A DNA stretch of 64,000 nucleotides from Candidatus Saccharimonadota bacterium (GTDB taxonomy: Bacteria > Patescibacteriota > Saccharimonadia > Saccharimonadales > Saccharimonadaceae). Where the stretch lies: NCBI GenBank assembly GCA_946893605.1, contig OX335598.1, positions 124,001 through 188,000 of the forward strand, read 5' to 3'. A model generated the notes under the pieces. That model ran no database searches, was not told the DNA's origin, and worked only from the letters and a program-made list of their open reading frames with translations. The position numbers and the translations under genes are program-made. Positions 1 to 64,000 of the stretch are shown in pieces. Position 1 is the stretch's first letter. Each line of letters begins with the position of its first letter.

Positions 1-270
1 GAGACGCATGATTATTATATAGAAGATGATCAGGTTTTGAGGTACGATAACAATCTTGCTGAGCGGCCGAGAGAATTGAGGGGAGCGCTGTGCCCTGAAG
101 AAAGTATCAGTATTGAGGGCATAAAGCGTATGATCGATGAGTGTAAAAATGAAATAGAGAATGATAAGTTAGAGCAGCAAATGGGGCTAAATCGTCAACC
201 AGTCGGTGTGGAAGAGATAAGTAAGTTGGCGGAATTATTGGAGTCTGCTAAGCCGCGTAAGCTGTACTAA
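1..270 (+). CDS. Hypothetical protein, 5' end outside the window
   Basis: The reading frame is open from the first base, so this is the C-terminal part (about 89 residues) of a longer protein. The visible part is charged and probably helical, with many Glu, Lys and Arg residues and no motif I recognise. A TTG at 37 could serve as an internal start but has no convincing ribosome binding site. Its stop overlaps the convergent prfA stop by four bases. No function is assigned. Confidence 0.6.
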
Positions 271-1337
271 TTACTAGCATTCTGAGCTTTCAGCTCACGC
301 TCATATCTCTGTAGATTTTCAATCAAATCGTCGATATCCCCGTTCATTGCAGCGGGGATATTGCTGCGGCTGTAGTGAATGCGGTGGTCGGTGATTCGGT
401 CTTGCGGGAAGTTGTACGTTCGGATTTTTTCCGAGCGGTCGCCAGTCCCAACCAATGAGCGTCGCTCGGCGCTTAATTTGGCGTTTTCCTCGTCAATTTT
501 CATCTGTAACAATCGCGAACGAAGCACGCTCATGGCTTTTTCGCGGTTTTTAATTTGCGACTTTTCATCCTGGTTTGTAACTATCATTCCAGTCGGCAAG
601 TGGGTGATTCGCACCGCCGAGTCTGTGGTGTTCACGCTCTGTCCGCCGTGTCCGCTGGAACGGTAAATATCAACGCGCAAATCGTTCGGGCTTATCTCAA
701 TGTCAGCCTCTTCTGCTTCCGGTAAAACTGCCACAGTTACGGTTGAAGTGTGGACGCGACCTTGGCTTTCAGTGACTGGGACTCGCTGAACTCGATGTAC
801 GCCACCTTCGAACTTCAATTTAGAGTATGGCGCGTCGCCCTTGATCATAAAAATAACTTCTTTATAGCCGCCAGAATCATTGGCTGATTCGCTAATTAGT
901 TCTACTTTATAGCCGTTAGATTCGCACCAACGTAGATACATACGATATAGTTCCGCCGCAAACAACGACGCTTCATCACCGCCAGCTCCAGCGCGGATTT
1001 CCATGATGATATTTTTCTCATCGTTGGGATCTTTCGGGGTAAGTAGGATGAATAATTCTTCTTCTAATTCGGTCAATCGAGCTTCGGTTTCAGTAATCTC
1101 AAGCTTCGCTAGGGCAGCCAGCTCGCCACCTTCGTTTGCTAATTCCTTGGCTTCTACTAAGTTTTTTTCCAGGTTTTCTCGCTCTTCGCCTTTGGAGATA
1201 AGCGTTTCTAATTCTGAAAATCGTTTGTTTTTTACCGTAAAATCTGGTGAGCTGTAAGCATCAGGTTGCGCTAAAAAATTGCTCAATTTAGCTCGTTCAT
1301 TTTTCAGAGAATCCATATCTAAAGAAATCTTTGCCAT
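267..1337 (-). CDS. prfA: Peptide chain release factor 1
   Basis: RF1 recognises UAA and UAG in the ribosomal A site and triggers peptide release. The protein has 356 residues, the usual family length. It carries the catalytic GGQ at residues 231-233, followed by [10 protein letters not shown], and the PVT tripeptide (187-189), which is the RF1-type PxT stop-recognition element, not the RF2 SPF. Together with prfB at 27057 this gives full standard-code termination. The ATG at 1337 is preceded by an extended -10 box (TGATATAAT on the minus strand) nine bases upstream and no SD, so the mRNA leader should be only a few bases. It converges on the partial gene at the window start. Confidence 0.97.
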
Positions 1338-1346
1338 ATCTATAAA

Positions 1347-1352
1347 ATTATA
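1347..1352 (-). promoter_or_regulatory. Extended -10 promoter of prfA
   Basis: On the minus strand TATAAT is preceded by TGA, giving an extended -10, and lies nine bases before the prfA ATG. No -35 match is seen at 17 bases. The short distance predicts a transcript start about 3 nt before the AUG. Confidence 0.6.
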
Positions 1353-1359
1353 TCATACA

Positions 1360-1388
1360 TTGACAAATGTTTCTCAGTATTGTATTAT
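1360..1388 (+). promoter_or_regulatory. Consensus sigma70-type promoter for the gene at 1398
   Basis: TTGACA (1360-1365), a 17-base spacer and TATTAT (1383-1388) form a near-consensus promoter. The ATG at 1398 lies nine bases after the -10, leaving almost no leader. Confidence 0.75.
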
Positions 1389-1397
1389 ATAGTGACA

Positions 1398-1997
1398 ATG
1401 AAAGAATGCAAGGTTGATTCGTGTGATTTGGCTTACGAAAATGCTGATAAGTCGACGTTTTGCGATGTTGGAAAGTCATCTGAACTGGTGCGGTGTATTG
1501 AAGATCTTCCAGAGGATATGCCAGCAAACGATCCGAGGGTTGATTTGATTGTGAAGAGCTTGTTTAAGATTGACGCTCATCCAATAGAGAAGCCAGTTTC
1601 ATTACGCGATTTGAATGAATCAATTAAAGGCAATATTGCCAGTGAAACGAAGATATCTATATATGAGGGTGAGTGGCCTGACATGAGAGCGATTCCGGAA
1701 TCTGACATTCCGTTGCCGGTTGAACTATTTGTGGCCGCACCGATGATTAAAGATTGGCGAGAAGGGCGTGCGTCGGAATCGAAAGGTGGGAAAAGTAGTC
1801 GCGATATTATTAGGCAATACGCAGGAATGGACCCGAAAACTAGTCCTCCAATACGCAGTGTAGACGTTGTTGTGGATTCTGATGGCGGAGTATTTTTGGC
1901 TTTGCAAGGTGACGGCGCTCACCGCTTATGCGCCGCAAAGATGCGGGGAGACCGTGAAATATTGTGTCGCGAGGTAAATATTGTCAGATTGAACTAA
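1398..1997 (+). CDS. Hypothetical protein with ParB/Srx-like C-terminal motif
   Basis: A soluble acidic protein of 199 residues, started at the ATG at 1398 because it sits just behind a consensus promoter; an upstream TTG lies inside the -10 box and is rejected. The last 45 residues run from a beta-rich VDVVVDSDG stretch into GDGAHRLCAAKMRG and end in REVNIV. A G-x-HR-x-x-AAK-x-x-G pattern like this is typical of the ParB-type nuclease/sulfiredoxin fold, where it binds nucleotide. The rest is not recognised. The resemblance is by eye only, so a nucleotide-binding role is an inference. It is transcribed alone and followed by a hairpin terminator. Confidence 0.6.
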   Translation: MKECKVDSCDLAYENADKSTFCDVGKSSELVRCIEDLPEDMPANDPRVDLIVKSLFKIDAHPIEKPVSLRDLNESIKGNIASETKISIYEGEWPDMRAIPESDIPLPVELFVAAPMIKDWREGRASESKGGKSSRDIIRQYAGMDPKTSPPIRSVDVVVDSDGGVFLALQGDGAHRLCAAKMRGDREILCREVNIVRLN

Positions 1998-2005
1998 CGT
2001 AAAAT

Positions 2006-2033
2006 AAAACCGCCCAGTGATTGAGCGGTTTTT
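2006..2033 (+). terminator. Bidirectional rho-independent terminator
   Basis: AAAACCGC (2006-2013) pairs perfectly with GCGGTTTT (2025-2032) around an 11-base loop. T-rich flanks on both strands suit termination of the 1398 gene and of the convergent rpmE. Confidence 0.8.
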
Positions 2034-2057
2034 GGATTGTCGGACTAATTTGTCAGA

Positions 2058-2402
2058 TTATTTAATCTTTTTGTCTGATTTTGGAGAATCAGTTTTAACT
2101 GCTTTTTTAGCGTTAGCTTTCTTTGCTTTGTTTGCCAAAGCTGCTCGGCGAGCTTCAGCGGCAGCTTGACGAGCCTTAAAGCGATCAACACGACCCTCGG
2201 TGTCGATAATCTTTTCTTCACCAGTAAAGAATGGGTGTGAAGCTGATGAAATGTGAACCTTAACTAATGGATATTCGTTGCCGTCTTCCCATTTGATAGT
2301 TTCGGTTGTTTGCGCTGTTGACTGAGTCAAGAACGCGAAGCCCGCTTGTTCGTCGCTAAATACGACAGGGCGATAGTTCTGTGGGTGAATACTGCTTTTC
2401 AT
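2058..2402 (-). CDS. rpmE: 50S ribosomal protein L31, type B-like
   Basis: Structural protein of the large subunit. The N-terminal 80 residues match L31: an IHPxNYRPVVF start and a central [10 protein letters not shown] followed by DTEGRVDRF. The zinc-binding cysteines of type A L31 are absent, so this is the zinc-independent form. The last 35 residues are an Ala/Lys-rich tail, longer than in most bacteria. A TACAAT -10 box preceded by TG lies nine bases before the ATG on the minus strand, with no SD. It is a single gene between two plus-strand units. Confidence 0.92.
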
Positions 2403-2493
2403 AACTGTTCAATTGTACATAATTTATCGGAAAATGTCAAAAGTCCGTAGCCTTAACTTTGCTATTTTGGCGAAATTATGACATAATATAGAT

Positions 2494-3480
2494 ATGATAG
2501 AGTTACCGACTAGTCCTAATGCTTTGAGTGAGTTAAGTCCAGTGGCGCCGCCAAAGTTATTATCACAGGCTCAAGACGCTAGTCGAGATAATCTTATGGT
2601 CTATGTAAAAGCGGATAATTATCTGGGCACGGAAACGAGCGACCCTTCGTTCATGAAAAGTCGATATAAAACGACTGAATACGAAGCGATAAATGATTTT
2701 GTGCAATTTATAGAGATGACAAAGCATTATTTACCTGATTACATGGAGTATTGCGCTAAAGAATTAATAGATGAATTGGCGTTTTTGGGCATGCCGGAAC
2801 TAAATTTCGCAGCAAATGCGCTAGCAAAAAGATTGAGGCATCATTTGGAGGTTGATAATAAGCCGGTCTATATTGACGTAGGAAATTCGCTAAGTCAGTG
2901 TCGCGTTAAAAACGAGATGAAAAGTAGTCAGTATATTTTAAGTCTGGTCTTATCTAAATTTCCAGACGATGAATTCGAAGAATATGAAGGTAGACTGAAA
3001 GTGTATGGCGGTAGAGGTGAGATTGACAAGAGTTCTAAGATTTTATTTCTTGATGATTGGATTGTTAGCGGCGATCAGGTAAAGGAACGAATTGCAGGAT
3101 TTGAAGTGGATAATGATCCTGAGATCCATGAGGCAAGTGTTTTGGTTATGGCGGCTAGTGGAGATTATCTTGATAACGGCATAAGTGCGTACTCTCAGTA
3201 TGGAGGAGCGACATATTCTGTAGAGGCTTGCTACAGACTCAAGAATAGTCCTGATGCTGGGGGTATGAGTAGAGTGACAGGCATACATTCTTCGACCGAT
3301 AACACATTTGGCTATGAAGTTGATGGTATAGCGTACTGTGCTATCGAAAGAGGAATTCTCAAAGGAGAGGGAATTGATGAGCTAAGTCTGCCTGCATTGG
3401 CAAATATAGTACGGCCGTATCGAAACGGCAAAAATTTCGATGGTCTGTCGCGATTTAGACAATTGCTAGAGAAAGAGTAA
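2494..3480 (+). CDS. Orphan phosphoribosyltransferase-fold protein
   Basis: A 328-residue soluble protein. Around residue 190 it has KILFLDDWIVSGDQ, which matches the PRPP-binding loop of type I phosphoribosyltransferases (hydrophobic strand, two Asp, then SG/TG). The long N-terminal region (about 180 residues) is helical and not recognised, so this is not an ordinary purine or pyrimidine PRTase. The ATG at 2494 follows a TGACATAAT extended -10 by six bases with no SD, predicting a leaderless mRNA. It stands alone before the rpsB promoter. The substrate is unknown; the PRTase fold is a motif-based inference. Confidence 0.6.
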   Translation: MIELPTSPNALSELSPVAPPKLLSQAQDASRDNLMVYVKADNYLGTETSDPSFMKSRYKTTEYEAINDFVQFIEMTKHYLPDYMEYCAKELIDELAFLGMPELNFAANALAKRLRHHLEVDNKPVYIDVGNSLSQCRVKNEMKSSQYILSLVLSKFPDDEFEEYEGRLKVYGGRGEIDKSSKILFLDDWIVSGDQVKERIAGFEVDNDPEIHEASVLVMAASGDYLDNGISAYSQYGGATYSVEACYRLKNSPDAGGMSRVTGIHSSTDNTFGYEVDGIAYCAIERGILKGEGIDELSLPALANIVRPYRNGKNFDGLSRFRQLLEKE

Positions 3481-3483
3481 TAT

Positions 3484-3512
3484 TTGCAGATTTATTGACT
3501 ATTTGGTATAAT
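3484..3512 (+). promoter_or_regulatory. rpsB-tsf promoter and long leader
   Basis: TTGCAG (3484-3489), 17 bases and TATAAT (3507-3512), with TGG before the -10, form a strong promoter. The transcript would have a leader of about 70 nt ending in AGGAG (3579-3583), six bases before the rpsB ATG. In many bacteria such leaders bind S2 for feedback; that role here is inferred. Confidence 0.75.
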
Positions 3513-3589
3513 TGCCAGGTAACTAATTTTAATGACACAATCCGTTTCACACTCCAAATCGTGGGCGGATGAGGCAAAAGGAGAAGAGA

Positions 3590-4318
3590 ATGTCTGTAAA
3601 GGTAGACATTAAGGCTTTGCTGGAGTCAGGTGTTCATTTTGGACACAAAACCAGCCGCTGGCACCCAAAGATGGCGCCATATATTCACAGTAAGCGTCAG
3701 GATAGTCACATTATTGACTTGACTAAGACTGTTGAAGCTTTGGATAAGGCTTTGCCAGAATTGACAAAGATTGCTGCATCAGGCCGCAAGGTTTTGTTCG
3801 TTGGTACTAAAAAGCAAGCCAAAGACGTTGTTCGTGAAGCAGCTGAAAAGATCAACCAGCCGTACGTAGTTGAGCGCTGGATTGGTGGTATGTTGACTAA
3901 CGGTTCAACTATTGCTCAGCAAATTAAGAAACTGAAGAATCTTGAAAAGCGAATGGCTTCAGGTGACTTGGAAAAGCGTTATAACAAGCTTGAAGTGCAG
4001 CGTTTCCAGGAGGAAATCGACAGCTTGAATATGAAATATGGCGGCATCAAGGATTTGATGGGCAAGCCAGGCGCTGTTGTTGTAGTTGACGCATTGACCG
4101 ACGCAAATGCAGTTCGTGAGGCTCAAACTTTGGGTGTGCCAGTATTTGCAATTGTTGACACCAACGTTAACCCAACAGGAATTGATTACGTAATTCCAGG
4201 TAACGACGACGCCGTTAAGGGTATTCAATTGCTATTAGACTACTTCACTGCGGCTGTTGCTGAAGGTGCAGGTAGTGTAAAGGTTGAAGAAAAACCAGCT
4301 AAAAAAGAGGAGAAATAG
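3590..4318 (+). CDS. rpsB: 30S ribosomal protein S2
   Basis: S2 helps to recruit S1 and shape the mRNA exit side of the small subunit. The family signatures are present: LLESGVHFGHKTSRWHPKM near the N-terminus, VLFVGTKKQAKDVV, ERWIGGMLTN and GVPVFAIVDTN. I start it at the ATG at 3590, which has AGGAG six bases upstream; an in-frame ATG at 3569 would lie upstream of that SD. The C-terminal 25 residues are a Lys/Glu-rich tail. It is the first gene of the classical rpsB-tsf operon, with one base between the genes. Confidence 0.97.
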   Translation: MSVKVDIKALLESGVHFGHKTSRWHPKMAPYIHSKRQDSHIIDLTKTVEALDKALPELTKIAASGRKVLFVGTKKQAKDVVREAAEKINQPYVVERWIGGMLTNGSTIAQQIKKLKNLEKRMASGDLEKRYNKLEVQRFQEEIDSLNMKYGGIKDLMGKPGAVVVVDALTDANAVREAQTLGVPVFAIVDTNVNPTGIDYVIPGNDDAVKGIQLLLDYFTAAVAEGAGSVKVEEKPAKKEEK

Positions 4319-4319
4319 G

Positions 4320-4916
4320 ATGGGCGTTTCTGTTGACGATATCAAAAAATTGCGCGAATTGACCGGCGTAGGCTTGACTGACGCTAAAAAAGCTTTGGTT
4401 GAAGCTGAAGGCGATTTCGATAAAGCTTTGGAAGCTATGCGCAAAAAAGGCTTGACGAAAGCTGAAAAGAAGGGTGATCGTGAAGCTCGTGAAGGTTTGA
4501 TCGAAAGTTATGTTCACTCTGGTCGAATCGGCGTTATCGTTGAGGTAAACTGCGAAACCGACTTCGTGGCTCGACTTGACGACTTTAAGACGTTGGCACA
4601 CGAAATTGCTATGCAAATTGCAGCGATGAGCCCAAAGTATGTTTCTGAATCTGACATTCCGGCAGAGGAAATGGAGCGCGTTAAAGCTGAGCTTATGGCG
4701 AGCGAATCTTTGGCAAGTAAGCCTGAAGAAATGCGCGAAAAGATCGTTGAAGGTCAATTGAAGAAGTATTTTGCTGAGCAAGTTCTTATGAGTCAGGCTT
4801 ACATTTTGGACGATTCTAAGACTGTTGAACAACACGTTAAGGAAGCAATTGCAAAATTAGGTGAGAACATCGTGGTTCGTCAGTTCAAGCGAATTGAGCT
4901 GGGCGTAAGCGAATAG
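4320..4916 (+). CDS. tsf: Elongation factor Ts
   Basis: EF-Ts is the nucleotide exchange factor for EF-Tu. The 198-residue protein has the N-terminal UBA-like segment (IKKLRELTGVGLTDAKKAL), then NCETDFVAR, the hallmark of the core domain that contacts EF-Tu. It is the short bacterial form with a single core subdomain, common in reduced genomes. The start at 4320 is chosen because GAGGAG (4307-4312) lies just upstream and inside the end of rpsB, so the two genes are probably translationally coupled. Confidence 0.96.
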   Translation: MGVSVDDIKKLRELTGVGLTDAKKALVEAEGDFDKALEAMRKKGLTKAEKKGDREAREGLIESYVHSGRIGVIVEVNCETDFVARLDDFKTLAHEIAMQIAAMSPKYVSESDIPAEEMERVKAELMASESLASKPEEMREKIVEGQLKKYFAEQVLMSQAYILDDSKTVEQHVKEAIAKLGENIVVRQFKRIELGVSE

Positions 4917-4936
4917 ATTTTCACGCAGAGAAGAAG

Positions 4937-4964
4937 TCGGCCGTAGTAATGCGGTCGATTTTTT
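4937..4964 (+). terminator. Terminator of the rpsB-tsf operon
   Basis: TCGGCCG (4937-4943) pairs with CGGTCGA (4952-4958), one pair being G-U, and is followed by six T. It also lies at the 3' end of the convergent recF. Confidence 0.8.
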
Positions 4965-6015
4965 ATTGTGTGGAGATTATTGAGCAGCCGTCTTTTTGGT
5001 GGCGCGCATCTGTCGTGGTGACGATGAATTGATGATTTTGGATCGTCTCCTGAAGAAGTTTTTCGCGGGTGGCGTCTAGTTCAGAAAAAACGTCGTCTAG
5101 TAAAATGAGTGGTCGAGATTGACTAATCTCCGTCTGCATTTCAAGCTCTAGCAACTTGAACGCCAGCATAATGGTTCGCATTTCGCCACGTGAAGCAACT
5201 TTAATAGCGGGCTGATTATGGAGGAAAATTGTGAAATCTTCACGGTGTGGGCCAGCTGAAGTAAAACCGGTTGCTATTTCATATTCGCGGGATTTTCCTA
5301 AGCGATTTAGTAGGGCTTGGTCGTAATTTTCCAGAGGTACAATAGCCCCATATTCGATGGATAATTGTGTGTCTTTTCCTGCCAAAGATTCGTATAAATT
5401 TTTTATGCGAGGCTCGTTTATCTGGAGAAATTTGGCTCGTTTTTGGGCAATGTTGGTCGCGTATTGGACAAATTTTATGTCCCAAGCAAACAGGTTGTCG
5501 CGCCAAATTGATGAGTCTTCTTGGTGGGATTTTAAGAGTTCGTTGCGCTGTAAAAGAGTGCGATTGAAAGCTCTTAAATCCGTGTCGTATTTGGGGTCAA
5601 GTCGGGCGATTAAGCCGTCCAAAAAGTCGCGTCGTCGGGACGGTGAGGAGGAAATTAATCTTAGCTCGCTTGGCTCAAATAAAACGACAGGCAAGCGGTT
5701 TTTTCTGGTTAAGACCTTTGATTTATTGTCATTTATGATGAATTCTTTGTTGATTTTTCCGGAAATTGAGTCTAGCTTAATGCGTCGCTCGCCGAAATCA
5801 CCTTCCAGATGAACAATTGTTTGCGGAGCGTTCAGTGCCATACAATCGCTAAGGCTGCCACGAAAACTACTGCCGCGCAGCGCCACATAAACCGCTTCAA
5901 GCAGATTCGTCTTGCCGGTGCCATTTGGTCCAACGATTACCGTCCCAGAATTGCTAAAAGTCGCTTCGTGCAGATGATAAGACCGGAAATTGTATAGCTT
6001 AATCTTAGAAATCAC
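4963..6015 (-). CDS. recF: DNA replication and repair protein RecF
   Basis: RecF is an SMC-like ATPase that loads RecA at single-strand gaps with RecO and RecR. It has Walker A GPNGTGKTN, an ABC-type signature region near ASRGEMRTI, and Walker B PLILLDDVFSELD. I place the start at the GTG at 6015 (protein begins VISKIKLYNFRSY), giving 350 residues as expected; a longer frame upstream has no RecF-like sequence. The minus-strand TGCTATAAT extended -10 lies six bases before the GTG, so the transcript should be leaderless. recO is present at 39668. Confidence 0.95.
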   Translation of the reverse strand: MISKIKLYNFRSYHLHEATFSNSGTVIVGPNGTGKTNLLEAVYVALRGSSFRGSLSDCMALNAPQTIVHLEGDFGERRIKLDSISGKINKEFIINDNKSKVLTRKNRLPVVLFEPSELRLISSSPSRRRDFLDGLIARLDPKYDTDLRAFNRTLLQRNELLKSHQEDSSIWRDNLFAWDIKFVQYATNIAQKRAKFLQINEPRIKNLYESLAGKDTQLSIEYGAIVPLENYDQALLNRLGKSREYEIATGFTSAGPHREDFTIFLHNQPAIKVASRGEMRTIMLAFKLLELEMQTEISQSRPLILLDDVFSELDATREKLLQETIQNHQFIVTTTDARHQKDGCSIISTQ

Positions 6016-6021
6016 TCTGTT

Positions 6022-6027
6022 ATTATA
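6022..6027 (-). promoter_or_regulatory. Leaderless promoter of recF
   Basis: TATAAT preceded by TGC on the minus strand, exactly six bases before the GTG start. With the usual -10 to +1 spacing, the G of GTG is the first transcribed base. Confidence 0.65.
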
Positions 6028-6074
6028 GCACGGGGCGTAAGGCGAAATTAGCAGACAAGACGCTTGAAGTTTGA

Positions 6075-6080
6075 TATAAT
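6075..6080 (+). promoter_or_regulatory. Promoter of the frr-uppS-rseP operon
   Basis: TGATATAAT extended -10. The transcript would start near 6087 and give a leader of about 20 nt containing GGAGGA before the frr ATG, unlike the divergent leaderless recF transcript. Confidence 0.65.
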
Positions 6081-6105
6081 AACGGATAGATAAATTGGAG
6101 GAAAT

Positions 6106-6660
6106 ATGTTCGACACAAACCCTTATGAAGAAAAAATGAATGCAGCGTTTAGCTTTTTTCAAGATGAATTGAAGAAGGTGCGAACAGGCAGGGCGCACGC
6201 TGGAATGCTCGACGGCGTTATGGTTGAGGCTTACGGTTCAAAAATGCCGCTTAATCAGGTTGCAAACGTAACCGCTCCAGAGGCACAAATGTTGTTGGTT
6301 ACGCCATTTGACCCGAGTAATATTACGGCAATTTCTTCTGCAATTCGCGATAATCAAAGTCTAGGTTTTAATCCATCTGACGATGGGCGAGTGGTTCGCG
6401 TTCCAGTTCCAGCTTTGACGGAAGAGCGCCGCCACCAATTGGTGAAACAGGTTAGCGAGAAGGTTGAGGAGGCTCGAATTGCGATGCGAAATATTCGTCA
6501 GGACGCCCTTAAGGACGCTAAGCGAATGAAGGATAATAAAGAGCTGAGCGAAGACGATTTGAAGCGTGTAGAGAAAGAAATTGACGGCTTAATGAGCAAG
6601 ATGCAGGCGCAAATTGACGAGGCGTTTAAGGCGAAGGAAAAGGACGTCTTAACCGTTTAA
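6106..6660 (+). CDS. frr: Ribosome recycling factor
   Basis: RRF splits post-termination ribosomes together with EF-G. The 184 residues are the usual length. Recognisable are VRTGRAHAGMLDGV, the SLGFNPSDDGRVVRVPVPALTEERR segment (read in parts) and the LSEDDLKRVEKEI helix. The SD GGAGGA lies five to six bases before the ATG. Its TAA shares a base with the next start (TAATG), indicating translational coupling into the downstream genes. Confidence 0.97.
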   Translation: MFDTNPYEEKMNAAFSFFQDELKKVRTGRAHAGMLDGVMVEAYGSKMPLNQVANVTAPEAQMLLVTPFDPSNITAISSAIRDNQSLGFNPSDDGRVVRVPVPALTEERRHQLVKQVSEKVEEARIAMRNIRQDALKDAKRMKDNKELSEDDLKRVEKEIDGLMSKMQAQIDEAFKAKEKDVLTV

Positions 6661-7079
6661 TGAGCGAGACTTTTGCCGACAAAGTGAAAGCGTTGAATTT
6701 GCCGTTGGATCAAATTATTGTTATTGGTAGTGGGATTTTGGATCAATTGGGGATTCGTCCAGCTAGTGATATTGATCTTGCGGCGAGTTCTGATTTGATG
6801 AAAAAGCTCTCTGAGGAAAGTGGCGATTGGCTTAAAAAGTTTGATGACAATCAGCGTTTTTATTTTGTAAAAAATGATGGTTCAGCTGAAGTTTGGGACG
6901 GCTGGGTTTTTGATGGGCAGGCTGTTAGCTATGATGATTTGCTTGATTACTCGGTGGAATATGATGGCGTGAGGTTCGTCAATTTAGAGTTTTTATATCA
7001 ATGGAAAAAATGGCGTAGTCGCGAAAAAGATGTTCAAGATGTGAGATTAATTGATGAATGGAGGGCAGATAATGAGTGA
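6660..7079 (+). CDS. Small nucleotidyltransferase-like protein
   Basis: A 139-residue soluble protein. The early IVIGSGILDQLG followed by ASDIDLAAS matches the GS...DxD core of the polymerase-beta/MNT nucleotidyltransferase superfamily. The C-terminal part ends in a helical KKWRSREKDVQDV segment often seen in such minimal proteins. The substrate is unknown. It overlaps frr by one base and uppS by eight, so it belongs to the same operon. Family assignment is by motif only. Confidence 0.65.
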   Translation: MSETFADKVKALNLPLDQIIVIGSGILDQLGIRPASDIDLAASSDLMKKLSEESGDWLKKFDDNQRFYFVKNDGSAEVWDGWVFDGQAVSYDDLLDYSVEYDGVRFVNLEFLYQWKKWRSREKDVQDVRLIDEWRADNE

Positions 7080-7770
7080 AAATGCGAGTTTGCCGCGGCA
7101 TATCGGGTTTATTGTTGATGGGAAATCGGCGATGGGCAAAACAGCATGGCTTGCCGGGACATACGAAGGACATCTGGCGGGCTATAACGCGCTAAAAGAC
7201 GTGGTGTTGGAGGTTCTTCATCGAGGTGTGAAATATGCGAGCGCTTACGTTTTTAGTACGGAAAACTGGAAACGGTCAGAGGAAGAAGTCCGACATTTGA
7301 TGAAGTTGCTATTGAATATACTGAAGGCTGATCTTCCGATATTTATTGAAAACGAGGTTCGCTTGAGGGTTGTTGGCTCCAGGGAAGGCTTGTCGGATCA
7401 ATTGATCAAAGCAATTGACGAGGCTGAGGAGAAAACTGCCGATCTGAAAAATGGAGAATTGGTTTTATGCTTGAATTATGGCGGACATTTGGAGATTGCT
7501 GATGCGGTTAAAAAAATTGTTCAATCTGGAGTTTCTCCTGAGGAAATTACGCCCGAGTTGATTGCTCAAAATATATACGCGCCAGAGGTGCCGCCGTGCG
7601 ATTTGATTGTTAGAACTTCTAGCGAACAGCGGCTCAGCAACTTTATGTTGTGGCGATCAGCGTACAGTGAGTTGATGTTTATTGAGAAAAATTGGCCAGA
7701 CATGACAACGGATGACGTGTCGGTGATTTTAGAGGAATATGCTAATCGGAATAGGCGGTTTGGAAAATGA
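7072..7770 (+). CDS. uppS: Undecaprenyl diphosphate synthase with two compensating frameshifts
   Basis: Cis-prenyltransferase that makes the C55 lipid carrier for peptidoglycan. The central and C-terminal parts are clear: YVFSTENWKRSEEEV, LCLNYGGHLEI, RTSSEQRLSNFMLW and SAYSELMF. The substrate-binding DGNxRWA motif is missing as read. Removing one A from the run at 7123-7125 gives DGNRRWAKQHGLPGH, and adding one base near 7164-7168 returns to frame, so the true protein very probably has the motif. GGAGGG at 7060-7065 decides the ATG at 7072. It overlaps rseP by four bases. Confidence 0.9.
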   Translation: MSENASLPRHIGFIVDGKSAMGKTAWLAGTYEGHLAGYNALKDVVLEVLHRGVKYASAYVFSTENWKRSEEEVRHLMKLLLNILKADLPIFIENEVRLRVVGSREGLSDQLIKAIDEAEEKTADLKNGELVLCLNYGGHLEIADAVKKIVQSGVSPEEITPELIAQNIYAPEVPPCDLIVRTSSEQRLSNFMLWRSAYSELMFIEKNWPDMTTDDVSVILEEYANRNRRFGK

Positions 7771-8928
7771 TTATTTGGGGAGTACTTTTAGGGCTATTTG
7801 TTCTCATTTTATTGGTGGTTTTGCATGAATTAGGTCATGCTATTGTCGCCAAGAGAAACGGCGTCAAGGTTGAAGAGTTCGGAATCGGATTTCCGCCTGC
7901 CGCAAAAAAATGGAAGGTAAAGCGAAGCTTCTTGGGTGAGGACGTAACGTTTAGCTTGAACTGGCTGCCACTTGGTGGATTTGTCAGGCTAAAAGGTGAA
8001 TACGACTCCGCGAAAGGCGAGGGCAACGTACGGCGGTTCGACATTTTGGGTGAAGACGAAGATCTTGCTGGCTGGCGTTATGATGAACTGGATAACTGCG
8101 ATTGTTTTGTTCACTATTCTTGCGGTAATTGGCATGCCGAAAATCCTGTCGAACCAAGTTCAATTGCCGTTTGATACAGAAGTTAGGCGTTCGCCAGTGG
8201 CGATAGCGAAAGTTACGCCAGGTTCGCCTGCCGATAAAGCTGGACTTAAGATCAATGATCAATTGGTGCAAATAAATAATCAACCACTTACAGAGGCGGG
8301 AAAGTTGCCAATTGTAACGAAGGAGAATGCTGGCAAAAAAATCAACGTCAAGTACAAGCGTGACGGTAAAGAGTCGGCTGTTGATGTCCAGCTGAATGAT
8401 GAAAAGTCCGTGAAGGGAAGCGGATATCTGGGCATTATTCCGGGGCAGACGGAGAAAATGTATAGCACCTGGTCGGCGCCTATTGTGGGTGTGGCGACTA
8501 CTGGGCAATTGTCATACGAAACGATCAAAGGCGTTGGTGTGTTATTGGTGAAAACCGTGCACGGATCAATCGGACAAATATTCGGTTCCGCAGAATCAAA
8601 AGAATCTGCACGAGCTGATTTGGCCTCTGTTAGCGGAAGTGTAGCAGGACCAATTGGCATACTGGGCGTATTATTCCCGTCAGTTGTCAGTTCTGGAATT
8701 GAATATATCATTTTCGTGGCGGCGTTAATCTCGCTGACGCTGGCAGTGATGAACATTTTACCAATTCCAGCGCTTGACGGCGGTCGCTGGTTCACGATGA
8801 CAATTTTCCGCTTATTTAAGAAAGATCTAACGAAAGAGCGCGAGGAAAATATTCAGGCGACCGGTATGTTAATTCTATTAATCTTAACAATTTTGGTGAC
8901 GATCAGTGATGTTGGAAAACTCTTCTAA
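7767..8928 (+). CDS. rseP: RseP-type site-2 intramembrane metalloprotease, frameshifted as read
   Basis: M50 membrane protease that cleaves transmembrane regulators. The zinc motif HELGH is in the first transmembrane helix (VVLHELGHAIVAKRNG), then FGIGFPP, a PDZ domain (VAIAKVTPGSPADKAGLKIND) and the second metal-ligand motif NILPIPALDGG near the end. The first frame runs to 8174 but departs from the family at about 8025. Deleting one A at 8025-8026 joins it to the second frame as GTYGGSTFWVKTKILLAGV, the conserved sequence. I read this as one gene of about 387 residues with a 1-nt insertion, probably a sequence error. It follows uppS in the common uppS-rseP-proS order, without cdsA. Confidence 0.9.
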
Positions 8929-9715
8929 GAAAATAAAAAACCGCAAATGGTGGCTGATTTTGGCGCTCCCAGCTTGGGTTTATGGCGTATTTTTAGCGGT
9001 GGAAGTTGTTGTTTCATTGGCGGTCGGTGCTTTGATAAAAATCGGCGTGCCACTCAATTCTATGAATCCAGTTATTGTTAATACGGTGCGTTCGGTTGTC
9101 GCATATATTTTGTCACTAATTGTCGTGGTTGGTGTGCCGTTTTTGGTTAAGAAGCGCCGAACAACTTTAAGCAATTTGGGCGTGAATGACTGGCCAACGT
9201 TTTTGGAAATATTCATTTCTCCGTTTGCTTTCGTAGCTTACTTTTTACTAACAATGGTTGCGATGAGCATCGCCAGTGGTGTTTTCTCGGTGGATATGCA
9301 ACAAAAGCAAGCCATACCGTTCAACCAGAGTATGCTGGCGACTCATTGGCAATTCATCATGGCGTTTGTTGTGTTGGTGGTGCTGGCGCCGATTGTTGAG
9401 GAGCTTTTGTATCGCGGATATCTTTATGACAAGTTGCGCAATTCTTTCTCGATTTGGCTATCAATTATCGTAACAAGCATAGCGTTTGGCGCGGCGCATC
9501 TTTGGGTTGGTCCAGATTCGCCATTGCAATGGGCGGTGGCAGTTGATACATTCACTTTAAGTCTGGTAATGTGTGCGACCAGGGAATACACTGGCGCAAT
9601 TTGGGTGCCGATTATGATGCATATGGCGAAAAACGGAATAGCTTTTTATTTCTTGTTTGTCAATACGGGCGCAATTAATCAGGCAGAATCGTTATTGCCA
9701 TTTATATTTATGTAA
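8909..9715 (+). CDS. CPBP family intramembrane glutamic endopeptidase
   Basis: A polytopic membrane protein of about 268 residues in the CAAX-protease/bacteriocin-processing (CPBP) family. The motifs are PIVEELLYRG (EExxxR), AFGAAHL (FxxxH) and the third motif around MMHMAKNG. Members cleave or modify membrane substrates or protect against bacteriocins; the substrate here is unknown. The ATG at 8909 overlaps the end of rseP by 20 bases, so it is in the same operon, just before proS. Confidence 0.88.
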   Translation: MLENSSKKIKNRKWWLILALPAWVYGVFLAVEVVVSLAVGALIKIGVPLNSMNPVIVNTVRSVVAYILSLIVVVGVPFLVKKRRTTLSNLGVNDWPTFLEIFISPFAFVAYFLLTMVAMSIASGVFSVDMQQKQAIPFNQSMLATHWQFIMAFVVLVVLAPIVEELLYRGYLYDKLRNSFSIWLSIIVTSIAFGAAHLWVGPDSPLQWAVAVDTFTLSLVMCATREYTGAIWVPIMMHMAKNGIAFYFLFVNTGAINQAESLLPFIFM

Positions 9716-9726
9716 AGGAGAAAAAT

Positions 9727-10974
9727 ATGCGAATGACACAACTTTTTACTAAAACTTTGAAGCAGGCGCCAGCTGGCGAGGTTGCGCAAAATGCCCAGCT
9801 TTTGATTCGTGCTGGCTACGTACATAAAACAATGGCGGGCGTGTATTCGTTTTTGCCGTTGGGTTTGAGAGTTCTTGAGAATATTAAGCAAATTGTTCGC
9901 GAGGAAATGGATAAAGTCGATAGCCAGGAATTGGTGATGAGTACTTTACAGCGAAAGGAATTGTGGCAAGAAACTGGTCGCTGGAGTGATGAATTGGTCG
10001 ACGTTTGGTTTAAGTCTAAGCTGCAAGACGGCACGGACATTGGCTTTGGTTGGACACATGAGGAACCGATTGTCGATCTTCTTCGCAATTACTTAAAGAG
10101 CTACAAAGATTTGCCAATTAGCGTTTATCAATTCCAGAATAAATTACGAAACGAACTTCGCGCTAAGAGTGGAATTATGCGTGGTCGTGAATTTGTGATG
10201 AAGGATATGTATTCGATCCACGATAGTAAGGAGAGTTTGGACAGTTATTACAATTCAGTCATTGAGGCGTATAAGCGTTGTTATGACCGATTTGGAATTG
10301 GTGATGAAACATATGTGACGTTTGCTTCTGGCGGCGCTTTTACGAAGTTTAGCCATGAGTTTCAGACGATTTGCGATGCTGGTGAGGATTATATTTATTT
10401 GCATCGTGGTAAAAATATCGCTGTTAATGAGGAAGTTTTGGACGAGGCAATTGAGGAACTCGGCGTTGATCGTAGTGAGTTGGAAAAGGTGAAAACTGCC
10501 GAAGTTGGCAATATCTTTAATTTCGGAACGCAGAAATCCGAAGAAATGAAGTTGGTATTTACTGACGCCGAAGGTAAAGAACAATACGCTTATATGGGAA
10601 GTTATGGCATTGGAATTACGCGAGTTATGGGCGTGATTGTTGAGAAGCTTGCTGACGATAAAGGTTTGGTTTGGCCAGAAAATGTTGCGCCGTTTAAGGT
10701 TCATATTGTTGCAATTGGTGAAAAAGGACAGGAACTAGCAGGTAAGTTTTATGACGAGCTGGCTAATAACGGCGTCGATGCGCTACTCGATGATCGCGAC
10801 GAGCGTCCAGGTGTGAAATTTGCTGATGCTGAGTTGATGGGATTACCGTGGCGGATAACGATTGGCGATCGAGCGATTGATGGTGATGGCTTGTTTGAAT
10901 TGACGGAACGAGCAACTGGCGAAACGCGAAAAATGGATTATCAGCAATTGATGGAGTTTTGTCTTAGTCGGTAA
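9727..10974 (+). CDS. proS: Prolyl-tRNA synthetase, short form
   Basis: Class II synthetase charging tRNA-Pro. Motif 2 is seen in QFQNKLRNELRAKSGIMRGREFVMKDMYS and motif 3 in YMGSYGIGITRVMG (read in parts), followed by an anticodon-binding domain (KVHIVAIGEKG, LLDDRDERPGVKFADAELMG). At 415 residues it lacks the large editing (INS) insertion of the 570-residue bacterial form; only about 60 residues link motifs 2 and 3. Ala-tRNA-Pro editing must therefore be done elsewhere or be missing. AAAGGAG lies just before the ATG. Confidence 0.95.
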   Translation: MRMTQLFTKTLKQAPAGEVAQNAQLLIRAGYVHKTMAGVYSFLPLGLRVLENIKQIVREEMDKVDSQELVMSTLQRKELWQETGRWSDELVDVWFKSKLQDGTDIGFGWTHEEPIVDLLRNYLKSYKDLPISVYQFQNKLRNELRAKSGIMRGREFVMKDMYSIHDSKESLDSYYNSVIEAYKRCYDRFGIGDETYVTFASGGAFTKFSHEFQTICDAGEDYIYLHRGKNIAVNEEVLDEAIEELGVDRSELEKVKTAEVGNIFNFGTQKSEEMKLVFTDAEGKEQYAYMGSYGIGITRVMGVIVEKLADDKGLVWPENVAPFKVHIVAIGEKGQELAGKFYDELANNGVDALLDDRDERPGVKFADAELMGLPWRITIGDRAIDGDGLFELTERATGETRKMDYQQLMEFCLSR

Positions 10975-10985
10975 TGCTGATTATA

Positions 10986-11014
10986 TTGACATAATAAATA
11001 GCGATTGATATACT
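10986..11014 (+). promoter_or_regulatory. greA promoter with long structured leader
   Basis: TTGACA (10986-10991), 17 bases and TATACT (11009-11014) with TGA before the -10. The roughly 85-nt leader contains the inverted repeat ACACTA/TAGTGT (11044-11059) and ends in GAGGAGG before greA. The leader is long for this genome, so regulation is possible. Confidence 0.75.
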
Positions 11015-11106
11015 CAGATAGACTTAATCAAGACTAACTAAAAACACTATATTTAGTGTAGATCGTAAGACTAATACCACTACATACAGTAGAGGAGGAG
11101 ATTTTT

Positions 11107-11562
11107 ATGAAAAAAACTTATCAAATTACAGAAGCTGGGAAGGCTGATTTAGAAAAAGAATTGGCAGAGTTGAAAGGCCGACGTGGCGAAATTGCTGAAA
11201 AAATTGCGGCAGCGCGAGACTTTGGCGACTTGAGCGAAAACGCGGAATATGACGCTGCGCGCGAAGAGCAGGGCTTGGTGGAAACGCGAATTTTGGAAAT
11301 TGAAGATATTCTGCAGAACGCCGAAATTATTAAATCCAACGGCAGCTCAAGCGTTGGCTTGGGTAGCACAGTCGAATTGCAATGCCCAGAAAGAACTGTA
11401 TCTTACACGGTGGTTGGGCCAGTTGAAGCCGATCCGTTGGCTGGACGAATCTCAGATCAGTCGCCAATTGGTAAAGAATTGATTGGTAAGAAAATCGGTG
11501 ATGAAGTGACGATTAAAACGCCAAAAGCCGAAATTACCTACATTATTAAGTCGATATCTTAA
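11107..11562 (+). CDS. greA: Transcription elongation factor GreA
   Basis: GreA enters the RNA polymerase secondary channel and stimulates cleavage of backtracked RNA. The 151-residue protein has the N-terminal coiled coil with DFGDLSENAEYDAAREEQ, which carries the acidic tip residues, and the C-terminal globular domain (SPIGKELIGKKIGDEV). Length and motifs are typical. GAGGAGG precedes the ATG. It is transcribed from its own promoter with a leader. Confidence 0.97.
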   Translation: MKKTYQITEAGKADLEKELAELKGRRGEIAEKIAAARDFGDLSENAEYDAAREEQGLVETRILEIEDILQNAEIIKSNGSSSVGLGSTVELQCPERTVSYTVVGPVEADPLAGRISDQSPIGKELIGKKIGDEVTIKTPKAEITYIIKSIS

Positions 11563-11608
11563 GTCTGGCGGGATTTGCCGCTTATAATGTGCTATAATTA
11601 TCTCTGTT

Positions 11609-13111
11609 ATGGCTACACTTCAAGATTATCGCAATGAACGACTACGAAAACTGGAAACGTTACGTCAATTAGGCGTTGAACCGTATCCAGCAAAATCAGA
11701 ACGAACTCATACTTGTGCTGAGGTTTTATCTAAGTATGATGAGCTAGCTGGTAAGGAAGTTGTTGTTGCGGGTCGTGTGGCGTCTATTCGCAGTTTTGGC
11801 AAATTGGCATTTATTAAATTACGTGATCAATCTGGTGATGTGCAGCTTTATCTTCAGCGTGATGACGTGGCGGAATTAGATGCTGCGCGCGGTGTGCTTG
11901 GAATGAAGCAGCTTAAATTGCTAGATACAGGCGATTTTATTGAGGCGAAGGGCGTAATGACCACCACGCAAACGGGCGAAAAATCCGTTGGTGTACACGA
12001 ACTTAGATTGTTGACTAAATCGTTAAGGCCAATGCCAGAAAAATTAGAGAACAAGGAAGAGCGCTTGCGTCGACGCTATGTTGATATGAATGTCAATCCT
12101 GAAGTTCGTGAGCGATTTATTCGTCGAAGTAAGTTTTGGCAGGCAACGCGAGATTATTTGAATAGTCATGGATTCATTGAGATCAATGTTCCTGTTTTGG
12201 AGCACACCACTGGCGGTGCGGACGCGAACCCATTTGTGACGCATATGGATGCACTGGGCGATCAGCAGTTTTATTTGCGAATTAGTCACGAATTACCATT
12301 GAAGCGATTGATTGGCGCTGGATTTGAGAAAGTTTATGACCTCGGTCCGCGTTTTCGTAATGAAAATTACTCGGACGAGCATTTGCCGGAGCATATTGCT
12401 ATGGAATGGTATGCGGCTTACTGGGACTGGAAACAGGGAATGCGTTTCATGGAGTCGATGTATAAAGATGTGCTTCAGAAGACTTTTGGCACCTTGCAAT
12501 TCCAATTGGGCAGATTCAATGTCGATATGAGCGGTGAGTGGGAAGTCTGGGATTACGCTGAAGTTATTCGCAAGCATTACGGAATCGATGTTTATAACAC
12601 GACAATTGAAGAAGTTGCCGCTAAACTGAAAGAGTATAATTTGGAAGTTGAAAAAACTGATTCTATTCCGCGCAGTATTGATAAATTATGGAAGAATATT
12701 CGTAAAGACGTTGCTGGTCCGGTTTGGTTGGTGAATACGCCGAAGTTTATTAGTCCGTTGTCAAAGACTAATCCGGAAAATCCAGAGACGGTGGAGCGTT
12801 TCCAGCCGGTGATCGCTGGTTCGGAATTGGGCAATGGATTCTCTGAGTTGAATGATCCGATTGATCAATTGAATCGTTTTCTTGAGCAGCAGCAAATGCG
12901 TGACGCTGGTGATGAGGAGGCGATGATGCTTGATATTGATTACGTTGAGATGCTGGAATATGGAATGCCGCCGGCTTGTGGTTGGGGATATTCTGAAAGG
13001 GTATTCTGGATTTTCGAGGGCGTTACAGCGCGTGAAGGTGTGCCGTTCCCGCAGCTTAAGAGTGAAATTGACGAAACAACTCGGGCGATTTATCCGCAAG
13101 TCAACTTGTAA
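11609..13111 (+). CDS. lysS: Lysyl-tRNA synthetase, class II
   Basis: Charges tRNA-Lys. The OB-fold anticodon domain comes first (VVVAGRVASIRSFGKLAFIKLRD), then motif 2 around YDLGPRFRNENYSDEHLPEH, and motif 3 (ACGWGYSERVFWIFE) near the C-terminus. The motif 3 region differs from the common GLGIGIDR form; I saw no frame change there, so it appears to be native to this lineage. A TGCTATAAT extended -10 (TATAAT at 11593-11598) lies ten bases before the ATG, with no SD. It is a single gene. Confidence 0.95.
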   Translation: MATLQDYRNERLRKLETLRQLGVEPYPAKSERTHTCAEVLSKYDELAGKEVVVAGRVASIRSFGKLAFIKLRDQSGDVQLYLQRDDVAELDAARGVLGMKQLKLLDTGDFIEAKGVMTTTQTGEKSVGVHELRLLTKSLRPMPEKLENKEERLRRRYVDMNVNPEVRERFIRRSKFWQATRDYLNSHGFIEINVPVLEHTTGGADANPFVTHMDALGDQQFYLRISHELPLKRLIGAGFEKVYDLGPRFRNENYSDEHLPEHIAMEWYAAYWDWKQGMRFMESMYKDVLQKTFGTLQFQLGRFNVDMSGEWEVWDYAEVIRKHYGIDVYNTTIEEVAAKLKEYNLEVEKTDSIPRSIDKLWKNIRKDVAGPVWLVNTPKFISPLSKTNPENPETVERFQPVIAGSELGNGFSELNDPIDQLNRFLEQQQMRDAGDEEAMMLDIDYVEMLEYGMPPACGWGYSERVFWIFEGVTAREGVPFPQLKSEIDETTRAIYPQVNL

Positions 13112-13130
13112 TTTTGCTATAATTAAAGAT

Positions 13131-13208
13131 ATGGATTTTTTATTGGAGTTATTTTCTGACAGGCTATTTTTAGCTGCGATTCAGAGTAGAGGTTGTGATT
13201 ATGTCTGA
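13131..13208 (+). CDS. Possible 25-codon leaderless upstream ORF
   Basis: A small frame encoding a peptide that begins MDFLLELFSDRLF. The ATG is seven bases after a TGCTATAAT extended -10 (TATAAT 13118-13123), so it would be at or next to the 5' end of the mRNA. Its TGA overlaps the ATG of the CNNM gene (ATGTCTGA), the arrangement expected for translational coupling. It could be a real leader peptide or chance; no homologue is recognised. Confidence 0.4.
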   Translation: MDFLLELFSDRLFLAAIQSRGCDYV

Positions 13209-14154
13209 TATTTTATTATGGTTGGCGGCGGCTGTTCTATTGGCACTTTCTGGGCTATTTTCCGGTCTGAATATTGGCTTAATGATGGCGCGGCCTGATG
13301 ATTTGAAGCGAAAGGCTAGGCAGGGCGACAAAATTGCGGCGCGAGTGTATCGATATCGAAAAGACGGCTATTATTTAATTTTCTGTATTTTGCTCGGTAA
13401 TGTCGGCGTGAATACTGCGATGTCAATTTTGCTTGGCAATATGACGAATGGCGTGGTCGGCGGTTTGATTGCGACGCTTCTTATCACGATGTTTGGCGAG
13501 ATTTTGCCGCAGGCGATTTTCTCACAGCGTGGATATCGATTTGTGCGATATTTCTTTTGGCTACTTGACGTGATTTACGTGCTATTTTGGCCGCTTGCTC
13601 AGCCGATGTCGAAATTGTTGAATCGCTGGCTGGGTAAGGAAACGCCGCAATTATATTCTCATCAGGAGCTGGAGGAGATTATTCACGAGCATGCCGTCAG
13701 GTCGGATAGTCCGGTTGATTATGACGAAAGCCGAATCGCGGCGGGAGCGCTACAGTTTAGCAAAAAGACGGCTGGCGATTTGGTTACACCGATGAGCGAG
13801 GTTTTTGTCGTGGATTTGGATGACGAGCTGGATGCGACTTTACTAGCTCAGATTAAGCACGCTGGGCATTCGCGAATTCCGGTTCAATCTGATGGGGAAT
13901 TGGTCGGAGTTTTATATGTGAAGGATGTCGTCGGGAAGGATTTGCCGCTACCAATTAGTCAATTGTACCGCGATAAAATTTACGATATTGATAAGAGGTC
14001 GCGCCTGGATACGGTCTTAAGTCGATTTATTCAAACGCGCAATCATTTGTTTGTGGTGATGGACGATGAAACGGAGCTGGGAATTATTACGCTAGAAGAC
14101 GTGATTGAAGAGATTCTGGACCAAGAGATTGAAGATGAGTATGATGAGGAATAA
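13201..14154 (+). CDS. CNNM/CorC-type membrane protein with CBS domains
   Basis: About 317 residues. The N-terminal half is a DUF21/CNNM membrane domain (LSGLFSGLNIGLMMARPDDLKRKAR, then several helices and MFGEILPQAIFSQRG, read in parts). A CBS-pair domain follows (HSRIPVQSDGELVGVLYVKDVV; LFVVMDDETELGIITLEDVIEEILDQEIEDEYDE). Family members move magnesium or sodium and sense adenine nucleotides; transport here is inferred. The C-terminal CorC transporter-associated domain of longer members is absent. The ATG at 13201 has a weak AGAGG and overlaps the short upstream ORF. Confidence 0.88.
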   Translation: MSDILLWLAAAVLLALSGLFSGLNIGLMMARPDDLKRKARQGDKIAARVYRYRKDGYYLIFCILLGNVGVNTAMSILLGNMTNGVVGGLIATLLITMFGEILPQAIFSQRGYRFVRYFFWLLDVIYVLFWPLAQPMSKLLNRWLGKETPQLYSHQELEEIIHEHAVRSDSPVDYDESRIAAGALQFSKKTAGDLVTPMSEVFVVDLDDELDATLLAQIKHAGHSRIPVQSDGELVGVLYVKDVVGKDLPLPISQLYRDKIYDIDKRSRLDTVLSRFIQTRNHLFVVMDDETELGIITLEDVIEEILDQEIEDEYDEE

Positions 14155-14177
14155 GATTAAATTGAGGAGGTCATAAA

Positions 14178-14828
14178 ATGTTTGAAGAATATAATAATGG
14201 AGTGCCTGATAGATTACGACAAGTTACAGCCGAGACAATGTCTCCTGAAGCGCTATATACACTTGATACTTATTCGGACGTATCGCCGCAGGATGTGATA
14301 TATATTGATGAGTCTAGGGCAGAGGGAAGTGGTCGTCTAATTATCAGTAAAGGACAGTCTGTTAAGCTGCTTGAGGAGGCTGATCTGTCTACTTCTGATC
14401 TGGTGATATTGATGAGCGTATGGCAGAGAAATGACCAAGGTAATTTGTGTCGTGGTATTATCGCCGATTGTCGATTTTATAGCGGACGCTTTGATGTTGA
14501 GTATGGCGACGAAGAGATTGATGATTACGATGGAATTGATGATGAAATCTACAATAAGGATGACGAGCAGGTTATTTCCGCAGTAATTGATTACGGAGAT
14601 AATGGAGAAGTTAAGATTTGGGGAGATCCGACGTTTTTTGATGCCGCTAGATATATGGCTGGTTTGGTGGATAATGAGTCGATAGAGAAGAACGAGGCTA
14701 CTGCGGGCAGTCGTGAGATTCAGGACAGTGTGAGCGACGGCGAGTCGCGGGAGCGTGTGAACGTTGACTCTTTTTATAAGCGCGCGCTTAATGGCTTGGC
14801 GAAGATAGTTAAAGCTAAGCGAAAATAG
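14178..14828 (+). CDS. Hypothetical acidic protein
   Basis: A soluble, strongly acidic protein of 216 residues with a very Asp/Glu-rich central stretch (about residues 115-135) and a basic C-terminus ending KAKRK. No signal peptide, membrane helix or known motif was seen. GAGGAGG lies just upstream of the ATG. It sits 23 bases after the CNNM gene, so it is probably co-transcribed. No function is assigned. Confidence 0.65.
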   Translation: MFEEYNNGVPDRLRQVTAETMSPEALYTLDTYSDVSPQDVIYIDESRAEGSGRLIISKGQSVKLLEEADLSTSDLVILMSVWQRNDQGNLCRGIIADCRFYSGRFDVEYGDEEIDDYDGIDDEIYNKDDEQVISAVIDYGDNGEVKIWGDPTFFDAARYMAGLVDNESIEKNEATAGSREIQDSVSDGESRERVNVDSFYKRALNGLAKIVKAKRK

Positions 14829-14883
14829 CGATACCTAAGCTGACAGAATCTGCGATTTTTTGAATATTATTTTCAAAAATACC

Positions 14884-14922
14884 TTGACTATTTAAGGTAC
14901 CTTGTATAACATAGTACTATGT
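14884..14922 (+). promoter_or_regulatory. Promoter region with two palindromes, probable PadR operator
   Basis: Between TTGACT (14884-14889) and the ABC operon start are two perfect palindromes: AAGGTACCTT (14894-14903) and ACATAGTACTATGT (14909-14922). The second overlaps the likely -10 region (TATAAC 14905-14910 or TATAGT 14922-14927). An inverted ACAT/ATGT arrangement suits a PadR dimer, and the operon encodes one at 16936. Binding is inferred. Confidence 0.6.
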
Positions 14923-14947
14923 ATAGTAAATCAACAAGGAGCTTAAT

Positions 14948-16237
14948 GTGAGAAGAATTGACATTATTAAACGCGCCGGTCGAAATTTGGGACAATCAAA
15001 AGGCCGCACGATTTTAACCGCGCTGGCAATTTCAGTTGGAGCGTTTACGATTGGTCTGGCGCTGATGGCTGGAGAAGGCGGTCGGCTGTATACAAACAGC
15101 ATGGTCGACGCGGCTGGCGATAAAAAATCTGTTTCGGTCTATAAAAAAGTGACCTCATCAGGACCTGATAGCAATCTTCCAGAATATAGCGACTCGGAAG
15201 ATACGGAAAAGGATCAGTCTAAGACGATAGAAAAATATTCGATGACTGATAACGACGTGAAAAAAATACAACAAATCCCGCACGTGGAAAAAGTTACGCC
15301 AGCTTATTCTATGTATGGAGTCTTATACGCCAAAAGTTCGGCAAGTGACAAAAAATTCGTGCCTAGTGTAACCGTGAAGTTTGATAAAACTCGAATGAAG
15401 TTTGCGGCTGGTAATTTGGACAATTTTATGCCAAAAAAAGGCGAAGTTGTTATTCCGGAATCTTACGTAAAAGAAATGGGATTTAGTGATGCAAAATCGG
15501 CAATTGGTCAAACGATTACGCTAGGATTAAAAAAAGGAGATTCGCCGAGCAAGAACGCTGACAAAGAAATATCTCTGAAAGTTGCAGCAGTCGATAAACC
15601 TTCGGACACGATTCTATTTTACCAGCCAGCTGTGCGCGTTTCTGTGGATGACGCTAAGGAGATTTACGCCTTCAGCCACGCCAAAGATTTGCCTAATGAT
15701 TATTCTTACGTAATTGCTTCGGTTGATGATGAGAAAAACGTTGAGGCGGTGAAGAGTGAGCTTGGTAAGGATTACGTGGCGTCTTCGGTTCAGGATGCAC
15801 GCAAGGCTATGCTGACTTTTGTGAATATGGCTCAAATGGCGCTGATTGGGTTTGGCGGCTTGGCGCTTTTGGCGAGTGTTTTTGGGATTATTAACACAAT
15901 GTACATTTCGGTTTTGGAGCGAACTAGTCAGATTGGGCTGATGAAAGCTTTGGGTATGCGAGGTCGCGATATCGGTAAAATGTTCAGGTATGAAGCGGCG
16001 TGGGTTGGACTTCTTGGTGGCTTAATTGGTGTTGGTTTGGCGAGTTTGATGTCACTACTTAATCCTATGATTGCTAGTTTACTGAAGTTGGAGCAAGGTA
16101 CGAATCTATTAGTCATCAATCCTCTGCAAATGGGACTTTTGATAATCGGGCTGATGATTATGGCGGTACTTTCTGGCTGGCTGCCGAGCCGCAAGGCAAC
16201 AAAATTAGATCCAATTGAAGCGTTAAGGACGGAATAG
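14948..16237 (+). CDS. ABC transporter permease, MacB/FtsX type
   Basis: About 429 residues. One N-terminal membrane helix (TILTALAISVGAFTIGLALM) is followed by a large extracytoplasmic domain and three C-terminal helices with the FtsX/MacB-type LALLASVFGIINTMYISVLERTSQIGLMKALG region. Such permeases work by mechanotransmission and often serve antimicrobial-peptide resistance or lipoprotein release. The GTG at 14948 is chosen for AGGAG seven bases upstream. It is the first gene of an operon with the ATPase, a PadR regulator and a PspC protein. Confidence 0.9.
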   Translation: MRRIDIIKRAGRNLGQSKGRTILTALAISVGAFTIGLALMAGEGGRLYTNSMVDAAGDKKSVSVYKKVTSSGPDSNLPEYSDSEDTEKDQSKTIEKYSMTDNDVKKIQQIPHVEKVTPAYSMYGVLYAKSSASDKKFVPSVTVKFDKTRMKFAAGNLDNFMPKKGEVVIPESYVKEMGFSDAKSAIGQTITLGLKKGDSPSKNADKEISLKVAAVDKPSDTILFYQPAVRVSVDDAKEIYAFSHAKDLPNDYSYVIASVDDEKNVEAVKSELGKDYVASSVQDARKAMLTFVNMAQMALIGFGGLALLASVFGIINTMYISVLERTSQIGLMKALGMRGRDIGKMFRYEAAWVGLLGGLIGVGLASLMSLLNPMIASLLKLEQGTNLLVINPLQMGLLIIGLMIMAVLSGWLPSRKATKLDPIEALRTE

Positions 16238-16247
16238 GAGAATTGTT

Positions 16248-16946
16248 ATGATTGAGCTTAAAAATGTGACGAAAATTTACGGCAAAAAGAAGAACCAATT
16301 TGTGGCGCTAAATGATGTGAGTCTGCAAATTCCAACAGGCGTGAGCGTGGCGATTTTGGGAAAATCTGGTTCGGGAAAATCGACGCTGATGCACGCAATT
16401 TCTGGCTTGGATCGACCGCAGCAAGGTCAAGTGATTATTGACGGTCAGGACATTCTGAAATTGAAACAAAAGCAAGTTGACGAATTCCGCGCGAGAAAAA
16501 TAGGTTTTATTTTCCAGAGCTTCTTTGTTCAGGGCAATGAAAGCGTGGCGGATAACGTGAGTTTGCCGCTGGAAATTGTGAAGACGCCAAGGGGCTTGAG
16601 GGAAAGCAAGATCAATGAGGCGCTGAAGGCGGTGGACTTGTATGAGAAGCGTAAGAATCGTGCGAAGGATTTGTCGGGCGGTCAGAAGCAGCGCTTGGCG
16701 ATTGCGCGGGCGATTGTCGGCAGTCCTCAGATCATTTTTGCGGACGAACCTACGGGAAATTTGGATAGCGAAACTGGCGCGAAAGTGGAAGAATTGCTGT
16801 TCAATTACAACAAGCAAGAAGGCGCAACGCTGATCATCGTGACGCACGACGTTGATTTGGCTAAGAAATGCGATTATCAAATCCTGATCAAAGACGGCAA
16901 AATTAAGGGCTCTAATATACCGAAAGAAGGTAAAAGTGGACGTTGA
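16248..16946 (+). CDS. ABC transporter ATP-binding protein, MacB/LolD type
   Basis: Partner ATPase of the preceding permease. It has Walker A GKSGSGKST, the Q-loop in FIFQSFF, signature LSGGQKQRLAIARAI, Walker B IIFADEPTGNLDS and the switch His in IIVTHD. At 232 residues it is the usual size. AGGAG precedes the ATG. The 3' end overlaps the PadR gene by 11 bases. Confidence 0.95.
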   Translation: MIELKNVTKIYGKKKNQFVALNDVSLQIPTGVSVAILGKSGSGKSTLMHAISGLDRPQQGQVIIDGQDILKLKQKQVDEFRARKIGFIFQSFFVQGNESVADNVSLPLEIVKTPRGLRESKINEALKAVDLYEKRKNRAKDLSGGQKQRLAIARAIVGSPQIIFADEPTGNLDSETGAKVEELLFNYNKQEGATLIIVTHDVDLAKKCDYQILIKDGKIKGSNIPKEGKSGR

Positions 16947-17280
16947 TAGCTATGCGGAAAGCTTGGCGGTCCAATTGCGAAAAGGATTTTTGGTTTACTG
17001 CGTTTTACTGGTTTGTTCTAATAAAGCGCAGTACGCCGGCGACATCGTTAAGCAATTGAACGATTCGAACTTAACGGTGGTCGAAGGTACGATTTATCCG
17101 CTGCTGAATAGGCTGCAAAAAGACGGATATTTGCAACACGAATGGCAGGAAAGCGAGCAAGGTCCGCCGCGAAAATATTATTCATTGACAGATCACGGCG
17201 ATCAATTGATTCACGAACTTAAAGATCGCATAAATATGTTAAATAATTCGCTTGATAACTTAGAGAAAGGAATAAAATAA
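16936..17280 (+). CDS. PadR family transcriptional regulator
   Basis: A 114-residue winged-helix protein with the PadR signature VVEGTIYPLLNRLQKDGYLQHEW followed by GPPRKYYSLTDHG and a short C-terminal dimerisation helix. PadR proteins usually repress their own operon and release DNA on binding a drug, peptide or phenolic compound. The GTG start lies within the end of the ATPase gene with AAGG upstream. Its likely operator is the palindrome at 14909-14922. Confidence 0.9.
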   Translation: MDVDSYAESLAVQLRKGFLVYCVLLVCSNKAQYAGDIVKQLNDSNLTVVEGTIYPLLNRLQKDGYLQHEWQESEQGPPRKYYSLTDHGDQLIHELKDRINMLNNSLDNLEKGIK

Positions 17281-18557
17281 TGAAGGAAATAACCAGAATT
17301 CATCTGGCAAAAACAGCGTTTAGTGTGGAAATTGACGCTAAGAAGTCGCTAGAAAAATACCTTAATTCGATTCAGAAAAATATGCACGCCGACGAGGAAG
17401 CGATGAGGGAAATTGAGGCGCGAATGGTTGAAATTCTAGCCGAGCGTGGCGTGATGAAAGAGGGCGTTATTGGCGACGATGACGTTTTGGCGATTAAAAA
17501 TCAAATGGGCGAGCCGCGCGATTTTTCGGATGATAGCGAGGACCTAACGAATGAATTGACAGATGATAATGAGAAGCCAGAAAAGCAATTGATGCGCGAC
17601 ACGGACGGGGCTGTCATTGGCGGCGTGTGCGCGGGAATAGCGGCGTACTTTAATATCAATCCGTTGTGGGTGCGACTAATTGCAATTGTCTCGCCGTTCG
17701 TAACATTCGGTATGATGGTGCTGGTTTACCTCGCGATGTGGGTGTCAATGCCGCCAGCAAAAACCGCGTCGGACAAATTACGAATGCGCGGGAAGCCGGT
17801 AACTCTGACTGCACTTAAGGAGGCTTCCGCTGATGGAAGTTCAACTGTGTCTGTTAGGAAAACTCCAATTGCGAAATTTTTCCAATATTTTGTCGGTGTT
17901 ATGGCGTTACTTACGACGCTAGCGATACTGTTTGGACTGATTGTTGGCGGGGCGCTCGGCGTTTCCATGATTGATATGCTCGGCGGTTTGGGTATGCAAA
18001 TGTGGGCGTGGGGAGTGTGGACTTCCTTGGCAATTGGCGGAATCGCGACGGTAATATTTGGCGCAATCGTAACGCGTGGCATATTCGCCTGGAAGGTCAA
18101 CCGAATGTCTGTAATCACGATGATCGTGGCGGCATCCGTTGTTTTTATGAGTTTGGCAAGCGCCGCAATATTTAGTGCGCACGCTGGCTTGGAATATGCG
18201 CGTGAATCGCAGCAGCTCACGAAGAAAGTGAATATCGATATTCCAGATACGACAAACGCTAATTCAATTTTTATTGATATGCCAGTGGGGAATGTTTCGC
18301 GAATAAATTCTGACAAGTTTAAGGTGGAAGCGGAGTTTGTGGATTTGCCAAAGGCGAATAAGCCAGAAATTAACGTGCGTCGTGATGGTGATAAAATTGT
18401 GCTGTCTGTTTCTGAGAAGTGTAACGCGATATTCTTTGACGGCTGCTTGAAGTTTTATAAGCCGATAACTGGCTTGAAAATTTATGCTCCTGCGGGCGTG
18501 AATGTTAGCGGTTTGTTCTATCAAAACTCGATTGAAGCAGAAAATTCCGAATCTTAG
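17280..18557 (+). CDS. PspC-domain membrane protein
   Basis: 425 residues. The N-terminal 100 residues are cytoplasmic and acidic, then comes a PspC domain (LMRDTDGAVIGGVCAGIAAYFNINPLWVRLIAI in parts, followed by a helix). About three more helices follow, and the last 120 residues look like a beta-rich extracytoplasmic domain with a CxxxFFDGC pair of cysteines. PspC proteins sense envelope stress. TAATG overlap with PadR shows coupling, so the whole operon may be a PadR-controlled envelope-stress response; that role is inferred. Confidence 0.85.
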   Translation: MKEITRIHLAKTAFSVEIDAKKSLEKYLNSIQKNMHADEEAMREIEARMVEILAERGVMKEGVIGDDDVLAIKNQMGEPRDFSDDSEDLTNELTDDNEKPEKQLMRDTDGAVIGGVCAGIAAYFNINPLWVRLIAIVSPFVTFGMMVLVYLAMWVSMPPAKTASDKLRMRGKPVTLTALKEASADGSSTVSVRKTPIAKFFQYFVGVMALLTTLAILFGLIVGGALGVSMIDMLGGLGMQMWAWGVWTSLAIGGIATVIFGAIVTRGIFAWKVNRMSVITMIVAASVVFMSLASAAIFSAHAGLEYARESQQLTKKVNIDIPDTTNANSIFIDMPVGNVSRINSDKFKVEAEFVDLPKANKPEINVRRDGDKIVLSVSEKCNAIFFDGCLKFYKPITGLKIYAPAGVNVSGLFYQNSIEAENSES

Positions 18558-18622
18558 GCTCGTGCATTTGAATGATTTTACCGCTAATGCTACACTTGAA
18601 GGATGAAAGGTAATTTTTAAGC

Positions 18623-19462
18623 GTGGCTTGGTGGCAAGCGATTATTCTCGGCGTAATTGAGGGAATTACGGAATTCTTACCGATTTCTTCGACTGGGCAT
18701 CTGACAATTGCTGAGAAGTTGTTGGGAATGCGAATTGACGATCCGAGTGTCGTGGCTTTTACGGCGATAATCCAGATCGGAGCAATTCTGGCGGCGGTGA
18801 TTTATTTCTGGAGCGACATTTGGCGAATCCTTCAGGCTTGGTGGCGTGGTTTATGGTGGAAGCGGGCGCGTCGAAAGTTTGATTATAAATATGGTTGGGC
18901 AATTATTATCGGTTCAATTCCTATTGCGATTGTCGGACTGTTATTCAAACACGAAGTTGAAACAGTTCTGCGTAGTTTGTGGTTTGTGGCGTTTGGGCTT
19001 ATTGGCTGGAGCGTTGTTATGTGGCTGGCTGACAATCGTGCGGTAAATAACAAGCGTGGCGAAACTGAGACGAGCTGGAAAGACACTCTGGCGATTGGCG
19101 CGGGGCAGTGTTTGTCGCTTATTCCGGGAGTTAGCCGTTCTGGCGCAACGATTTCAGTCGGTCTGTTCCGTGGATTTGACCGCGTGTCGGTTACGAAGTT
19201 GAGTTTCTTCTTGGGTATTCCAGCGCTAGTCGCGGCGGGGTTGTTGGAAGTCGCTACCAAATATAAACACATTTCTGGCGGCGTTGGCTGGACTCCAACT
19301 ATAATCGCCACGGTAATTTCATTCGGCGTCGGTTATTTGGCTGTGTCGTGGCTGTTAAAATTTATTCAGAGCAATAATTTCCGACCGTTTATAATTTATC
19401 GATTTGTCCTGGGGCTGTTGTTGTTGGTTATGCTTGGCGCGGGAATGATTTCTCACGTTTGA
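18623..19462 (+). CDS. uppP: Undecaprenyl-diphosphatase (BacA type)
   Basis: Integral membrane phosphatase that recycles the C55 lipid carrier, complementing uppS. The two conserved motifs are clear: GVIEGITEFLPISSTGHL near the N-terminus and LIPGVSRSGATISVG in the second half, with about eight membrane helices. The 279 residues match the family. The start is GTG at 18623. A TGCTACACT extended -10 lies upstream, with a leader of roughly 20-25 nt. It stands alone between the PspC operon and serS. Confidence 0.95.
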   Translation: MAWWQAIILGVIEGITEFLPISSTGHLTIAEKLLGMRIDDPSVVAFTAIIQIGAILAAVIYFWSDIWRILQAWWRGLWWKRARRKFDYKYGWAIIIGSIPIAIVGLLFKHEVETVLRSLWFVAFGLIGWSVVMWLADNRAVNNKRGETETSWKDTLAIGAGQCLSLIPGVSRSGATISVGLFRGFDRVSVTKLSFFLGIPALVAAGLLEVATKYKHISGGVGWTPTIIATVISFGVGYLAVSWLLKFIQSNNFRPFIIYRFVLGLLLLVMLGAGMISHV

Positions 19463-19496
19463 AAGATTTTATTCAGAATTGTTATATAATGAAGAT

Positions 19497-20738
19497 ATGT
19501 TAGACATCAAGTTCATCCGAGAAAATGCCGATTTGGTGCAAAAGTCGGCAAACGATAAAGGCTATAAAGTTGATATTGCGGCGTTGTTGCAATTAGACGA
19601 TGAGCGTCGCGATTTGCAGAAGCAAGTTGAAGCGCTACGTGAACAGCGTAATGTTATTTCAGCGAAGATGAAGGGCGGTCGACCAGATCAAGAATTGATC
19701 GATCAGGGCAAGCAATTGAAAGTTGAGCTAGCAGAACGTGAGAGCTATTTGAAATCGACCGAGGAAAAAGTTGCGGCAATTCTTAAAAACGTCCCGAATA
19801 TCACTTTTGACGACGTGCCTCTGGGTGGCGAAGAAGATTCCGTTGAGGTAAAAGTTTATGGCGATTGCAAAACTGGCGCAAAAGATCATTTGGATTATGC
19901 TGTAAGTCGTGGCTGGGTGGATTTTGAGCGCGGCGCTAAGGTGGCTGGTGCGAAATTTTACTACTTGAAGGGTGATTTGGCTTTGCTGGAAAATGCTGTC
20001 ACTCAATTTGCCTTGGATTACGTAACAAAGCAGGGCTTCACATTTATGACCGTGCCACATATGGTCAATTTGCGAACGGCTGAGGGTGCAGGCTTCACTC
20101 CGAAGGGCGAGGGCAGTAACGAATATGTAGTTGACGGTGAAGATTTGACGCTAATTGGTACGGCGGAAATGCCATTAACCGGCTATCATGCGGATGAGAT
20201 TTTGGATGAAAAAGATTTGCCATCGCTATACGTTGGATATAGTCCTTGCTATCGAAAAGAGGCGGGAACATACGGAAAGCACACGCGTGGTCTGTTCCGA
20301 GTTCACCAATTTAATAAGTTGGAGATGTACGCGTTTTGTTTGCCTGAGCAATCTAAAGAGATTCATGAGAAAATTCTTAGCGTTGAAGAGGCGCTTTGGC
20401 GGCAAATTGGGATTTCTTATCACGTGGTTAATATCGCGGCAGGTGATTTGGGCGCACCGGCTGCGAAGAAGTACGACATTGAATATTGGTCGCCAGTTGA
20501 CCAAACTTATCGCGAGTTGACGAGTTGTTCGAACTGCACCGATTATCAAGCTCGTGGTCTGAATATTCGAGTCAGGCGAGAAAATGGCGCAATTGAATCT
20601 GTTCACACATTGAATGGAACTGCGGTGTCGCTGGCTCGCTCATTGGTGGTGATTTTGGAGAATTTCCAGAATCCAGATGGAACTTTGACTGTCCCTGAAG
20701 TACTTCGTCCATATATGAATGGTCGTGACGTGATATAA
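19497..20738 (+). CDS. serS: Seryl-tRNA synthetase
   Basis: Class II synthetase for tRNA-Ser. The N-terminal coiled-coil arm is followed by the catalytic core with TAEMPLTGYH, YSPCYRKEAGTYGKHTRGLFRVHQFNKLEM (in parts) and ELTSCSNCTDYQARG, and NGTAVSLARSLVVILEN as motif 3. I choose the ATG at 19497 (MLDIKFIREN), the canonical start; it lies exactly six bases after TATAAT (19485-19490), which predicts a leaderless mRNA. Confidence 0.96.
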   Translation: MLDIKFIRENADLVQKSANDKGYKVDIAALLQLDDERRDLQKQVEALREQRNVISAKMKGGRPDQELIDQGKQLKVELAERESYLKSTEEKVAAILKNVPNITFDDVPLGGEEDSVEVKVYGDCKTGAKDHLDYAVSRGWVDFERGAKVAGAKFYYLKGDLALLENAVTQFALDYVTKQGFTFMTVPHMVNLRTAEGAGFTPKGEGSNEYVVDGEDLTLIGTAEMPLTGYHADEILDEKDLPSLYVGYSPCYRKEAGTYGKHTRGLFRVHQFNKLEMYAFCLPEQSKEIHEKILSVEEALWRQIGISYHVVNIAAGDLGAPAAKKYDIEYWSPVDQTYRELTSCSNCTDYQARGLNIRVRRENGAIESVHTLNGTAVSLARSLVVILENFQNPDGTLTVPEVLRPYMNGRDVI

Positions 20739-20768
20739 TAGAGAGCATACTAGTTAGTAGGAGGAAAA

Positions 20769-21140
20769 ATGATTAAGGATATTACAATTACTGGCGTTAA
20801 ATATGAGCTGAACGCTACAACAAAAAAATACGTTGAAAGGAAAATTGGTTCGTTGGGAAAATATTTGCCACGCCACGCGCGAAAGAGCGCATCTGCAGAT
20901 GTGAAGATTAAGCAAATCGATAATCCTGGCGGCAACAAGTACGAGGTTGAAGTTATCATCAATGTGCCAGATAAGAAAATTGTAGCTAAGGATTCAACCA
21001 TGAACGTTTTGGCTGCGGTGGATATTGTTGAAGCTAGGTTAAATGGTCAAGTCCGTAAGTATAAAGACGATGTGTTGGCTCACGTTGGCGGAAGTCGCGG
21101 AATTTTGGCGAAGCTAAAGCAAACTTTCGGTCGAAAATAA
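20769..21140 (+). CDS. hpf: Ribosome hibernation promoting factor, short form
   Basis: HPF/RaiA-type protein that binds the 30S decoding site and inactivates or dimerises ribosomes in slow growth. The 123 residues begin with the beta-alpha-beta fold (IKDITITGVKYELNATTKKYVERKIGSL in parts) and include NKYEVEVIINVPDKKIVAKD. It lacks the C-terminal domain of long HPF. It has a TGATATAAT -10 overlapping the serS end and a leader with AGGAGG. It is followed by a terminator. Confidence 0.9.
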   Translation: MIKDITITGVKYELNATTKKYVERKIGSLGKYLPRHARKSASADVKIKQIDNPGGNKYEVEVIINVPDKKIVAKDSTMNVLAAVDIVEARLNGQVRKYKDDVLAHVGGSRGILAKLKQTFGRK

Positions 21141-21160
21141 TTGATAGATGAAATTAGCAG

Positions 21161-21192
21161 AAAAGCGTTCAGATTCTGGGCGCTTTTTCTTT
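21161..21192 (+). terminator. Terminator after hpf
   Basis: AAAAGCG (21161-21167) pairs with CGCTTTT (21181-21187) around a 13-base loop and is followed by a T-rich run. Confidence 0.8.
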
Positions 21193-21265
21193 TCAAATTG
21201 CCTGAAAAAAGTTATAATAAAAGAAGTTTTTGAAAATGCCTGAAAGTGAGGGAGTTTTAAGGTTT

Positions 21266-23896
21266 ATGGCAATTACACAACAAAAAGCGCTGAGTAAGAT
21301 TTTTGGCGATCCACAGAAGAAGATTTTGAAACGATTGCGTAAGCAAGTTGACGTTATTAACGGTCTGAATGATAAATATGAAAAGATGTCTGACAAGGAG
21401 CTTCGGGCGCAGACTGATGAGCTGAAAAAGCGTTTGTCGAAGAAAAATGTGACGCTTGATACGATTTTGCCAGATGCGTTTGCTGTAGCAAGGGAAGCCG
21501 CTAAGCGTGTGATTGGTGAGCGTCCGTATGATGTGCAGTTGATTGGTGGTATGGTTCTTCATGAGGGTAACGTTGCCGAGATGAAAACTGGTGAAGGTAA
21601 GACTCTTGTGGCGACGCTGCCGACTTATCTGAATGCTTTGGATGGCAAGGGCGTTCATGTGGTGACAGTTAACGACTATTTGGCGCAGCGCGACGCTGGT
21701 TGGATGGGTCAAGTATATGATTTCCTAGGTCTGACTACTGGTGTGATTGTCAATGAGGCGTCATTTGTTTATGATAAAGATTACGACAATGAGCATCACG
21801 ACGATCCTCGAATGCGCAAGCTTCGTCCAGTTTCACGTAAAGAAGCTTACGCTGCAGACATTACGTACGGCACGAATAACGAGTTCGGCTTTGACTATTT
21901 GCGCGACAACATGGTTAATGACGTTGATTTGCTCAGGCAGCGTGAATTGAACTTCGCAATCGTTGACGAGGTTGACTCAATTTTGATTGACGAGGCTCGT
22001 ACGCCACTTATTATCTCTGCTCCAGCGGCTGAAAATCCTGACAATTATTACACATTTGCTAAAATTGCCGCGAAGTTGGTTCCGGAAGATTACGTTTTGG
22101 ATGAGAAGCGCCGAAGCGTTGCCTTGACTGATGAAGGTGTTGAAAAGGTCCAGAAATTGTTGGGAATAAAAAACTTGTACACACCAGATCACGTGCGCAG
22201 TGTTTATCACATGGATCAAGCATTAAGGGCGCAGACATTATTCAAACGTGATAAAGATTACGTCGTAACTAATGACGGCGAAGTGATTATTGTTGACGAG
22301 CACACTGGTCGTTTGATGCAGGGTCGCCGCTACAACGAAGGCTTACACCAGGCAATTGAGGCAAAAGAAGGCGTTCCTGTGCTGGAAGAGAGTATGACCT
22401 TGGCGACAATTTCATTCCAGAATTATTTCCGTTTGTACAATAAATTAAGCGGTATGACTGGTACGGCGTTTACTGAAGCCGAGGAGTTCCAGCAAATTTA
22501 TTCACTTGATGTTATCCAAATTCCACCGAACAAACCAGTTATTCGCGAGGATAAGGAAGATCTAATTTTCAAGACTGAAAAGGCCAAACTGAAAGCTGTC
22601 GCTGAGGCGATTAAGGATTACCACAAGCAAGGTCGTCCTGTTCTGGTTGGTTCTGGTTCTATTGAAAAGAATGAGCAAATTGCCAAATATTTGGAAAAAG
22701 AAGGCATTAAATTTGAGATTCTGAACGCTAAGAACAATGAACGTGAGGCTGCGATTGTTGCGAAAGCCGGCGAAAAAGGCGCGATTACTTTGGCTACGAA
22801 TATTGCTGGTCGCGGTACGGACATTAAGTTGGGTGAGGGCGTAAAGGAACTTGGTGGATTGGTCGTTATCGGTTCAGAGCGTCATGAATCACGTCGAATT
22901 GACAATCAGTTGCGCGGTCGTGGCGGACGCCAGGGTGATCCAGGCGAGACTCAGTTTTACGTTTCGACCGAAGATGATTTGATGCGAATTTTCCAGGGCG
23001 AGCGAATTGCGTCGTTGATGGACAGATTGGGCGTTGATGATGACACACCAATCAGAACTCGTGCTGTTTCGAAAACTCTGGAAGCTGCCCAGAAGAGAGT
23101 TGAAGGCTATAACTTTGATACGCGCAAAAATGTTGTTCAATATGACAATGTGATTAACCGTCATCGCCGCGTCGTTTATGTTATGCGACGTAGGATTTTG
23201 GAAGGCGATAATATTAAGCCGGAAATTGAGCGATTATTGCGAGCTAAAGTTCACGAATTGACAACTCTTCCATCAAAGAATAATCCAAAGTTTGTCGAAG
23301 ATTTCTCGGTTATTTTCCCGGTTGATAAGGAAAAAATTGAAAAGGTTGGTAAAGAAAAGAAAGATCGTTTGCGCTATGAGAAGGCGCTGGAGCTGGCTGA
23401 AGAAGCTTACGCGGAGAAAGAGCGTGAGATTGGCGCTGATGATTTGCGTGGAGTTGAGCGTGAAGTTTACATGGCGGTGTTGGATACATTGTGGATGCAG
23501 CATTTGGAAAATATGCAACATTTGCGCGAAGGAATTCACTGGCGAAGTGTTGGACAGCGTGATCCTTTGGTGGAATATCGATCAGAATCTCAGAAGCTGT
23601 TTGAAAGTTTGCAGGCTAATCTCCGTGATGAAGTTCTGGCAACGATATTTAATATTCATAAAGCCGACGCTACAGTCCGTCAATCTCAAGACGACGAATA
23701 TGACACTGAGCTAACTAGGTTGGCGGAAAATGCCGTTGAGCGTGGCGTAAATGAAATTGGTTCGGGCGAGGAAAATCGCGACGATGACTTCTCTGTGAAA
23801 AAGGGCAAGACTAGCGCGGAATCAAATCGTGCGAAGAATCAAGCTCGAAAGAAGAAAAAGGCTCAGCGACAGAACCGTAAGAAAAATCGTAAATAA
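21266..23896 (+). CDS. secA: Preprotein translocase ATPase SecA
   Basis: ATPase motor of Sec export. It has Walker A MKTGEGKTLVATLP, GVHVVTVNDYLAQRD, the DEAD-type FAIVDEVDSILIDEARTPLIISAP (in parts), PVLVGSGSIEKNE, and TNIAGRGTDIKLG with the arginine finger region ESRRIDNQLRGRGGRQGDPGE. At 877 residues it is full length, though it lacks the C-terminal zinc-binding SecB motif and ends instead in a Lys/Arg-rich tail. The ATG at 21266 gives the usual N-terminus; 12 more in-frame codons upstream are possible. Confidence 0.97.
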   Translation: MAITQQKALSKIFGDPQKKILKRLRKQVDVINGLNDKYEKMSDKELRAQTDELKKRLSKKNVTLDTILPDAFAVAREAAKRVIGERPYDVQLIGGMVLHEGNVAEMKTGEGKTLVATLPTYLNALDGKGVHVVTVNDYLAQRDAGWMGQVYDFLGLTTGVIVNEASFVYDKDYDNEHHDDPRMRKLRPVSRKEAYAADITYGTNNEFGFDYLRDNMVNDVDLLRQRELNFAIVDEVDSILIDEARTPLIISAPAAENPDNYYTFAKIAAKLVPEDYVLDEKRRSVALTDEGVEKVQKLLGIKNLYTPDHVRSVYHMDQALRAQTLFKRDKDYVVTNDGEVIIVDEHTGRLMQGRRYNEGLHQAIEAKEGVPVLEESMTLATISFQNYFRLYNKLSGMTGTAFTEAEEFQQIYSLDVIQIPPNKPVIREDKEDLIFKTEKAKLKAVAEAIKDYHKQGRPVLVGSGSIEKNEQIAKYLEKEGIKFEILNAKNNEREAAIVAKAGEKGAITLATNIAGRGTDIKLGEGVKELGGLVVIGSERHESRRIDNQLRGRGGRQGDPGETQFYVSTEDDLMRIFQGERIASLMDRLGVDDDTPIRTRAVSKTLEAAQKRVEGYNFDTRKNVVQYDNVINRHRRVVYVMRRRILEGDNIKPEIERLLRAKVHELTTLPSKNNPKFVEDFSVIFPVDKEKIEKVGKEKKDRLRYEKALELAEEAYAEKEREIGADDLRGVEREVYMAVLDTLWMQHLENMQHLREGIHWRSVGQRDPLVEYRSESQKLFESLQANLRDEVLATIFNIHKADATVRQSQDDEYDTELTRLAENAVERGVNEIGSGEENRDDDFSVKKGKTSAESNRAKNQARKKKKAQRQNRKKNRK

Positions 23897-23911
23897 TCAG
23901 AGAATTAGGCA

Positions 23912-25189
23912 ATGAAACATACAGTTGAGGAAATTAGACTGAAGAATGGTGCGCGCGGCTTGTTGATTGACGTTCCAGATGCTACGGTAATGAGTTTTCA
24001 GGTGCAATTCAGGGCGGGAAATCGCTACGTTCTGAATAAAGATATTTACGAAACGGCTCACATTATGGAGCATATGGCGTTCGGTGCGAATGAAAAGTTT
24101 CGTTCGGAGCATAATTATGAGCAGGAATTTACCAAGAATGGCGCTTATCATAATGCCTATACTTCTGACTATTCAATGGTTTATGAAGCGATTTGTGCGG
24201 ATTTTGAGTGGGATAGGATTTTGGAACTTCAGAGATTGGCTATTACGACACCGCGATTCAACGCCGATGAGCTTGAGGCGGAAAAGGGTAATGTTCGCTC
24301 TGAATTAACTGGTTATCTCAACAATCACAACCGCGTGATGTGGCCGCGCATTCAGCAGGCGCTGGGTGAAGATATTTTGACGTATAATCAGCGCCTAAAA
24401 ACAATTGCTAATATTGAACTAAAGGACATTAAAAATCATCACAAGCGAACACATACTTTGAAGAATATGCGGTTTGTGGTGGCTGGAAAAATGGCTGGAC
24501 GAAAAGCGGCTATTAAAGAACACCTTGAGGGTTGGCAATTAGAGACGGGCGAGCGATTTTTGATTCCTCGTGACGAGCCGCGTAGGGCTAACCCGGTTTT
24601 AGTTAGACGAAAAGAGGCGACGAATTTGACGTTTGGTTGGTCAATGATGATTCCGCGCGAGTTAAGCGATGAAGAAGTCACGGCTATGAACGCATTGAAT
24701 CACATTCTGACTGGAACAATGAGTTCGAGGATTTTTGGCGCGGCTCGTAAAAAAGGCTTGGCGTATGGTATTTTTAGTGATACATCGATTGGTTTTTACG
24801 ATTCGGCTTGGGATTTCGGCGGACAAGTAAATGTTGAAACTGCAGAAAAGCTCTTTGATATTATTGTGAGAGAATTAAAGAAAGTTTTGGCTGGATCGAT
24901 TTCTGAAGAAGATTTGGAAAGTGTGAAGTCATATTCGTTGGGTCGTTATCAAATGGGTGCTCAAACTGTTGGGCAAGTAAGCAATTTTTACGTAGGACGA
25001 TATTTTGCTGATGATTTCGTGAGAGATTATGCTGCCGTTCCAGATTCTATTTTGGCGGTAACTCCTGATCAGCTGATTGAAACGGCTCGTCAATTTTTTG
25101 CATCCAACACGTGGACGTTGGCGGCAGTTACTTCGGAAGAAAAAGAGCTATTAACAAAGCTGTACGATAAGCTCGACAAGCTGTTCTAG
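23912..25189 (+). CDS. M16 family zinc peptidase (pitrilysin/processing-peptidase type)
   Basis: 425 residues. The inverted zinc motif HxxEH is present as AHIMEHMAFG near residue 50, and the downstream zinc-ligand Glu is in ELEAEKGNVRSEL. The second half has the inactive-lobe features (GLAYGIFSDTS, SLGRYQMGAQTVGQ). Single-subunit members of this size work as dimers and degrade peptides; cytoplasmic location is inferred since no signal peptide is seen. It follows secA by 15 bases. Confidence 0.88.
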   Translation: MKHTVEEIRLKNGARGLLIDVPDATVMSFQVQFRAGNRYVLNKDIYETAHIMEHMAFGANEKFRSEHNYEQEFTKNGAYHNAYTSDYSMVYEAICADFEWDRILELQRLAITTPRFNADELEAEKGNVRSELTGYLNNHNRVMWPRIQQALGEDILTYNQRLKTIANIELKDIKNHHKRTHTLKNMRFVVAGKMAGRKAAIKEHLEGWQLETGERFLIPRDEPRRANPVLVRRKEATNLTFGWSMMIPRELSDEEVTAMNALNHILTGTMSSRIFGAARKKGLAYGIFSDTSIGFYDSAWDFGGQVNVETAEKLFDIIVRELKKVLAGSISEEDLESVKSYSLGRYQMGAQTVGQVSNFYVGRYFADDFVRDYAAVPDSILAVTPDQLIETARQFFASNTWTLAAVTSEEKELLTKLYDKLDKLF

Positions 25190-25213
25190 GGTGTAATCGT
25201 AAATTGCCCGTGA

Positions 25214-25219
25214 TATAAT
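25214..25219 (+). promoter_or_regulatory. Leaderless promoter of murD
   Basis: TATAAT preceded by TGA, six bases before the murD ATG at 25226, so the A of AUG is predicted to be +1. Confidence 0.65.
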
Positions 25220-25225
25220 CAGGTT

Positions 25226-26469
25226 ATGAAAATTGTCATTGCTGGTTTTGGTGTTGAAGGTCAATCTAATTTGCGTTATTTTCGAGAGAAATTTCCGGAA
25301 GCTGATTTTTTGGTGGCGGACGAGCGTGAAAAAGTAGATAATTTGCCGGAAAACGTGGCTTATCAGACGGGATTTTCGGGGCTGGAGAACGCGGATTTAA
25401 TCGTTAGGTCGCCAAGTCTTCCGCCAAAAAAGATAAAGACTAGCGGTCAAATTTGGTCGGCGACAAATGAGTTTTTTGCCAATTGCCCAGCGACTATAAT
25501 CGGTGTGACTGGCACAAAAGGCAAGGGCACAACGTGTAGTTTTATTTCGTCGATTTTGCGCGCGGCAGGTAAAACCGTTCATTTAGTGGGCAATATCGGC
25601 GTGCCAGCTTTGGATATTTTGCCGAAAATTGAGAAAAATGACATTGTCGTTTATGAATTGTCCAGTTTTCAATTGTGGGATTTGCAGAAATCTCCGCACG
25701 TTGCCGTGGTGCTGATGATTGAACCTGACCACTTGAATGTTCACGCTGATTTTAATGATTATTTGGCGGCAAAAGCTAATATTGCCAAGTTCCAAACCAC
25801 TGACGATTATGTTGTCTATAATTCTCAAAATGAGTTTAGTTCGTCGATTGCAGATGCGAGTTCGGCGCAGAAAAAGGAATATCCATTTGTTCTCTCGGAC
25901 GATATAACTTCTGCGATTCGCTTGCCAGGGAAACATAATATTGACAATGCGTGCGCGGCGATAGCGGCGGTGAAATCGATTTTGCCGAACGTGTCGGATG
26001 ATGAGATAAAGAGGGGCTTAGCGAGTTTACAGGGTTACCGCATCGACTGAAGTTTGTTGCTGAAAAATACGGCGTGAAATATTACGATGACAGCATTTCG
26101 ACCACGCCAGGTAGCGCGATTGCGGCATTAAAAGCTTTTACGGAGCCGAAAATTTTGATTTTGGGCGGCTCGGATAAAGGTGCGGATTATTCTGAACTAG
26201 CAAAAGAAATTGCCAGGCAAAACGTGCGACTGATAATTATCAATGGCGCTAACGCTGATGAAATTAGGGAAGTTTTAAGGGAAGAAAAGGTTGATCGCGA
26301 AATTGTCCAATTGAATATGGCAGGAATGAAAGAAGTTGCCAAATTAGCTAAAAATAAAGCGCAATCTGGCGACGTGGTGATTCTTAGTCCAGCGGCCGCC
26401 AGCTTTGATATGTTTAAGAGCTATTCTGATCGTGGCGAGCAATTTGTCGCCGTCGTAGAAGAGCTTTAA
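25226..26469 (+). CDS. murD: UDP-N-acetylmuramoylalanine-D-glutamate ligase, frameshifted as read
   Basis: Mur ligase adding D-Glu to UDP-MurNAc-L-Ala. The N-terminal Rossmann domain begins [13 protein letters not shown], and the ATP loop is [11 protein letters not shown], followed by [11 protein letters not shown] and [16 protein letters not shown]. The frame stops at a TGA at 26048-26050, but adding one G to the run at 26032-26034 restores [23 protein letters not shown] and leads into the C-terminal domain to 26469 ([16 protein letters not shown]). The restored protein has about 415 residues. Reading the TGA as glycine does not give MurD sequence, so recoding is excluded. Confidence 0.9.
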
Positions 26470-27005
26470 TCTTGATAGACTTCTGGTTTTAAGATGCCGA
26501 TATATGGCAAGTTGCGATATTGCTGGCGAAAATCCAGACCGTAGCCAACGACAAATTCATTCGGTGTATCAATACCTACATAGTCGGCTTTTGCGTCAAC
26601 TTCGCGCCGCGCTGGTTTGTCTAATAGCGAGCATATTTTTACCGACGCAGCATTTTTTGCGGCAAATAATTCTCTTAGCGCCTGGGCAGTTCGACCACTG
26701 TCAATTATGTCCTCAACTATCAACACATGCCTATCCGTTACGTCGGTATCCAAATCTTTGATAATTTTTACAGATCCAGAAGATTTTGTGTCATCGCCGT
26801 AGCTGGAAACCGCCATGAAATCAATTTCCATATAGCAATCCATCGCTTGTATCAAGTCGATCATAAACGGCGCCGCGCCGCGTAAAATGCCCACGACAAC
26901 AGGATTTTTATCGTGATAATCCTCGGTCAATTTTTTCCCAAGTTTTTGAACTGCCGTTTTTATTTCTTCGTTCGTAAATAGAATTTTCTCAATATCTTTA
27001 TCCAT
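26466..27005 (-). CDS. hpt: Hypoxanthine phosphoribosyltransferase
   Basis: Purine salvage enzyme converting hypoxanthine or guanine plus PRPP to IMP or GMP. The PRPP loop is [18 protein letters not shown], with [15 protein letters not shown] before it and the C-terminal [19 protein letters not shown], which lines the base pocket. Salvage fits an organism unlikely to make purines itself. It converges on murD with a four-base overlap and is divergent from prfB. TAAAAT with TGT before it lies six bases upstream of the ATG, indicating a leaderless mRNA. Confidence 0.95.
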
Positions 27006-27011
27006 CTTTTT

Positions 27012-27049
27012 ATTTTAACAGAGAATTGAGCGTTGAAAAATGGTACAAT
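27012..27049. promoter_or_regulatory. Divergent leaderless promoters of hpt and prfB
   Basis: Minus-strand TAAAAT (27012-27017, preceded by TGT) is six bases from the hpt ATG. Plus-strand TACAAT (27044-27049, preceded by TGG) is seven bases from the prfB ATG. Both lack an SD. Confidence 0.6.
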
Positions 27050-27056
27050 AAAATAT

Positions 27057-28148
27057 ATGCAACCGCTAAAAAAGAAAATTGGTGAATTAGAAAAAGAAAT
27101 TGAACAGGCTAAAAAAGCGCTGAAGTTTTCTGGTTTGGAGCAGAAATTGGCGGAGCTGGATGATCAATTGAACCAGCCGGAAATTTGGAATAATCCTGAT
27201 TACGCCCAGGAACTAACAAAGCAAGCCGCCAGTCTTCGTCAGACTGTCGAGCCTTGGCAGACTTTGACGGTGCAGGTTGGTGATATGGTGGAGCTGATGG
27301 AGCTTGGTGATGACGATTTGTTGCCAGAATTCCAAGCGCAAGTTGCGGCGATTGAGAAGAATTTTGATAGGCATAAAACCGATTTGCTATTCTCTGGCGA
27401 ATATGACAACCGTTCGGCAATTATGCGCATTTCCGCTGGCGTGGGCGGGCTGGATGCACAGGATTTTGCGGCGATGTTGGAGCGAATGTATTTGCGCTGG
27501 GCAGAAAAATCTGGAATGAAGGTCGATACGCTGGAACGCTCGACAAATGACGACGCTGGAATTAAAACGGTCGTTTTGGAGATTTCTGGCTCTTTTGCTT
27601 ATGGAAAACTGCGGTCGGAAAATGGCGTGCATCGTTTGGTGCGATTAAGTCCGTTTAATGCGGACAACTTGCGGCAGACTAGTTTTGCGCTTGTCGAGGT
27701 TTTGCCGAAAATTGACGCGCCCGATGAAATATCAATTGACCCGAATGACTTAAGAATTGACGTCTATCGTTCGGGCGGCAAGGGCGGTCAAGGTGTAAAC
27801 ACGACGGATTCGGCGGTTCGAGTGACGCATGAGCCGACAGGGATTACGGTGGCTATTCAGAATGAGCGCTCGCAGATTCAGAATAAAGAAACGGCACTGA
27901 AGATTTTGCGGTCAAAATTGCTAGCGATGAAATTAGAGCAACACGCCGAAACTTTGTCGGATCTCAGGGCTGGTGAATCGGCAAACTGGGGCAGCCAAAT
28001 TAGAAATTACGTTTTGCATCCATATACGCTAGTTAAAGATACTCGCACAAAGCACGAAAACCGCAACTCTCAAGGTGTTCTGGACGGAGATATTGACGAA
28101 TTTATTACGGCATATTTAGAACAAAATGCTAATTCTAAAAATATTTAG
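27057..28148 (+). CDS. prfB: Peptide chain release factor 2
   Basis: RF2 terminates at UAA and UGA. It has the RF2 tripeptide SPF (residues 198-200) and GGQ (243-245). The frame is continuous, so there is no programmed UGA frameshift near codon 25 as in E. coli. Its presence, and genes ending in TGA (uppP, uppS, prfB's own neighbours), show that UGA is a stop codon here. The start at 27057 is chosen because it lies seven bases behind a -10 box; a frame-extending codon upstream would lie before the promoter. Confidence 0.96.
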   Translation: MQPLKKKIGELEKEIEQAKKALKFSGLEQKLAELDDQLNQPEIWNNPDYAQELTKQAASLRQTVEPWQTLTVQVGDMVELMELGDDDLLPEFQAQVAAIEKNFDRHKTDLLFSGEYDNRSAIMRISAGVGGLDAQDFAAMLERMYLRWAEKSGMKVDTLERSTNDDAGIKTVVLEISGSFAYGKLRSENGVHRLVRLSPFNADNLRQTSFALVEVLPKIDAPDEISIDPNDLRIDVYRSGGKGGQGVNTTDSAVRVTHEPTGITVAIQNERSQIQNKETALKILRSKLLAMKLEQHAETLSDLRAGESANWGSQIRNYVLHPYTLVKDTRTKHENRNSQGVLDGDIDEFITAYLEQNANSKNI

Positions 28149-28168
28149 CTTATGGTATAATACTAGTA

Positions 28169-28850
28169 ATGATTCTGTTAGATAGGGTAACGAAGAACTA
28201 CGGAAAAAGTAACAAGCCGGCATTGAATCGAGCAAGCATTCATGTTGGTGCTGGTGAATTTGTGATTATTGTTGGTACGTCGGGTGCTGGCAAATCGACA
28301 CTTTTGAAGCTTTTGACTCGCGAAGAAAAGCCAAGTTCTGGAAAAATTGTGGTTGGCGGAATTGATTATGATAATTTAAAGGACAAGCATATTCCGCTGT
28401 TGCGTCGGAAAATTGGCGTGGTTTTTCAGGATTTTAAGTTGCTTCCGAATCGAACGGTGTTTGAAAATGTGGCGTTTGCGCTGGAAATTGCTGGAATGAC
28501 AAATCGAGAAATTAAGGCAACTGTGCCGAAGGTGATCGAGCTGGTTGGTCTTAAGGGGAAGGAAAAGCATTTTCCTCATCAGCTTTCTGGTGGTGAGCGT
28601 CAGCGTGTAGCAATTGCGCGGGCGGTGGTGCGTCAGCCGAAGATTCTGATTGCAGATGAGCCGACTGGAAACTTGGATCCGAAACACAGCTGGGACATTG
28701 TTCGCTTGCTGGAAAAGATTAACAAGTATGGCACGACGGTTATTTTGACGACTCACAACGTGGAGATTGTTAATAAATTCAGCGGCGTGTTATTACAATT
28801 GATCATGGTGTAAAATCACCTCTGATCAGGCGAGGAGTTATAAACAGTAA
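28169..28850 (+). CDS. ftsE: Cell division ATP-binding protein FtsE, two 1-nt deletions near the 3' end
   Basis: ATPase of the FtsEX complex that controls peptidoglycan hydrolases at division. It has Walker A GTSGAGKST, LSGGERQRVAIARAV, ILIADEPTGNLDP and TVILTTHN. As read, the frame ends at 28813 in non-family sequence. Adding one base near 28779 and one A in the run near 28812-28816 gives LQRRVITIDHGVKITSDQARSYKQ (in parts), ending in a TAA at 28848-28850 that overlaps the ftsX ATG as TAATG. That restored junction supports the correction. TGGTATAAT lies seven bases before the ATG. Confidence 0.9.
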
Positions 28851-29836
28851 TGAAATCAGCTAGTAAATCCAACAAGAACAAAGAAACTATTCGTATACGT
28901 CAGCGTCGACGAGGTTGGTTGACGTTTGTCAGAATGTGCCGATATGGTATCAATAATTTTAGTCGTAATGCCTGGCTGACAATTGCTGCGACTGCGGTGA
29001 TGAGCGTCACGTTGATTATCGTGTTTATAACACTATCAGCGCGTCAGGTTTTGGTTGATACCGTTTCAAATGTCTCCAAGCGTGCCGATATGTCAATTTA
29101 CTTAAAGGGTGACACGCCAGAAAAAACGATTAAAACGATTAAATCTCGAATTGAAAAATTAGATAATGTTGATAGCGTTAAGTATATTTCTGCGGAAGAA
29201 GCGCGTGAAAAGCAAGCTGAGCAATATAAGGACAATCCAGATACGCTCGAGGCAATTCGCGAGTCTAGCAATGAGATGTCGGCGACACTTCGTGTTTCCG
29301 TGAAGGAACTGAATAACCAGCAGTCATTAAATAATTTTGTTAAAACTGATGATTTATATAAAAAATATAAAGACCCTAACAGGGAGCCGTCGTTCTCTGG
29401 TGAACGTCAGCAGGCTATTAAGACAGTTGGCAATTGGGTGAGATTGGCGAGTATTGGCGGGTCAATCGCTACAGTCGTTTTCGTGGTGATTTCATCGCTT
29501 GTGGTCTTTAATACAATTCGTATGGCAATTTTCAACCGCAAGGACGAGATTGAGATGATGAAGTTGATTGGCGCAGAACGCAGTTTCATCAGAGGTCCGT
29601 TTATCGTTGAGGCTATAATGTACGGATTTATCGCGGCAATTATCGCAACAGTGGTTGGATATGGGTTGTTAATCCTTGCGCATGATCCGATGGTGAAATA
29701 CGGCATTCCTATAGATAATCTTTTGAATCATCTAAAAATGTACGGCGTGCTGGTTTTCTTGAGCATGATTCTGGTTGGTGCGGCGATTGGTGTGGCGTCA
29801 TCTTGGGTGGCAACTCGCAAATACCTTAAGTTGTAA
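28850..29836 (+). CDS. ftsX: Cell division protein FtsX
   Basis: Membrane partner of FtsE, 328 residues. A basic cytoplasmic N-terminus is followed by one helix (LTIAATAVMSVTLIIVFITL), an extracytoplasmic domain (VDSVKYISAEEAREK, typical of FtsX) and three C-terminal helices with FNTIRMAIFNRKDEIEMMKLIGAERSFIRGPF (in parts). FtsX passes the FtsE ATPase cycle to an outside hydrolase regulator. The next gene encodes a CHAP hydrolase, the likely partner. Confidence 0.95.
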   Translation: MKSASKSNKNKETIRIRQRRRGWLTFVRMCRYGINNFSRNAWLTIAATAVMSVTLIIVFITLSARQVLVDTVSNVSKRADMSIYLKGDTPEKTIKTIKSRIEKLDNVDSVKYISAEEAREKQAEQYKDNPDTLEAIRESSNEMSATLRVSVKELNNQQSLNNFVKTDDLYKKYKDPNREPSFSGERQQAIKTVGNWVRLASIGGSIATVVFVVISSLVVFNTIRMAIFNRKDEIEMMKLIGAERSFIRGPFIVEAIMYGFIAAIIATVVGYGLLILAHDPMVKYGIPIDNLLNHLKMYGVLVFLSMILVGAAIGVASSWVATRKYLKL

Positions 29837-29842
29837 AAGTTC

Positions 29843-29872
29843 TTGACATACTGATTACGCTTATGCTAACAT
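29843..29872 (+). promoter_or_regulatory. Leaderless promoter of the CHAP hydrolase gene
   Basis: TTGACA (29843-29848), 18 bases and TAACAT (29867-29872) with TGC before it; the ATG follows after six bases. Confidence 0.7.
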
Positions 29873-29878
29873 AGACGT

Positions 29879-31018
29879 ATGAAACTACGGTCCACCACAC
29901 CAGTTTCGGCATCATTGGTCAGCAGAGCGTCTCTGGTGGCGATGTCTGCATTGCTCGCTGGATCGGGCATTTTTGGCTTGGCATCACACGTATTGGCTCG
30001 CGACTATAACGCCGAAATTCAGGCAAAACAACAAGAAGCAGACAATTATAATTCTGAGGCTTCGCGCTTGGGTGAGATGGCTGATAGTTTGCAAGCGGAA
30101 CTCGATAAGATAAACGGACAGATATCAGCTATTCAAGCGCAGATTTCTGATAGCCAAAAGAAGATTAATAGTCTTAATGATCAGATAAAAAAGAACGAAG
30201 AGCTAATTAAGCACAATCGTAAAGCGATGGGGCGAATTTTGGCGGATTTGTATGTTGATGATCAGATTTCGCCGCTGGAGATGCTTGCTAGCTCAAAAAA
30301 TATTAGCGATTATATTGACAAGCAAGAACAGCGTAATTCTCTGAAAACTTCGTTGAATGATAAGATCAAAGAAATTAAGTCTTTGCAGAAAAAGCTTGAA
30401 GAGAATAAGAAATCTGTTGAGAATACGCTTCGCGACCAAGAATTGCAGCGCAATGCGATGGCGGTTAAGCAATCTGAGAAGGCAAAACTGATTACTGACA
30501 CGAAGAATGACCAAAATAACTATGCGGCATTAGCTCAGAAGCGTAATTCTGAGGTAGCTAAGTTGCGAGAAGAGCAGGCCGCAGCCAACCGACGAGCTCT
30601 TGGCGGTAGTAATGTTTCGATTCCGGGCGGCGTACCTGGCGGCGGTGGTTATCCTGGCGCTTGGGCGAGTGCTCCGCTTGACGCTTATATCGATCCATGG
30701 GGGCTATACACGCGTGAATGTGTGAGCTACGTGGCTTGGAAAATTCATAGCACTGGACGATACGTCCCGCATTTTGGTGGCGCAGGCAATGCAAATCAGT
30801 GGCCGTCAACTGCAGCGCGCTATGGTATTTCTAGCGGCTCAACGCCAAAGCTTGGTGCAGCAGCCGTGATGAATATTGATATTACGGACACGTTATGTAT
30901 GTTGAATCTGTCAACAATGGTGATGGAACCATTACTGTCAGTGACTACAACTTTGCCTGGGATGGTTTATATAGGCACTACACGTTCGGCTTCAGGATTA
31001 ACATACGTTTACTTCTAA
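29879..31018 (+). CDS. Secreted coiled-coil CHAP peptidoglycan hydrolase (PcsB-like), frameshifted near the end
   Basis: About 380 residues. An N-terminal signal segment with a hydrophobic core is followed by a long coiled coil (residues about 40-230, including GRILADLYVDDQISPLEML, typical of PcsB/CwlO-type proteins), a Gly-rich linker and a CHAP domain with the catalytic Cys in YTRECVSYVAWK. The catalytic His is lost in the frame as read. One added base at 30878-30879 gives YYGHVMYVESV and AWDGLYRHY, and a second shift near 30976-30985 returns to the terminal SASGLTYVYF. Position after ftsEX suggests activation by that complex. Confidence 0.88.
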   Translation: MKLRSTTPVSASLVSRASLVAMSALLAGSGIFGLASHVLARDYNAEIQAKQQEADNYNSEASRLGEMADSLQAELDKINGQISAIQAQISDSQKKINSLNDQIKKNEELIKHNRKAMGRILADLYVDDQISPLEMLASSKNISDYIDKQEQRNSLKTSLNDKIKEIKSLQKKLEENKKSVENTLRDQELQRNAMAVKQSEKAKLITDTKNDQNNYAALAQKRNSEVAKLREEQAAANRRALGGSNVSIPGGVPGGGGYPGAWASAPLDAYIDPWGLYTRECVSYVAWKIHSTGRYVPHFGGAGNANQWPSTAARYGISSGSTPKLGAAAVMNIDITDTLCMLNLSTMVMEPLLSVTTTLPGMVYIGTTRSASGLTYVYF

Positions 31019-31038
31019 TCAGCATAAAGCACCGTACA

Positions 31039-31065
31039 AAAACGCTCGTGCTAAACGGGCGTTTT
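31039..31065 (+). terminator. Terminator after the CHAP hydrolase
   Basis: AAAACGC (31039-31045) pairs with GCGTTTT (31059-31065), continued inward by CGT/ACG, around a five-base loop. The S41 promoter follows directly. Confidence 0.75.
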
Positions 31066-31081
31066 GTAGTATAATAAGCAT

Positions 31082-31105
31082 ATGGTTACGGGAGAAAAAA
31101 GATGA
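31082..31105 (+). CDS. Possible leaderless 7-codon ORF (MVTGEKR)
   Basis: The ATG at 31082 lies exactly six bases after TATAAT (31070-31075), so it would be the first codon of the mRNA. Its TGA (31103-31105) overlaps the S41 start codon as ATGA. The frame also contains GGGAG, which could act as the S41 SD. The peptide may only deliver ribosomes to the next start. Confidence 0.35.
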   Translation: MVTGEKR

Positions 31106-32259
31106 TGCAATTAAGTTGGTTTTTGACGCTTGTTATTGTGGCTATTGTTAGTTTTGTGGCGGGAGCTCGCTCTGATGCGCTGTTTGCTAACGTGGCGTCG
31201 GTATTTGGCGTTAGAACTTCAAATAAGACGATTGACTTATCTAGCGTTCAAAAAACATATCAAGAACTGGTTGCTAATTATGACGGAAAATTGGATACTC
31301 AAAAGTTAATTTACGGCGCCAATCGTGGGCTAGTTGAAGCGGCTGGTGATCCTCATACGGCGTATATGGATCCTGACGAGACGAAGGAGTTTGACAAGTC
31401 ATTAAGCGGTCAAATTGGTGGTGGAATTGGTGCGGAGATTGGTCTTAGAAATAATAAGCCGACTATCATAAAACCTCTGGAAAACAGTCCAGCTCAGAAG
31501 GCGGGAATTAAGGCTGGCGAGGCGATTGTTAAGGTGAATGACGAGGCTTCTTCTGACTGGTCGGTGGAAAAAGTTGTGAGTAAAATTCGCGGAGAAGTTG
31601 GTACGTCCGTTAAATTGACGTTATTAAGCGATGGTAAAACGCGTGAGGTATCGGTTGTGCGTCAGAATATAGTTTCTCCGGCAGTAGAGTCGGAAATTGA
31701 TGGAGAAATTGGTATTTTGAAAGTTAACCGATTTGGCGATGATACAGTGGGCTTGGCCAGGAAATATGCTTCGGAGTTTGTTGAAAAAGGTGTTAAAAAG
31801 GTGATTTTGGACTTACGGAATAATCCTGGCGGAACGGTTGGAGCTGCTCAAGGGCTATTGGGCATCTGGCTGGACAATCAAATAGCTATGACCGAGCGTA
31901 GAGGTTCTGAAATTGTTAAAACGCTGCGTACAACTGGGACGCCAATTCTGGGCAACATGAAGACGGTGGTGCTTATTAACGGTAACAGTGCTAGTGCTAG
32001 CGAAATTACGGCTGGGGCGCTTCGTGAATACGGAAAAGCCACGCTGGTTGGGCAGAAGAGTTACGGCAAGGGAAGCGTGCAGATTGTGCTTGGATTACCT
32101 GGCGGGTCGCAAATGAAGGTTACGGAAGCCAGATGGTACACGCCAAAGGGCAAAAATATAGATAAAACTGGTATAGAACCTGATGTAAAAGTTGATCTTT
32201 CGTCGGACGATGTCAATAATAACGTAGATCCGCAGATGGATAAGGCGAAGTCGTTATAA
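31102..32259 (+). CDS. S41 family C-terminal processing peptidase with PDZ domain
   Basis: 385 residues. An N-terminal membrane anchor is followed by a PDZ domain (SPAQKAGIKAGEAIVKVND) and the S41 protease core. The catalytic Ser is in NGNSASASEI and the Lys in GQKSYGKGSVQ, with VDLRNNPGG-like ILDLRNNPGGTVG before it. Such proteases act outside the membrane and often trim peptidoglycan hydrolases. Lying after the CHAP hydrolase gene, it may control that protein; this is inferred. Confidence 0.93.
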   Translation: MMQLSWFLTLVIVAIVSFVAGARSDALFANVASVFGVRTSNKTIDLSSVQKTYQELVANYDGKLDTQKLIYGANRGLVEAAGDPHTAYMDPDETKEFDKSLSGQIGGGIGAEIGLRNNKPTIIKPLENSPAQKAGIKAGEAIVKVNDEASSDWSVEKVVSKIRGEVGTSVKLTLLSDGKTREVSVVRQNIVSPAVESEIDGEIGILKVNRFGDDTVGLARKYASEFVEKGVKKVILDLRNNPGGTVGAAQGLLGIWLDNQIAMTERRGSEIVKTLRTTGTPILGNMKTVVLINGNSASASEITAGALREYGKATLVGQKSYGKGSVQIVLGLPGGSQMKVTEARWYTPKGKNIDKTGIEPDVKVDLSSDDVNNNVDPQMDKAKSL

Positions 32260-32300
32260 AGCTTGTGTTTTTAGGCTGGACAACATAAAATGGAGATAGT

Positions 32301-32684
32301 ATGAACGGACAAAAAAAGAAGATTTTACTAGTTGAGGATGATATGGCTCTGTCTGCGGTTTATAGGTCGCGACTAGAGATTGAGGGATTTGATGTTAGGG
32401 AAGCCAATAATGGAGAAGACGCTCTGTCTGCCACTGTTGAATATCATCCAGATTTGATTCTTTTGGATGTGATGATGCCAAAGATTAGTGGTTTTGATGT
32501 CCTGGATATTCTTCGCAATACGCCAGAAACTGCTAACGTGAGGATTATTATGCTAACGGCGCTTAGCCAGCCAAAGGACAAGGAGCGCGCTGAGAGCCTG
32601 GGTGTTGATGATTATTTGGTGAAATCTCAGGTTGTAATTGGCGACGTTGTGGCGCGTGTAAAGCACCATTTGGGTATTCAATAG
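32301..32684 (+). CDS. Single-domain response regulator
   Basis: A 127-residue CheY-like receiver with no output domain. The acidic pocket is in LLVEDD, the phosphorylated Asp in LILLDVMMPKISGFD, the Thr in IIMLTAL, and the Lys in DYLVKSQ. GGAG precedes the ATG. It follows the S41 gene by about 40 bases and is followed by a terminator. No kinase is adjacent; the kinase at 38600 has its own receiver. Confidence 0.92.
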   Translation: MNGQKKKILLVEDDMALSAVYRSRLEIEGFDVREANNGEDALSATVEYHPDLILLDVMMPKISGFDVLDILRNTPETANVRIIMLTALSQPKDKERAESLGVDDYLVKSQVVIGDVVARVKHHLGIQ

Positions 32685-32704
32685 AAGAGTAAATCGAGCG
32701 GAAG

Positions 32705-32730
32705 GTCAGCCTCTTAGGGGTTGACTTTTT
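32705..32730 (+). terminator. Terminator after the receiver gene
   Basis: GTCAGCC (32705-32711) pairs with GGTTGAC (32719-32725), one G-U pair, followed by a T run. Confidence 0.75.
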
Positions 32731-32759
32731 GTTTGTTTTTTGGTATAAAGTAGTTATAT

Positions 32760-33917
32760 ATGGAAAAACCAAAACCAACACAGAGCCTCGAACAAAAACG
32801 ACCAAAAACACTGGAAGATTATGTAGTTGCAACTTTTCATGCTGATGCTGACCCAGATATTACAACATCTCCACTAACCGTTATTCGCAGTGGTCAAGAC
32901 GGAAAAGGCGTCAGATATGATGGAGGGTGGATTCCTGGCGACATGTTGTGTGTATGCGACACTGATTCCAAAAATGGTATTAGTCCTGTTGAATTGTTCG
33001 TGAAAGTACATAAACCGATTAAAGTTTATGGAGGGCATGTTTATGAAGAGCATGTTATTGCAACTAAGATTGTGTCATTAAAGAATGTCCAGAGTCGAGA
33101 AGTAAATAAAGGTTTTAACAAATCTTATATCGAGGATCTTTATGGAAAAACTCCTGAGGAAATGCTTAAAGAAGGAACAGAGACTGCTGAGCAAATTTGG
33201 CGGCAGAAACATACGGCTAGTGATTGGAACAGTCTGTCGACTGCGGAAACGGGGCTAGATGAAAGTGATAGCCTAGAGCTAAATCGTTTTGATAAGAGAG
33301 TACTAGAACTGATGAAGCCTCTAGAGACTGATGTAGACGGCATGCCTTTTGAGAACGAATCTGTGCGAGTGAACTATTATGATCATCTATACGATCCGAA
33401 GTATGTGCCGTCAAATAATGTAGAGGACGCTGCCGTTAGAAACCCAAAAGGAGTTCCTGTATCTGAGAAGAGCTTTAATGCTGCGAAAGAGGCTATTGAT
33501 AATCTAGATACGAATCCATCGTTAATGCAAATAATTAATCCCGAGAGGTCGCTTGACTCTAAAGCGATCATAAATAACATTAGAGCTAATCACCTTACGC
33601 GTTGCCGCTTGTTTGAATATTTAACCTCCAGTCTTGATAGGCTGGCGGTAGTTAATCCAGGCGCTTTGGCAGACAGAGTCCTTCGCGACTCATATGATAA
33701 TCTAAAATCTCCTAACTACCTCGGAGGTAATTATTATGCGGGTAAAATGCGTAGTCGTGAATATACTGTAGTACTGGCAATTGCTATGATGGATGGCTCA
33801 TTTAATGTAGACAGACAAGACAAAACGGTTACTCATTACAGGGGTGGCAAAGAGAGAAGTGGTATGCATAGGGATTCTGCAAGGGCACTTCTCGAATATG
33901 TAAGAAATAATTATTAA
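32760..33917 (+). CDS. Hypothetical protein
   Basis: A soluble protein of 385 residues that I do not recognise. The N-terminal 120 residues look beta-rich (VRYDGGWIPGDMLCV, YGGHVYEEHVIATKIV), the middle is helical and acidic, and the C-terminal part (about 290-385) is helical with Arg/Tyr-rich segments. No signal peptide or membrane helix was found. TATAAA lies about 11 bases before the ATG without an SD. It is transcribed alone and ends at a bidirectional terminator. Confidence 0.65.
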   Translation: MEKPKPTQSLEQKRPKTLEDYVVATFHADADPDITTSPLTVIRSGQDGKGVRYDGGWIPGDMLCVCDTDSKNGISPVELFVKVHKPIKVYGGHVYEEHVIATKIVSLKNVQSREVNKGFNKSYIEDLYGKTPEEMLKEGTETAEQIWRQKHTASDWNSLSTAETGLDESDSLELNRFDKRVLELMKPLETDVDGMPFENESVRVNYYDHLYDPKYVPSNNVEDAAVRNPKGVPVSEKSFNAAKEAIDNLDTNPSLMQIINPERSLDSKAIINNIRANHLTRCRLFEYLTSSLDRLAVVNPGALADRVLRDSYDNLKSPNYLGGNYYAGKMRSREYTVVLAIAMMDGSFNVDRQDKTVTHYRGGKERSGMHRDSARALLEYVRNNY

Positions 33918-33920
33918 TAT

Positions 33921-33953
33921 TAAAATAACTCCGTATTTACCGGAGCTATTTTA
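33921..33953. terminator. Bidirectional terminator between the 32760 gene and rpmA
   Basis: TAAAATA and CTCCG (33921-33933) pair with CGGAG and TATTTTA (33941-33953) with one A-C mismatch and a seven-base loop; both flanks are A/T-rich. Confidence 0.85.
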
Positions 33954-33971
33954 ATAAAAAGTTTTTACCGA

Positions 33972-34244
33972 TTAAAGAACAACAACTTGCGTTCGGCGTT
34001 CTGATTTGCCGGTAAACTTGGTTTTCTTGACTGACTTAAAGCCGACTACGCCATCTTTTGCAGCGTGGATGGTGAAATTGCGGCTAACGTATGTACCGTC
34101 ACCAGCGATCTTTGTGGCGCCAGTTTGGCGGACCAAGACCTGTCCAGCAGTAACTTTTTGGCCACCAAATCGCTTAACGCCAAGACGTTGACCGGCATTG
34201 TTGTGGATATTCTTACTAGAACCACCAGCTTTAACCTTTGACAT
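33972..34244 (-). CDS. rpmA: 50S ribosomal protein L27
   Basis: L27 reaches the peptidyl transferase centre with its N-terminus. The 90 residues include the signature GGSSKNIHNNAGQRLGVKRFGGQ (in parts) and GDGTYVSRNF. The N-terminus MSKVKAGGSSKN has no Firmicute-type cleavable extension. rplU does not lie next to it. An AAGGAGT-type SD precedes the ATG on the minus strand. Confidence 0.95.
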   Translation of the reverse strand: MSKVKAGGSSKNIHNNAGQRLGVKRFGGQKVTAGQVLVRQTGATKIAGDGTYVSRNFTIHAAKDGVVGFKSVKKTKFTGKSERRTQVVVL

Positions 34245-34307
34245 TCTTTACTCCTTATAGTTTCTATAAAACAATCTGTTCTAGTTTATCGAAAATAAAG
34301 CCAGTTG

Positions 34308-35496
34308 TCAAGCGGTTTTGGCTATATCTGCGGGTTTTAATACCAATATTTCTCTGGCAACGACTTGATCCTCGCGGTGGTATAAGAGGTTTTTATCGAT
34401 AATTTGCTGATATCCAAGTTTTTTAAGGTTTTTTATCAGAGGCAAGTGAGTGAACTTACCTTCGTGATTTTGCCACGCTGGAACGGCTATGCAAAGCGTC
34501 GTGTCTGGGCGGATTTGCGAATGGATATTTTGTAGAAAATCGCTAATTATGTGATTACAATTTCCAACTACTTCGTGAAGTTTTTCTGGACTTGGCGGAG
34601 CGGAAAACGGCTGACCTAAATATGTTTCGCAAACAACTTGAGAAATCCGTTTCTTCTGTTCACCTGTTAATTTTACAGAGGTAGCATCGGCCTGATGCGC
34701 TTGCCAGAAAGTGTTTGTCGAAAAAGTTTTTTCTACCCAGCTCATATTTTCGGTTGCGTAAGATATCATCTTGTCGCTCAAATCGCTGCCATAAGCATTC
34801 ACGCCGATAAGCGCAGCTTCTTGCAGTACTGTTCCTGTGCCACAAAACGGATCCCAGAGGTAATCATCAGGTTTTGTGCCAGACAGGTTAATCATAATTT
34901 GTGCAAGTTTAGGCGGAAGCATTCCCACGAAGGCGTCGCGCTTTGGTCGTCCACGGTCGCGCTGGGCGTATGAATTGATGTTTTGCGTGCCATGACTTTC
35001 AGCGATTATCAAATCTCCATATATGTTTCTGGTTATAATAATTTCAATTTTCGCCTCAGACCTGCCGAGTTTATTGTTGTGAGAGGTCGCAGTGGACAGC
35101 GCGGCGGTTTTATTAGGAATTAGGCGCAAACTAACGCTAGATTTTTTCAGGTTGTTTTTTAAGATAATTCCGATTTTTTGGATGTTCCTCGGATCTATTT
35201 TATTGCCATGCTTATTCCAAGCAAGTGGCTTTTTCTGGCTATGTGAAAGTTTTTTCGTGTATTTTTCAACAATAATTTTTGAGGCTTGAGCAGGGTATTG
35301 CGGTCCGATTTTGCGACTTTATTTTCGTGGTGACTTGTCCGCACTTAATCGTTCCACCGAGATTGTCAATTGAAAAATTGTCGCAATTAACTGTGGCGGC
35401 TTGGTTGGAGATTTTTTGGACATTTTTAGCACCGTAAACCGCCTCTAATTCGGCGATAGAGATTTCTGGTTGGCGTCCAAGAATAGCTATAAACAT
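34308..35496 (-). CDS. TRM11-like tRNA guanine-N2 methyltransferase with THUMP-type N-terminus, frameshifted as read
   Basis: The C-terminal part (34308-35129 and upstream codons) is a Rossmann methylase with DPFCGTGTVLQEAAL, YGSDLSDKMI and CETYLGQPFSAPPS in the motif IV position. The N-terminal piece (35266-35496) begins MFIAILGRQPEISIAELEAVYG, the usual start of TRM11/THUMP proteins. The two frames meet at the G run 35293-35295 (C run on the coding strand); one extra base joins them as PAQASKIIVEKYTKKLSHS. The restored protein has about 396 residues. TATAAT lies six bases before the ATG. Methylation of tRNA G10 is inferred. Confidence 0.8.
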
Positions 35497-35502
35497 GTCG
35501 TA

Positions 35503-35527
35503 ATTATAACATTTATCGTGGTATAAT
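35503..35527. promoter_or_regulatory. Divergent leaderless promoters
   Basis: Minus-strand TATAAT (35503-35508, preceded by TGT) is six bases from the TRM11-like ATG; plus-strand TATAAT (35522-35527, preceded by TGG) is seven bases from the flippase-like gene ATG at 35535. Confidence 0.65.
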
Positions 35528-35534
35528 GAAGGTT

Positions 35535-36602
35535 ATGTTACCGAAGGTGTTGCAATTGTTGAAATCGCCACGAGCCATTATGAGTGTTTTGACGTTGGTA
35601 GTTTTGGCGATAATAATTTTTCTATCTCGGCATGAGCTCGTGAAGGCGTGGAATTTGTTTTTGCACGCGGATTTATGGCTATTGTTCTTGCTATTACCGT
35701 TTCAGATTATCGTGTATTTCGCTGGCGGAGAAATGATTTTTTCGTATTTAAGAGAGAAGAATCTGATTCATCATATTTCCAGGCTGGAGCAGACGAGGAT
35801 TGCGCTGGAGCTTAATTTGGTCAATCACATTTTTCCGTCGGGCGGAGTTAGTGGAATTTCGTATACAACGTGGCGAATGCATAAACTTGGCGTGAGTTCG
35901 GCACGTTCGACATTTGCGCAGGTGATTCGTTACGTTACGGGATTTTTGTCGCTTTTGGTTTTGTTGGTGATTGCTGTGTTGGCGCTGGCTATTGACGGCA
36001 AGGTTAATCGATATATCGTTGCCGCTAGTTTCTTGCTGATTATCGTGGTTTTGGCGCTGACGTTTGGTCTGATTTTCGTGTTTTCGTCAAAGCGTCGTAT
36101 GCAGATGACTGCCGCTAAATTGTCTAAATTCATCAATACATTGGTAAAAATTGCCACCTTAGGTAAAAAACGTCGAGTAATGAAGTCGAAGAAAGTCGAA
36201 GAGTTTTTTGTTGATATGCAGGACGATTTTCAAGATTTGTCCAATCATCCGAAACTTCTAATAAAACCGATGATTTGGGGAGCTGTCTACACTGTTTTTG
36301 ACGTGGCGATGTTTGCTGTGGCGTTTTTGTCGCTGGGTGTTTTTGTTAATCCGGCGATTTTGATGGTTGGATACGGCGTGGCGGGATTGGCAGCAATTGT
36401 CGTGTTTACGCCTGGAGGGACGGGTGTTTATGAAACCATTATGATTATTTTCTTAAGTATGGCGGGCACTCCGCCGGATTTGGCGATTGCTGGAATAATT
36501 TTGACGCGAGCAATTTTACTTACTGGCACGATTATCTTTGGCTATATTTTCTATCAACACGCACTGATTAAATACGGCAAGCCAGATGATTCCCAGATTT
36601 AG
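35535..36602 (+). CDS. LPG synthase/AglD-type integral membrane protein (UPF0104)
   Basis: About 355 residues and eight membrane helices, with the family features ELNLVNHIFPSGGVSGISY and FTPGGTGVYETIMI. The family includes the flippase part of MprF and AglD-like proteins and is linked to lipid or glycolipid translocation; there is no synthase domain here. I use the ATG at 35535 because an upstream ATG at 35526 lies within the -10 box. It overlaps xseA by 17 bases. Confidence 0.85.
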   Translation: MLPKVLQLLKSPRAIMSVLTLVVLAIIIFLSRHELVKAWNLFLHADLWLLFLLLPFQIIVYFAGGEMIFSYLREKNLIHHISRLEQTRIALELNLVNHIFPSGGVSGISYTTWRMHKLGVSSARSTFAQVIRYVTGFLSLLVLLVIAVLALAIDGKVNRYIVAASFLLIIVVLALTFGLIFVFSSKRRMQMTAAKLSKFINTLVKIATLGKKRRVMKSKKVEEFFVDMQDDFQDLSNHPKLLIKPMIWGAVYTVFDVAMFAVAFLSLGVFVNPAILMVGYGVAGLAAIVVFTPGGTGVYETIMIIFLSMAGTPPDLAIAGIILTRAILLTGTIIFGYIFYQHALIKYGKPDDSQI

Positions 36603-37686
36603 CGTTAGCAATTTCATAGCAATTGTCAATCAAACTTTTGACGTGGCTTTTGCTGGAATGGTTGAAGTTGAGGGCGAGGTTTCTAGTTTCAAGTCTTATC
36701 CTCCGAAATACGCTTTTTTCGATCTGAAAGATGACGACGGGCTGGTCCGGTGTTTTGTTGGTTTTAGCAATTTACGTACGCCAATTGAAGATGGGATGAA
36801 GGTTGTTGTTCGAGCAATGCCGGCGCTTAGGGATAATGGCGCCTTTAGTCTGAATGTTCAAGAGATTCGCCCATTAGGTAAGGGAAGTTTGAAGCGAAGT
36901 TTTGAGCTTTTGAAACAAAAATTAACAGTTGAGGGTTTGTTTAATTCTGAAAGAAAGCGCCCATTACCGCAATACCCTCAGAGGGTGGCTGTTATTTCCA
37001 GTACAAAAGCAGCGGGATATGCTGACTTTATGAAGATTTCTAGCGAACGTTGGGGTGGCGTGAAATTCGTAGTCGCCGATGTTAATGTGCAGGGTGCGAA
37101 TGCTGCAGATCAAGCTGTTCGAGCAATATCATATTTTAATCAAATGTCAGAATCTCCAGATGTGATTGTTTTGATTCGTGGTGGCGGCAGCGCGGAAGAT
37201 TTGGCGAGTTTTAACGATGAAAAACTAGTACGGGCGGTGGCGAGTAGTCGCATTCCGACAATGACTGGAATTGGTCATGAAATTGATGAGAGTTTGTGCG
37301 ATTTGGCAGCGGACGTTCGCGCAGCCACGCCGAGTAACGCTGCGCAATTGCTGTTTCCTGACAAGCGAGAAGTGATTCGGCATTTGCATTACAGGCTAAT
37401 TGACGCGAAAGACTTAATTTGTAGAGCTATCGAAGAGCGGTCACTTAATGCAACAATGTTGCAAAAAGAAGCACTAAAACAGTGGTCAAGTCGTGTGGAT
37501 GTGGCTGCAAATGCAACATTGTCGCAACAAAAAGTCATCGCTGAGTATGACCCGGAAATGGCGCTGCGTCGTGGTTATGCAATGATCAAGGGTGATTTAC
37601 AGATTGGTAATATTGTAGAGATTACAACAAAAGATATAATTATGAAAGCGAGGATTGAGAATAGTGAACAACGATATGACAATTGA
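36586..37686 (+). CDS. xseA: Exodeoxyribonuclease VII large subunit
   Basis: Catalytic subunit of ExoVII, a single-strand DNA exonuclease in repair. The N-terminal OB domain (VEVEGEVSSFKSYPPKYAFFDLKD in parts) is followed by the nuclease core with RVAVISSTKAAGYADF, VIVLIRGGGSAEDLASFN and PTMTGIGHEIDESLCDLAADVRAATPSNAA (in parts). At 366 residues it is somewhat shorter than the E. coli enzyme, mainly in the C-terminal coiled coil. It overlaps both neighbours and is paired with xseB. Confidence 0.95.
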   Translation: MIPRFSVSNFIAIVNQTFDVAFAGMVEVEGEVSSFKSYPPKYAFFDLKDDDGLVRCFVGFSNLRTPIEDGMKVVVRAMPALRDNGAFSLNVQEIRPLGKGSLKRSFELLKQKLTVEGLFNSERKRPLPQYPQRVAVISSTKAAGYADFMKISSERWGGVKFVVADVNVQGANAADQAVRAISYFNQMSESPDVIVLIRGGGSAEDLASFNDEKLVRAVASSRIPTMTGIGHEIDESLCDLAADVRAATPSNAAQLLFPDKREVIRHLHYRLIDAKDLICRAIEERSLNATMLQKEALKQWSSRVDVAANATLSQQKVIAEYDPEMALRRGYAMIKGDLQIGNIVEITTKDIIMKARIENSEQRYDN

Positions 37687-37864
37687 GCAAATGATGGCTG
37701 AATTGAACGAGCGAATCGCGTGGTTTCAAGGCGATGATTTTAATCTGGATGAGGCGAAACAGAGGTTTATTGAAGCGAGAGAATTGTCGAAAAAAATTAC
37801 TGCCACGCTGGAAGATATGCGACATGATATCGAGGTTCTTAGCGAGGATTTTAATGCTGAGTAG
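37664..37864 (+). CDS. xseB: Exodeoxyribonuclease VII small subunit
   Basis: A small helical subunit of about 66 residues that binds the XseA coiled coil. The pattern MTIEQMMAELNERIAWFQGDDFNLDEAKQRF (in parts) matches the family, with Leu/Asp spacing typical of XseB. The start is uncertain: GTG at 37664 with GAGG ten bases upstream is chosen, but ATG at 37676 is possible. It overlaps xseA. Confidence 0.88.
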   Translation: MNNDMTIEQMMAELNERIAWFQGDDFNLDEAKQRFIEARELSKKITATLEDMRHDIEVLSEDFNAE

Positions 37865-37868
37865 GATC

Positions 37869-37897
37869 TTTACATCAATTAAAGCATAAGCTATACT
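37869..37897 (+). promoter_or_regulatory. Promoter of the gene at 37905
   Basis: TTTACA (37869-37874), 17 bases and TATACT (37892-37897), seven bases before the ATG. Confidence 0.7.
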
Positions 37898-37904
37898 TTA
37901 CAAT

Positions 37905-38564
37905 ATGATGACGAGAAATAAGAGTGAGCGTGGCTCAGTTAATGGCTGGATGGTCGGCACAATCGGCTGTCTGATATTGTTTTTGATTGCTGGATCTTTG
38001 GCAATTTGGGCGTATATGCAATATTCCCGAGAAAAAAGCAGCGTTGATAGTAAAGTTGCAATTGAAGTCGCTAAAGGGAAGAGCGAACAAGCCGAATCAG
38101 ACCAGAAGAAATTTTCTGAAGAAGCAAAAAACCCGCGTATTGAATTTGTTGGTCCTGCTGAATACGGTCGAGTATCGTTCATGTATCCAAAGACTTGGAG
38201 TGTATATGTAGGGAATGACGGCAGTGACAGAGGTGATTACAAAGCTTATCTTCATCCTGTTTCAGTTCCTTCGACAACTAATAAAAATAGTCGATTTGCA
38301 TTAAGGCTGGAGATTATCAATAAGAATATGGATACGGTGCTGAATGATTATCAATCACGACTAAAGAAGGGTGAATTGACCTCAAGTAGTACTGAGTTTA
38401 ATGGAATTTCAGCAACTCGGATTGACGGTACGTTTGAGAAAGAATTGCGCGGCTCTGTGGTTTTGATGAAAGTTCGCGATAAAACTATTCGTTTTTCAAC
38501 CGACGCGGATACGTTTAAGCCAGATTTCCAGACTATATTGAGCACTGTAAAAATCTCTGAATAG
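37905..38564 (+). CDS. Membrane-anchored hypothetical protein
   Basis: 219 residues with one N-terminal membrane helix (TIGCLILFLIAGSLAIWAYM), a short helical linker rich in Lys/Glu, then an extracytoplasmic domain starting near GRVSFMYPKTWSVYV. That beginning and the later ISATRIDGTFE and IRFSTDADTFKPDFQTILSTVKI resemble the PsbP-like domains of many bacterial lipoproteins. Function is unknown. It has its own leaderless-type promoter. Confidence 0.65.
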   Translation: MMTRNKSERGSVNGWMVGTIGCLILFLIAGSLAIWAYMQYSREKSSVDSKVAIEVAKGKSEQAESDQKKFSEEAKNPRIEFVGPAEYGRVSFMYPKTWSVYVGNDGSDRGDYKAYLHPVSVPSTTNKNSRFALRLEIINKNMDTVLNDYQSRLKKGELTSSSTEFNGISATRIDGTFEKELRGSVVLMKVRDKTIRFSTDADTFKPDFQTILSTVKISE

Positions 38565-38599
38565 AAAAACCCAGTACATATTTGCTATACTAGAATTGT

Positions 38600-39316
38600 A
38601 TGGCAGGTAAAGAGTGGAGTGATGCTGATTTTGGGGGATTGCCGAGCGTTTTGGTGGCGGCACACGAGCTGAAAACGCCGCTGGCTTTGATTAGGCAATT
38701 GGCGCTACTGTTGGACGACGATTTAACCAGTTCTGCCGATAAAACTCAGATCCAGCAACGAATTATTCGGACTTCTGAGCAGGCGTTGCAACTTACGATT
38801 GATTTGGCAAATTCAGCTAATTTAACGCCGTCGTTATTTCCGCTTGAGCCGGTCAATCCGTTGGCTTTATGTCAGCAAGTAGCGATGGAAACAAAGTTCA
38901 ACGCAATACTTTATGGGCGAAAAGTTAGCTGGCCTAAGAGTAGTCGAAATAGTCAATTGATATTAGCGAACCGAACACTTTTGGGGCGAATTTTAGCGAA
39001 CTTCTTAAATAACGCGTTGGCGTATACGGAGGACGGATCGGAGATTAAGGTTTCGGTTAAGGCAACAAAAGATGCCGTAAGGATGAGCGTGCGAGATTTT
39101 GGACCGATGATGAGTTTGAAGGAATATCGGTTTTTGCTTGATGAAATGGAAACGCGAAAAACCGTGCGAACAAGGCCGGAAAGTAGCGGGCTGGGGATTT
39201 ACGTGGCGAATCAATTTGCGCGGGCGATGAACGGGCGGATTGGTCTGATTCGTCACCGTGATGGACTGACATTTTACGTAGAAATGCCAATTAGTCGGCA
39301 GTTGAGTTTGATATGA
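38600..39316 (+). CDS. Soluble sensor-less histidine kinase
   Basis: 238 residues made only of a HisKA and an HATPase_c domain. The phosphorylated His is in AAHELKTPLALIRQ near residue 22, the N box in RILANFLNNALAY, and the G boxes in VRDFGPM and SSGLGIYVANQ. There is no sensor or membrane domain, so input must come from a partner. TGCTATACT lies eight bases before the ATG. It overlaps the next receiver gene by four bases. Confidence 0.9.
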   Translation: MAGKEWSDADFGGLPSVLVAAHELKTPLALIRQLALLLDDDLTSSADKTQIQQRIIRTSEQALQLTIDLANSANLTPSLFPLEPVNPLALCQQVAMETKFNAILYGRKVSWPKSSRNSQLILANRTLLGRILANFLNNALAYTEDGSEIKVSVKATKDAVRMSVRDFGPMMSLKEYRFLLDEMETRKTVRTRPESSGLGIYVANQFARAMNGRIGLIRHRDGLTFYVEMPISRQLSLI

Positions 39317-39684
39317 AAAAACTGTTAATCGTTGAGGATGATAAGAATTGGGCGGATATTCTGGGCAAGTTTGCCGCGGATATTGGGGCGGAACATCGAG
39401 TGGCGGTTTCTGGTGGTCAAGCGATTGAAATTATTGACGATTGGCAACCTGACGCTTTAATTTTGGATATGTTGCTGGCGGGAGAAACGGCGATTGCGCT
39501 ACTTAACGAACTGCGATCATACGCGGATTTGGCGAGTTTGCCGATTGTGGTTTGTACGAATATCGACGTTAAAATGGACGATTTGCGTCCGCTTGGTGTG
39601 AAGGCGATTTTGAATAAAACATCGATGCGTCCGAATGAGGCGCGAGCGATTTTTCGCGAGGTTCTAAATGACGGGGCAGAGTGA
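39313..39684 (+). CDS. Receiver-only response regulator
   Basis: A 123-residue REC domain: acidic pair in LLIVEDDKNW, phospho-acceptor Asp in ALILDMLL, Thr position in VVCTNI and Lys in ILNKTSM. No output domain. The ATGA overlap with the kinase gene shows the two are made together. Its 3' end overlaps recO by 17 bases. Confidence 0.9.
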   Translation: MKKLLIVEDDKNWADILGKFAADIGAEHRVAVSGGQAIEIIDDWQPDALILDMLLAGETAIALLNELRSYADLASLPIVVCTNIDVKMDDLRPLGVKAILNKTSMRPNEARAIFREVLNDGAE

Positions 39685-40348
39685 ACGAGTAAAAGCAATT
39701 GTTTTGAGGCGAACGAATTACGCCGAAGCTGACCGAGTTTTGCAATTATTAACGCCAAAAGGTCGACGTAGTGTGATTGCCAAAGGTGTGCGACGCGAGC
39801 GCAGTAAATTGGCGGGCGGAATTGAATTATTCGCGATTTGCGACGTGGTTATTCGTTCTGGTCGGGGCGATTTGGGGCTATTAACTTCCGCTCGATTGTC
39901 GGCTTTTTATCGGCATATTTTGGAAGATTATGATCGGATGCAGTTTGCATATTCGGTGATGAAATTGGTTTCTGCGGCGAGTGAAAACATTGACGAACCA
40001 GAGTGGTATTATGCGCTGAGTCAAGTTTTAGAGCAATTGAATAATCCTGCAATAAACCAAAAATTGATTGAAACGTGGTTTTATTTGCAATACGCGAGTT
40101 TGCTGGGGGATGAGTTGAATCTTCGTACGGACGTGACGACAGCGGCGTTGCTCCCTGATAAAAAATATATGTATGACAATGCGGAGAAAGGTTTGAGATT
40201 GGCGGAGCAGGGCGATTTGGGTGCAGACGCCATCAAGCTACTGAGGTTAATCCAGGCAAAACCACTCGCAAACGTGGCGCAAATCGGCGGAATAACTGAG
40301 GTTATAAACGATTGTTGGTTGACCGCCAGACAACACGCGGCAGTGTAA
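39668..40348 (+). CDS. recO: DNA repair protein RecO
   Basis: RecO anneals single strands and loads RecA with RecF and RecR. The N-terminal OB fold is clear: KAIVLRRTNYAEADRVLQLLTPKGRR and AKGVRRERSKLAGGIELF (in parts). The C-terminal helical domain lacks the zinc-binding cysteines of many RecO proteins. At 226 residues it is near the usual length. It overlaps the receiver gene. With recF at 6015, at least two genes of the RecFOR pathway are present. Confidence 0.93.
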   Translation: MTGQSERVKAIVLRRTNYAEADRVLQLLTPKGRRSVIAKGVRRERSKLAGGIELFAICDVVIRSGRGDLGLLTSARLSAFYRHILEDYDRMQFAYSVMKLVSAASENIDEPEWYYALSQVLEQLNNPAINQKLIETWFYLQYASLLGDELNLRTDVTTAALLPDKKYMYDNAEKGLRLAEQGDLGADAIKLLRLIQAKPLANVAQIGGITEVINDCWLTARQHAAV

Positions 40349-40420
40349 AATTGTCAGTAAAATGGTGTAATTTGGGTAATAATGTGAATCGCCATGTTGC
40401 CAACATGGAGAAAGGTTTTG

Positions 40421-41763
40421 ATGAGTCAAGCAAAAATGGAAGATATTATTAGCCTGTGTAAGCGTCGCGGTTTTATTTATCAGGGTTCGGATGTTTATGG
40501 CGGTTTGTCTGGAACGTGGGATTATGGTCCGCTTGGCGTTCAATTGAAGCGCAACATTATGAATTTATGGTGGCGAATGTTTGTCGATGAGCGCGACGAT
40601 ATATATGGCGTCGATGCGGCGATTTTGATGAATCCGAAAGTCTGGAAGGCGAGTGGGCATGTTGATACATTCGTTGACCCATTGTGCGAAGATATGGTTA
40701 ATCATCGGCGTTATCGTACCGACCACATTCTTAAGGACAATGGTATTGATGTTGACGGCTTGACGATGGAGCAAATGGACGAAGTGATTGCGGAAAAGGA
40801 ATTAAAAGCCCAGATGGAAATCCGCTAAGCAAATCGCGAACGTTCAATATGATGTTTAAGACGAGCGTTGGCGCCACCGAAAGTGAAGACAGTGTTGCAT
40901 ATCTTCGCCCGGAAACTGCTCAGGGAATTTTTACCAATTTTAAGAACGTTGTCGATAGTTTTTATCCAGATCTGCCGTTTGGAATTGCTCAGCAGGGCAA
41001 GGCGTTTCGCAATGAAATTGCGCCGCGAGATTTTGTTTTTCGTTCTCGAGAGTTTGAACAAATGGAGATTGAGTATTTTGTCAATCCAGAAAATTGGCAG
41101 GAAGCGTTTGATGAGTTGCTGAAGTCGACGCACGAGTTTTTGGAGGCGTTGGGATTAGACCCTGAGAATATTCACGAGCTGGACGTTCCGCCAGAGGACA
41201 GGGCACATTACAGCAAGAAAACGATTGACATTGAATATGATTTTCCAATTGGCAAGGAAGAGCTGATGGGAATTGCGTATCGGACTGATTTTGACCTGAT
41301 GAACATTCAGCGCGTCAGCGGAAAGAGTATGGAATATACGATTAAGGGGACGAATGAAAAGTTTGTGCCGCACGTGATTGAGCCGAGTTTTGGTGTTGAG
41401 CGGGCGCTGATGGCGGTCTTGTCGAGTGCGTATCGTGAGGACGAGCAGAACGGCAGCAAGCGTGTTTATCTGGCGCTTCCAGAACATTTGGCGCCGGTTA
41501 AATTTGCCGTTTCGCCGCTACTTAAGAATAAGCCAGAATTGGTAGAGAAGGCGCGTGAAATTTACGCTAGCCTATCTAAGAAAAACCCTGGACGCGTTAT
41601 GTGGGATGACAATGGAAACATTGGTAAGCGTTATCGCCGCCAGGATGAAATTGGTACGCCGCACTGCGTGGTTGTTGATTTTCAGACGTTGGAAGATGAC
41701 ACCGTTACCATTCGTGAGCGGGATACGACGGAGCAGAGGCGAGTAGATTTGGGTTTATTGTAA
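40421..41763 (+). CDS. glyS: Glycyl-tRNA synthetase, homodimeric class II, frameshifted as read
   Basis: Single-chain GlyRS of the alpha2 type. It starts with CKRRGFIYQGSDVYGGLSGTWDYGPLG (in parts), the hallmark of this form, and continues with YLRPETAQGIF, FRSREFEQMEIEYFV and PSFGVERALMAV. The frame breaks at 40828. One added A in the run 40794-40797 gives AEKGIKSPDGNPLSKSRTFNMMFKTSVG (in parts), so I treat it as one gene of about 448 residues. The ATG at 40421 is chosen for GGAGAAAGG just upstream over an ATG at 40394. Confidence 0.93.
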
Positions 41764-42689
41764 CTATTTTGTATAGAAGTGGTCTATGTATACTGTGTAT
41801 ATTTGAGACCATGCCAGCTCAATCTTATCTAGATCTTCATCTTTATAATGATAATAATTTATTGATGCAATTACAGAAGACCAGATCAATAAGGACGACT
41901 CACAAACATATTTATATCCAAAGATGCTGTCGGGAGTTTTGTTGTGTAGGATAGACAGGTTGATTTTTTTCCTGTCCTCTATAAAATATCCCATGATTTG
42001 GCTGAAATTATTCATATGCACAAATGGGTTACCCAAATTTCTGACCCCCTTATTAATGGTTTTATTTTTTAGTATGATGGCTAAAGAGTCGGGAGCTTTT
42101 TGCTTATGTTCCTTGGCGATTTTTGATAATCTTTTATTTAATTCTGCTTCTTTTGTAAAATTGTTATATAAATCTTCATCTGATATATTTACGTATTTAG
42201 TAAAATTTTCAAAGAATTCCTTATCATAGAGACATAGACAAAGTATTTTACTCTTTTCTATAAAATTACGTGATATTGAATGAAACTGAGGATCAAATCC
42301 TTTGGCTATTAGATTTCTCAGTGTGATTAGATCATGAGTCATGCCTTTTAAAAGTATTATGAAAGATAAGTTTAAATCATAGGATATTTATCATGTCCAA
42401 TAATCAAGTTCTTTTTAAGAAAATTTTCGGATATACAATCATAAAGTATGGTGTAGTTTATAATGCTAATATTCATGAATCCTATAAGTTTCATAATTTC
42501 TTCGTCATATATTGCTGGAGTGTTGTCTGCGAGTAGAGGGCTAAAGTATCTAATTTTCTTAATGTAATAATCTACCAGAGAGCTTTCAATGCCAGAGTCT
42601 TGTAGTATGCCGATAGTCTCCGTAAAGGTGTTTTTATTATTATCTGCCATATATTTTATTATACATGGTAGGTTTGGGGCAGAATGCAA
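41764..42689 (-). CDS. Hypothetical helical protein, probably one gene with a frameshift
   Basis: Two minus-strand frames (42689 down to 42372 and 42342 down to 41764) are most simply one gene of about 309 residues. Adding one base near 42377-42379 joins them as HDKYPYDLNLSFIILLKGMTHDL. The product is helical and rich in Asn, Ile, Lys and Tyr; the second part has the look of HEPN or DUF5677-type helical proteins (RNFIEKSKILCLCL), but that is a weak impression. It is more AT-rich than its neighbours and lies against the local strand direction, which could mean acquired DNA. Confidence 0.5.
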
Positions 42690-42710
42690 GTAAGTGTTAT
42701 AATTATTCTC

Positions 42711-43202
42711 ATGTCAAACGCCATAAACGGACAACTCATCACACACGATTCAGAAGGTGTTATCAAGCGCGATTACCTCTATCGTGTTTCCATAAAGGCT
42801 CTGATTTATAATGATGCTGGGCAGATTTTGGTTGTTAAAGAGGACGGGCGGCCGCTTTGGGATCTTCCTGGCGGCGGAATGGATTATGGCGAGACTTTTG
42901 AGTCGGCTTTGAAGCGGGAATTGTATGAAGAGGTTGGCTATAAGGGCAATCTTCGCTATCAGCTTTTTGACGCGTCGGACGAGATTTATATTGAGCGAAT
43001 TGACGCTAACCAAATTTGTTTTTCTTGTCGTGTGTGGACGGAAAACTTTGATTTTTCAGCGGGCGTCGATGCGGACGAAGTGACGTTTATGGATCCTGAA
43101 GAGTTGCGACTCCAAGAGAGCGAGTCGGGTGCGCCGCTTCGATATAAAGTGCATTTGAAGTGGCAGAAATTGTGTGGCGCAAATAGTTTGCCGACAGAAT
43201 AG
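42711..43202 (+). CDS. NUDIX hydrolase
   Basis: 163 residues from the ATG at 42711. The Nudix box is complete: GGGMDYGETFESALKRELYEEVG, read as GX5EX7REXXEEXG, preceded by DLPGG-type sequence DLPGGG. These enzymes hydrolyse nucleoside diphosphates linked to another group; the substrate cannot be told. TATAAT (42698-42703) lies seven bases upstream of this ATG, and the ATG at 42684 precedes the -10, so the later start is preferred. Confidence 0.92.
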   Translation: MSNAINGQLITHDSEGVIKRDYLYRVSIKALIYNDAGQILVVKEDGRPLWDLPGGGMDYGETFESALKRELYEEVGYKGNLRYQLFDASDEIYIERIDANQICFSCRVWTENFDFSAGVDADEVTFMDPEELRLQESESGAPLRYKVHLKWQKLCGANSLPTE

Positions 43203-43204
43203 TA

Positions 43205-43233
43205 TTGACTTTTTCCATAAAATAGTATAGAAT
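43205..43233 (+). promoter_or_regulatory. Leaderless promoter of the paralogue pair
   Basis: TTGACT (43205-43210), 17 bases, TAGAAT (43228-43233), then seven bases to the ATG at 43241. Confidence 0.65.
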
Positions 43234-43240
43234 ATCAGGC

Positions 43241-43858
43241 ATGGAAAAAAGTACAGGCGGCGTATCTTTTGATATTAGATTTATTGACTCTAGTAATGGC
43301 TCAGAGAATTGTTCCTCTGTCGAAAGTCGGCGCTTGATTGGGATTTATGATGACGATTGGTCTCTAGGAGAAGATGGAGCCGTGAATGCGTCCATGGTGT
43401 TTGCCAGAAGAGTGGGCGATATTCGTAGTCATGGGAATTTGATAGAAAAGGTTCGCGGAATTGGTGAGAACATGGCGCGAGTGTCTATTTCAGAGTGTCT
43501 GGGGATTGAAGATGAGGTGGAGGTGAGCGGCTGGCTAATGGCTGACCCGATGTCGCATAGTGGAATTTCTTTCTTGCGCAAAGTAATACCAACCGAGCTT
43601 GTTGTTCCTGACTCCATTGAAAATAACCCTGACGACGATCAGAAGCTAGAGATCGTTAGACTTGCCTTGCGCGTTGGAGCTGTGGCTTTGCATTGTGCAG
43701 GATTGTCGTTAGAAGAGCTTAAGGAATCTCCTACTGAGAGTTTCTCTCCGGATAAGGTGGATGATCTTGTTTCTCGTTTCCATGGCAATGTGGATTTTGG
43801 TAGCAAGTGGAGAGAGTATAAGAAAATGGCCAAAGATTTAACGTATGAGGAAGACTGA
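43241..43858 (+). CDS. Hypothetical protein, first of a paralogous pair
   Basis: A soluble acidic protein of 205 residues. No known motif was found. Its C-terminal part (RVGAVALHCAGLSLEEL...SFSPDKVDDLV) aligns by eye with the end of the next protein (RVAAVAVGLCLKTPLQEL...EFSAEELAEAW), suggesting an old tandem duplication. The genes overlap by 14 bases and so are co-transcribed. Function unknown. Confidence 0.6.
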   Translation: MEKSTGGVSFDIRFIDSSNGSENCSSVESRRLIGIYDDDWSLGEDGAVNASMVFARRVGDIRSHGNLIEKVRGIGENMARVSISECLGIEDEVEVSGWLMADPMSHSGISFLRKVIPTELVVPDSIENNPDDDQKLEIVRLALRVGAVALHCAGLSLEELKESPTESFSPDKVDDLVSRFHGNVDFGSKWREYKKMAKDLTYEED

Positions 43859-44330
43859 CAATTACGGCGCCATAGTTAAAATCGAGAATATTATGGAGGG
43901 CGAAGTCGACGAGGATTTGTTATTTGCTTTATTGACTAGATTAGTTGTTAAGGACGAGGTTCTCGATATGGATGTAATGTTGGCTAGTCGCTGTCATGAG
44001 TATTCAGGGCATATCATGTTAGCAGAGAAGCGCCTTCCTAGTCGGTCTACGTCCATACAATCGCCATTTCAGTTTCCGTATGGTAAAACTGAGTTGCGAA
44101 GCTGGCGGGATGGGTGGGGTGTACATTCTGTTGGAGGGATAAGAGGAGGATTCAGGAAGAATGCTTATTTTTCTTCAGATAATGCGGAATATCTCATGAG
44201 GCGAGTGGCTGCTGTGGCTGTTGGGCTTTGCTTGAAAACGCCTTTACAAGAGCTGGATTCTGTTAAGGAATTTTCGGCCGAGGAGTTGGCAGAAGCTTGG
44301 CCGAGACTTAGATACGGAATTTACATTTAA
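43845..44330 (+). CDS. Hypothetical protein, second of a paralogous pair
   Basis: 161 residues, soluble. It begins with an Asp/Glu-rich segment, has a Gly-rich middle (SWRDGWGVHSVGGIRGGFRK), and ends in a helical tail similar to that of the preceding protein. The ATG lies inside the preceding gene. No function is assigned. Confidence 0.6.
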   Translation: MRKTDNYGAIVKIENIMEGEVDEDLLFALLTRLVVKDEVLDMDVMLASRCHEYSGHIMLAEKRLPSRSTSIQSPFQFPYGKTELRSWRDGWGVHSVGGIRGGFRKNAYFSSDNAEYLMRRVAAVAVGLCLKTPLQELDSVKEFSAEELAEAWPRLRYGIYI

Positions 44331-44354
44331 TATTGCCATTGTTATAATAACCAT

Positions 44355-45023
44355 ATGCATATTATTCTTGGTGGGACGAGTGGGCTTGGATTAGAAATGG
44401 CGAAGCAACTGCGGGAGCGTGGCGAGCGTGTGCTGGTTCTGGGCAAGACTCATAATCCGCAGAAGCACGGTGAGGGCTTTCCTCTGGATGTGTATTATTC
44501 GGATCAAGTGGAAGCGGCGTCGGCGCGAATCGAGCAGATCTTAAACGGCGATGATATTGATCAATTTGTGTGGGCGGCTGGATATGGCTGGCGCGGCAAT
44601 TTTGAAGATCAGCCGAGTGTTCGCAGTATGGCGGAAGTTAATTTTTCAGGCGCGTTGCCGCTGGTCCAATGGGCTTGGCGTAAGATGTCAACACAAAATC
44701 GTAAGTCTGTACTGACGATTATTGGGTCGACAAGTAGTGTTAAAGCCCGCTCAGATGAAGCTGTGTATGTTGCGACGAAGCACGCTCAAGCGGGTTTGGC
44801 GCGAAGTTTGGGAATGCAGGCGGATGAGCAAAAACTTCCAGTCAGAGTTGCGCTATTTCTTCCAGGTGCTATGAAAACTCCGTTTTGGAACGGTCGAGAA
44901 CTTCCGGCTGACTATATGTTTTTTAATGATCCGGCAAAAATTGCCACGCATATTATTAACGCGATTGATTGTCAACAGCAGCCCTTTTTGGAATGGGCGT
45001 TACCAAAAGGTACGTTGGTTTAG
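44355..45023 (+). CDS. Short-chain dehydrogenase/reductase
   Basis: 222 residues. The nucleotide-binding motif is IILGGTSGLGLEMAKQL, then the central NAG-like WAAGYG, the catalytic Ser in IIGSTSSV and YVATK as the YxxxK pair. It is likely NAD(P)H-dependent; the substrate is not known. TATAAT (44343-44348, preceded by TGT) lies six bases before the ATG, so the mRNA should be leaderless. yvcK follows after 26 bases with its own promoter. Confidence 0.9.
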   Translation: MHIILGGTSGLGLEMAKQLRERGERVLVLGKTHNPQKHGEGFPLDVYYSDQVEAASARIEQILNGDDIDQFVWAAGYGWRGNFEDQPSVRSMAEVNFSGALPLVQWAWRKMSTQNRKSVLTIIGSTSSVKARSDEAVYVATKHAQAGLARSLGMQADEQKLPVRVALFLPGAMKTPFWNGRELPADYMFFNDPAKIATHIINAIDCQQQPFLEWALPKGTLV

Positions 45024-45049
45024 GCTTTCCAAGGTGCTATAATTCAAGC

Positions 45050-46066
45050 ATGATAGATGGTTCGAATAATGATTATTTTGGGGTAAAAGTTGTAGTTATC
45101 GGCGGCGGAACGGGAAGTTTCACGCTGCTTTCTGGATTGAAAAAATATACACACAGCATAACAGCGCTAGTCAATATGGTTGATGACGGCGGCTCAACCG
45201 GTGCGCTTCGCGATGAATTGGGCGTATTGCCAGCAGGAGATGTTAGGCAGTGTTTGGTGGCGTTGAGTAGTTCGCCGAAGGTTCGCGACTTGTTCAATTA
45301 CCGGTTCGGCGAGGGCAGCATGAAAGGTCACGCGTTCGGCAATTTGTTTATGGCGGCGCTAGAAAAGATGACAGGAAGTTTTGCTGATGCAGTTGAGTTG
45401 GCTAGCGAAGTTTTGGGCGTCAATGGTCGAGTTTATCCGATTACTCTGGATGATACGACAATGTCGATTAAGCTGAAAGACGGCACGGTTGTTGATGGTC
45501 AGCACGCGGCTGAGTCGCTAAAGATTCCGCGCGGCGAGCGTCCGTGGCTAGAGCTTAAACCGCCAGCTACGATTAACCCGCGAGCCCGTCAAGCGATTTT
45601 GGATGCCGATTTGGTGGTGATTGCGCCGGGACTTTTGTATGGCAGTTTGGCGCCAGCGTTGTTGGTTCGAGGTGTTACTCGAGCGCTTGCTGAAACGAAG
45701 GCGAAGAAAGTCTATGTTTGCAATTTGGTTACTAAGCCAACGCAGACTGATGGATTTACCGTGGCAGATTTTGCGGATGAAATTGAGCGATTTTCAGGGG
45801 TGAATATGGATTATGTGCTTTACAATAACCATCGCCCGCCAGAGGAATTGATAAAGAAATATGCTCACGACGGCGAATATTTGGTCGAGTGGGATAAGGA
45901 ATTGCTGAAGAAAAAGCATTATTACGCGTCGGGCAAGCGTTTGATTGCTGATGACGTGTGGGTCAATACGAACTCCAACAGCGATCCATTGGCGGCTCAG
46001 CGTAGCTTGATTCGTCACGATGCCGACAGGGTGGCGCGCGAATTGATGCGGATTTATTTTGCGTAG
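45050..46066 (+). CDS. yvcK: YvcK/CofD-like protein (gluconeogenesis factor family)
   Basis: 338 residues. It begins VKVVVIGGGTGSFTLLSGLK and contains MVDDGGSTGALRDELGVLPAGDVRQCLVAL (in parts) and APGLLYGSLAPALLV, typical of YvcK/CofD. In Bacillus, YvcK binds UDP-sugars and affects cell shape and PBP1 localisation; a wall-related role is likely here. The start at 45050 lies six bases behind TGCTATAAT (45038-45043); extension upstream would run into the SDR gene. Confidence 0.9.
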   Translation: MIDGSNNDYFGVKVVVIGGGTGSFTLLSGLKKYTHSITALVNMVDDGGSTGALRDELGVLPAGDVRQCLVALSSSPKVRDLFNYRFGEGSMKGHAFGNLFMAALEKMTGSFADAVELASEVLGVNGRVYPITLDDTTMSIKLKDGTVVDGQHAAESLKIPRGERPWLELKPPATINPRARQAILDADLVVIAPGLLYGSLAPALLVRGVTRALAETKAKKVYVCNLVTKPTQTDGFTVADFADEIERFSGVNMDYVLYNNHRPPEELIKKYAHDGEYLVEWDKELLKKKHYYASGKRLIADDVWVNTNSNSDPLAAQRSLIRHDADRVARELMRIYFA

Positions 46067-46114
46067 ATTCCAGGGCTTGATAATTTCCCATTACTATGAT
46101 ATAATGCAAGGGTT

Positions 46115-47758
46115 GTGTCAAGTGAAAATTGTATTTTGAACGAAAAAGAGATTATACCTGCAGAAGAGGTTTTTCATGAATCATGCCGTAAGGTTTTAGA
46201 CGGCTATATTAGTTGTACTGAAGGTGAGCGCGAAGATTTTAAGGATCATGCTTACCGAGTGTATAAGATCGTAAAAGCATATACGAGTGATGATTTACCG
46301 CCAGAGGCAGCTTCGTTGTCATTGATTCACGACGTTGCTGATAGGATGTTTAATAAAAAGAGCACAAAATATAACGATGTGTGGGCCAGGAATGCCGCAG
46401 ATGCACTTTATGGGTTCATGGATGATGAAAAGATTAGCCATGAGCAGTTGGAGTATTCCGCAAGTTTACTGGCTGATATGGCTAAAATTGAACAAAGTGC
46501 GGCTCATCATCGCAGGCAGATGGCTGAAATTGCTGAAGAAGAGTCTAATGAAGATTATCAAGAAATATACTCCTTGGTTGCTGAGCGACATATGGGCGAG
46601 GTTTCTCCTGAGCAGTGGGCGATTGCTCAGCCACTTCTAGACCTTGATCATATGAGATTAGAGATGGATAAGGTTAATATCGAGGCGTTTATAATAAAAG
46701 GCGCCGAGATAATGGATAATTTGCAACATCCGTCGTCAAAGAGGGAGTCTGCAGTTTTACAGGATGTGTTGGAAGCTGAGTCATTCTATGCTCCAATTCT
46801 TGAGGCGATGGGATATGAGGCTTTTGCTGCAGAACTGCGTAGTGTGGCTAAAGTAAGACGACTAATTGGTCAAGATAAGGAAGACCTTGTTAAAAGTGCT
46901 AAAGAGACACAAGACAGGGTTCTACAGGTCGGCATGGACAAAATTGCAGACAAGATATTTGGTGTGAATGACGGTACTATCAATTACGCTATTCGTAAAG
47001 ATGAGGATTCTGGCGAATATTCTACCTACATGGGGGAATTTGCGGCTGATACCGAATATGGCAATATGGTTGCTGGAAACTGGCGTATTAAAACTGTAGG
47101 ATCGCTTGCGGATAAACTTAAGGGCGGCGACGGAATTATGGATATTGTCGGTATGATGGTGATATCTAGAGATCGTGAAACGACAGCTTGTGATTTTGCG
47201 CATTTTATTGCTGATAGGTTGAAGGAATTTAGGCCGGTGTGCGCTCGAAACAAAAACAAACCTATATATATTCAAGGAACTAAAGAATATGTTGATATCG
47301 TGGAGCAGAATCTTCGTGAATTGGGCGTGAGTTCGGATGAGTATTTGATAAAAATTGATACCGATGAAAAGTGTGAAAAACGAGGATATCCTATTTATGA
47401 AATATCTAAAGTGACGTTCGTTGTGGTTGTTGACGATGTTGAGATCCCGGTTGAAATACAGTTTATTACAAAAGACGAGCGATGCCGTGCGCGTACAGGC
47501 GAAGTATCTCATATTGCTTATAAATACCTACAGTCTCAGGGTTTCGGTAAGGATAATCTAGAGGAAGAGACGACTCGTCAACGTGTTGAGAGAATAAAGA
47601 TAGTCAGTCTTGCAGAAGAGGTCTTAGGCGCGCTATACAAACGGCGCTACGACATGAAAAATAGTAAAAACACTGGTGATCTTGGGCTTAATCCGAAATC
47701 TCTGTCTAATGAAGATAAGTTTATTGAGAGACTGATTGATCTACGGGCTGACAATTAA
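46115..47758 (+). CDS. Divergent RelA/SpoT homologue without C-terminal regulatory domains
   Basis: 547 residues. The N-terminal half looks like a degenerate HD hydrolase domain: DHAYRVYKIV, LSLIHDVADR, and a KGAEIMDNLQH segment where SpoT has KLADRLHNMR. The C-terminal half matches the synthetase: NWRIKTVGSLADKLK, IMDIVGMMVI, KRGYPIYEISKV (G loop) and VEIQFITKDERCRARTGEVSHIAYK (in parts). TGS and ACT domains are absent. The HD Asp appears replaced by Glu, so hydrolase activity is doubtful while synthetase residues seem kept. Start GTG at 46115, nine bases after TGATATAAT. Assignment is by motif. Confidence 0.7.
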   Translation: MSSENCILNEKEIIPAEEVFHESCRKVLDGYISCTEGEREDFKDHAYRVYKIVKAYTSDDLPPEAASLSLIHDVADRMFNKKSTKYNDVWARNAADALYGFMDDEKISHEQLEYSASLLADMAKIEQSAAHHRRQMAEIAEEESNEDYQEIYSLVAERHMGEVSPEQWAIAQPLLDLDHMRLEMDKVNIEAFIIKGAEIMDNLQHPSSKRESAVLQDVLEAESFYAPILEAMGYEAFAAELRSVAKVRRLIGQDKEDLVKSAKETQDRVLQVGMDKIADKIFGVNDGTINYAIRKDEDSGEYSTYMGEFAADTEYGNMVAGNWRIKTVGSLADKLKGGDGIMDIVGMMVISRDRETTACDFAHFIADRLKEFRPVCARNKNKPIYIQGTKEYVDIVEQNLRELGVSSDEYLIKIDTDEKCEKRGYPIYEISKVTFVVVVDDVEIPVEIQFITKDERCRARTGEVSHIAYKYLQSQGFGKDNLEEETTRQRVERIKIVSLAEEVLGALYKRRYDMKNSKNTGDLGLNPKSLSNEDKFIERLIDLRADN

Positions 47759-47785
47759 CAACTTGCGCGTGATATAATCATACTA

Positions 47786-48211
47786 ATGACGACTTACTAT
47801 ACTGATGGCTCTGCTTCGCCAAATCCCGGTCCAGGTGGGTTTGCGGTTATTCGTGATCTTCAGCCTTGTATTTTGGGATCGGAAGATGGCGACACCACCA
47901 ATATTCGCATGGAGGGCAAGGCTTTAATTGCAGCATTGAAAGACGCTAATGGCGCGCCGTGCGTGATTTATTCTGATAGTGAATTTTGGATTAACGTGGT
48001 CACCAAGTGGGCGCCAGGCTGGGAAAAGCGCGGCTGGACGAAAAAAGGCGGCGATATTAAAAATCTGGATATTGTACGCGAATTGTACGAATTATATTCA
48101 AACTCTCAGGCGGATTTGCGTTGGGTGCGTGGCCATGAAGGCGATGAAGGGAATGAACTAGCGGACGAATGGGCTAATCGGGCGCGTGAAGGCGAAAGAT
48201 TGACAAAATAA
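47786..48211 (+). CDS. rnhA: Ribonuclease HI
   Basis: 141 residues. The four acidic catalytic residues are in YTDGSASPNPGPGG, MEGKALIAAL, IYSDSEFWIN and GNELADEWANR, with the His-containing loop WVRGHEGDEG. It removes RNA from RNA-DNA hybrids. TATAAT (47773-47778, preceded by TGA) is seven bases before the ATG. Confidence 0.94.
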   Translation: MTTYYTDGSASPNPGPGGFAVIRDLQPCILGSEDGDTTNIRMEGKALIAALKDANGAPCVIYSDSEFWINVVTKWAPGWEKRGWTKKGGDIKNLDIVRELYELYSNSQADLRWVRGHEGDEGNELADEWANRAREGERLTK

Positions 48212-48250
48212 CTGCTAGCGACATCTTATAAAAATTGCTATACTAGAAAA

Positions 48251-49228
48251 ATGGAAGAAGTGAGGGAAACGACTGATATTTTTTTGTGGGCAAATCAAAA
48301 CGATGCAAAGAAGAATGATTTACAGATAGAGCTGTTCTTATTTAGCAAAAATTACACGCCATATTTTATGCCGATAAAAGGTGATGTTGAGCAGCAGCTT
48401 AGACCGTTGTTCTTGTTTGATTACATCAATCAGGTCAATTTGGGTGCGGGTACTGGATTGAGCGTTCGTGATTATGAATTGAGCGAATCAGAAGATAATG
48501 TTTTATTGAGGACTGACCTGGAAAAGGTTGGGCGAGCTGAAACACTGATTCATTTGATTGAGCATGAACGTCACGACATTGTGGAGTTTTCGGAAACTGA
48601 GCACGAATTCAAGCGCATGAAGGGAATTGTGGCACGATTTACCGATCCAAATAACCCTGACGCGACATTCTATACAGTTAAGCTAATCCAGCAAGGTCAG
48701 ACGCTGAAGAGCGCGTTGGCTTGGGAATTTTCTGATGGCAAATTTGGTTCATTTAATGCGGAAGTTGGTTTTAAGGTTCCGGATGATAATCAAGTTTTGA
48801 TTGTCGGTAAAGATATTTTTGCGTTTAATCCTGGAAAATTTGAGCGAATGTTTGGCTATGAATATAAAAAGCAGGTGATTGCTGATAAAAAAGTAGCGGA
48901 AATTGAGAAGGAATATAAGCTAAGTTTTCCAGAGGGAATGGATCTTAATGCGCTAGTGAAGGAGCGAAAAAAGACGATTAATAAATTGCAGAAATTGGAA
49001 ATCGGCGCGGTTAAGCAGGAAGATGTTTTGGACTATGCTGATGAGATGCAGTTGGAATTGATGAGCGATGATAACGGCGCGATTATTATCATGGACGGCA
49101 ATGATTTGGATATGTTCGTAAATCTCATCAACGAGGATTATATCGAGAGTAAAATCACGGGCAAGCGTTACGAAATTAAGTCGAAGAAGCTGCTCGGCGA
49201 GCCAGAAGGCGAACCGCCACGAGGCTAA
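48251..49228 (+). CDS. DUF4868/KwaB-like protein
   Basis: 325 residues, soluble. The central to C-terminal part (about 180-260) has IFAFNPGKFERMFGYEYKKQ, then a helical IEKEYKLSFPEG segment and LVKERKKTINKLQKLEIG, an order that resembles DUF4868, the domain of KwaB in the Kiwa anti-phage system. No KwaA-like membrane protein is adjacent. TGCTATACT lies six bases before the ATG (leaderless). One base separates it from the PIF1-like helicase gene. The family call is from memory and moderately sure. Confidence 0.5.
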   Translation: MEEVRETTDIFLWANQNDAKKNDLQIELFLFSKNYTPYFMPIKGDVEQQLRPLFLFDYINQVNLGAGTGLSVRDYELSESEDNVLLRTDLEKVGRAETLIHLIEHERHDIVEFSETEHEFKRMKGIVARFTDPNNPDATFYTVKLIQQGQTLKSALAWEFSDGKFGSFNAEVGFKVPDDNQVLIVGKDIFAFNPGKFERMFGYEYKKQVIADKKVAEIEKEYKLSFPEGMDLNALVKERKKTINKLQKLEIGAVKQEDVLDYADEMQLELMSDDNGAIIIMDGNDLDMFVNLINEDYIESKITGKRYEIKSKKLLGEPEGEPPRG

Positions 49229-49229
49229 A

Positions 49230-50504
49230 ATGGATCAAGAATTAGCGCTAGCTATTCTACTGAGCGGTCGGTCGGCGTTGCTGACTGGTGCGGCTGGAAC
49301 GGGTAAGACTCACCTGTTGAATACTTTTATTGCGCAGGCGCGAAAACGCGGTAAAAAGGTGTCGGTAACAGCGACAACTGGTCTGGCGGCGACGCATCTT
49401 GGCGGCAATACAATTCACAGCTGGAGTGGTATTGGCGTAAGTGATCATTTGCCGAACAATTTTTTTGAACGATTGTCAAAAACGCGGCGTGATGTGATTT
49501 CTAAAGCTGACGTGCTGATCATTGATGAGATTTCGATGCTTCACGATTTTCGGCTGGATATGATTGATAAAGTTTTACGAACCGTCAGGGAAAATGATCA
49601 GCCGTTTGGTGGTATTCAGTTGGTGATGAGTGGCGATTTTTTCCAATTGCCGCCAGTGAACCGTCCGAACGAGCAGGGCGGCGGATTTGTGGTTTATTCT
49701 GATGCTTGGCAAGAACTTCAGCCGGCGGTTTTATATTTGGAGCGACAATATCGTCAGAATGATGAGCAGCTTTTGGAGATTCTGACCGCTCTAAGAACTG
49801 GCGATGTTAGGCGACGTCACGTCGAGGCGTTGCTGGCGCGTACGGAAATTGAGCCGCCAGATGGTGATATCACAGAACTGCACACCGTAAACGTCGATGT
49901 TGATGATATCAATATTCAAAAATTGGCGGAATTGCCAGGGGAAGAACGTTCGTATCAACAAACGACGACTGGCTCGAAAATTTATGTAGAGAATCTGCAA
50001 AGGTCAGTTTTGGCTCCAGAAAATTTGGTGATTAAGCTGGGCGCGTTGGTGATGGCGGTTAAAAATTCGCCGCAAAAATTATATGCCAATGGAAGTATCG
50101 GCACGGTAGTTGATTTCGAGCCGCTGACGGAATATCCGGTTGTTAAGTTTCGAGATGGTCGTCGGGTGACGATGGTACCGGATATTTGGGAGTTGCGAGA
50201 CGGAGAGCGCAAACGAGCGAGTATTTCTCAGGTTCCGCTGCGTTTGGCGTGGGCGATAACGGTTCACAAAAGCCAGGGAATGACGCTGGATGCGGCTAAG
50301 ATTGATCTGAGGAAGGCGTTTGTTGAAGGTATGGGTTATGTGGCTTTGAGCCGCGTGCGAGATTTGGACAATTTATATCTATATGGAATTAACCGTAGAG
50401 CGCTGGAAGTTTCTCCTGATGCGCTGGCGATTGATGAGGTTTTGAGGCGGGCAAGTAGAGAGTCTGCTGAGAGATATAGAGGTACAGCCTTTAGATCTCA
50501 TTAG
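49230..50504 (+). CDS. PIF1/RecD2-like SF1 helicase
   Basis: 424 residues. Motif I is LLTGAAGTGKTHLLN, then ATTGLAATHLGGNTIHSW (motif Ia region typical of PIF1), motif II VLIIDEISML, motif III QLVMSGDFFQLPPV, motif IV-type YLERQYRQ and motifs V-VI WAITVHKSQGMTLD and GYVALSRVRDLDNLYL. PIF1 helicases unwind DNA 5' to 3' and process G-quadruplexes and stalled forks. It is translated right after the DUF4868-like gene, which suggests a shared function. Confidence 0.9.
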   Translation: MDQELALAILLSGRSALLTGAAGTGKTHLLNTFIAQARKRGKKVSVTATTGLAATHLGGNTIHSWSGIGVSDHLPNNFFERLSKTRRDVISKADVLIIDEISMLHDFRLDMIDKVLRTVRENDQPFGGIQLVMSGDFFQLPPVNRPNEQGGGFVVYSDAWQELQPAVLYLERQYRQNDEQLLEILTALRTGDVRRRHVEALLARTEIEPPDGDITELHTVNVDVDDINIQKLAELPGEERSYQQTTTGSKIYVENLQRSVLAPENLVIKLGALVMAVKNSPQKLYANGSIGTVVDFEPLTEYPVVKFRDGRRVTMVPDIWELRDGERKRASISQVPLRLAWAITVHKSQGMTLDAAKIDLRKAFVEGMGYVALSRVRDLDNLYLYGINRRALEVSPDALAIDEVLRRASRESAERYRGTAFRSH

Positions 50505-50539
50505 TAGTTTATTGAAGAGGGCGCCGGAGCTTATCGCTA

Positions 50540-50568
50540 TTGATTTATTGAGTATTATTTACTATACT
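50540..50568 (+). promoter_or_regulatory. Promoter of a short hairpin RNA
   Basis: TTGATT (50540-50545), 17 bases, TATACT (50563-50568). No coding region follows before the hairpin at 50575, so the product appears to be non-coding. Confidence 0.6.
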
Positions 50569-50574
50569 GACGCT

Positions 50575-50629
50575 AAGAACCACCGGAACTAAATCGCCTT
50601 ACTTGAGCGGTTCGCCGGTGTTCTTTTTA
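50575..50629 (+). ncRNA. Predicted hairpin RNA of about 55 nt, or the terminator of the helicase operon
   Basis: AAGAAC-C-ACCGG (50575-50586) pairs with CCGGTGTTCTT (50615-50625), 11 pairs with one bulged C. Inside, AAC/GTT and CGC/GCG pair around a nine-base loop with a five-base bulge. A T run (50624-50628) follows. It starts just where the 50540 promoter would initiate. It may simply end the helicase transcript. Confidence 0.45.
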
Positions 50630-50649
50630 TTGTTAAAAGCGTATACTAG

Positions 50650-50776
50650 GCTGCCTTTCAACTGTAGGCTGGTCTGAAATAACCTTAAGTGCTAATCCAT
50701 TGTCTAAAACCACTAATAGCGTAGGTTTACATCAACCCAACACTAGGCTTTTCCACAAAAATGTGGAAAAGTTTTT
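50650..50776 (+). ncRNA. Candidate non-coding transcript ending at a strong terminator
   Basis: No reading frame fills this interval. It lies between a TATACT box (50642-50647, no good -35) and a perfect terminator. TAGGCT occurs three times (about 50647, 50664 and 50744). The order promoter, non-coding DNA, terminator suggests a small RNA of about 120 nt. It did not match SRP RNA, tmRNA or RNase P features that I know. Confidence 0.35.
50748..50776 (+). terminator. Strong rho-independent terminator
   Basis: CTTTTCCACA (50748-50757) pairs perfectly with TGTGGAAAAG (50762-50771) around an AAAA loop, then TTTTT. It insulates the dcw cluster from upstream transcription. Confidence 0.9.
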
Positions 50777-50814
50777 ATTTGACATAAAAATGGGTAAAAA
50801 GTCATAAAAAGGGC

Positions 50815-50856
50815 TTGCAAGTGGGTAGCTGTGGGTAGTATAGTGGAGTCAGTGGA
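50815..50856 (+). promoter_or_regulatory. dcw cluster promoter with MraZ-type boxes
   Basis: TTGCAA (50815-50820), 18 bases and TATAGT (50839-50844). GTGGG occurs at 50821-50825 and 50831-50835 with a ten-base period, followed by GTGGA at 50843 and 50852; another TGGGT lies near 50791. Direct GTGGG repeats at about ten-base spacing are the known MraZ operator, here overlapping the spacer and -10, so autorepression is likely. Confidence 0.7.
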
Positions 50857-50936
50857 ACGAAAGTTGATGGAAAATCACCAACAAAAACAAACATCCACTA
50901 TAAAAAACAACTAATCTACCACGAAGGAAGGACGAC

Positions 50937-51305
50937 GTGCAGACAGACTACTTTGAGCGTAAGTTGGACGACAAGCGACGCTTGACAATTCCGGCTGAAC
51001 TCAGGGCAGAATTTGCATCAGGCGTCGTGCTAACTCGCGGGTTTGGTAAATATCTCCACTTGTATCCACAGCAAATCTGGGATCGGGAAGTGGAAAGCGC
51101 TCTAACGGGAAGTATTCTGGATGAGCGAGTTGCCGACCTGAACGTTAAATTCCGACGAGGTAAAACCGCATCGGCGCTCGACCAAAAACAAGGACGAGTG
51201 ACGATTGAGCAGCATTTGCTCGACTACGCTGGAATTGACAGAGAAGTCGTTGCTGTGCGAGCGGGGGAATATTTTCGGCTAATAGCGGCCGAGAATGCGG
51301 AATAG
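50937..51305 (+). CDS. mraZ: Transcriptional regulator MraZ
   Basis: 122 residues with two AbrB-like halves; the first has FERKLDDKRRLTIPAELR, close to the family start LDDKGRLxIP. MraZ represses its own dcw operon by binding direct repeats, which are present at 50821-50856. The GTG at 50937 is chosen for GAAGGAAGG five bases upstream. The leader of about 85 nt is A/C-rich and can form an outer stem AGTGGA/TCCACT (50851-50899). Confidence 0.93.
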   Translation: MQTDYFERKLDDKRRLTIPAELRAEFASGVVLTRGFGKYLHLYPQQIWDREVESALTGSILDERVADLNVKFRRGKTASALDQKQGRVTIEQHLLDYAGIDREVVAVRAGEYFRLIAAENAE

Positions 51306-51338
51306 TAGATTAGCTAAGCACCTTAACAATTAAAACCT

Positions 51339-51573
51339 CTCGAGATCAACTATCTGGGTATTTGAAAATGGCATGTGGCAATTTGCTCCACATTAAAAAC
51401 GGCAACGTACCTTCCTCAAACACCTCCCAAAAAAACTCCACCTCACACATAAGTCTCTTTGGAAAACATGGTTGTTACTGACAATCAACAAATTTCCACT
51501 CTAAGACAACAAAAACAAACAAAACACAAATACAAAAAAGCCAGAATTAAATATCCAGTTAGGTGATCTCGAG
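51339..51573 (+). ncRNA. Candidate structured RNA between mraZ and rsmH
   Basis: Positions 51339-51365 can pair with 51547-51573 in a 27-position helix with two mismatches and two G-U pairs; the outer ten pairs are perfect. Inside are hairpin ATGTGG/CCACAT (51373-51393) and a second hairpin with TGGAAA/TTTCCA and GGTTGT/ACAATC (about 51460-51499). The rest is A/C-rich and unpaired, with CCTTCCTC (51410-51417), CCTCC (51423-51427) and CCTC (51441-51444), complementary to SD sequences. No frame fills the region. It could be a 3' UTR element of mraZ or a separate RNA; a miniature inverted-repeat element is the alternative. Confidence 0.5.
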
Positions 51574-51584
51574 CATTATTTCTG

Positions 51585-51590
51585 TATAAT
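51585..51590 (+). promoter_or_regulatory. Leaderless promoter of rsmH
   Basis: TATAAT six bases before the ATG at 51597, preceded by CTG. It lies just after the right arm of the 27-position helix, so the two signals may interfere. Confidence 0.65.
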
Positions 51591-51596
51591 GGAATA

Positions 51597-52517
51597 ATGA
51601 TGAGTATTAAAGAACATCCACCACAGTCGGAAGAACTCCAAGCGAGCGAACCGATTCATGTTCCCGTACTTTTGGAGATAACCCTTAGCAAGCTGCAGCC
51701 AGTCGAAGGCGAGTCGTATCTCGACTTGACGGCTGGCTATGGCGGCCATGCCAGGGCATTCTTAAATAGGACGGATAATTATTTTAACTCAGTGTTGGTA
51801 GATCGTGATGAAAACGCGATTAAGACATTGGGCGATTTGGCTGAAAAAGGCGTAACTTTAATTCACAAAGATTTTGTGAGCGCAGCGCAAGATTTGGTCA
51901 AGCAGGGGCGTAAGTTTGACGTGATTTTGGCTGATTTGGGGGTGTCGTCACCGCAGCTTGACAGAGCAGAGAGAGGTTTTTCGTTCAGATTTGACGGTCC
52001 GTTAGATATGCGGATGGACAATCGGACGGAAATTACAGCGGCAGATATTGTCAATTCGTATTCGGTTGATGATTTGACGCAGCTGATTATTCGTTACGGC
52101 GAGGAAAATCCCGGACGAGCAAGGCGAATTACGCAGGCAATTGTCAAAGCTCGACCAATTCAGGGAACGACTGAGCTGGCTGATCTGATCAAGCAAACCG
52201 TTGGTCGCGGTAGCATGAAGCATCATCCTGCGACTCGTACCTTTCAGGCGCTACGCATTGAAGTCAATCGCGAACTTAAGCTGATTGAAGAACTATTGCC
52301 ACTTTTGCCACGCTTATCTAATAAGGGCGGGCGAGTAGGAATAATTAGTTTTCATAGCTTGGAAGACAGATTGATCAAGCGTTACTTTTCGGAGCAAGCA
52401 ACGGCTGGCTATGAGGCTGAGCTGATTGTTCCAGAGAAAAAACCGGTGTCTGGAACTGAAGATGTTCACAATCCGCGTAGTCGAAGTGCAAAGTTTCGAT
52501 ACGCCGTGAAAAAATAA
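51597..52517 (+). CDS. rsmH: 16S rRNA (cytosine-N4) methyltransferase
   Basis: Methylates C1402 of 16S rRNA; the gene is also called mraW. 306 residues with VPVLLEITLSKL, DLTAGYGGHARAFL (SAM site), LADLGVSSPQLDRAERGFSFR and GPLDMRMD, and GRVGIISFHSLEDRLIKRYF near the end (in parts). It is the second gene of the dcw cluster, as usual. The mRNA is predicted to begin at its ATG. Confidence 0.96.
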   Translation: MMSIKEHPPQSEELQASEPIHVPVLLEITLSKLQPVEGESYLDLTAGYGGHARAFLNRTDNYFNSVLVDRDENAIKTLGDLAEKGVTLIHKDFVSAAQDLVKQGRKFDVILADLGVSSPQLDRAERGFSFRFDGPLDMRMDNRTEITAADIVNSYSVDDLTQLIIRYGEENPGRARRITQAIVKARPIQGTTELADLIKQTVGRGSMKHHPATRTFQALRIEVNRELKLIEELLPLLPRLSNKGGRVGIISFHSLEDRLIKRYFSEQATAGYEAELIVPEKKPVSGTEDVHNPRSRSAKFRYAVKK

Positions 52518-52537
52518 AACAAAAAGAAGGAGGCAAT

Positions 52538-52658
52538 ATGCCAATCCACATCAAAGTAGAATTCCAGAATACGGACAAGGCAGAGGCTGTTTCAGTACGC
52601 CGCGGCTAAACTAAAGCGTATTCCGGAATATACCTTAGAGAAACCAGCCTGTCTTTAA
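52538..52658 (+). CDS. Small protein of about 39 residues, frameshifted as read
   Basis: AAGGAGG lies seven bases before an ATG. As read the peptide ends after 23 residues (MPIHIKVEFQNTDKAEA...). Removing one G near 52581-52583 extends it as AELFQYAAAKLKRIPEYTLEKPACL (in parts) to the TAA at 52656-52658. The strong SD and sensible sequence favour a real small protein in the dcw cluster. Its last codons overlap a terminator-like hairpin. No homologue is recalled. Confidence 0.5.
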
Positions 52659-52673
52659 CGGGCGGGCTGGTTT
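52641..52673 (+). terminator. Terminator-like hairpin between rsmH and ftsL
   Basis: AAACCAGCC (52641-52649) pairs with GGCTGGTTT (52665-52673). Only three or four T follow, so it may pause or attenuate transcription into ftsL-ftsQ. Confidence 0.6.
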
Positions 52674-52714
52674 GTTATGCTAAACACAAATATAAACATA
52701 AAAGATAGAGACAA

Positions 52715-53056
52715 ATGACAAACACCACCACATTTACTTCACGACGTTCACACGGTCAATTGCGCCGAAATCAGAATTCTACACGTTTTCAGTCTCAGGT
52801 CAAACTTGGTCCTGTTGCTCATACAGTGCTAGTTGCATTGATGATTACAGTACTGGGCTTGATTTATCTTACTCAGGCAACCAGGCTTACGGCTTATGGC
52901 TATGAAGCTCAGAGCCTGGACACAAAAATCACCGAACTAAGCGCAAAAAAGTCAGAATTGGAAGTGCAGAATGCGCGTCTGACGGCGTTAGAGAAGGTGA
53001 AGAATAGCAATGTCGCTTCAGCTATGACGACAACTGAAACGCATTACGCACAATAG
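52715..53056 (+). CDS. ftsL: FtsL-like division protein
   Basis: 113 residues: a basic cytoplasmic N-terminus, one membrane helix (VAHTVLVALMITVLGLIYL), and an outside coiled coil (KITELSAKKSELEVQNARL). Size, topology and place between rsmH and ftsI are those of FtsL, which links FtsQ and the FtsWI synthase. Sequence identity in this family is low, so position carries much of the assignment. Confidence 0.82.
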   Translation: MTNTTTFTSRRSHGQLRRNQNSTRFQSQVKLGPVAHTVLVALMITVLGLIYLTQATRLTAYGYEAQSLDTKITELSAKKSELEVQNARLTALEKVKNSNVASAMTTTETHYAQ

Positions 53057-53077
53057 TGATATAATAGGATAAGCAAT

Positions 53078-54824
53078 ATGCAGCGGCTTATTCGTTCAAG
53101 AACTGGTTGGTTGGCCATCGCTTTACTAGTAGTGATGGCGGCTTTTGTGTTGCGATTATTTCAATTGCAGATTTTGCAATATGGCAAATATACGGAATTA
53201 GCGCGAGCGAGTCAGCAGCGTCAATTTATCATTCCTGCGGAGCGCGGGAAAATTTACATGATGGATGGGAAAACGCCAGTTCCTGTGGTGCTTAATCAGG
53301 CGGTCTATACGGTGATTGCGGACCCGCAGTCGATTGATGATAAAGAGCGGAGCCAGCTTGTTGATAGTTTGAGGGAAATTGCTGGCGGTGAAATGACGGA
53401 AAATGTATCTGAACGACTCAATAATAAAAAGTCGCGCTATGAAGTTTTGGCGAAGAATATCACCAGGACTCAAGCGGAAAAATTGAAAAAGAAAAACTTT
53501 GCGGGCGTGTTGTATCAGCAAAGCTCTATTCGAAATTATCCTGAGGGCGAACTGGGCGCGCACGTGCTTGGATTTGTGAATGCGGCTGGCGAAGGTCAAT
53601 ATGGTGTCGAAGGCTCTTTGAATAAGCAACTTAAAGGTCGGGACGGGCTATTGCAATCTGTAACTGACGTGAGGAATATACCTTTGACGGTCGGAAAAAA
53701 TAATATGCGAATCGAGGCGAAATCTGGCGACAATTTGGCGCTGACGGTGGATAGGAATATTCAGAATCAGACTGAATTGGCGTTGAAAAAAGGAATCGAA
53801 GCAGCTGGCGCCACCGAAGGAAGCGTGATTGTTATGAATCCGAAAAACGGTCAAGTTCTTGGCAATGGCGAATTATCCGACTTACAATCCGGCGGATTTT
53901 GCCAAGCAGAAAACGGGTCGGTGTTTGTGGATAGCGCGTCGATGGTGCCGTTTGAGCCGGGTTCGATTATCAAATCTTTTAGCTTTGCTACGGCAATTGA
54001 CAAGGGCGTTATTACTCCGTCCAGTACGTATAATAATACCGATTGTATTAAAGTCGCTGATCGCACGATGTGTAATGCTCTGAGAGGTTTGGACGGCACG
54101 ATGACGATTCAAGGCGCGTTTAACAATTCGCTCAACGTCGGCACGATTACCGCGATTCGAAAATTAGGAAATGGTTCGCAGATTAATTTGCCGGCTCGCC
54201 AGACTTTGTATGAATATTATCACGATAAATTTGGCTTTGGCGCTAAAACTGGAATTGAGCTGGGCGAGGCTTCGGGCTATATTTATCCGCCAGATAGCGC
54301 TGAAGGAAATGAGGTTCGTTATTCGGCTATGACTTACGGGCAAAGTATGAACTTGACTATGGTTCAAGTCGCGGCTGGATTTTCGTCGCTAGTTAACGGA
54401 GGTCAATATTATAAGCCAACCGTTCTCGTCGGTACAATTGACGAATCTGGCAATTTGAAATCGTCGGAAAATAAAGTTATTCGCCAAACCGTAAGCGGCG
54501 GCACGTCGTCGCAGATGCGAACTATGCTAACGACGGCGCGCCGATCTTCATTCCTGTCAAAGAGCGACAAATCTGGCTATGAAATTGGTGGAAAAACTGG
54601 TACTTCTGAAGCGGTGGTTAATGGCGCTTATACTCAAAAAGGAAACGATTGCTACATATATTGGTTATGGCGGTGGAAAAAATGGTGCCGAATATGTCAT
54701 AATGGTACGTGTAGCGGCTCCAGGAAAAGGGATTAACTTACAGGGAAATCTCCATGCTGGGCCAATTTTTACGGATATATCCAACTGGATGATTGATTAT
54801 ATGAAAATAGCACCAAAGGAATAA
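53078..54824 (+). CDS. ftsI: Division transpeptidase FtsI (PBP2b/PBP3 type), frameshifted near the end
   Basis: Class B penicillin-binding protein that cross-links septal peptidoglycan. After one membrane helix comes the dimerisation domain and the transpeptidase with SxxK in PGSIIKSFSF, SxN in NNSLNVG and KTG in GGKTGTSEAV. The frame as read ends at 54736 in unrelated sequence. Removing one base in the A/G run 54636-54642 gives QKETIATYIGYGGGKNGAEYVIMVRV (in parts), and the gene then runs to 54824. The restored length is about 582 residues. Confidence 0.93.
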
Positions 54825-54826
54825 AT

Positions 54827-55864
54827 ATGGGAATAGCTCTGCAGACAGTAACTAATGAATTAACGCACGTATTTTTGCTGAGCGTCGGCGCGTTTTTACT
54901 AGCGATGTTTTTAACGCCAATTTATACGTTTTTCGCTTATCGATATCGCTTCTGGAAACGCCAAAGGTCGGAGAGTACTGACGGGAAAAAGCTGAAGATT
55001 TTCGCCAAATTCCAAGCGGCAAAATTGCGACGAAACATCCCGACGATGGCTGGAGTGATTGGCGTAATTTCAATTTTTGTGGTGACGATTTTCTTCAATT
55101 TAGACCGAGCACAGACCTGGCTTCCTCTGGCGGCGTTGGTTGGTGGCGGAATTGTTGGGCTAATTGACGATATCATCAATCTGCGCGGTTTGGGTGGCGG
55201 CGCGGCTGGGCTTCGTAGTCCAGTGAAGTTTGCGCTGATTACGTTGATTGGCGTGGTGCTTGGTTGGTTTTTCTTTGCCAAACTGGGCGTGGCGAGTTTT
55301 CACGTGCCGTTTGTGGGTGAGGTGAATATTGGTTGGTTGATAGTTCCTTTGTTCGCATTTGCGGTGGTGGCTACTGGTAACGCTGTTAATATTTCTGACG
55401 GAATGGACGGGCTGGCAGGCGGGCTGCTTGGTATTAGTTTTGGTGCGTTTGGTGTGATTGCTTTATTGCAACAACACGTCATATTGGCGGGATTCTGCTT
55501 TACGGTTGTCGGAGTGCTCTTGAGTTATTTGTGGTTCAATATTTACCCAGCTCGATTCTTTATGGGCGACGTTGGCAGCTTTGCTTATGGTGTGTGTTTG
55601 GGTGTTGTGGCGATGTTAACCGACTCTTTGCTCTTACTTCCTGTGATTGGCTTGCTATTTGTAATCGAGGCGGGATCGAGCTTGACTCAAATCGTCAGCA
55701 AGAAGCTGTTTAAGAGAAAGATTTTCTTATCTGCGCCGATTCATCATCACTTGGAGGCGATTGGTTGGCCGGAAACTAAGGTGACGATGCGCTTCTGGGT
55801 TATTGGTTGCGTGATGGCGTTTATCGGCGTGATGCTGGCGCTTGCTGGAGGTCATATTGCGTAA
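54827..55864 (+). CDS. mraY: Phospho-N-acetylmuramoyl-pentapeptide transferase
   Basis: Makes lipid I from UDP-MurNAc-pentapeptide and undecaprenyl phosphate. About ten membrane helices; conserved loops are PTMAG (IPTMAGVIG), GLIDDIINL (catalytic Asp pair region), GNAVNISDGMDGLAGG and the HHH motif in APIHHHLEAIGWPE. It has 345 residues. It follows ftsI by two bases and overlaps ftsW. Confidence 0.96.
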   Translation: MGIALQTVTNELTHVFLLSVGAFLLAMFLTPIYTFFAYRYRFWKRQRSESTDGKKLKIFAKFQAAKLRRNIPTMAGVIGVISIFVVTIFFNLDRAQTWLPLAALVGGGIVGLIDDIINLRGLGGGAAGLRSPVKFALITLIGVVLGWFFFAKLGVASFHVPFVGEVNIGWLIVPLFAFAVVATGNAVNISDGMDGLAGGLLGISFGAFGVIALLQQHVILAGFCFTVVGVLLSYLWFNIYPARFFMGDVGSFAYGVCLGVVAMLTDSLLLLPVIGLLFVIEAGSSLTQIVSKKLFKRKIFLSAPIHHHLEAIGWPETKVTMRFWVIGCVMAFIGVMLALAGGHIA

Positions 55865-57149
55865 TTCGATCGCCAAAAATCGTCAATCTATCGCTCAGCC
55901 GGTTCGAAGTCATCGGCCGATGTACCAGATTGTGCTTTATATGGGGCTTTTGCTGCTACTTGGGCTGATTGTTATGTATGCGCTGGGGCCGCAACGCGCT
56001 AATGTGATGAATTATGCTTACGGCACGAATTATAGCGATACGTATTTCTTTGGCAAGCAGCTGACGAGTGTGTTTATTGCCATAGTGGCTTTTTCTGCGT
56101 TTTACTTTACGCCGTACAAATGGTTTATTGGCGAGAGATCAAAATACATTCTTTACGCTGGATTTGCGCTATGTATTTTACTATTTCTCTCGGGCGCGGT
56201 GCTTCATTTGTCATTTGCGCAAGAAACTAACGGTGCGTATCGATGGTTTCAATTAGGCGTACTGGGAAGCTTTCAGCCGTCGGAATTACTCAAATATGGC
56301 GTACTGTTGTTTTTGGCGGGATTTTTAGGGCGGCGGTCGCAACAGGGAAAATTGAACGACATCCAAGAAACTATCATTCCGCTGGGCATTATTTCCGGCT
56401 TGTCGCTGCTGATGATTGTATTTTTGCAAAAAGACTTGGGAACGGGAATTTCGTTGATAGCGATTATTTTATCAATGATTTTGGTGGCTGGAATTGATTG
56501 GAAGATTTTTAAGAAGATTCTGGCGATTGTTGCACTTTGTGGCTTGGTGATGATTTTTACGTCGCCGCACCGAATCGAGCGCGTTATGACTTTCGTGCAG
56601 GGCGACAGCCATAAGGGTAATAGTAGTCAAGAAAATAAGAATTATCACATTCAGCAGGCCAGGATTGCGATTGGTTCTGGCGGGCTTCTAGGGCTTGGAA
56701 TTGGCAAGAGTGTTCAGGCGACAGGATATCTTCCAGAGGCGACTAACGACTCAATCTTTGCCGTCATGGGAGAAACGTTTGGCTTTGTCGGTTTAATGGC
56801 TATATTGGCGCTATTTACAGCATTATTATTGTCGATTTTGCACGTAGCCGCGAGACTCCCGAACGTGACATTGCGGCTAATTGTGGCGGGAATTTTTGGC
56901 TGGATTGCTTCTCACGTGATACTGAATATTGCCGCAATGACAGGATTAGCGCCACTTACCGGAATCCCATTGCCATTATTAAGTTATGGCGGTACAAGTA
57001 TGTTGTTTATCGCGGCAGCGCTCGGTTTAGTTTTCCAAATTTCCAAATATACGTCACATAAAGCATTAGAGGAGGGTGAAAGTGGCCAAGATCTTAGCGG
57101 TTGGCGGCGGCTCAGGCGGACACGTTACGCCAGTGGTAGCCGTATTTAG
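55857..57149 (+). CDS. ftsW: Septal peptidoglycan polymerase FtsW (SEDS family)
   Basis: SEDS glycosyltransferase working with FtsI. About ten membrane helices, with GAYRWFQLGVLGSFQPSELLKYG (in parts), ATNDSIFAVMGETFGFVG and GIPLPLLSYGGTSML, all SEDS hallmarks. I choose TTG at 55857, five bases after GGAGG; the start is uncertain. It overlaps murG by 68 bases at its 3' end, an unusually long overlap for which the murG start is supported by its own SD. Confidence 0.94.
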   Translation: MRNSIAKNRQSIAQPVRSHRPMYQIVLYMGLLLLLGLIVMYALGPQRANVMNYAYGTNYSDTYFFGKQLTSVFIAIVAFSAFYFTPYKWFIGERSKYILYAGFALCILLFLSGAVLHLSFAQETNGAYRWFQLGVLGSFQPSELLKYGVLLFLAGFLGRRSQQGKLNDIQETIIPLGIISGLSLLMIVFLQKDLGTGISLIAIILSMILVAGIDWKIFKKILAIVALCGLVMIFTSPHRIERVMTFVQGDSHKGNSSQENKNYHIQQARIAIGSGGLLGLGIGKSVQATGYLPEATNDSIFAVMGETFGFVGLMAILALFTALLLSILHVAARLPNVTLRLIVAGIFGWIASHVILNIAAMTGLAPLTGIPLPLLSYGGTSMLFIAAALGLVFQISKYTSHKALEEGESGQDLSGWRRLRRTRYASGSRI

Positions 57150-58245
57150 AGAATTACAGAAAACTGGTGATCACGAGCTTCGTTTTTGGTGTGATAAAAA
57201 ATTTGGCACCAGCGCACGCGGGATTTTTACTAAGTTCGACGAGGATATTCCGGTCGATTTGATTATTGCTGGAAAATTGCGTCGATATCACGGAAAAAGC
57301 ATCTCATTTCATCTACATCCGTCAATTTTATTTCCAAATTTGCGCGACGGTTTTAAGGTGATGGTTGGATTTTTCCAGAGCTTATTTAAGCTTATGAAAT
57401 GGCGTCCAGACGTTATTTTCATTAAGGGCGGATATGTTTGTTTGCCGGTTGGTTATGCAGCTCGGCTATTAAGAATCCCGTTGGTTTTGCATGATTCTGA
57501 CGCGCATCCAGGTTTGACGAATCGCTTGCTGAGTCCCTTCGCAAAAGCTATCGGCACGGGCGCGCCGCTTGAATATTACAATTATCCACCAGAAAAAGCT
57601 TCATATGTTGGCATTCCAGTTGCGCCAGAATTCCATCCATATTCTGAGGCTGAGAGGAAAGAATTGAAGGAAAAATTGGGCTTTAATGTCAATAAACCGC
57701 TGGTTGTTATTACCGGGGGTGGACTCGGAGCCGGGCGAATTAATTCCGCGATTGTAGCAATTAGGGAAAACCTGCTTGCTGAAGCTTCGGTGTTTTTAAT
57801 ATCGGGAAATCAGCAATATGAAGAAATTCTCAAGCAAACCGACGAGCTGGAGGGCTGGCGATTGCAAGCGTTTGTTCACAACGGAATGGCGGAAGTTTTG
57901 GCGGCGGCGGACATAGTCGTGACCAGGGCAGGGGCGACTACTCTTCTGGAATTGGCGGCGCTACATAAACCGACAATTATTATCCCCAACGGTCATTTGA
58001 CAGGTGGGCATCAATTGAAAAACGCTAAGGTTTATCAGGACGCATTGGCGGCATTGATAGTTTCCGAAGATGAGCTGGATAAGGACAATCAAATCTTGGC
58101 ACGAAAAATAATTGGCGTATTAAAATCTCAGAAAATTCTTAAAGGTCTGGGCGACAACTTCGGTAAATTTGCCAAGCCAAACGCGGCTAAAGATATGGCG
58201 AAGATTATTCTTACTACAGTGCGAAGGCAGGGTAGGCGAAAGTGA
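57082..58245 (+). CDS. murG: UDP-GlcNAc lipid I transferase MurG
   Basis: Makes lipid II. The N-terminal Gly loop is LAVGGGSGGHVTPVVAV, with DSDAHPGLTNRLLSPFA, VITGGGLGAGRIN and TRAGATTLLELAALHKPTIIIP (in parts). GAGGAGG at 57069-57075 supports the GTG at 57082; a GTG at 57076 is too close to it. The 387 residues fit. Its TGA overlaps the ftsQ GTG. Confidence 0.95.
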   Translation: MAKILAVGGGSGGHVTPVVAVFRELQKTGDHELRFWCDKKFGTSARGIFTKFDEDIPVDLIIAGKLRRYHGKSISFHLHPSILFPNLRDGFKVMVGFFQSLFKLMKWRPDVIFIKGGYVCLPVGYAARLLRIPLVLHDSDAHPGLTNRLLSPFAKAIGTGAPLEYYNYPPEKASYVGIPVAPEFHPYSEAERKELKEKLGFNVNKPLVVITGGGLGAGRINSAIVAIRENLLAEASVFLISGNQQYEEILKQTDELEGWRLQAFVHNGMAEVLAAADIVVTRAGATTLLELAALHKPTIIIPNGHLTGGHQLKNAKVYQDALAALIVSEDELDKDNQILARKIIGVLKSQKILKGLGDNFGKFAKPNAAKDMAKIILTTVRRQGRRK

Positions 58246-59152
58246 AATTCCCTTCTCTAAGAAAATCGGACGAGAATCTTGCCGCCGAGAAATCGCAGCG
58301 CGTCGTCGAACTGAGAATTACGATGATTTGCCCGCCCAATCGTATCGTCGGAACAGGACGCTTAATAGCCGCCAAACATCCTCTCCTTTGGAGACTTCTG
58401 AGAGACTTGAGACTCACGAATTGGTGAAAAAACGTCGCCGTGTAATGCGGAAAATGTTTGCGACTGCGGTAAGTCTGCTTGTTGTGATATTTCTTTTGTT
58501 TCAATTGACAATCAATATTTCAATCCAAACTCCCGACGCAAAGAGTTCCAGTAGCACTAATAAATACGTGGGCGTTCTTAATGAATATTACAGCGCCCAT
58601 CCAGCGGAGAGATTTCGGTTTTTCCTTAATAATAATGATCTCAAGCAGTTCTTTTTACAGAAATCTCCTGAGGTAAAAAACATTCGCGTGGAGGGAGATT
58701 TTCTAGCGCGATCAGCTGTCAAGTTGACGTTTAGGCAGCCGGTGGCTCAGTGGTCTTCCGGAGATAAGATTTATTTTGTTGATGATAGCGGCGTTACTTT
58801 TGAACAGAATTATTTTGCCGCGCCTACGGTTGCTGTTCGTGATGAGAGCGGTCTGCCAACTAGAGGTGGTCAAGAAGTTATCAATCGTCAGTTCTTGAGC
58901 TTCCTTGGTCAAGCCGTGTCTGAATTTTCGCAACACAAAATGAATGTTTCAGAGGTTATTCTGCCAGCTAATACTGTACGCCAAGTTTGGTTTAAGGTCG
59001 AGGGCAGGGAAACCCAGATTCATATGACGGTGGATAGGTCTGCTCAAGCTCAGGTTAAACAGGCGATAGCTACTTTGAGTTATTTGGACAATAATGGCGC
59101 AAAGCCAGGGTATATAGACGTCAGGGTAGATCAGAGGTCGTTCTATAAGTAG
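58242..59152 (+). CDS. ftsQ: Division protein FtsQ/DivIB, frameshifted near the start
   Basis: About 303 residues after correction. A basic N-terminal tail, one membrane helix (FATAVSLLVVIFLLFQLTI), and a POTRA-type segment (SPEVKNIRVEGDFLARSAVKLTFRQP in parts). The start GTG at 58242 overlaps the murG stop as GTGA. Its frame ends at 58427 in non-family sequence; one added base between 58291 and 58310 leads into the long frame (ENYDDLPAQSYRRNR) to 59152. It is the last gene of the dcw cluster here; ftsA and ftsZ are not adjacent. Confidence 0.82.
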
Positions 59153-59913
59153 GGCGGTCAACTTCTCTTTTGGATAGAGTAAGTTCTCTTTTTGTTCTAT
59201 TTCTGTATGGTGTAGAAAATATATATAACAATATAAAAATATGCAAAAGTCAAATAATCGCAAAATGATAAGCTAGGGGAGTAGGGCAATAAAAATATAA
59301 AAATGTCAAATAATATAAAATGCGTTGTGGAAAACTTAATGAGCTTACGGCGCGCATAATCAGAGTCTATATTGATGTAAAAATGTCAATGTAGCACTCC
59401 AGTATATGTAGTGCTGGAATTAAAAAATATTTTTTAAGTTCGTATTTTGTTGGTGTATATTTTTATAAAAGACGGTATGTTTTATGAGGCTGTATATAGT
59501 AGAGAATCCCCTAGCCGAATTACTGGAAAAAGTTCGTTTTTAAGGTGTTAGCGAATATATGTAGACATATGTATATTCATCTTTATGCGGTATTTATTAT
59601 TGCGTAAAAGGTACATTGTGCGACATTAAAACTATATCTAAAACACGACTATTCCATCGTCTTTCTTCGCGATAAATTTATCTCATTTTTACCAAATCAA
59701 CCTACTTGTCGTTTATTTTTTTATAAACCGCCCTATTTGTCGGCTTGGCGAGTTTTATGTTGTATGTTGGCTTATCTGCATTGGCTCGGATTTATAATTT
59801 ATGTTTGTATCGCGCAAAATTTATTAATATAAATACTCAGCCGGATTCGGCTTTGCGTATGCTCAAAAATGACTAATAATTAGTTCGTATTTTGTTCTAT
59901 TGTTTTTTAATCG
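59153..59913. other. AT-rich intergenic region without a supported gene
   Basis: About 760 bases with no convincing gene on either strand. It holds a 15-base direct repeat AGTTCGTATTTTGTT (59437-59451 and 59882-59896), a hairpin AGCACT/AGTGCT near 59392-59414, an A6TAT6-type palindrome near 59422-59435, a GAATATA/TATATTC inverted repeat near 59552-59577, and a hairpin AGCCG/CGGCT (59839-59852). The phrase AAAATGTCAA or close variants recurs three times (about 59240, 59302, 59380). No tRNA, tmRNA, SRP RNA or RNase P feature was recognised. Confidence 0.7.
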
Positions 59914-60427
59914 CTAGTTTTGCGAAAGAGCTTGGGTGATTCTGTGTTTAATTATTTCACTGTTCCATTCGTCTGTCTTAAATCTCAGTAGGGGCATATT
60001 AGTATTGGCCATGATCGAATTGACAAAATCGTCGCGCGTTTTTCGATCGGGCTGGTTGTGAGTATTATCATCAAGCTCAATAGCTATGAGAGGCTTCATA
60101 TCATTGGTGCAAATTAGAAAATCTACAGATTTGCCGTTTATTCTCGCGAAAGCCGCCTTCCAGCTTTGCCCTTTTATTTCATGATCTAAAAAACATGCTT
60201 AAATGAGCCTGAGGTATAATTACACATCCGTTTATTGCTTCGTGTAGAGTTTTATAAAAAGATAATTCACTTAGCGTCATTGCGCAAGATTTTTTGATGT
60301 ATACATATTCTTTCTTTATTGGGGTTTTAATCGGGCTTGTGTCGCCGTCAGTCCCCTGCCTTGCTTTGATTGCCAGAAAAATAATTGCGGTGGCTACTAT
60401 AACTATAAATATAAGCGTTGTTTCCAT
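59914..60427 (-). CDS. DUF2726-type protein with N-terminal membrane helix, frameshifted as read
   Basis: The two minus-strand pieces join by removing one T of the coding-strand T6 run (A run at 60188-60193), giving AHLSMFLDHEIKGQSWKAAF. The restored protein (about 170 residues) has an N-terminal helix, a CAMTLSELSFYKTLHEAI segment and the C-terminal LIAIELDDNTHNQPDRKTRDDFV, the endonuclease-like core of DUF2726. Such proteins resemble restriction-type nucleases but their role is unknown. It is the only minus-strand gene in this part of the window. Confidence 0.72.
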
Positions 60428-60525
60428 GAGATTAGTTTATTATATGTTGATAATAAATGCTTACGACTTTTAGGCTTTATCGTTGCGGTGATATAATAAG
60501 AGTGATAATTTTATCGGAGATATTT

Positions 60526-61085
60526 ATGACTTTTTTAAATTATAATAAAGATGAAAAGTTGGAATTCAATTATAAGAGAGCGTGTGGATTGTGGCTAATT
60601 GTAATAGCGGCGATTATTTCAATAGCTACTTTAACAGGAGGAAAGCAAATAATAAAACATGCAAGTGTTTAGTATTGGATATGTTATTAGCTTTTTTCTC
60701 AATCAACATGAATAAAAAGGCGTTGAATAGCTATCTGATGGCTCTTCAAGTGAATTTCAAAAGAAAGTATCTTTATATGCCGTTATTTCATTATTTATCT
60801 TAATGGTTTTGCTGGGCGGACCATTCTTTGCGACTGAAAATTGGAGATTGATTTGGTTGGGGAGCGCTGATGGCAACTGCACTGCATTTTTTCCCGTATT
60901 ATTTTGTGCATGGAAAATCAATGATATATCTAGGTCTTATTTGCGCCATTAATGTTTTTGTAGGATATATTTTTATTACTATCCCATTAGAGGTGATAGC
61001 ATATACTGACTCGGCAATTAAGCTTGTATTTGGAGCATATTTACTATTTTTTTCGAAGCCGTCAAAAAAGACACCTCGTTTTTGA
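60526..61085 (+). pseudogene. Broken membrane-protein gene with about four frameshifts
   Basis: A TGATATAAT promoter (TATAAT 60492-60497) and GGAG five to six bases before the ATG at 60526 look intact. The frame then must change near 60654-60657, 60711-60716, 60731-60736 and 60860-60864 to give a continuous series of hydrophobic segments (FSIGYVISFFLNQHE, VISLFILMVLLGGPFF, ALMATALHFFPYYF, LGLICAINVFVGYIFI). This is denser damage than elsewhere, so it may be a true pseudogene, though sequence errors can not be excluded. Family not recognised. Confidence 0.55.
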
Positions 61086-61218
61086 AGTGCCTTCATGCAA
61101 CCGTCTTCAAGATGCGGAGTAGGTCGACATATTGTTATGATGTCAGTAGTTTCCTAATAATTTAGACATTTATACAGTTCCGGTGGTGTTTAAGGGTAAT
61201 ACATCAGTCAAAATAAAA

Positions 61219-61265
61219 TAAGACAGTCCGCGTTGCTCTAACGTAAGAGGGGCGCTACTGTCTTA
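61219..61265. other. Strong hairpin upstream of speD
   Basis: TAAGACAGT (61219-61227) pairs perfectly with ACTGTCTTA (61257-61265); inside, GCG/CGC and CTCT/AGAG continue the stem to a six-base loop. The T-rich flank is on the minus-strand side. No minus-strand gene reads into it, so its purpose is unclear. The rest of 61086-61412 shows no gene. Confidence 0.6.
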
Positions 61266-61412
61266 CACTGTCATATTACTACAATCGTCATTGAAAAATC
61301 AATAATATCACCTTTCGTTATAATGCCCCAACAATCTAAATACCGATATTCCCCTAAGAATCGCGTTTTACCTTTACCCCTGGCGCCCTAGAGGTGATAT
61401 AATTACTATAAT

Positions 61413-61760
61413 ATGCATGTGTCCGCGGTCCAATCTATAACCATAAAAGTGAGTGAAGTTGATTCTGCTTTACTTAATGACGCGGATGAGCTGCAGAAAA
61501 TGTTAAGAAATGTTACGGAATTGGCGGGCTTGCATTCTTTGGAATCGGTGATGCATCAATTTTCTCCACAAGGAATCAGCGCCGCCCTGCTTTTGTCAGA
61601 GTCGCACATCGCGATTCATACGTGGCCGGAAAGCGGCGTGGCGTATATAGCGGTGACAACTTGTAAAATGCTGGATGATGATAAATTGCAACAAATAAAA
61701 GAGCTGATTGCACGGCTGCTGGGTGCAAAAAACATAGTTATGAAAGAAATGGCATTGTAA
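61413..61760 (+). CDS. speD: S-adenosylmethionine decarboxylase proenzyme
   Basis: Pyruvoyl enzyme giving decarboxylated SAM, the aminopropyl donor for spermidine. 115 residues with the self-cleavage motif LSESHIAIHTWPE; cleavage is expected between Glu63 and Ser64, Ser64 becoming the pyruvoyl group. YIAVTTCK carries the conserved Cys. It is the short bacterial class 1b type. TGATATAAT (TATAAT 61398-61403) is nine bases before the ATG. The gene after next encodes the spermidine synthase. Confidence 0.95.
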   Translation: MHVSAVQSITIKVSEVDSALLNDADELQKMLRNVTELAGLHSLESVMHQFSPQGISAALLLSESHIAIHTWPESGVAYIAVTTCKMLDDDKLQQIKELIARLLGAKNIVMKEMAL

Positions 61761-61761
61761 T

Positions 61762-62448
61762 ATGAAACGAACCAAGGCGCGACTTAAAATTAACCAGATT
61801 TTGACCGGCAAGAAGACAAATTTGCGAGTTGTTGGCTGTTTGCTTTTTCGCGAATGGGATAAGAAAGATAAGCGATTTTACTACTGGGAAGAGTGGGAGA
61901 TTACCGGGCTGGCTGATTATGATAGCTGGGTGGAATATGATCACAGCGATCAAACCGTTTCTCTGTATGAGCCGATTCGTTTTATTCAGGCAATTGACCC
62001 AACGCAATTGGAAAAAGGTCAATCATTCACCGTTTCTGAACATGATGGCAAGGATCACGTTGTGGTGGTTGATGAGGTTGGAATTGGCGAAATTATGAAC
62101 ATCAAGGGCAAAAATACGTACCAAGTTTTCCCGAAAGAACTGATGGCGTACGCTACTTTGAGGGATACTGGCGCGCCAAAAAGCCGTCAGTTGATCACGA
62201 TTGAGAAGTATAATAATCGCGAATATGATGCTTATCGTAAGGTTCAGCTGAGCGACAAAGAACAGAAGGAAATGTTTGGCAGGACCATTAAGCCGATTGA
62301 CTGGACGACGATTATAGTCATTGCCATATTTATCGCCATTATTTTGTTTGCGTTCATCTTCGACAACAACTCTGACAGCAGTAATGGCGGAGGTCACGGC
62401 GGATCGCGCAGTGTTTACGGCGGCAGCAGCGGCGGGCTTGGCAAATAA
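61762..62448 (+). CDS. DUF4178 protein with C-terminal membrane anchor
   Basis: 228 residues. The N-terminal domain has FYYWEEWEITGLADYDSWVEYDH, typical of DUF4178, followed by TYQVFPKELMAYATLRD. One membrane helix (IIVIAIFIAIILFAFIF) is near the end, then a Gly/Ser-rich tail. DUF4178 genes are often found with speD and speE-like genes; the function is not known. It starts one base after the speD stop. Confidence 0.85.
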   Translation: MKRTKARLKINQILTGKKTNLRVVGCLLFREWDKKDKRFYYWEEWEITGLADYDSWVEYDHSDQTVSLYEPIRFIQAIDPTQLEKGQSFTVSEHDGKDHVVVVDEVGIGEIMNIKGKNTYQVFPKELMAYATLRDTGAPKSRQLITIEKYNNREYDAYRKVQLSDKEQKEMFGRTIKPIDWTTIIVIAIFIAIILFAFIFDNNSDSSNGGGHGGSRSVYGGSSGGLGK

Positions 62449-62459
62449 AAGGAGTTATA

Positions 62460-63986
62460 ATGTCACGATCAAGTACAGAAAAACGGGAGCAAATTGCTTT
62501 ATTTGCGGCGGCAATTTTAGTAGCAATTGGCGGAATTATTTACGAGCTGATTTTAGGTGCGGCTGCGTCATATCTGGTGGGCGATTCGATTTTGAGCTTT
62601 AGTCTGGCAACTGGCGTGACGCTGTTCGGTATGGGAATTGGCTCATTGCTGGTCAATTACATCAAGCTTCATCCAGCGACCAGCTTCGCAACGAACGAAA
62701 TTATTCTGGGGCTAATTGGCGGAAATTCGGTGATGTTGATGTATTTGGGCTTCGTTTTTACGCGTTCACATTGGCTAATTTTTGCCGTCATAAGTCTGGC
62801 GATCGGCATTTGTATTGGGCTGGAAATTCCGCTTTTAATGAAGATGTTTCAGGAGTTCGGGCGCAAATCTTCGGTGAAATTGTTTAGCAAGATTTTAGCG
62901 CTCGATTATTTTGGGGCGTTAATTGCGTCGCTATTATTCCCGCTCGTTATGCTTCCGTATCTTGGCTTAATGCGTAGCGCGTATCTGGTGGCGGCACTGA
63001 ATATTGGCGTTGCGGTTCTGATTCTTAAGCAAATGAAAGCGTCGAAAATTGTGATGACAATTAGCGTTATTGCAACAATGTTGCTTTTGGGATTCTTCAT
63101 TTTTGCGACGGAAATTGAGCACGGAATTGACAAGCGAACATATAAAGATCCTGTGATGTGGCAGCAACAGACGCCGTATCAGAAAATTGTCCTGACGAGA
63201 TATAAGAATGACACGAGGTTGTTTTTGAATCGCAATCTGCAGTTTTCCAGCCTTGATGAAGCGCGTTATCACGAAACGCTATCTACTTCCGCTCTGTCTT
63301 CAGTCGCTAATCCGAAGCGCGTGCTGATTATGGGTGGCGGCGATGGGTTGTTGACTCGGGACGTTTTGAAATATTCCAGCGTTGAGCATATTACGTTGGT
63401 TGATATCGACGAGGTGATGACTAATCTGGCGAAAACTAATCATCTTCTCACTGATATAAATCAGCGTTCACTGCACGACCCGCGCGTTTCCATTGTCAAT
63501 CAAGACGCTTTCCAATTCGCCTTCTCTACCAAGGATAAATATGATGTTGTGTTAATTGATTTGGTGGATCCGTCGAATGAGAAATTAGCCAAATTGTATT
63601 CTGAGCAATTATATCGTCAAATCGGTAATATTTTAACGGAGCGTGGCGTTATGGTGACTCAGGCGACGTCTTCGTTTTTCTCTCCGCACGCTTTTTATAT
63701 GGTGGCAAACACCGTCAAATCGTCTCATCCAGAGCGATATGTGACGGCGTTTTCGATCAATGTGCCATCATTTGGTGAGTGGGGTTTTGTGATGTCTACG
63801 CCGCGAGCCGAGGTTGTGGCTAGTCAGCCATTACCGAAAAACCTACGATATCAAAACCAGAAACTACTCACCTTTCTGACTAAACAAAACGCCGTATCGG
63901 TGCCATCTGGACCGACTTCTACGTTGGTTTCTCCGCGAATTACCGACGTTTACAATTCCGATATGCGTCAGTGGCGATACGAATAG
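62460..63986 (+). CDS. speE: Membrane-bound spermidine synthase-like aminopropyltransferase
   Basis: 508 residues. The N-terminal 210 residues form about seven membrane helices; the C-terminal half is a spermidine-synthase domain with RVLIMGGGDGLLTRDVL, the acidic VDIDEVM, VNQDAFQFAF and YDVVLIDLVDPSNEKLAKLYSEQLY (in parts). It would transfer aminopropyl from decarboxylated SAM made by SpeD. The amine acceptor is unknown. GGAG precedes the ATG. It completes the speD-DUF4178-speE operon. Confidence 0.9.
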   Translation: MSRSSTEKREQIALFAAAILVAIGGIIYELILGAAASYLVGDSILSFSLATGVTLFGMGIGSLLVNYIKLHPATSFATNEIILGLIGGNSVMLMYLGFVFTRSHWLIFAVISLAIGICIGLEIPLLMKMFQEFGRKSSVKLFSKILALDYFGALIASLLFPLVMLPYLGLMRSAYLVAALNIGVAVLILKQMKASKIVMTISVIATMLLLGFFIFATEIEHGIDKRTYKDPVMWQQQTPYQKIVLTRYKNDTRLFLNRNLQFSSLDEARYHETLSTSALSSVANPKRVLIMGGGDGLLTRDVLKYSSVEHITLVDIDEVMTNLAKTNHLLTDINQRSLHDPRVSIVNQDAFQFAFSTKDKYDVVLIDLVDPSNEKLAKLYSEQLYRQIGNILTERGVMVTQATSSFFSPHAFYMVANTVKSSHPERYVTAFSINVPSFGEWGFVMSTPRAEVVASQPLPKNLRYQNQKLLTFLTKQNAVSVPSGPTSTLVSPRITDVYNSDMRQWRYE

Positions 63987-64000
63987 TTTTTAGTCGGCGG

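Follow-up and report, generated by a model that had tools for sequence, protein, structure and literature searches.

RelA/SpoT homologues (RSH enzymes), which synthesize and degrade the starvation signal (p)ppGpp, are usually treated as conserved controllers of starvation. The long forms (Rel, SpoT and RelA) carry an HD domain, C3HB linker helices and a synthetase (SYN) domain in that order, followed by TGS, helical, ZFD and ACT/RRM regions, of which TGS and ACT/RRM characterize the bifunctional Rel/SpoT class; the small alarmone synthetases (RelQ, RelP) and the toxSAS proteins have SYN alone, and the small alarmone hydrolases (SAH/MESH1) have the HD fold. The HDxxED motif is absent from hydrolase-dead RelA (PMC8012599, PMC8801413), whose inactive HD domain regulates synthesis (PMC8012599). 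In the synthetase site, Mg2+ is bound by the carboxylates of D264 and E323, the adenine is held between R241 and R269, and the guanine has Y308 stacked on it (PMC7983052); further residues of the binding site as published are K297, Y299, K304, N306, H312 and R327 (PMC8801413).

The window analyzed here is a stretch of 64,000 nucleotides, bases 124001–188000 of the single 701,908-base contig of a 702-kb Saccharibacteria genome. Its source is most likely an oral Saccharibacterium, a tiny parasitic bacterium of the mouth, and the Saccharibacteria are host-dependent epibionts. Little is understood of how these obligate epibionts control their growth and interact with their hosts, and an RSH branch that kept phosphate-transfer chemistry without the GDP/GTP pocket or ribosome sensing, with the turnover of a conflict gene, would extend the roles of the RSH fold; genetic tools are available for Nanosynbacter (PMC10633639), which makes this testable. 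The open reading frame at 46115–47758 (+), at the same coordinates as in the original prediction, encodes 547 amino acids from a GTG start to a stop at 47756–47758, and its neighbors are YvcK-like and RNase HI-like genes. The features referred to below are as follows, in window positions.

46077–46105, +: promoter-like site, TTGATA-17-TATAAT with TG before the -10 (extended -10), near-consensus with 11 of 12 matches, ending 9 nt 5′ of the GTG
46115–47758, +: ORF for a divergent HD-synthetase RSH-like protein without TGS/ACT (ORF call, Pfam, profile, fold)
46160–46672, +: HD-fold (hydrolase-like) N-terminal domain, residues about 16–186 (model, fold search)
46247–46249, +: H45, at the RelSeq H53 position (alignment)
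46328–46345, +: HDVADR, residues 72–77, with the ED dyad of canonical HDxxED changed to DR
46673–46870, +: linker helices (C3HB-like), residues 187–252, with an EAESFYAP motif
46706–46720, +: E198-I-M-D-N202, counterpart of D-R-L-H-N (D144, N148), Asp changed to Glu and Asn kept (hhalign)
46871–47539, +: synthetase (SYN) fold, residues 253–475 (model; small alarmone synthetases at Z 9–10.6)
47084–47116, +: R324-x-K326-x-x-x-S330-x-x-x-K334, RelSeq R241, K243, S247 and K251 (alignment)
47141–47143, +: D343, the Mg2+ Asp (RelSeq D264), invariant in 29 members (alignment)
47156–47158, +: M348, at the position of the adenine-sandwich R269 (alignment; R269 role from PMC7983052)
47231–47395, +: family-specific insert of about 55 residues (373–427) with invariant G388, replacing the RxKD...KPN loop
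47396–47410, +: Y428-E-I-S-K432 against Y308-Q-S-I-H312, the Tyr variable in the family and the His changed to an invariant Lys
47453–47461, +: E447-I-Q449 (Mg2+ Glu E323, and Q325), invariant in 29 (alignment)
47510–47512, +: H466, invariant in 29 (alignment)
47540–47755, +: helical C-terminal tail, residues 476–547, replacing TGS/helical/ZFD/ACT (Pfam, model)

The original prediction identified the product as a RelA/SpoT homologue, and profile matches and fold bear this out. The Pfam RelA_SpoT model (PF04607) matches residues 324–471 with 17.5 bits (E 0.0053), below its cut-off of 27, although that cut-off is a detection threshold rather than a biological criterion, and homology rests on the family profile and the fold. 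Homologues were gathered from relatives, from the class and from the wider phylum; a profile of twelve of them matches solved Rel structures (7oiw at 3.3e-8, the best, and 1vj7 at 1.4e-6) collinearly over both domains, and profile-profile comparison (hhalign) with the Saccharibacterial canonical RSH is also collinear, with 95.7% probability and E 1e-8. An AlphaFold2 model built on a 29-row alignment (pLDDT 86.6, pTM 0.88) aligns by VIA-align with both domains of the B. subtilis Rel catalytic region at Z 18.6 (309 residues, rmsd 4.3), and with T. thermophilus Rel at Z 16.8 (303 residues, rmsd 3.5). Its N-terminal part (13–255) matches small alarmone hydrolases, with 7p1y at Z 13.1 (168 residues, rmsd 3.1), and its C-terminal part matches small alarmone synthetases at a best Z of 10.6 (169 residues, rmsd 3.7); a search of a viral structure library with the model gave nothing at E ≤ 0.001. 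Membership of the RSH superfamily is thus supported by fold and by catalytic residues.

Both the bifunctional Rel/SpoT class and the small synthetase class fail on domain content. TGS and ACT are absent, as predicted: Pfam reports no TGS, ACT or zinc-finger domain in the 547 residues, the model ends in two helices, and only this helical tail stands where TGS and ACT/RRM would be, while SYN does not stand alone, residues 16–186 forming the HD-fold domain. The protein resembles the long RSH enzymes in HD-C3HB-SYN order and fold (Z 15–18.6) and in its equivalents of RxKxxxSxxxK, Asp264, Glu323 and Gln325, but it is only about 12–17% identical to them in structural alignments, has none of the TGS, helical, ZFD or ACT/RRM region, reads HDxxDR for HDxxED with Glu for Asp144, and has R269, H312, R327 and the RxKD loop replaced, with the insert of about 55 residues. 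E. coli RelA is likewise a synthetase with a non-canonical (pseudo-HD) domain and a possible switch (PMC8012599), but it has a full ribosome-sensing C-terminus, whereas here an H/HD/E/N metal-ligand set is conserved in half of the family. RelQ, RelP and toxSAS/CapRel share the SYN fold (Z 7.8–10.6) and the absence of ribosome-sensing domains, but this protein adds an N-terminal HD-fold domain and lacks pocket residues that the GTP- and tRNA-using members keep; and unlike SAH/MESH1, its HDxxED is not intact and its HD fold is fused to a synthetase. A limited literature search found no paper on this RSH branch, which we take to be real, altered and apparently active.

The predicted synthetase landmarks (RxKxxxS...K and others) are present to a greater extent than expected by chance, and the catalytic residues survive alignment. 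Although the 29 aligned members are only about 20–40% identical, R324, K326, D343, G388, K432, E447, Q449 and H466 are invariant among them and K334 is present in 27; R324, K326, K334, D343, E447 and Q449 align with RelSeq R241, K243, K251, D264, E323 and Q325 respectively. The residues of the acceptor pocket are another matter. The R269 position is never Arg in the 29 and is Thr in 22, the H312 position is Lys in every member, no row has an Arg at the R327 position, and the Y308 position is variable (Y 14, F 7, M 4, L 3, H 1). A GYxxY-type G loop had been predicted, and the motif is there, but within GYPIY it is Y428, the second Tyr and not the first, that aligns with Tyr308, and K432 takes the place of His312. 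In the set by which a (p)ppGpp synthetase recognizes its substrates (R269, K297, K304, N306, Y308, H312, R327), then, R269, H312 and R327 are absent, the loop is replaced and Y308 varies; as a control, RelQ, which acts on GTP, and CapRel, which acts on tRNA, keep the counterparts of R269, Y308, H312 and R327. Because these defining pocket residues are absent, membership among (p)ppGpp synthetases appears doubtful, and with the GDP/GTP-recognition residues replaced, (p)ppGpp is not to be assumed as the product. Since R269 and a GYKSxH loop survive in two distant relatives (L025 and L053), the pocket would seem to have been altered within the family proper. We infer from the sequences that pyrophosphate transfer has been retained and the acceptor pocket changed; the product may differ from (p)ppGpp, given the altered target-nucleotide residues and the unusually fast exchange of the gene between species.

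The HD region was predicted to be degenerate, and while it is indeed non-canonical, it does not appear to have decayed. Alignment by hhalign pairs AEIMDN with ADRLHN of the Saccharibacterial canonical RSH, and in place of the canonical hydrolase set (H, HDxxED, D, N) the protein has H45, H72-D73, E198 (for D) and N202, with DR for the ED dyad; the Glu and the altered dyad are its sole departures from that set. H72-D73, E198 and N202 are kept as a set in 14 of the 29 members, including the product of ORF 46115–47758, and in none of the other 15, although the HDxxED dyad has turned into xR; retention of E and N together with HD (14/14 against 0/15) gives a Fisher p of 1.3e-8, uncorrected for kinship. 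The HD state switches five times on the tree and E/N follows every time, as in the sister pairs L020/L037 and L041/L042, but only two independent HD-state pairs lie on well-supported branches, and a kinship-corrected test is without power. Because HD, E and N are kept or lost together, we regard the HD site as a conserved variant and not as the result of random decay. The HD fold persists in L044, a member without these residues (7p1y, Z 11.7), and HD loss showed no correlation with the presence of a canonical RSH.

The promoter-like site upstream of the GTG, together with TATAAT-type boxes at a similar distance from the start in three homologues (L020, L022, L023), makes it probable that the gene has its own promoter with little or no leader (near-leaderless). 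An Rfam scan of 42000–50000 found no element. As a separate observation, 17 of the window's 65 main ORFs have an exact TATAAT 4–13 nt 5′ of a start codon (several starts being allowed per ORF), compared to 0.8% for the same placement among all start-like codons, an excess which suggests that leaderless transcripts are common there.

Members of the family occur patchily and almost only in Saccharibacteria; their genes are mosaic and have been exchanged between genera. Of 393 genomes sampled from the class, about 27 have a clear member, and there is a single weak match outside the class among the sampled phylum. Among named records with the gene, TM7 oral taxon 352 is the closest at 90% identity, the other named relatives all being Saccharibacteria/TM7, and in the 90%-identical relative the ORF is intact with an identical start. 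The protein is 30–39% identical to those of congeners (90% in the sister species), whereas in the same congeners YvcK, RNase HI and two downstream proteins are 77–90% identical, and for the canonical RSH the identity among these species is 77–85%, rising to 98.6% with the sister. The G001 allele is 28–31% identical to those of most congeners, 53% to that of G004 and 37% to that of G252, a genome of another genus, and the G001 and G004 alleles group with G252 on the tree with support of 100/100. Identity along the gene to the 90%-identical relative varies from 79 to 98%; nucleotide identity to the sister is about 80% at 46400–46700, 85–91% at 47150–47750, and 97% between and before. The overall dN/dS against the sister species is 0.14, indicating purifying selection. 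Natural transformation in Saccharibacteria is a route for such exchange (PMC10633639).

In distant genera the gene adjoins tmk and rplJ-rplL, lies inside the S10 operon, or is near dnaK (the tmk, rplJ-rplL and S10 neighbors being named from recognizable protein starts, not from a database). Co-regulation with ribosomal genes, as a link to growth control, was considered and rejected, since in genomes without the gene these positions are occupied by unrelated genes, and the yvcK slot shows the same pattern; we therefore read these locations as variable cargo slots. Searches of PHROGs, PADLOC, and phage, plasmid and viral-contig sequences gave no relatives of the protein, and no secretion signal, antitoxin or defence neighbor was identified for ORF 46115–47758. 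We also note that at L139, L140, L143, L153, L155 and L156 the slots after yvcK and between tmk and rplJ carry differing cargo (HAD-like phosphatases, unknown proteins), these slots being accessory-gene hotspots amid housekeeping genes.

It had been argued that a synthetase without ribosome-sensing domains and with a doubtful hydrolase would need another off-switch. The same genome has one canonical RSH (L001) whose HD hydrolase and synthetase motifs are complete, so an enzyme that removes (p)ppGpp should exist, and with it an off-switch if (p)ppGpp is the product; no separate small HD_4-family hydrolase was found in the genome. Among the 26 genomes that carry family members or distant relatives and were searched, an HD_4 domain scores above cut-off in 18 and is absent from eight, which may be incomplete. 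In a published comparison, most other Saccharibacteria genomes are stated to have genes for (p)ppGpp synthesis (PMC6031116).

We favor, at roughly even odds (a probability of about 0.5), an accessory enzyme special to Saccharibacteria, derived from RSH and evolving fast, that transfers pyrophosphate to an altered acceptor. The SYN site would move the β-γ pyrophosphate of ATP to a 3′-hydroxyl, given the invariant R324, K326, D343 and E447 and the near-invariant K334, and with the pocket remodeled the acceptor would probably be something other than plain GDP or GTP, most likely another nucleotide or an RNA 3′ end. The HD domain, with its variant metal-ligand set, would most likely be an allosteric partner, or perhaps a hydrolase of the same product; without TGS/ACT the usual ribosome control would be missing, and the HD domain, the insert, the helical tail or a partner would have to provide it instead. 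The gene is accessory cargo that diversifies rapidly and recombines, and it probably has a promoter of its own; a role in conflict (with phage or host bacterium) or in niche-specific stress would fit this better than the core stringent response. Host-starvation sensing, which had also been proposed, found no support. A fuller version, in which a Saccharibacteria-specific RSH branch pyrophosphorylates a non-GDP/GTP acceptor, has a partner HD domain whose altered chemistry serves that product, and diversifies by swapping alleles in phage or host conflict, we put forward only tentatively. Counting against the favored reading, K432, R456 or the insert could compensate for the pocket changes and still allow (p)ppGpp to be made, and the eight genomes without an HD_4 hydrolase would also suit a plain alarmone enzyme.

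Such a plain enzyme, an ordinary ribosome-independent (p)ppGpp synthetase whose HD domain is altered or regulatory and which serves as a second alarmone source beside the canonical RSH, seems to us rather doubtful. It would account for an RSH fold that spans both domains, for the retained Mg2+ and ATP-phosphate residues and for Y428 at the stacking position in this product, and the canonical RSH of the genome, with its intact HDxxED, could remove what was made, such a hydrolase being present in 18 of the 26 genomes; but it leaves unexplained the loss from every member of R269, H312, R327 and the RxKD/KPN loop, which RelQ and even CapRel keep, as well as an allelic turnover that is unusual for a core stress enzyme when the canonical RSH is so much better conserved across the same species.

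A more specific form of our favored reading, a conflict-type, growth-arresting pyrophosphokinase directed at phage, a competitor or the host bacterium, acting for example on tRNA 3′ ends and checked by its own HD domain, is unlikely as it stands. Patchy, swapped and mosaic alleles in cargo slots would fit it, and toxSAS proteins that pyrophosphorylate tRNA provide a precedent (PMC11559606), but there is no PADLOC match, no phage, plasmid or viral homologue and no obvious antitoxin gene, the two-domain long form is unlike known toxSAS, and CapRel keeps pocket residues that this family has lost. It is very improbable that the protein has lost catalysis and persists as an RSH relic or a nucleotide-binding regulator: many substrate residues are replaced and half of the family has lost the HD site, but eight residues, five of them known RSH catalytic-site residues, are invariant in 29 very divergent members, the ORFs are intact, and the dN/dS is low.

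Other RSH proteins encountered among the Saccharibacteria show departures of their own. In the canonical RSH of this genome (L001:565–2302; C1 near 413181) several small indels, clustered together, put the TGS part out of frame when compared with the 98.6%-identical sister-species copy, reflecting either a sequencing error or a real break. The canonical RSHs L057–L065, of the same genus and family, have AASFHY where other RSHs read AAHWxYK. Related proteins of 724–764 aa (L025:6972–9266, L053:265–2544 and L055) have a degenerate N-terminal HD, a synthetase and then a C-terminal H...HDxxED, with a D..N motif also in the C-terminal region of L025 and L053, and this region appears to be a relocated hydrolase domain. 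Finally, a Saccharibacterium of the same genus (G008) encodes a CapRel-like protein (L067:1288–2358) that matches Salmonella CapRel with an E of 3.5e-40 and is PDC-S33 in PADLOC.
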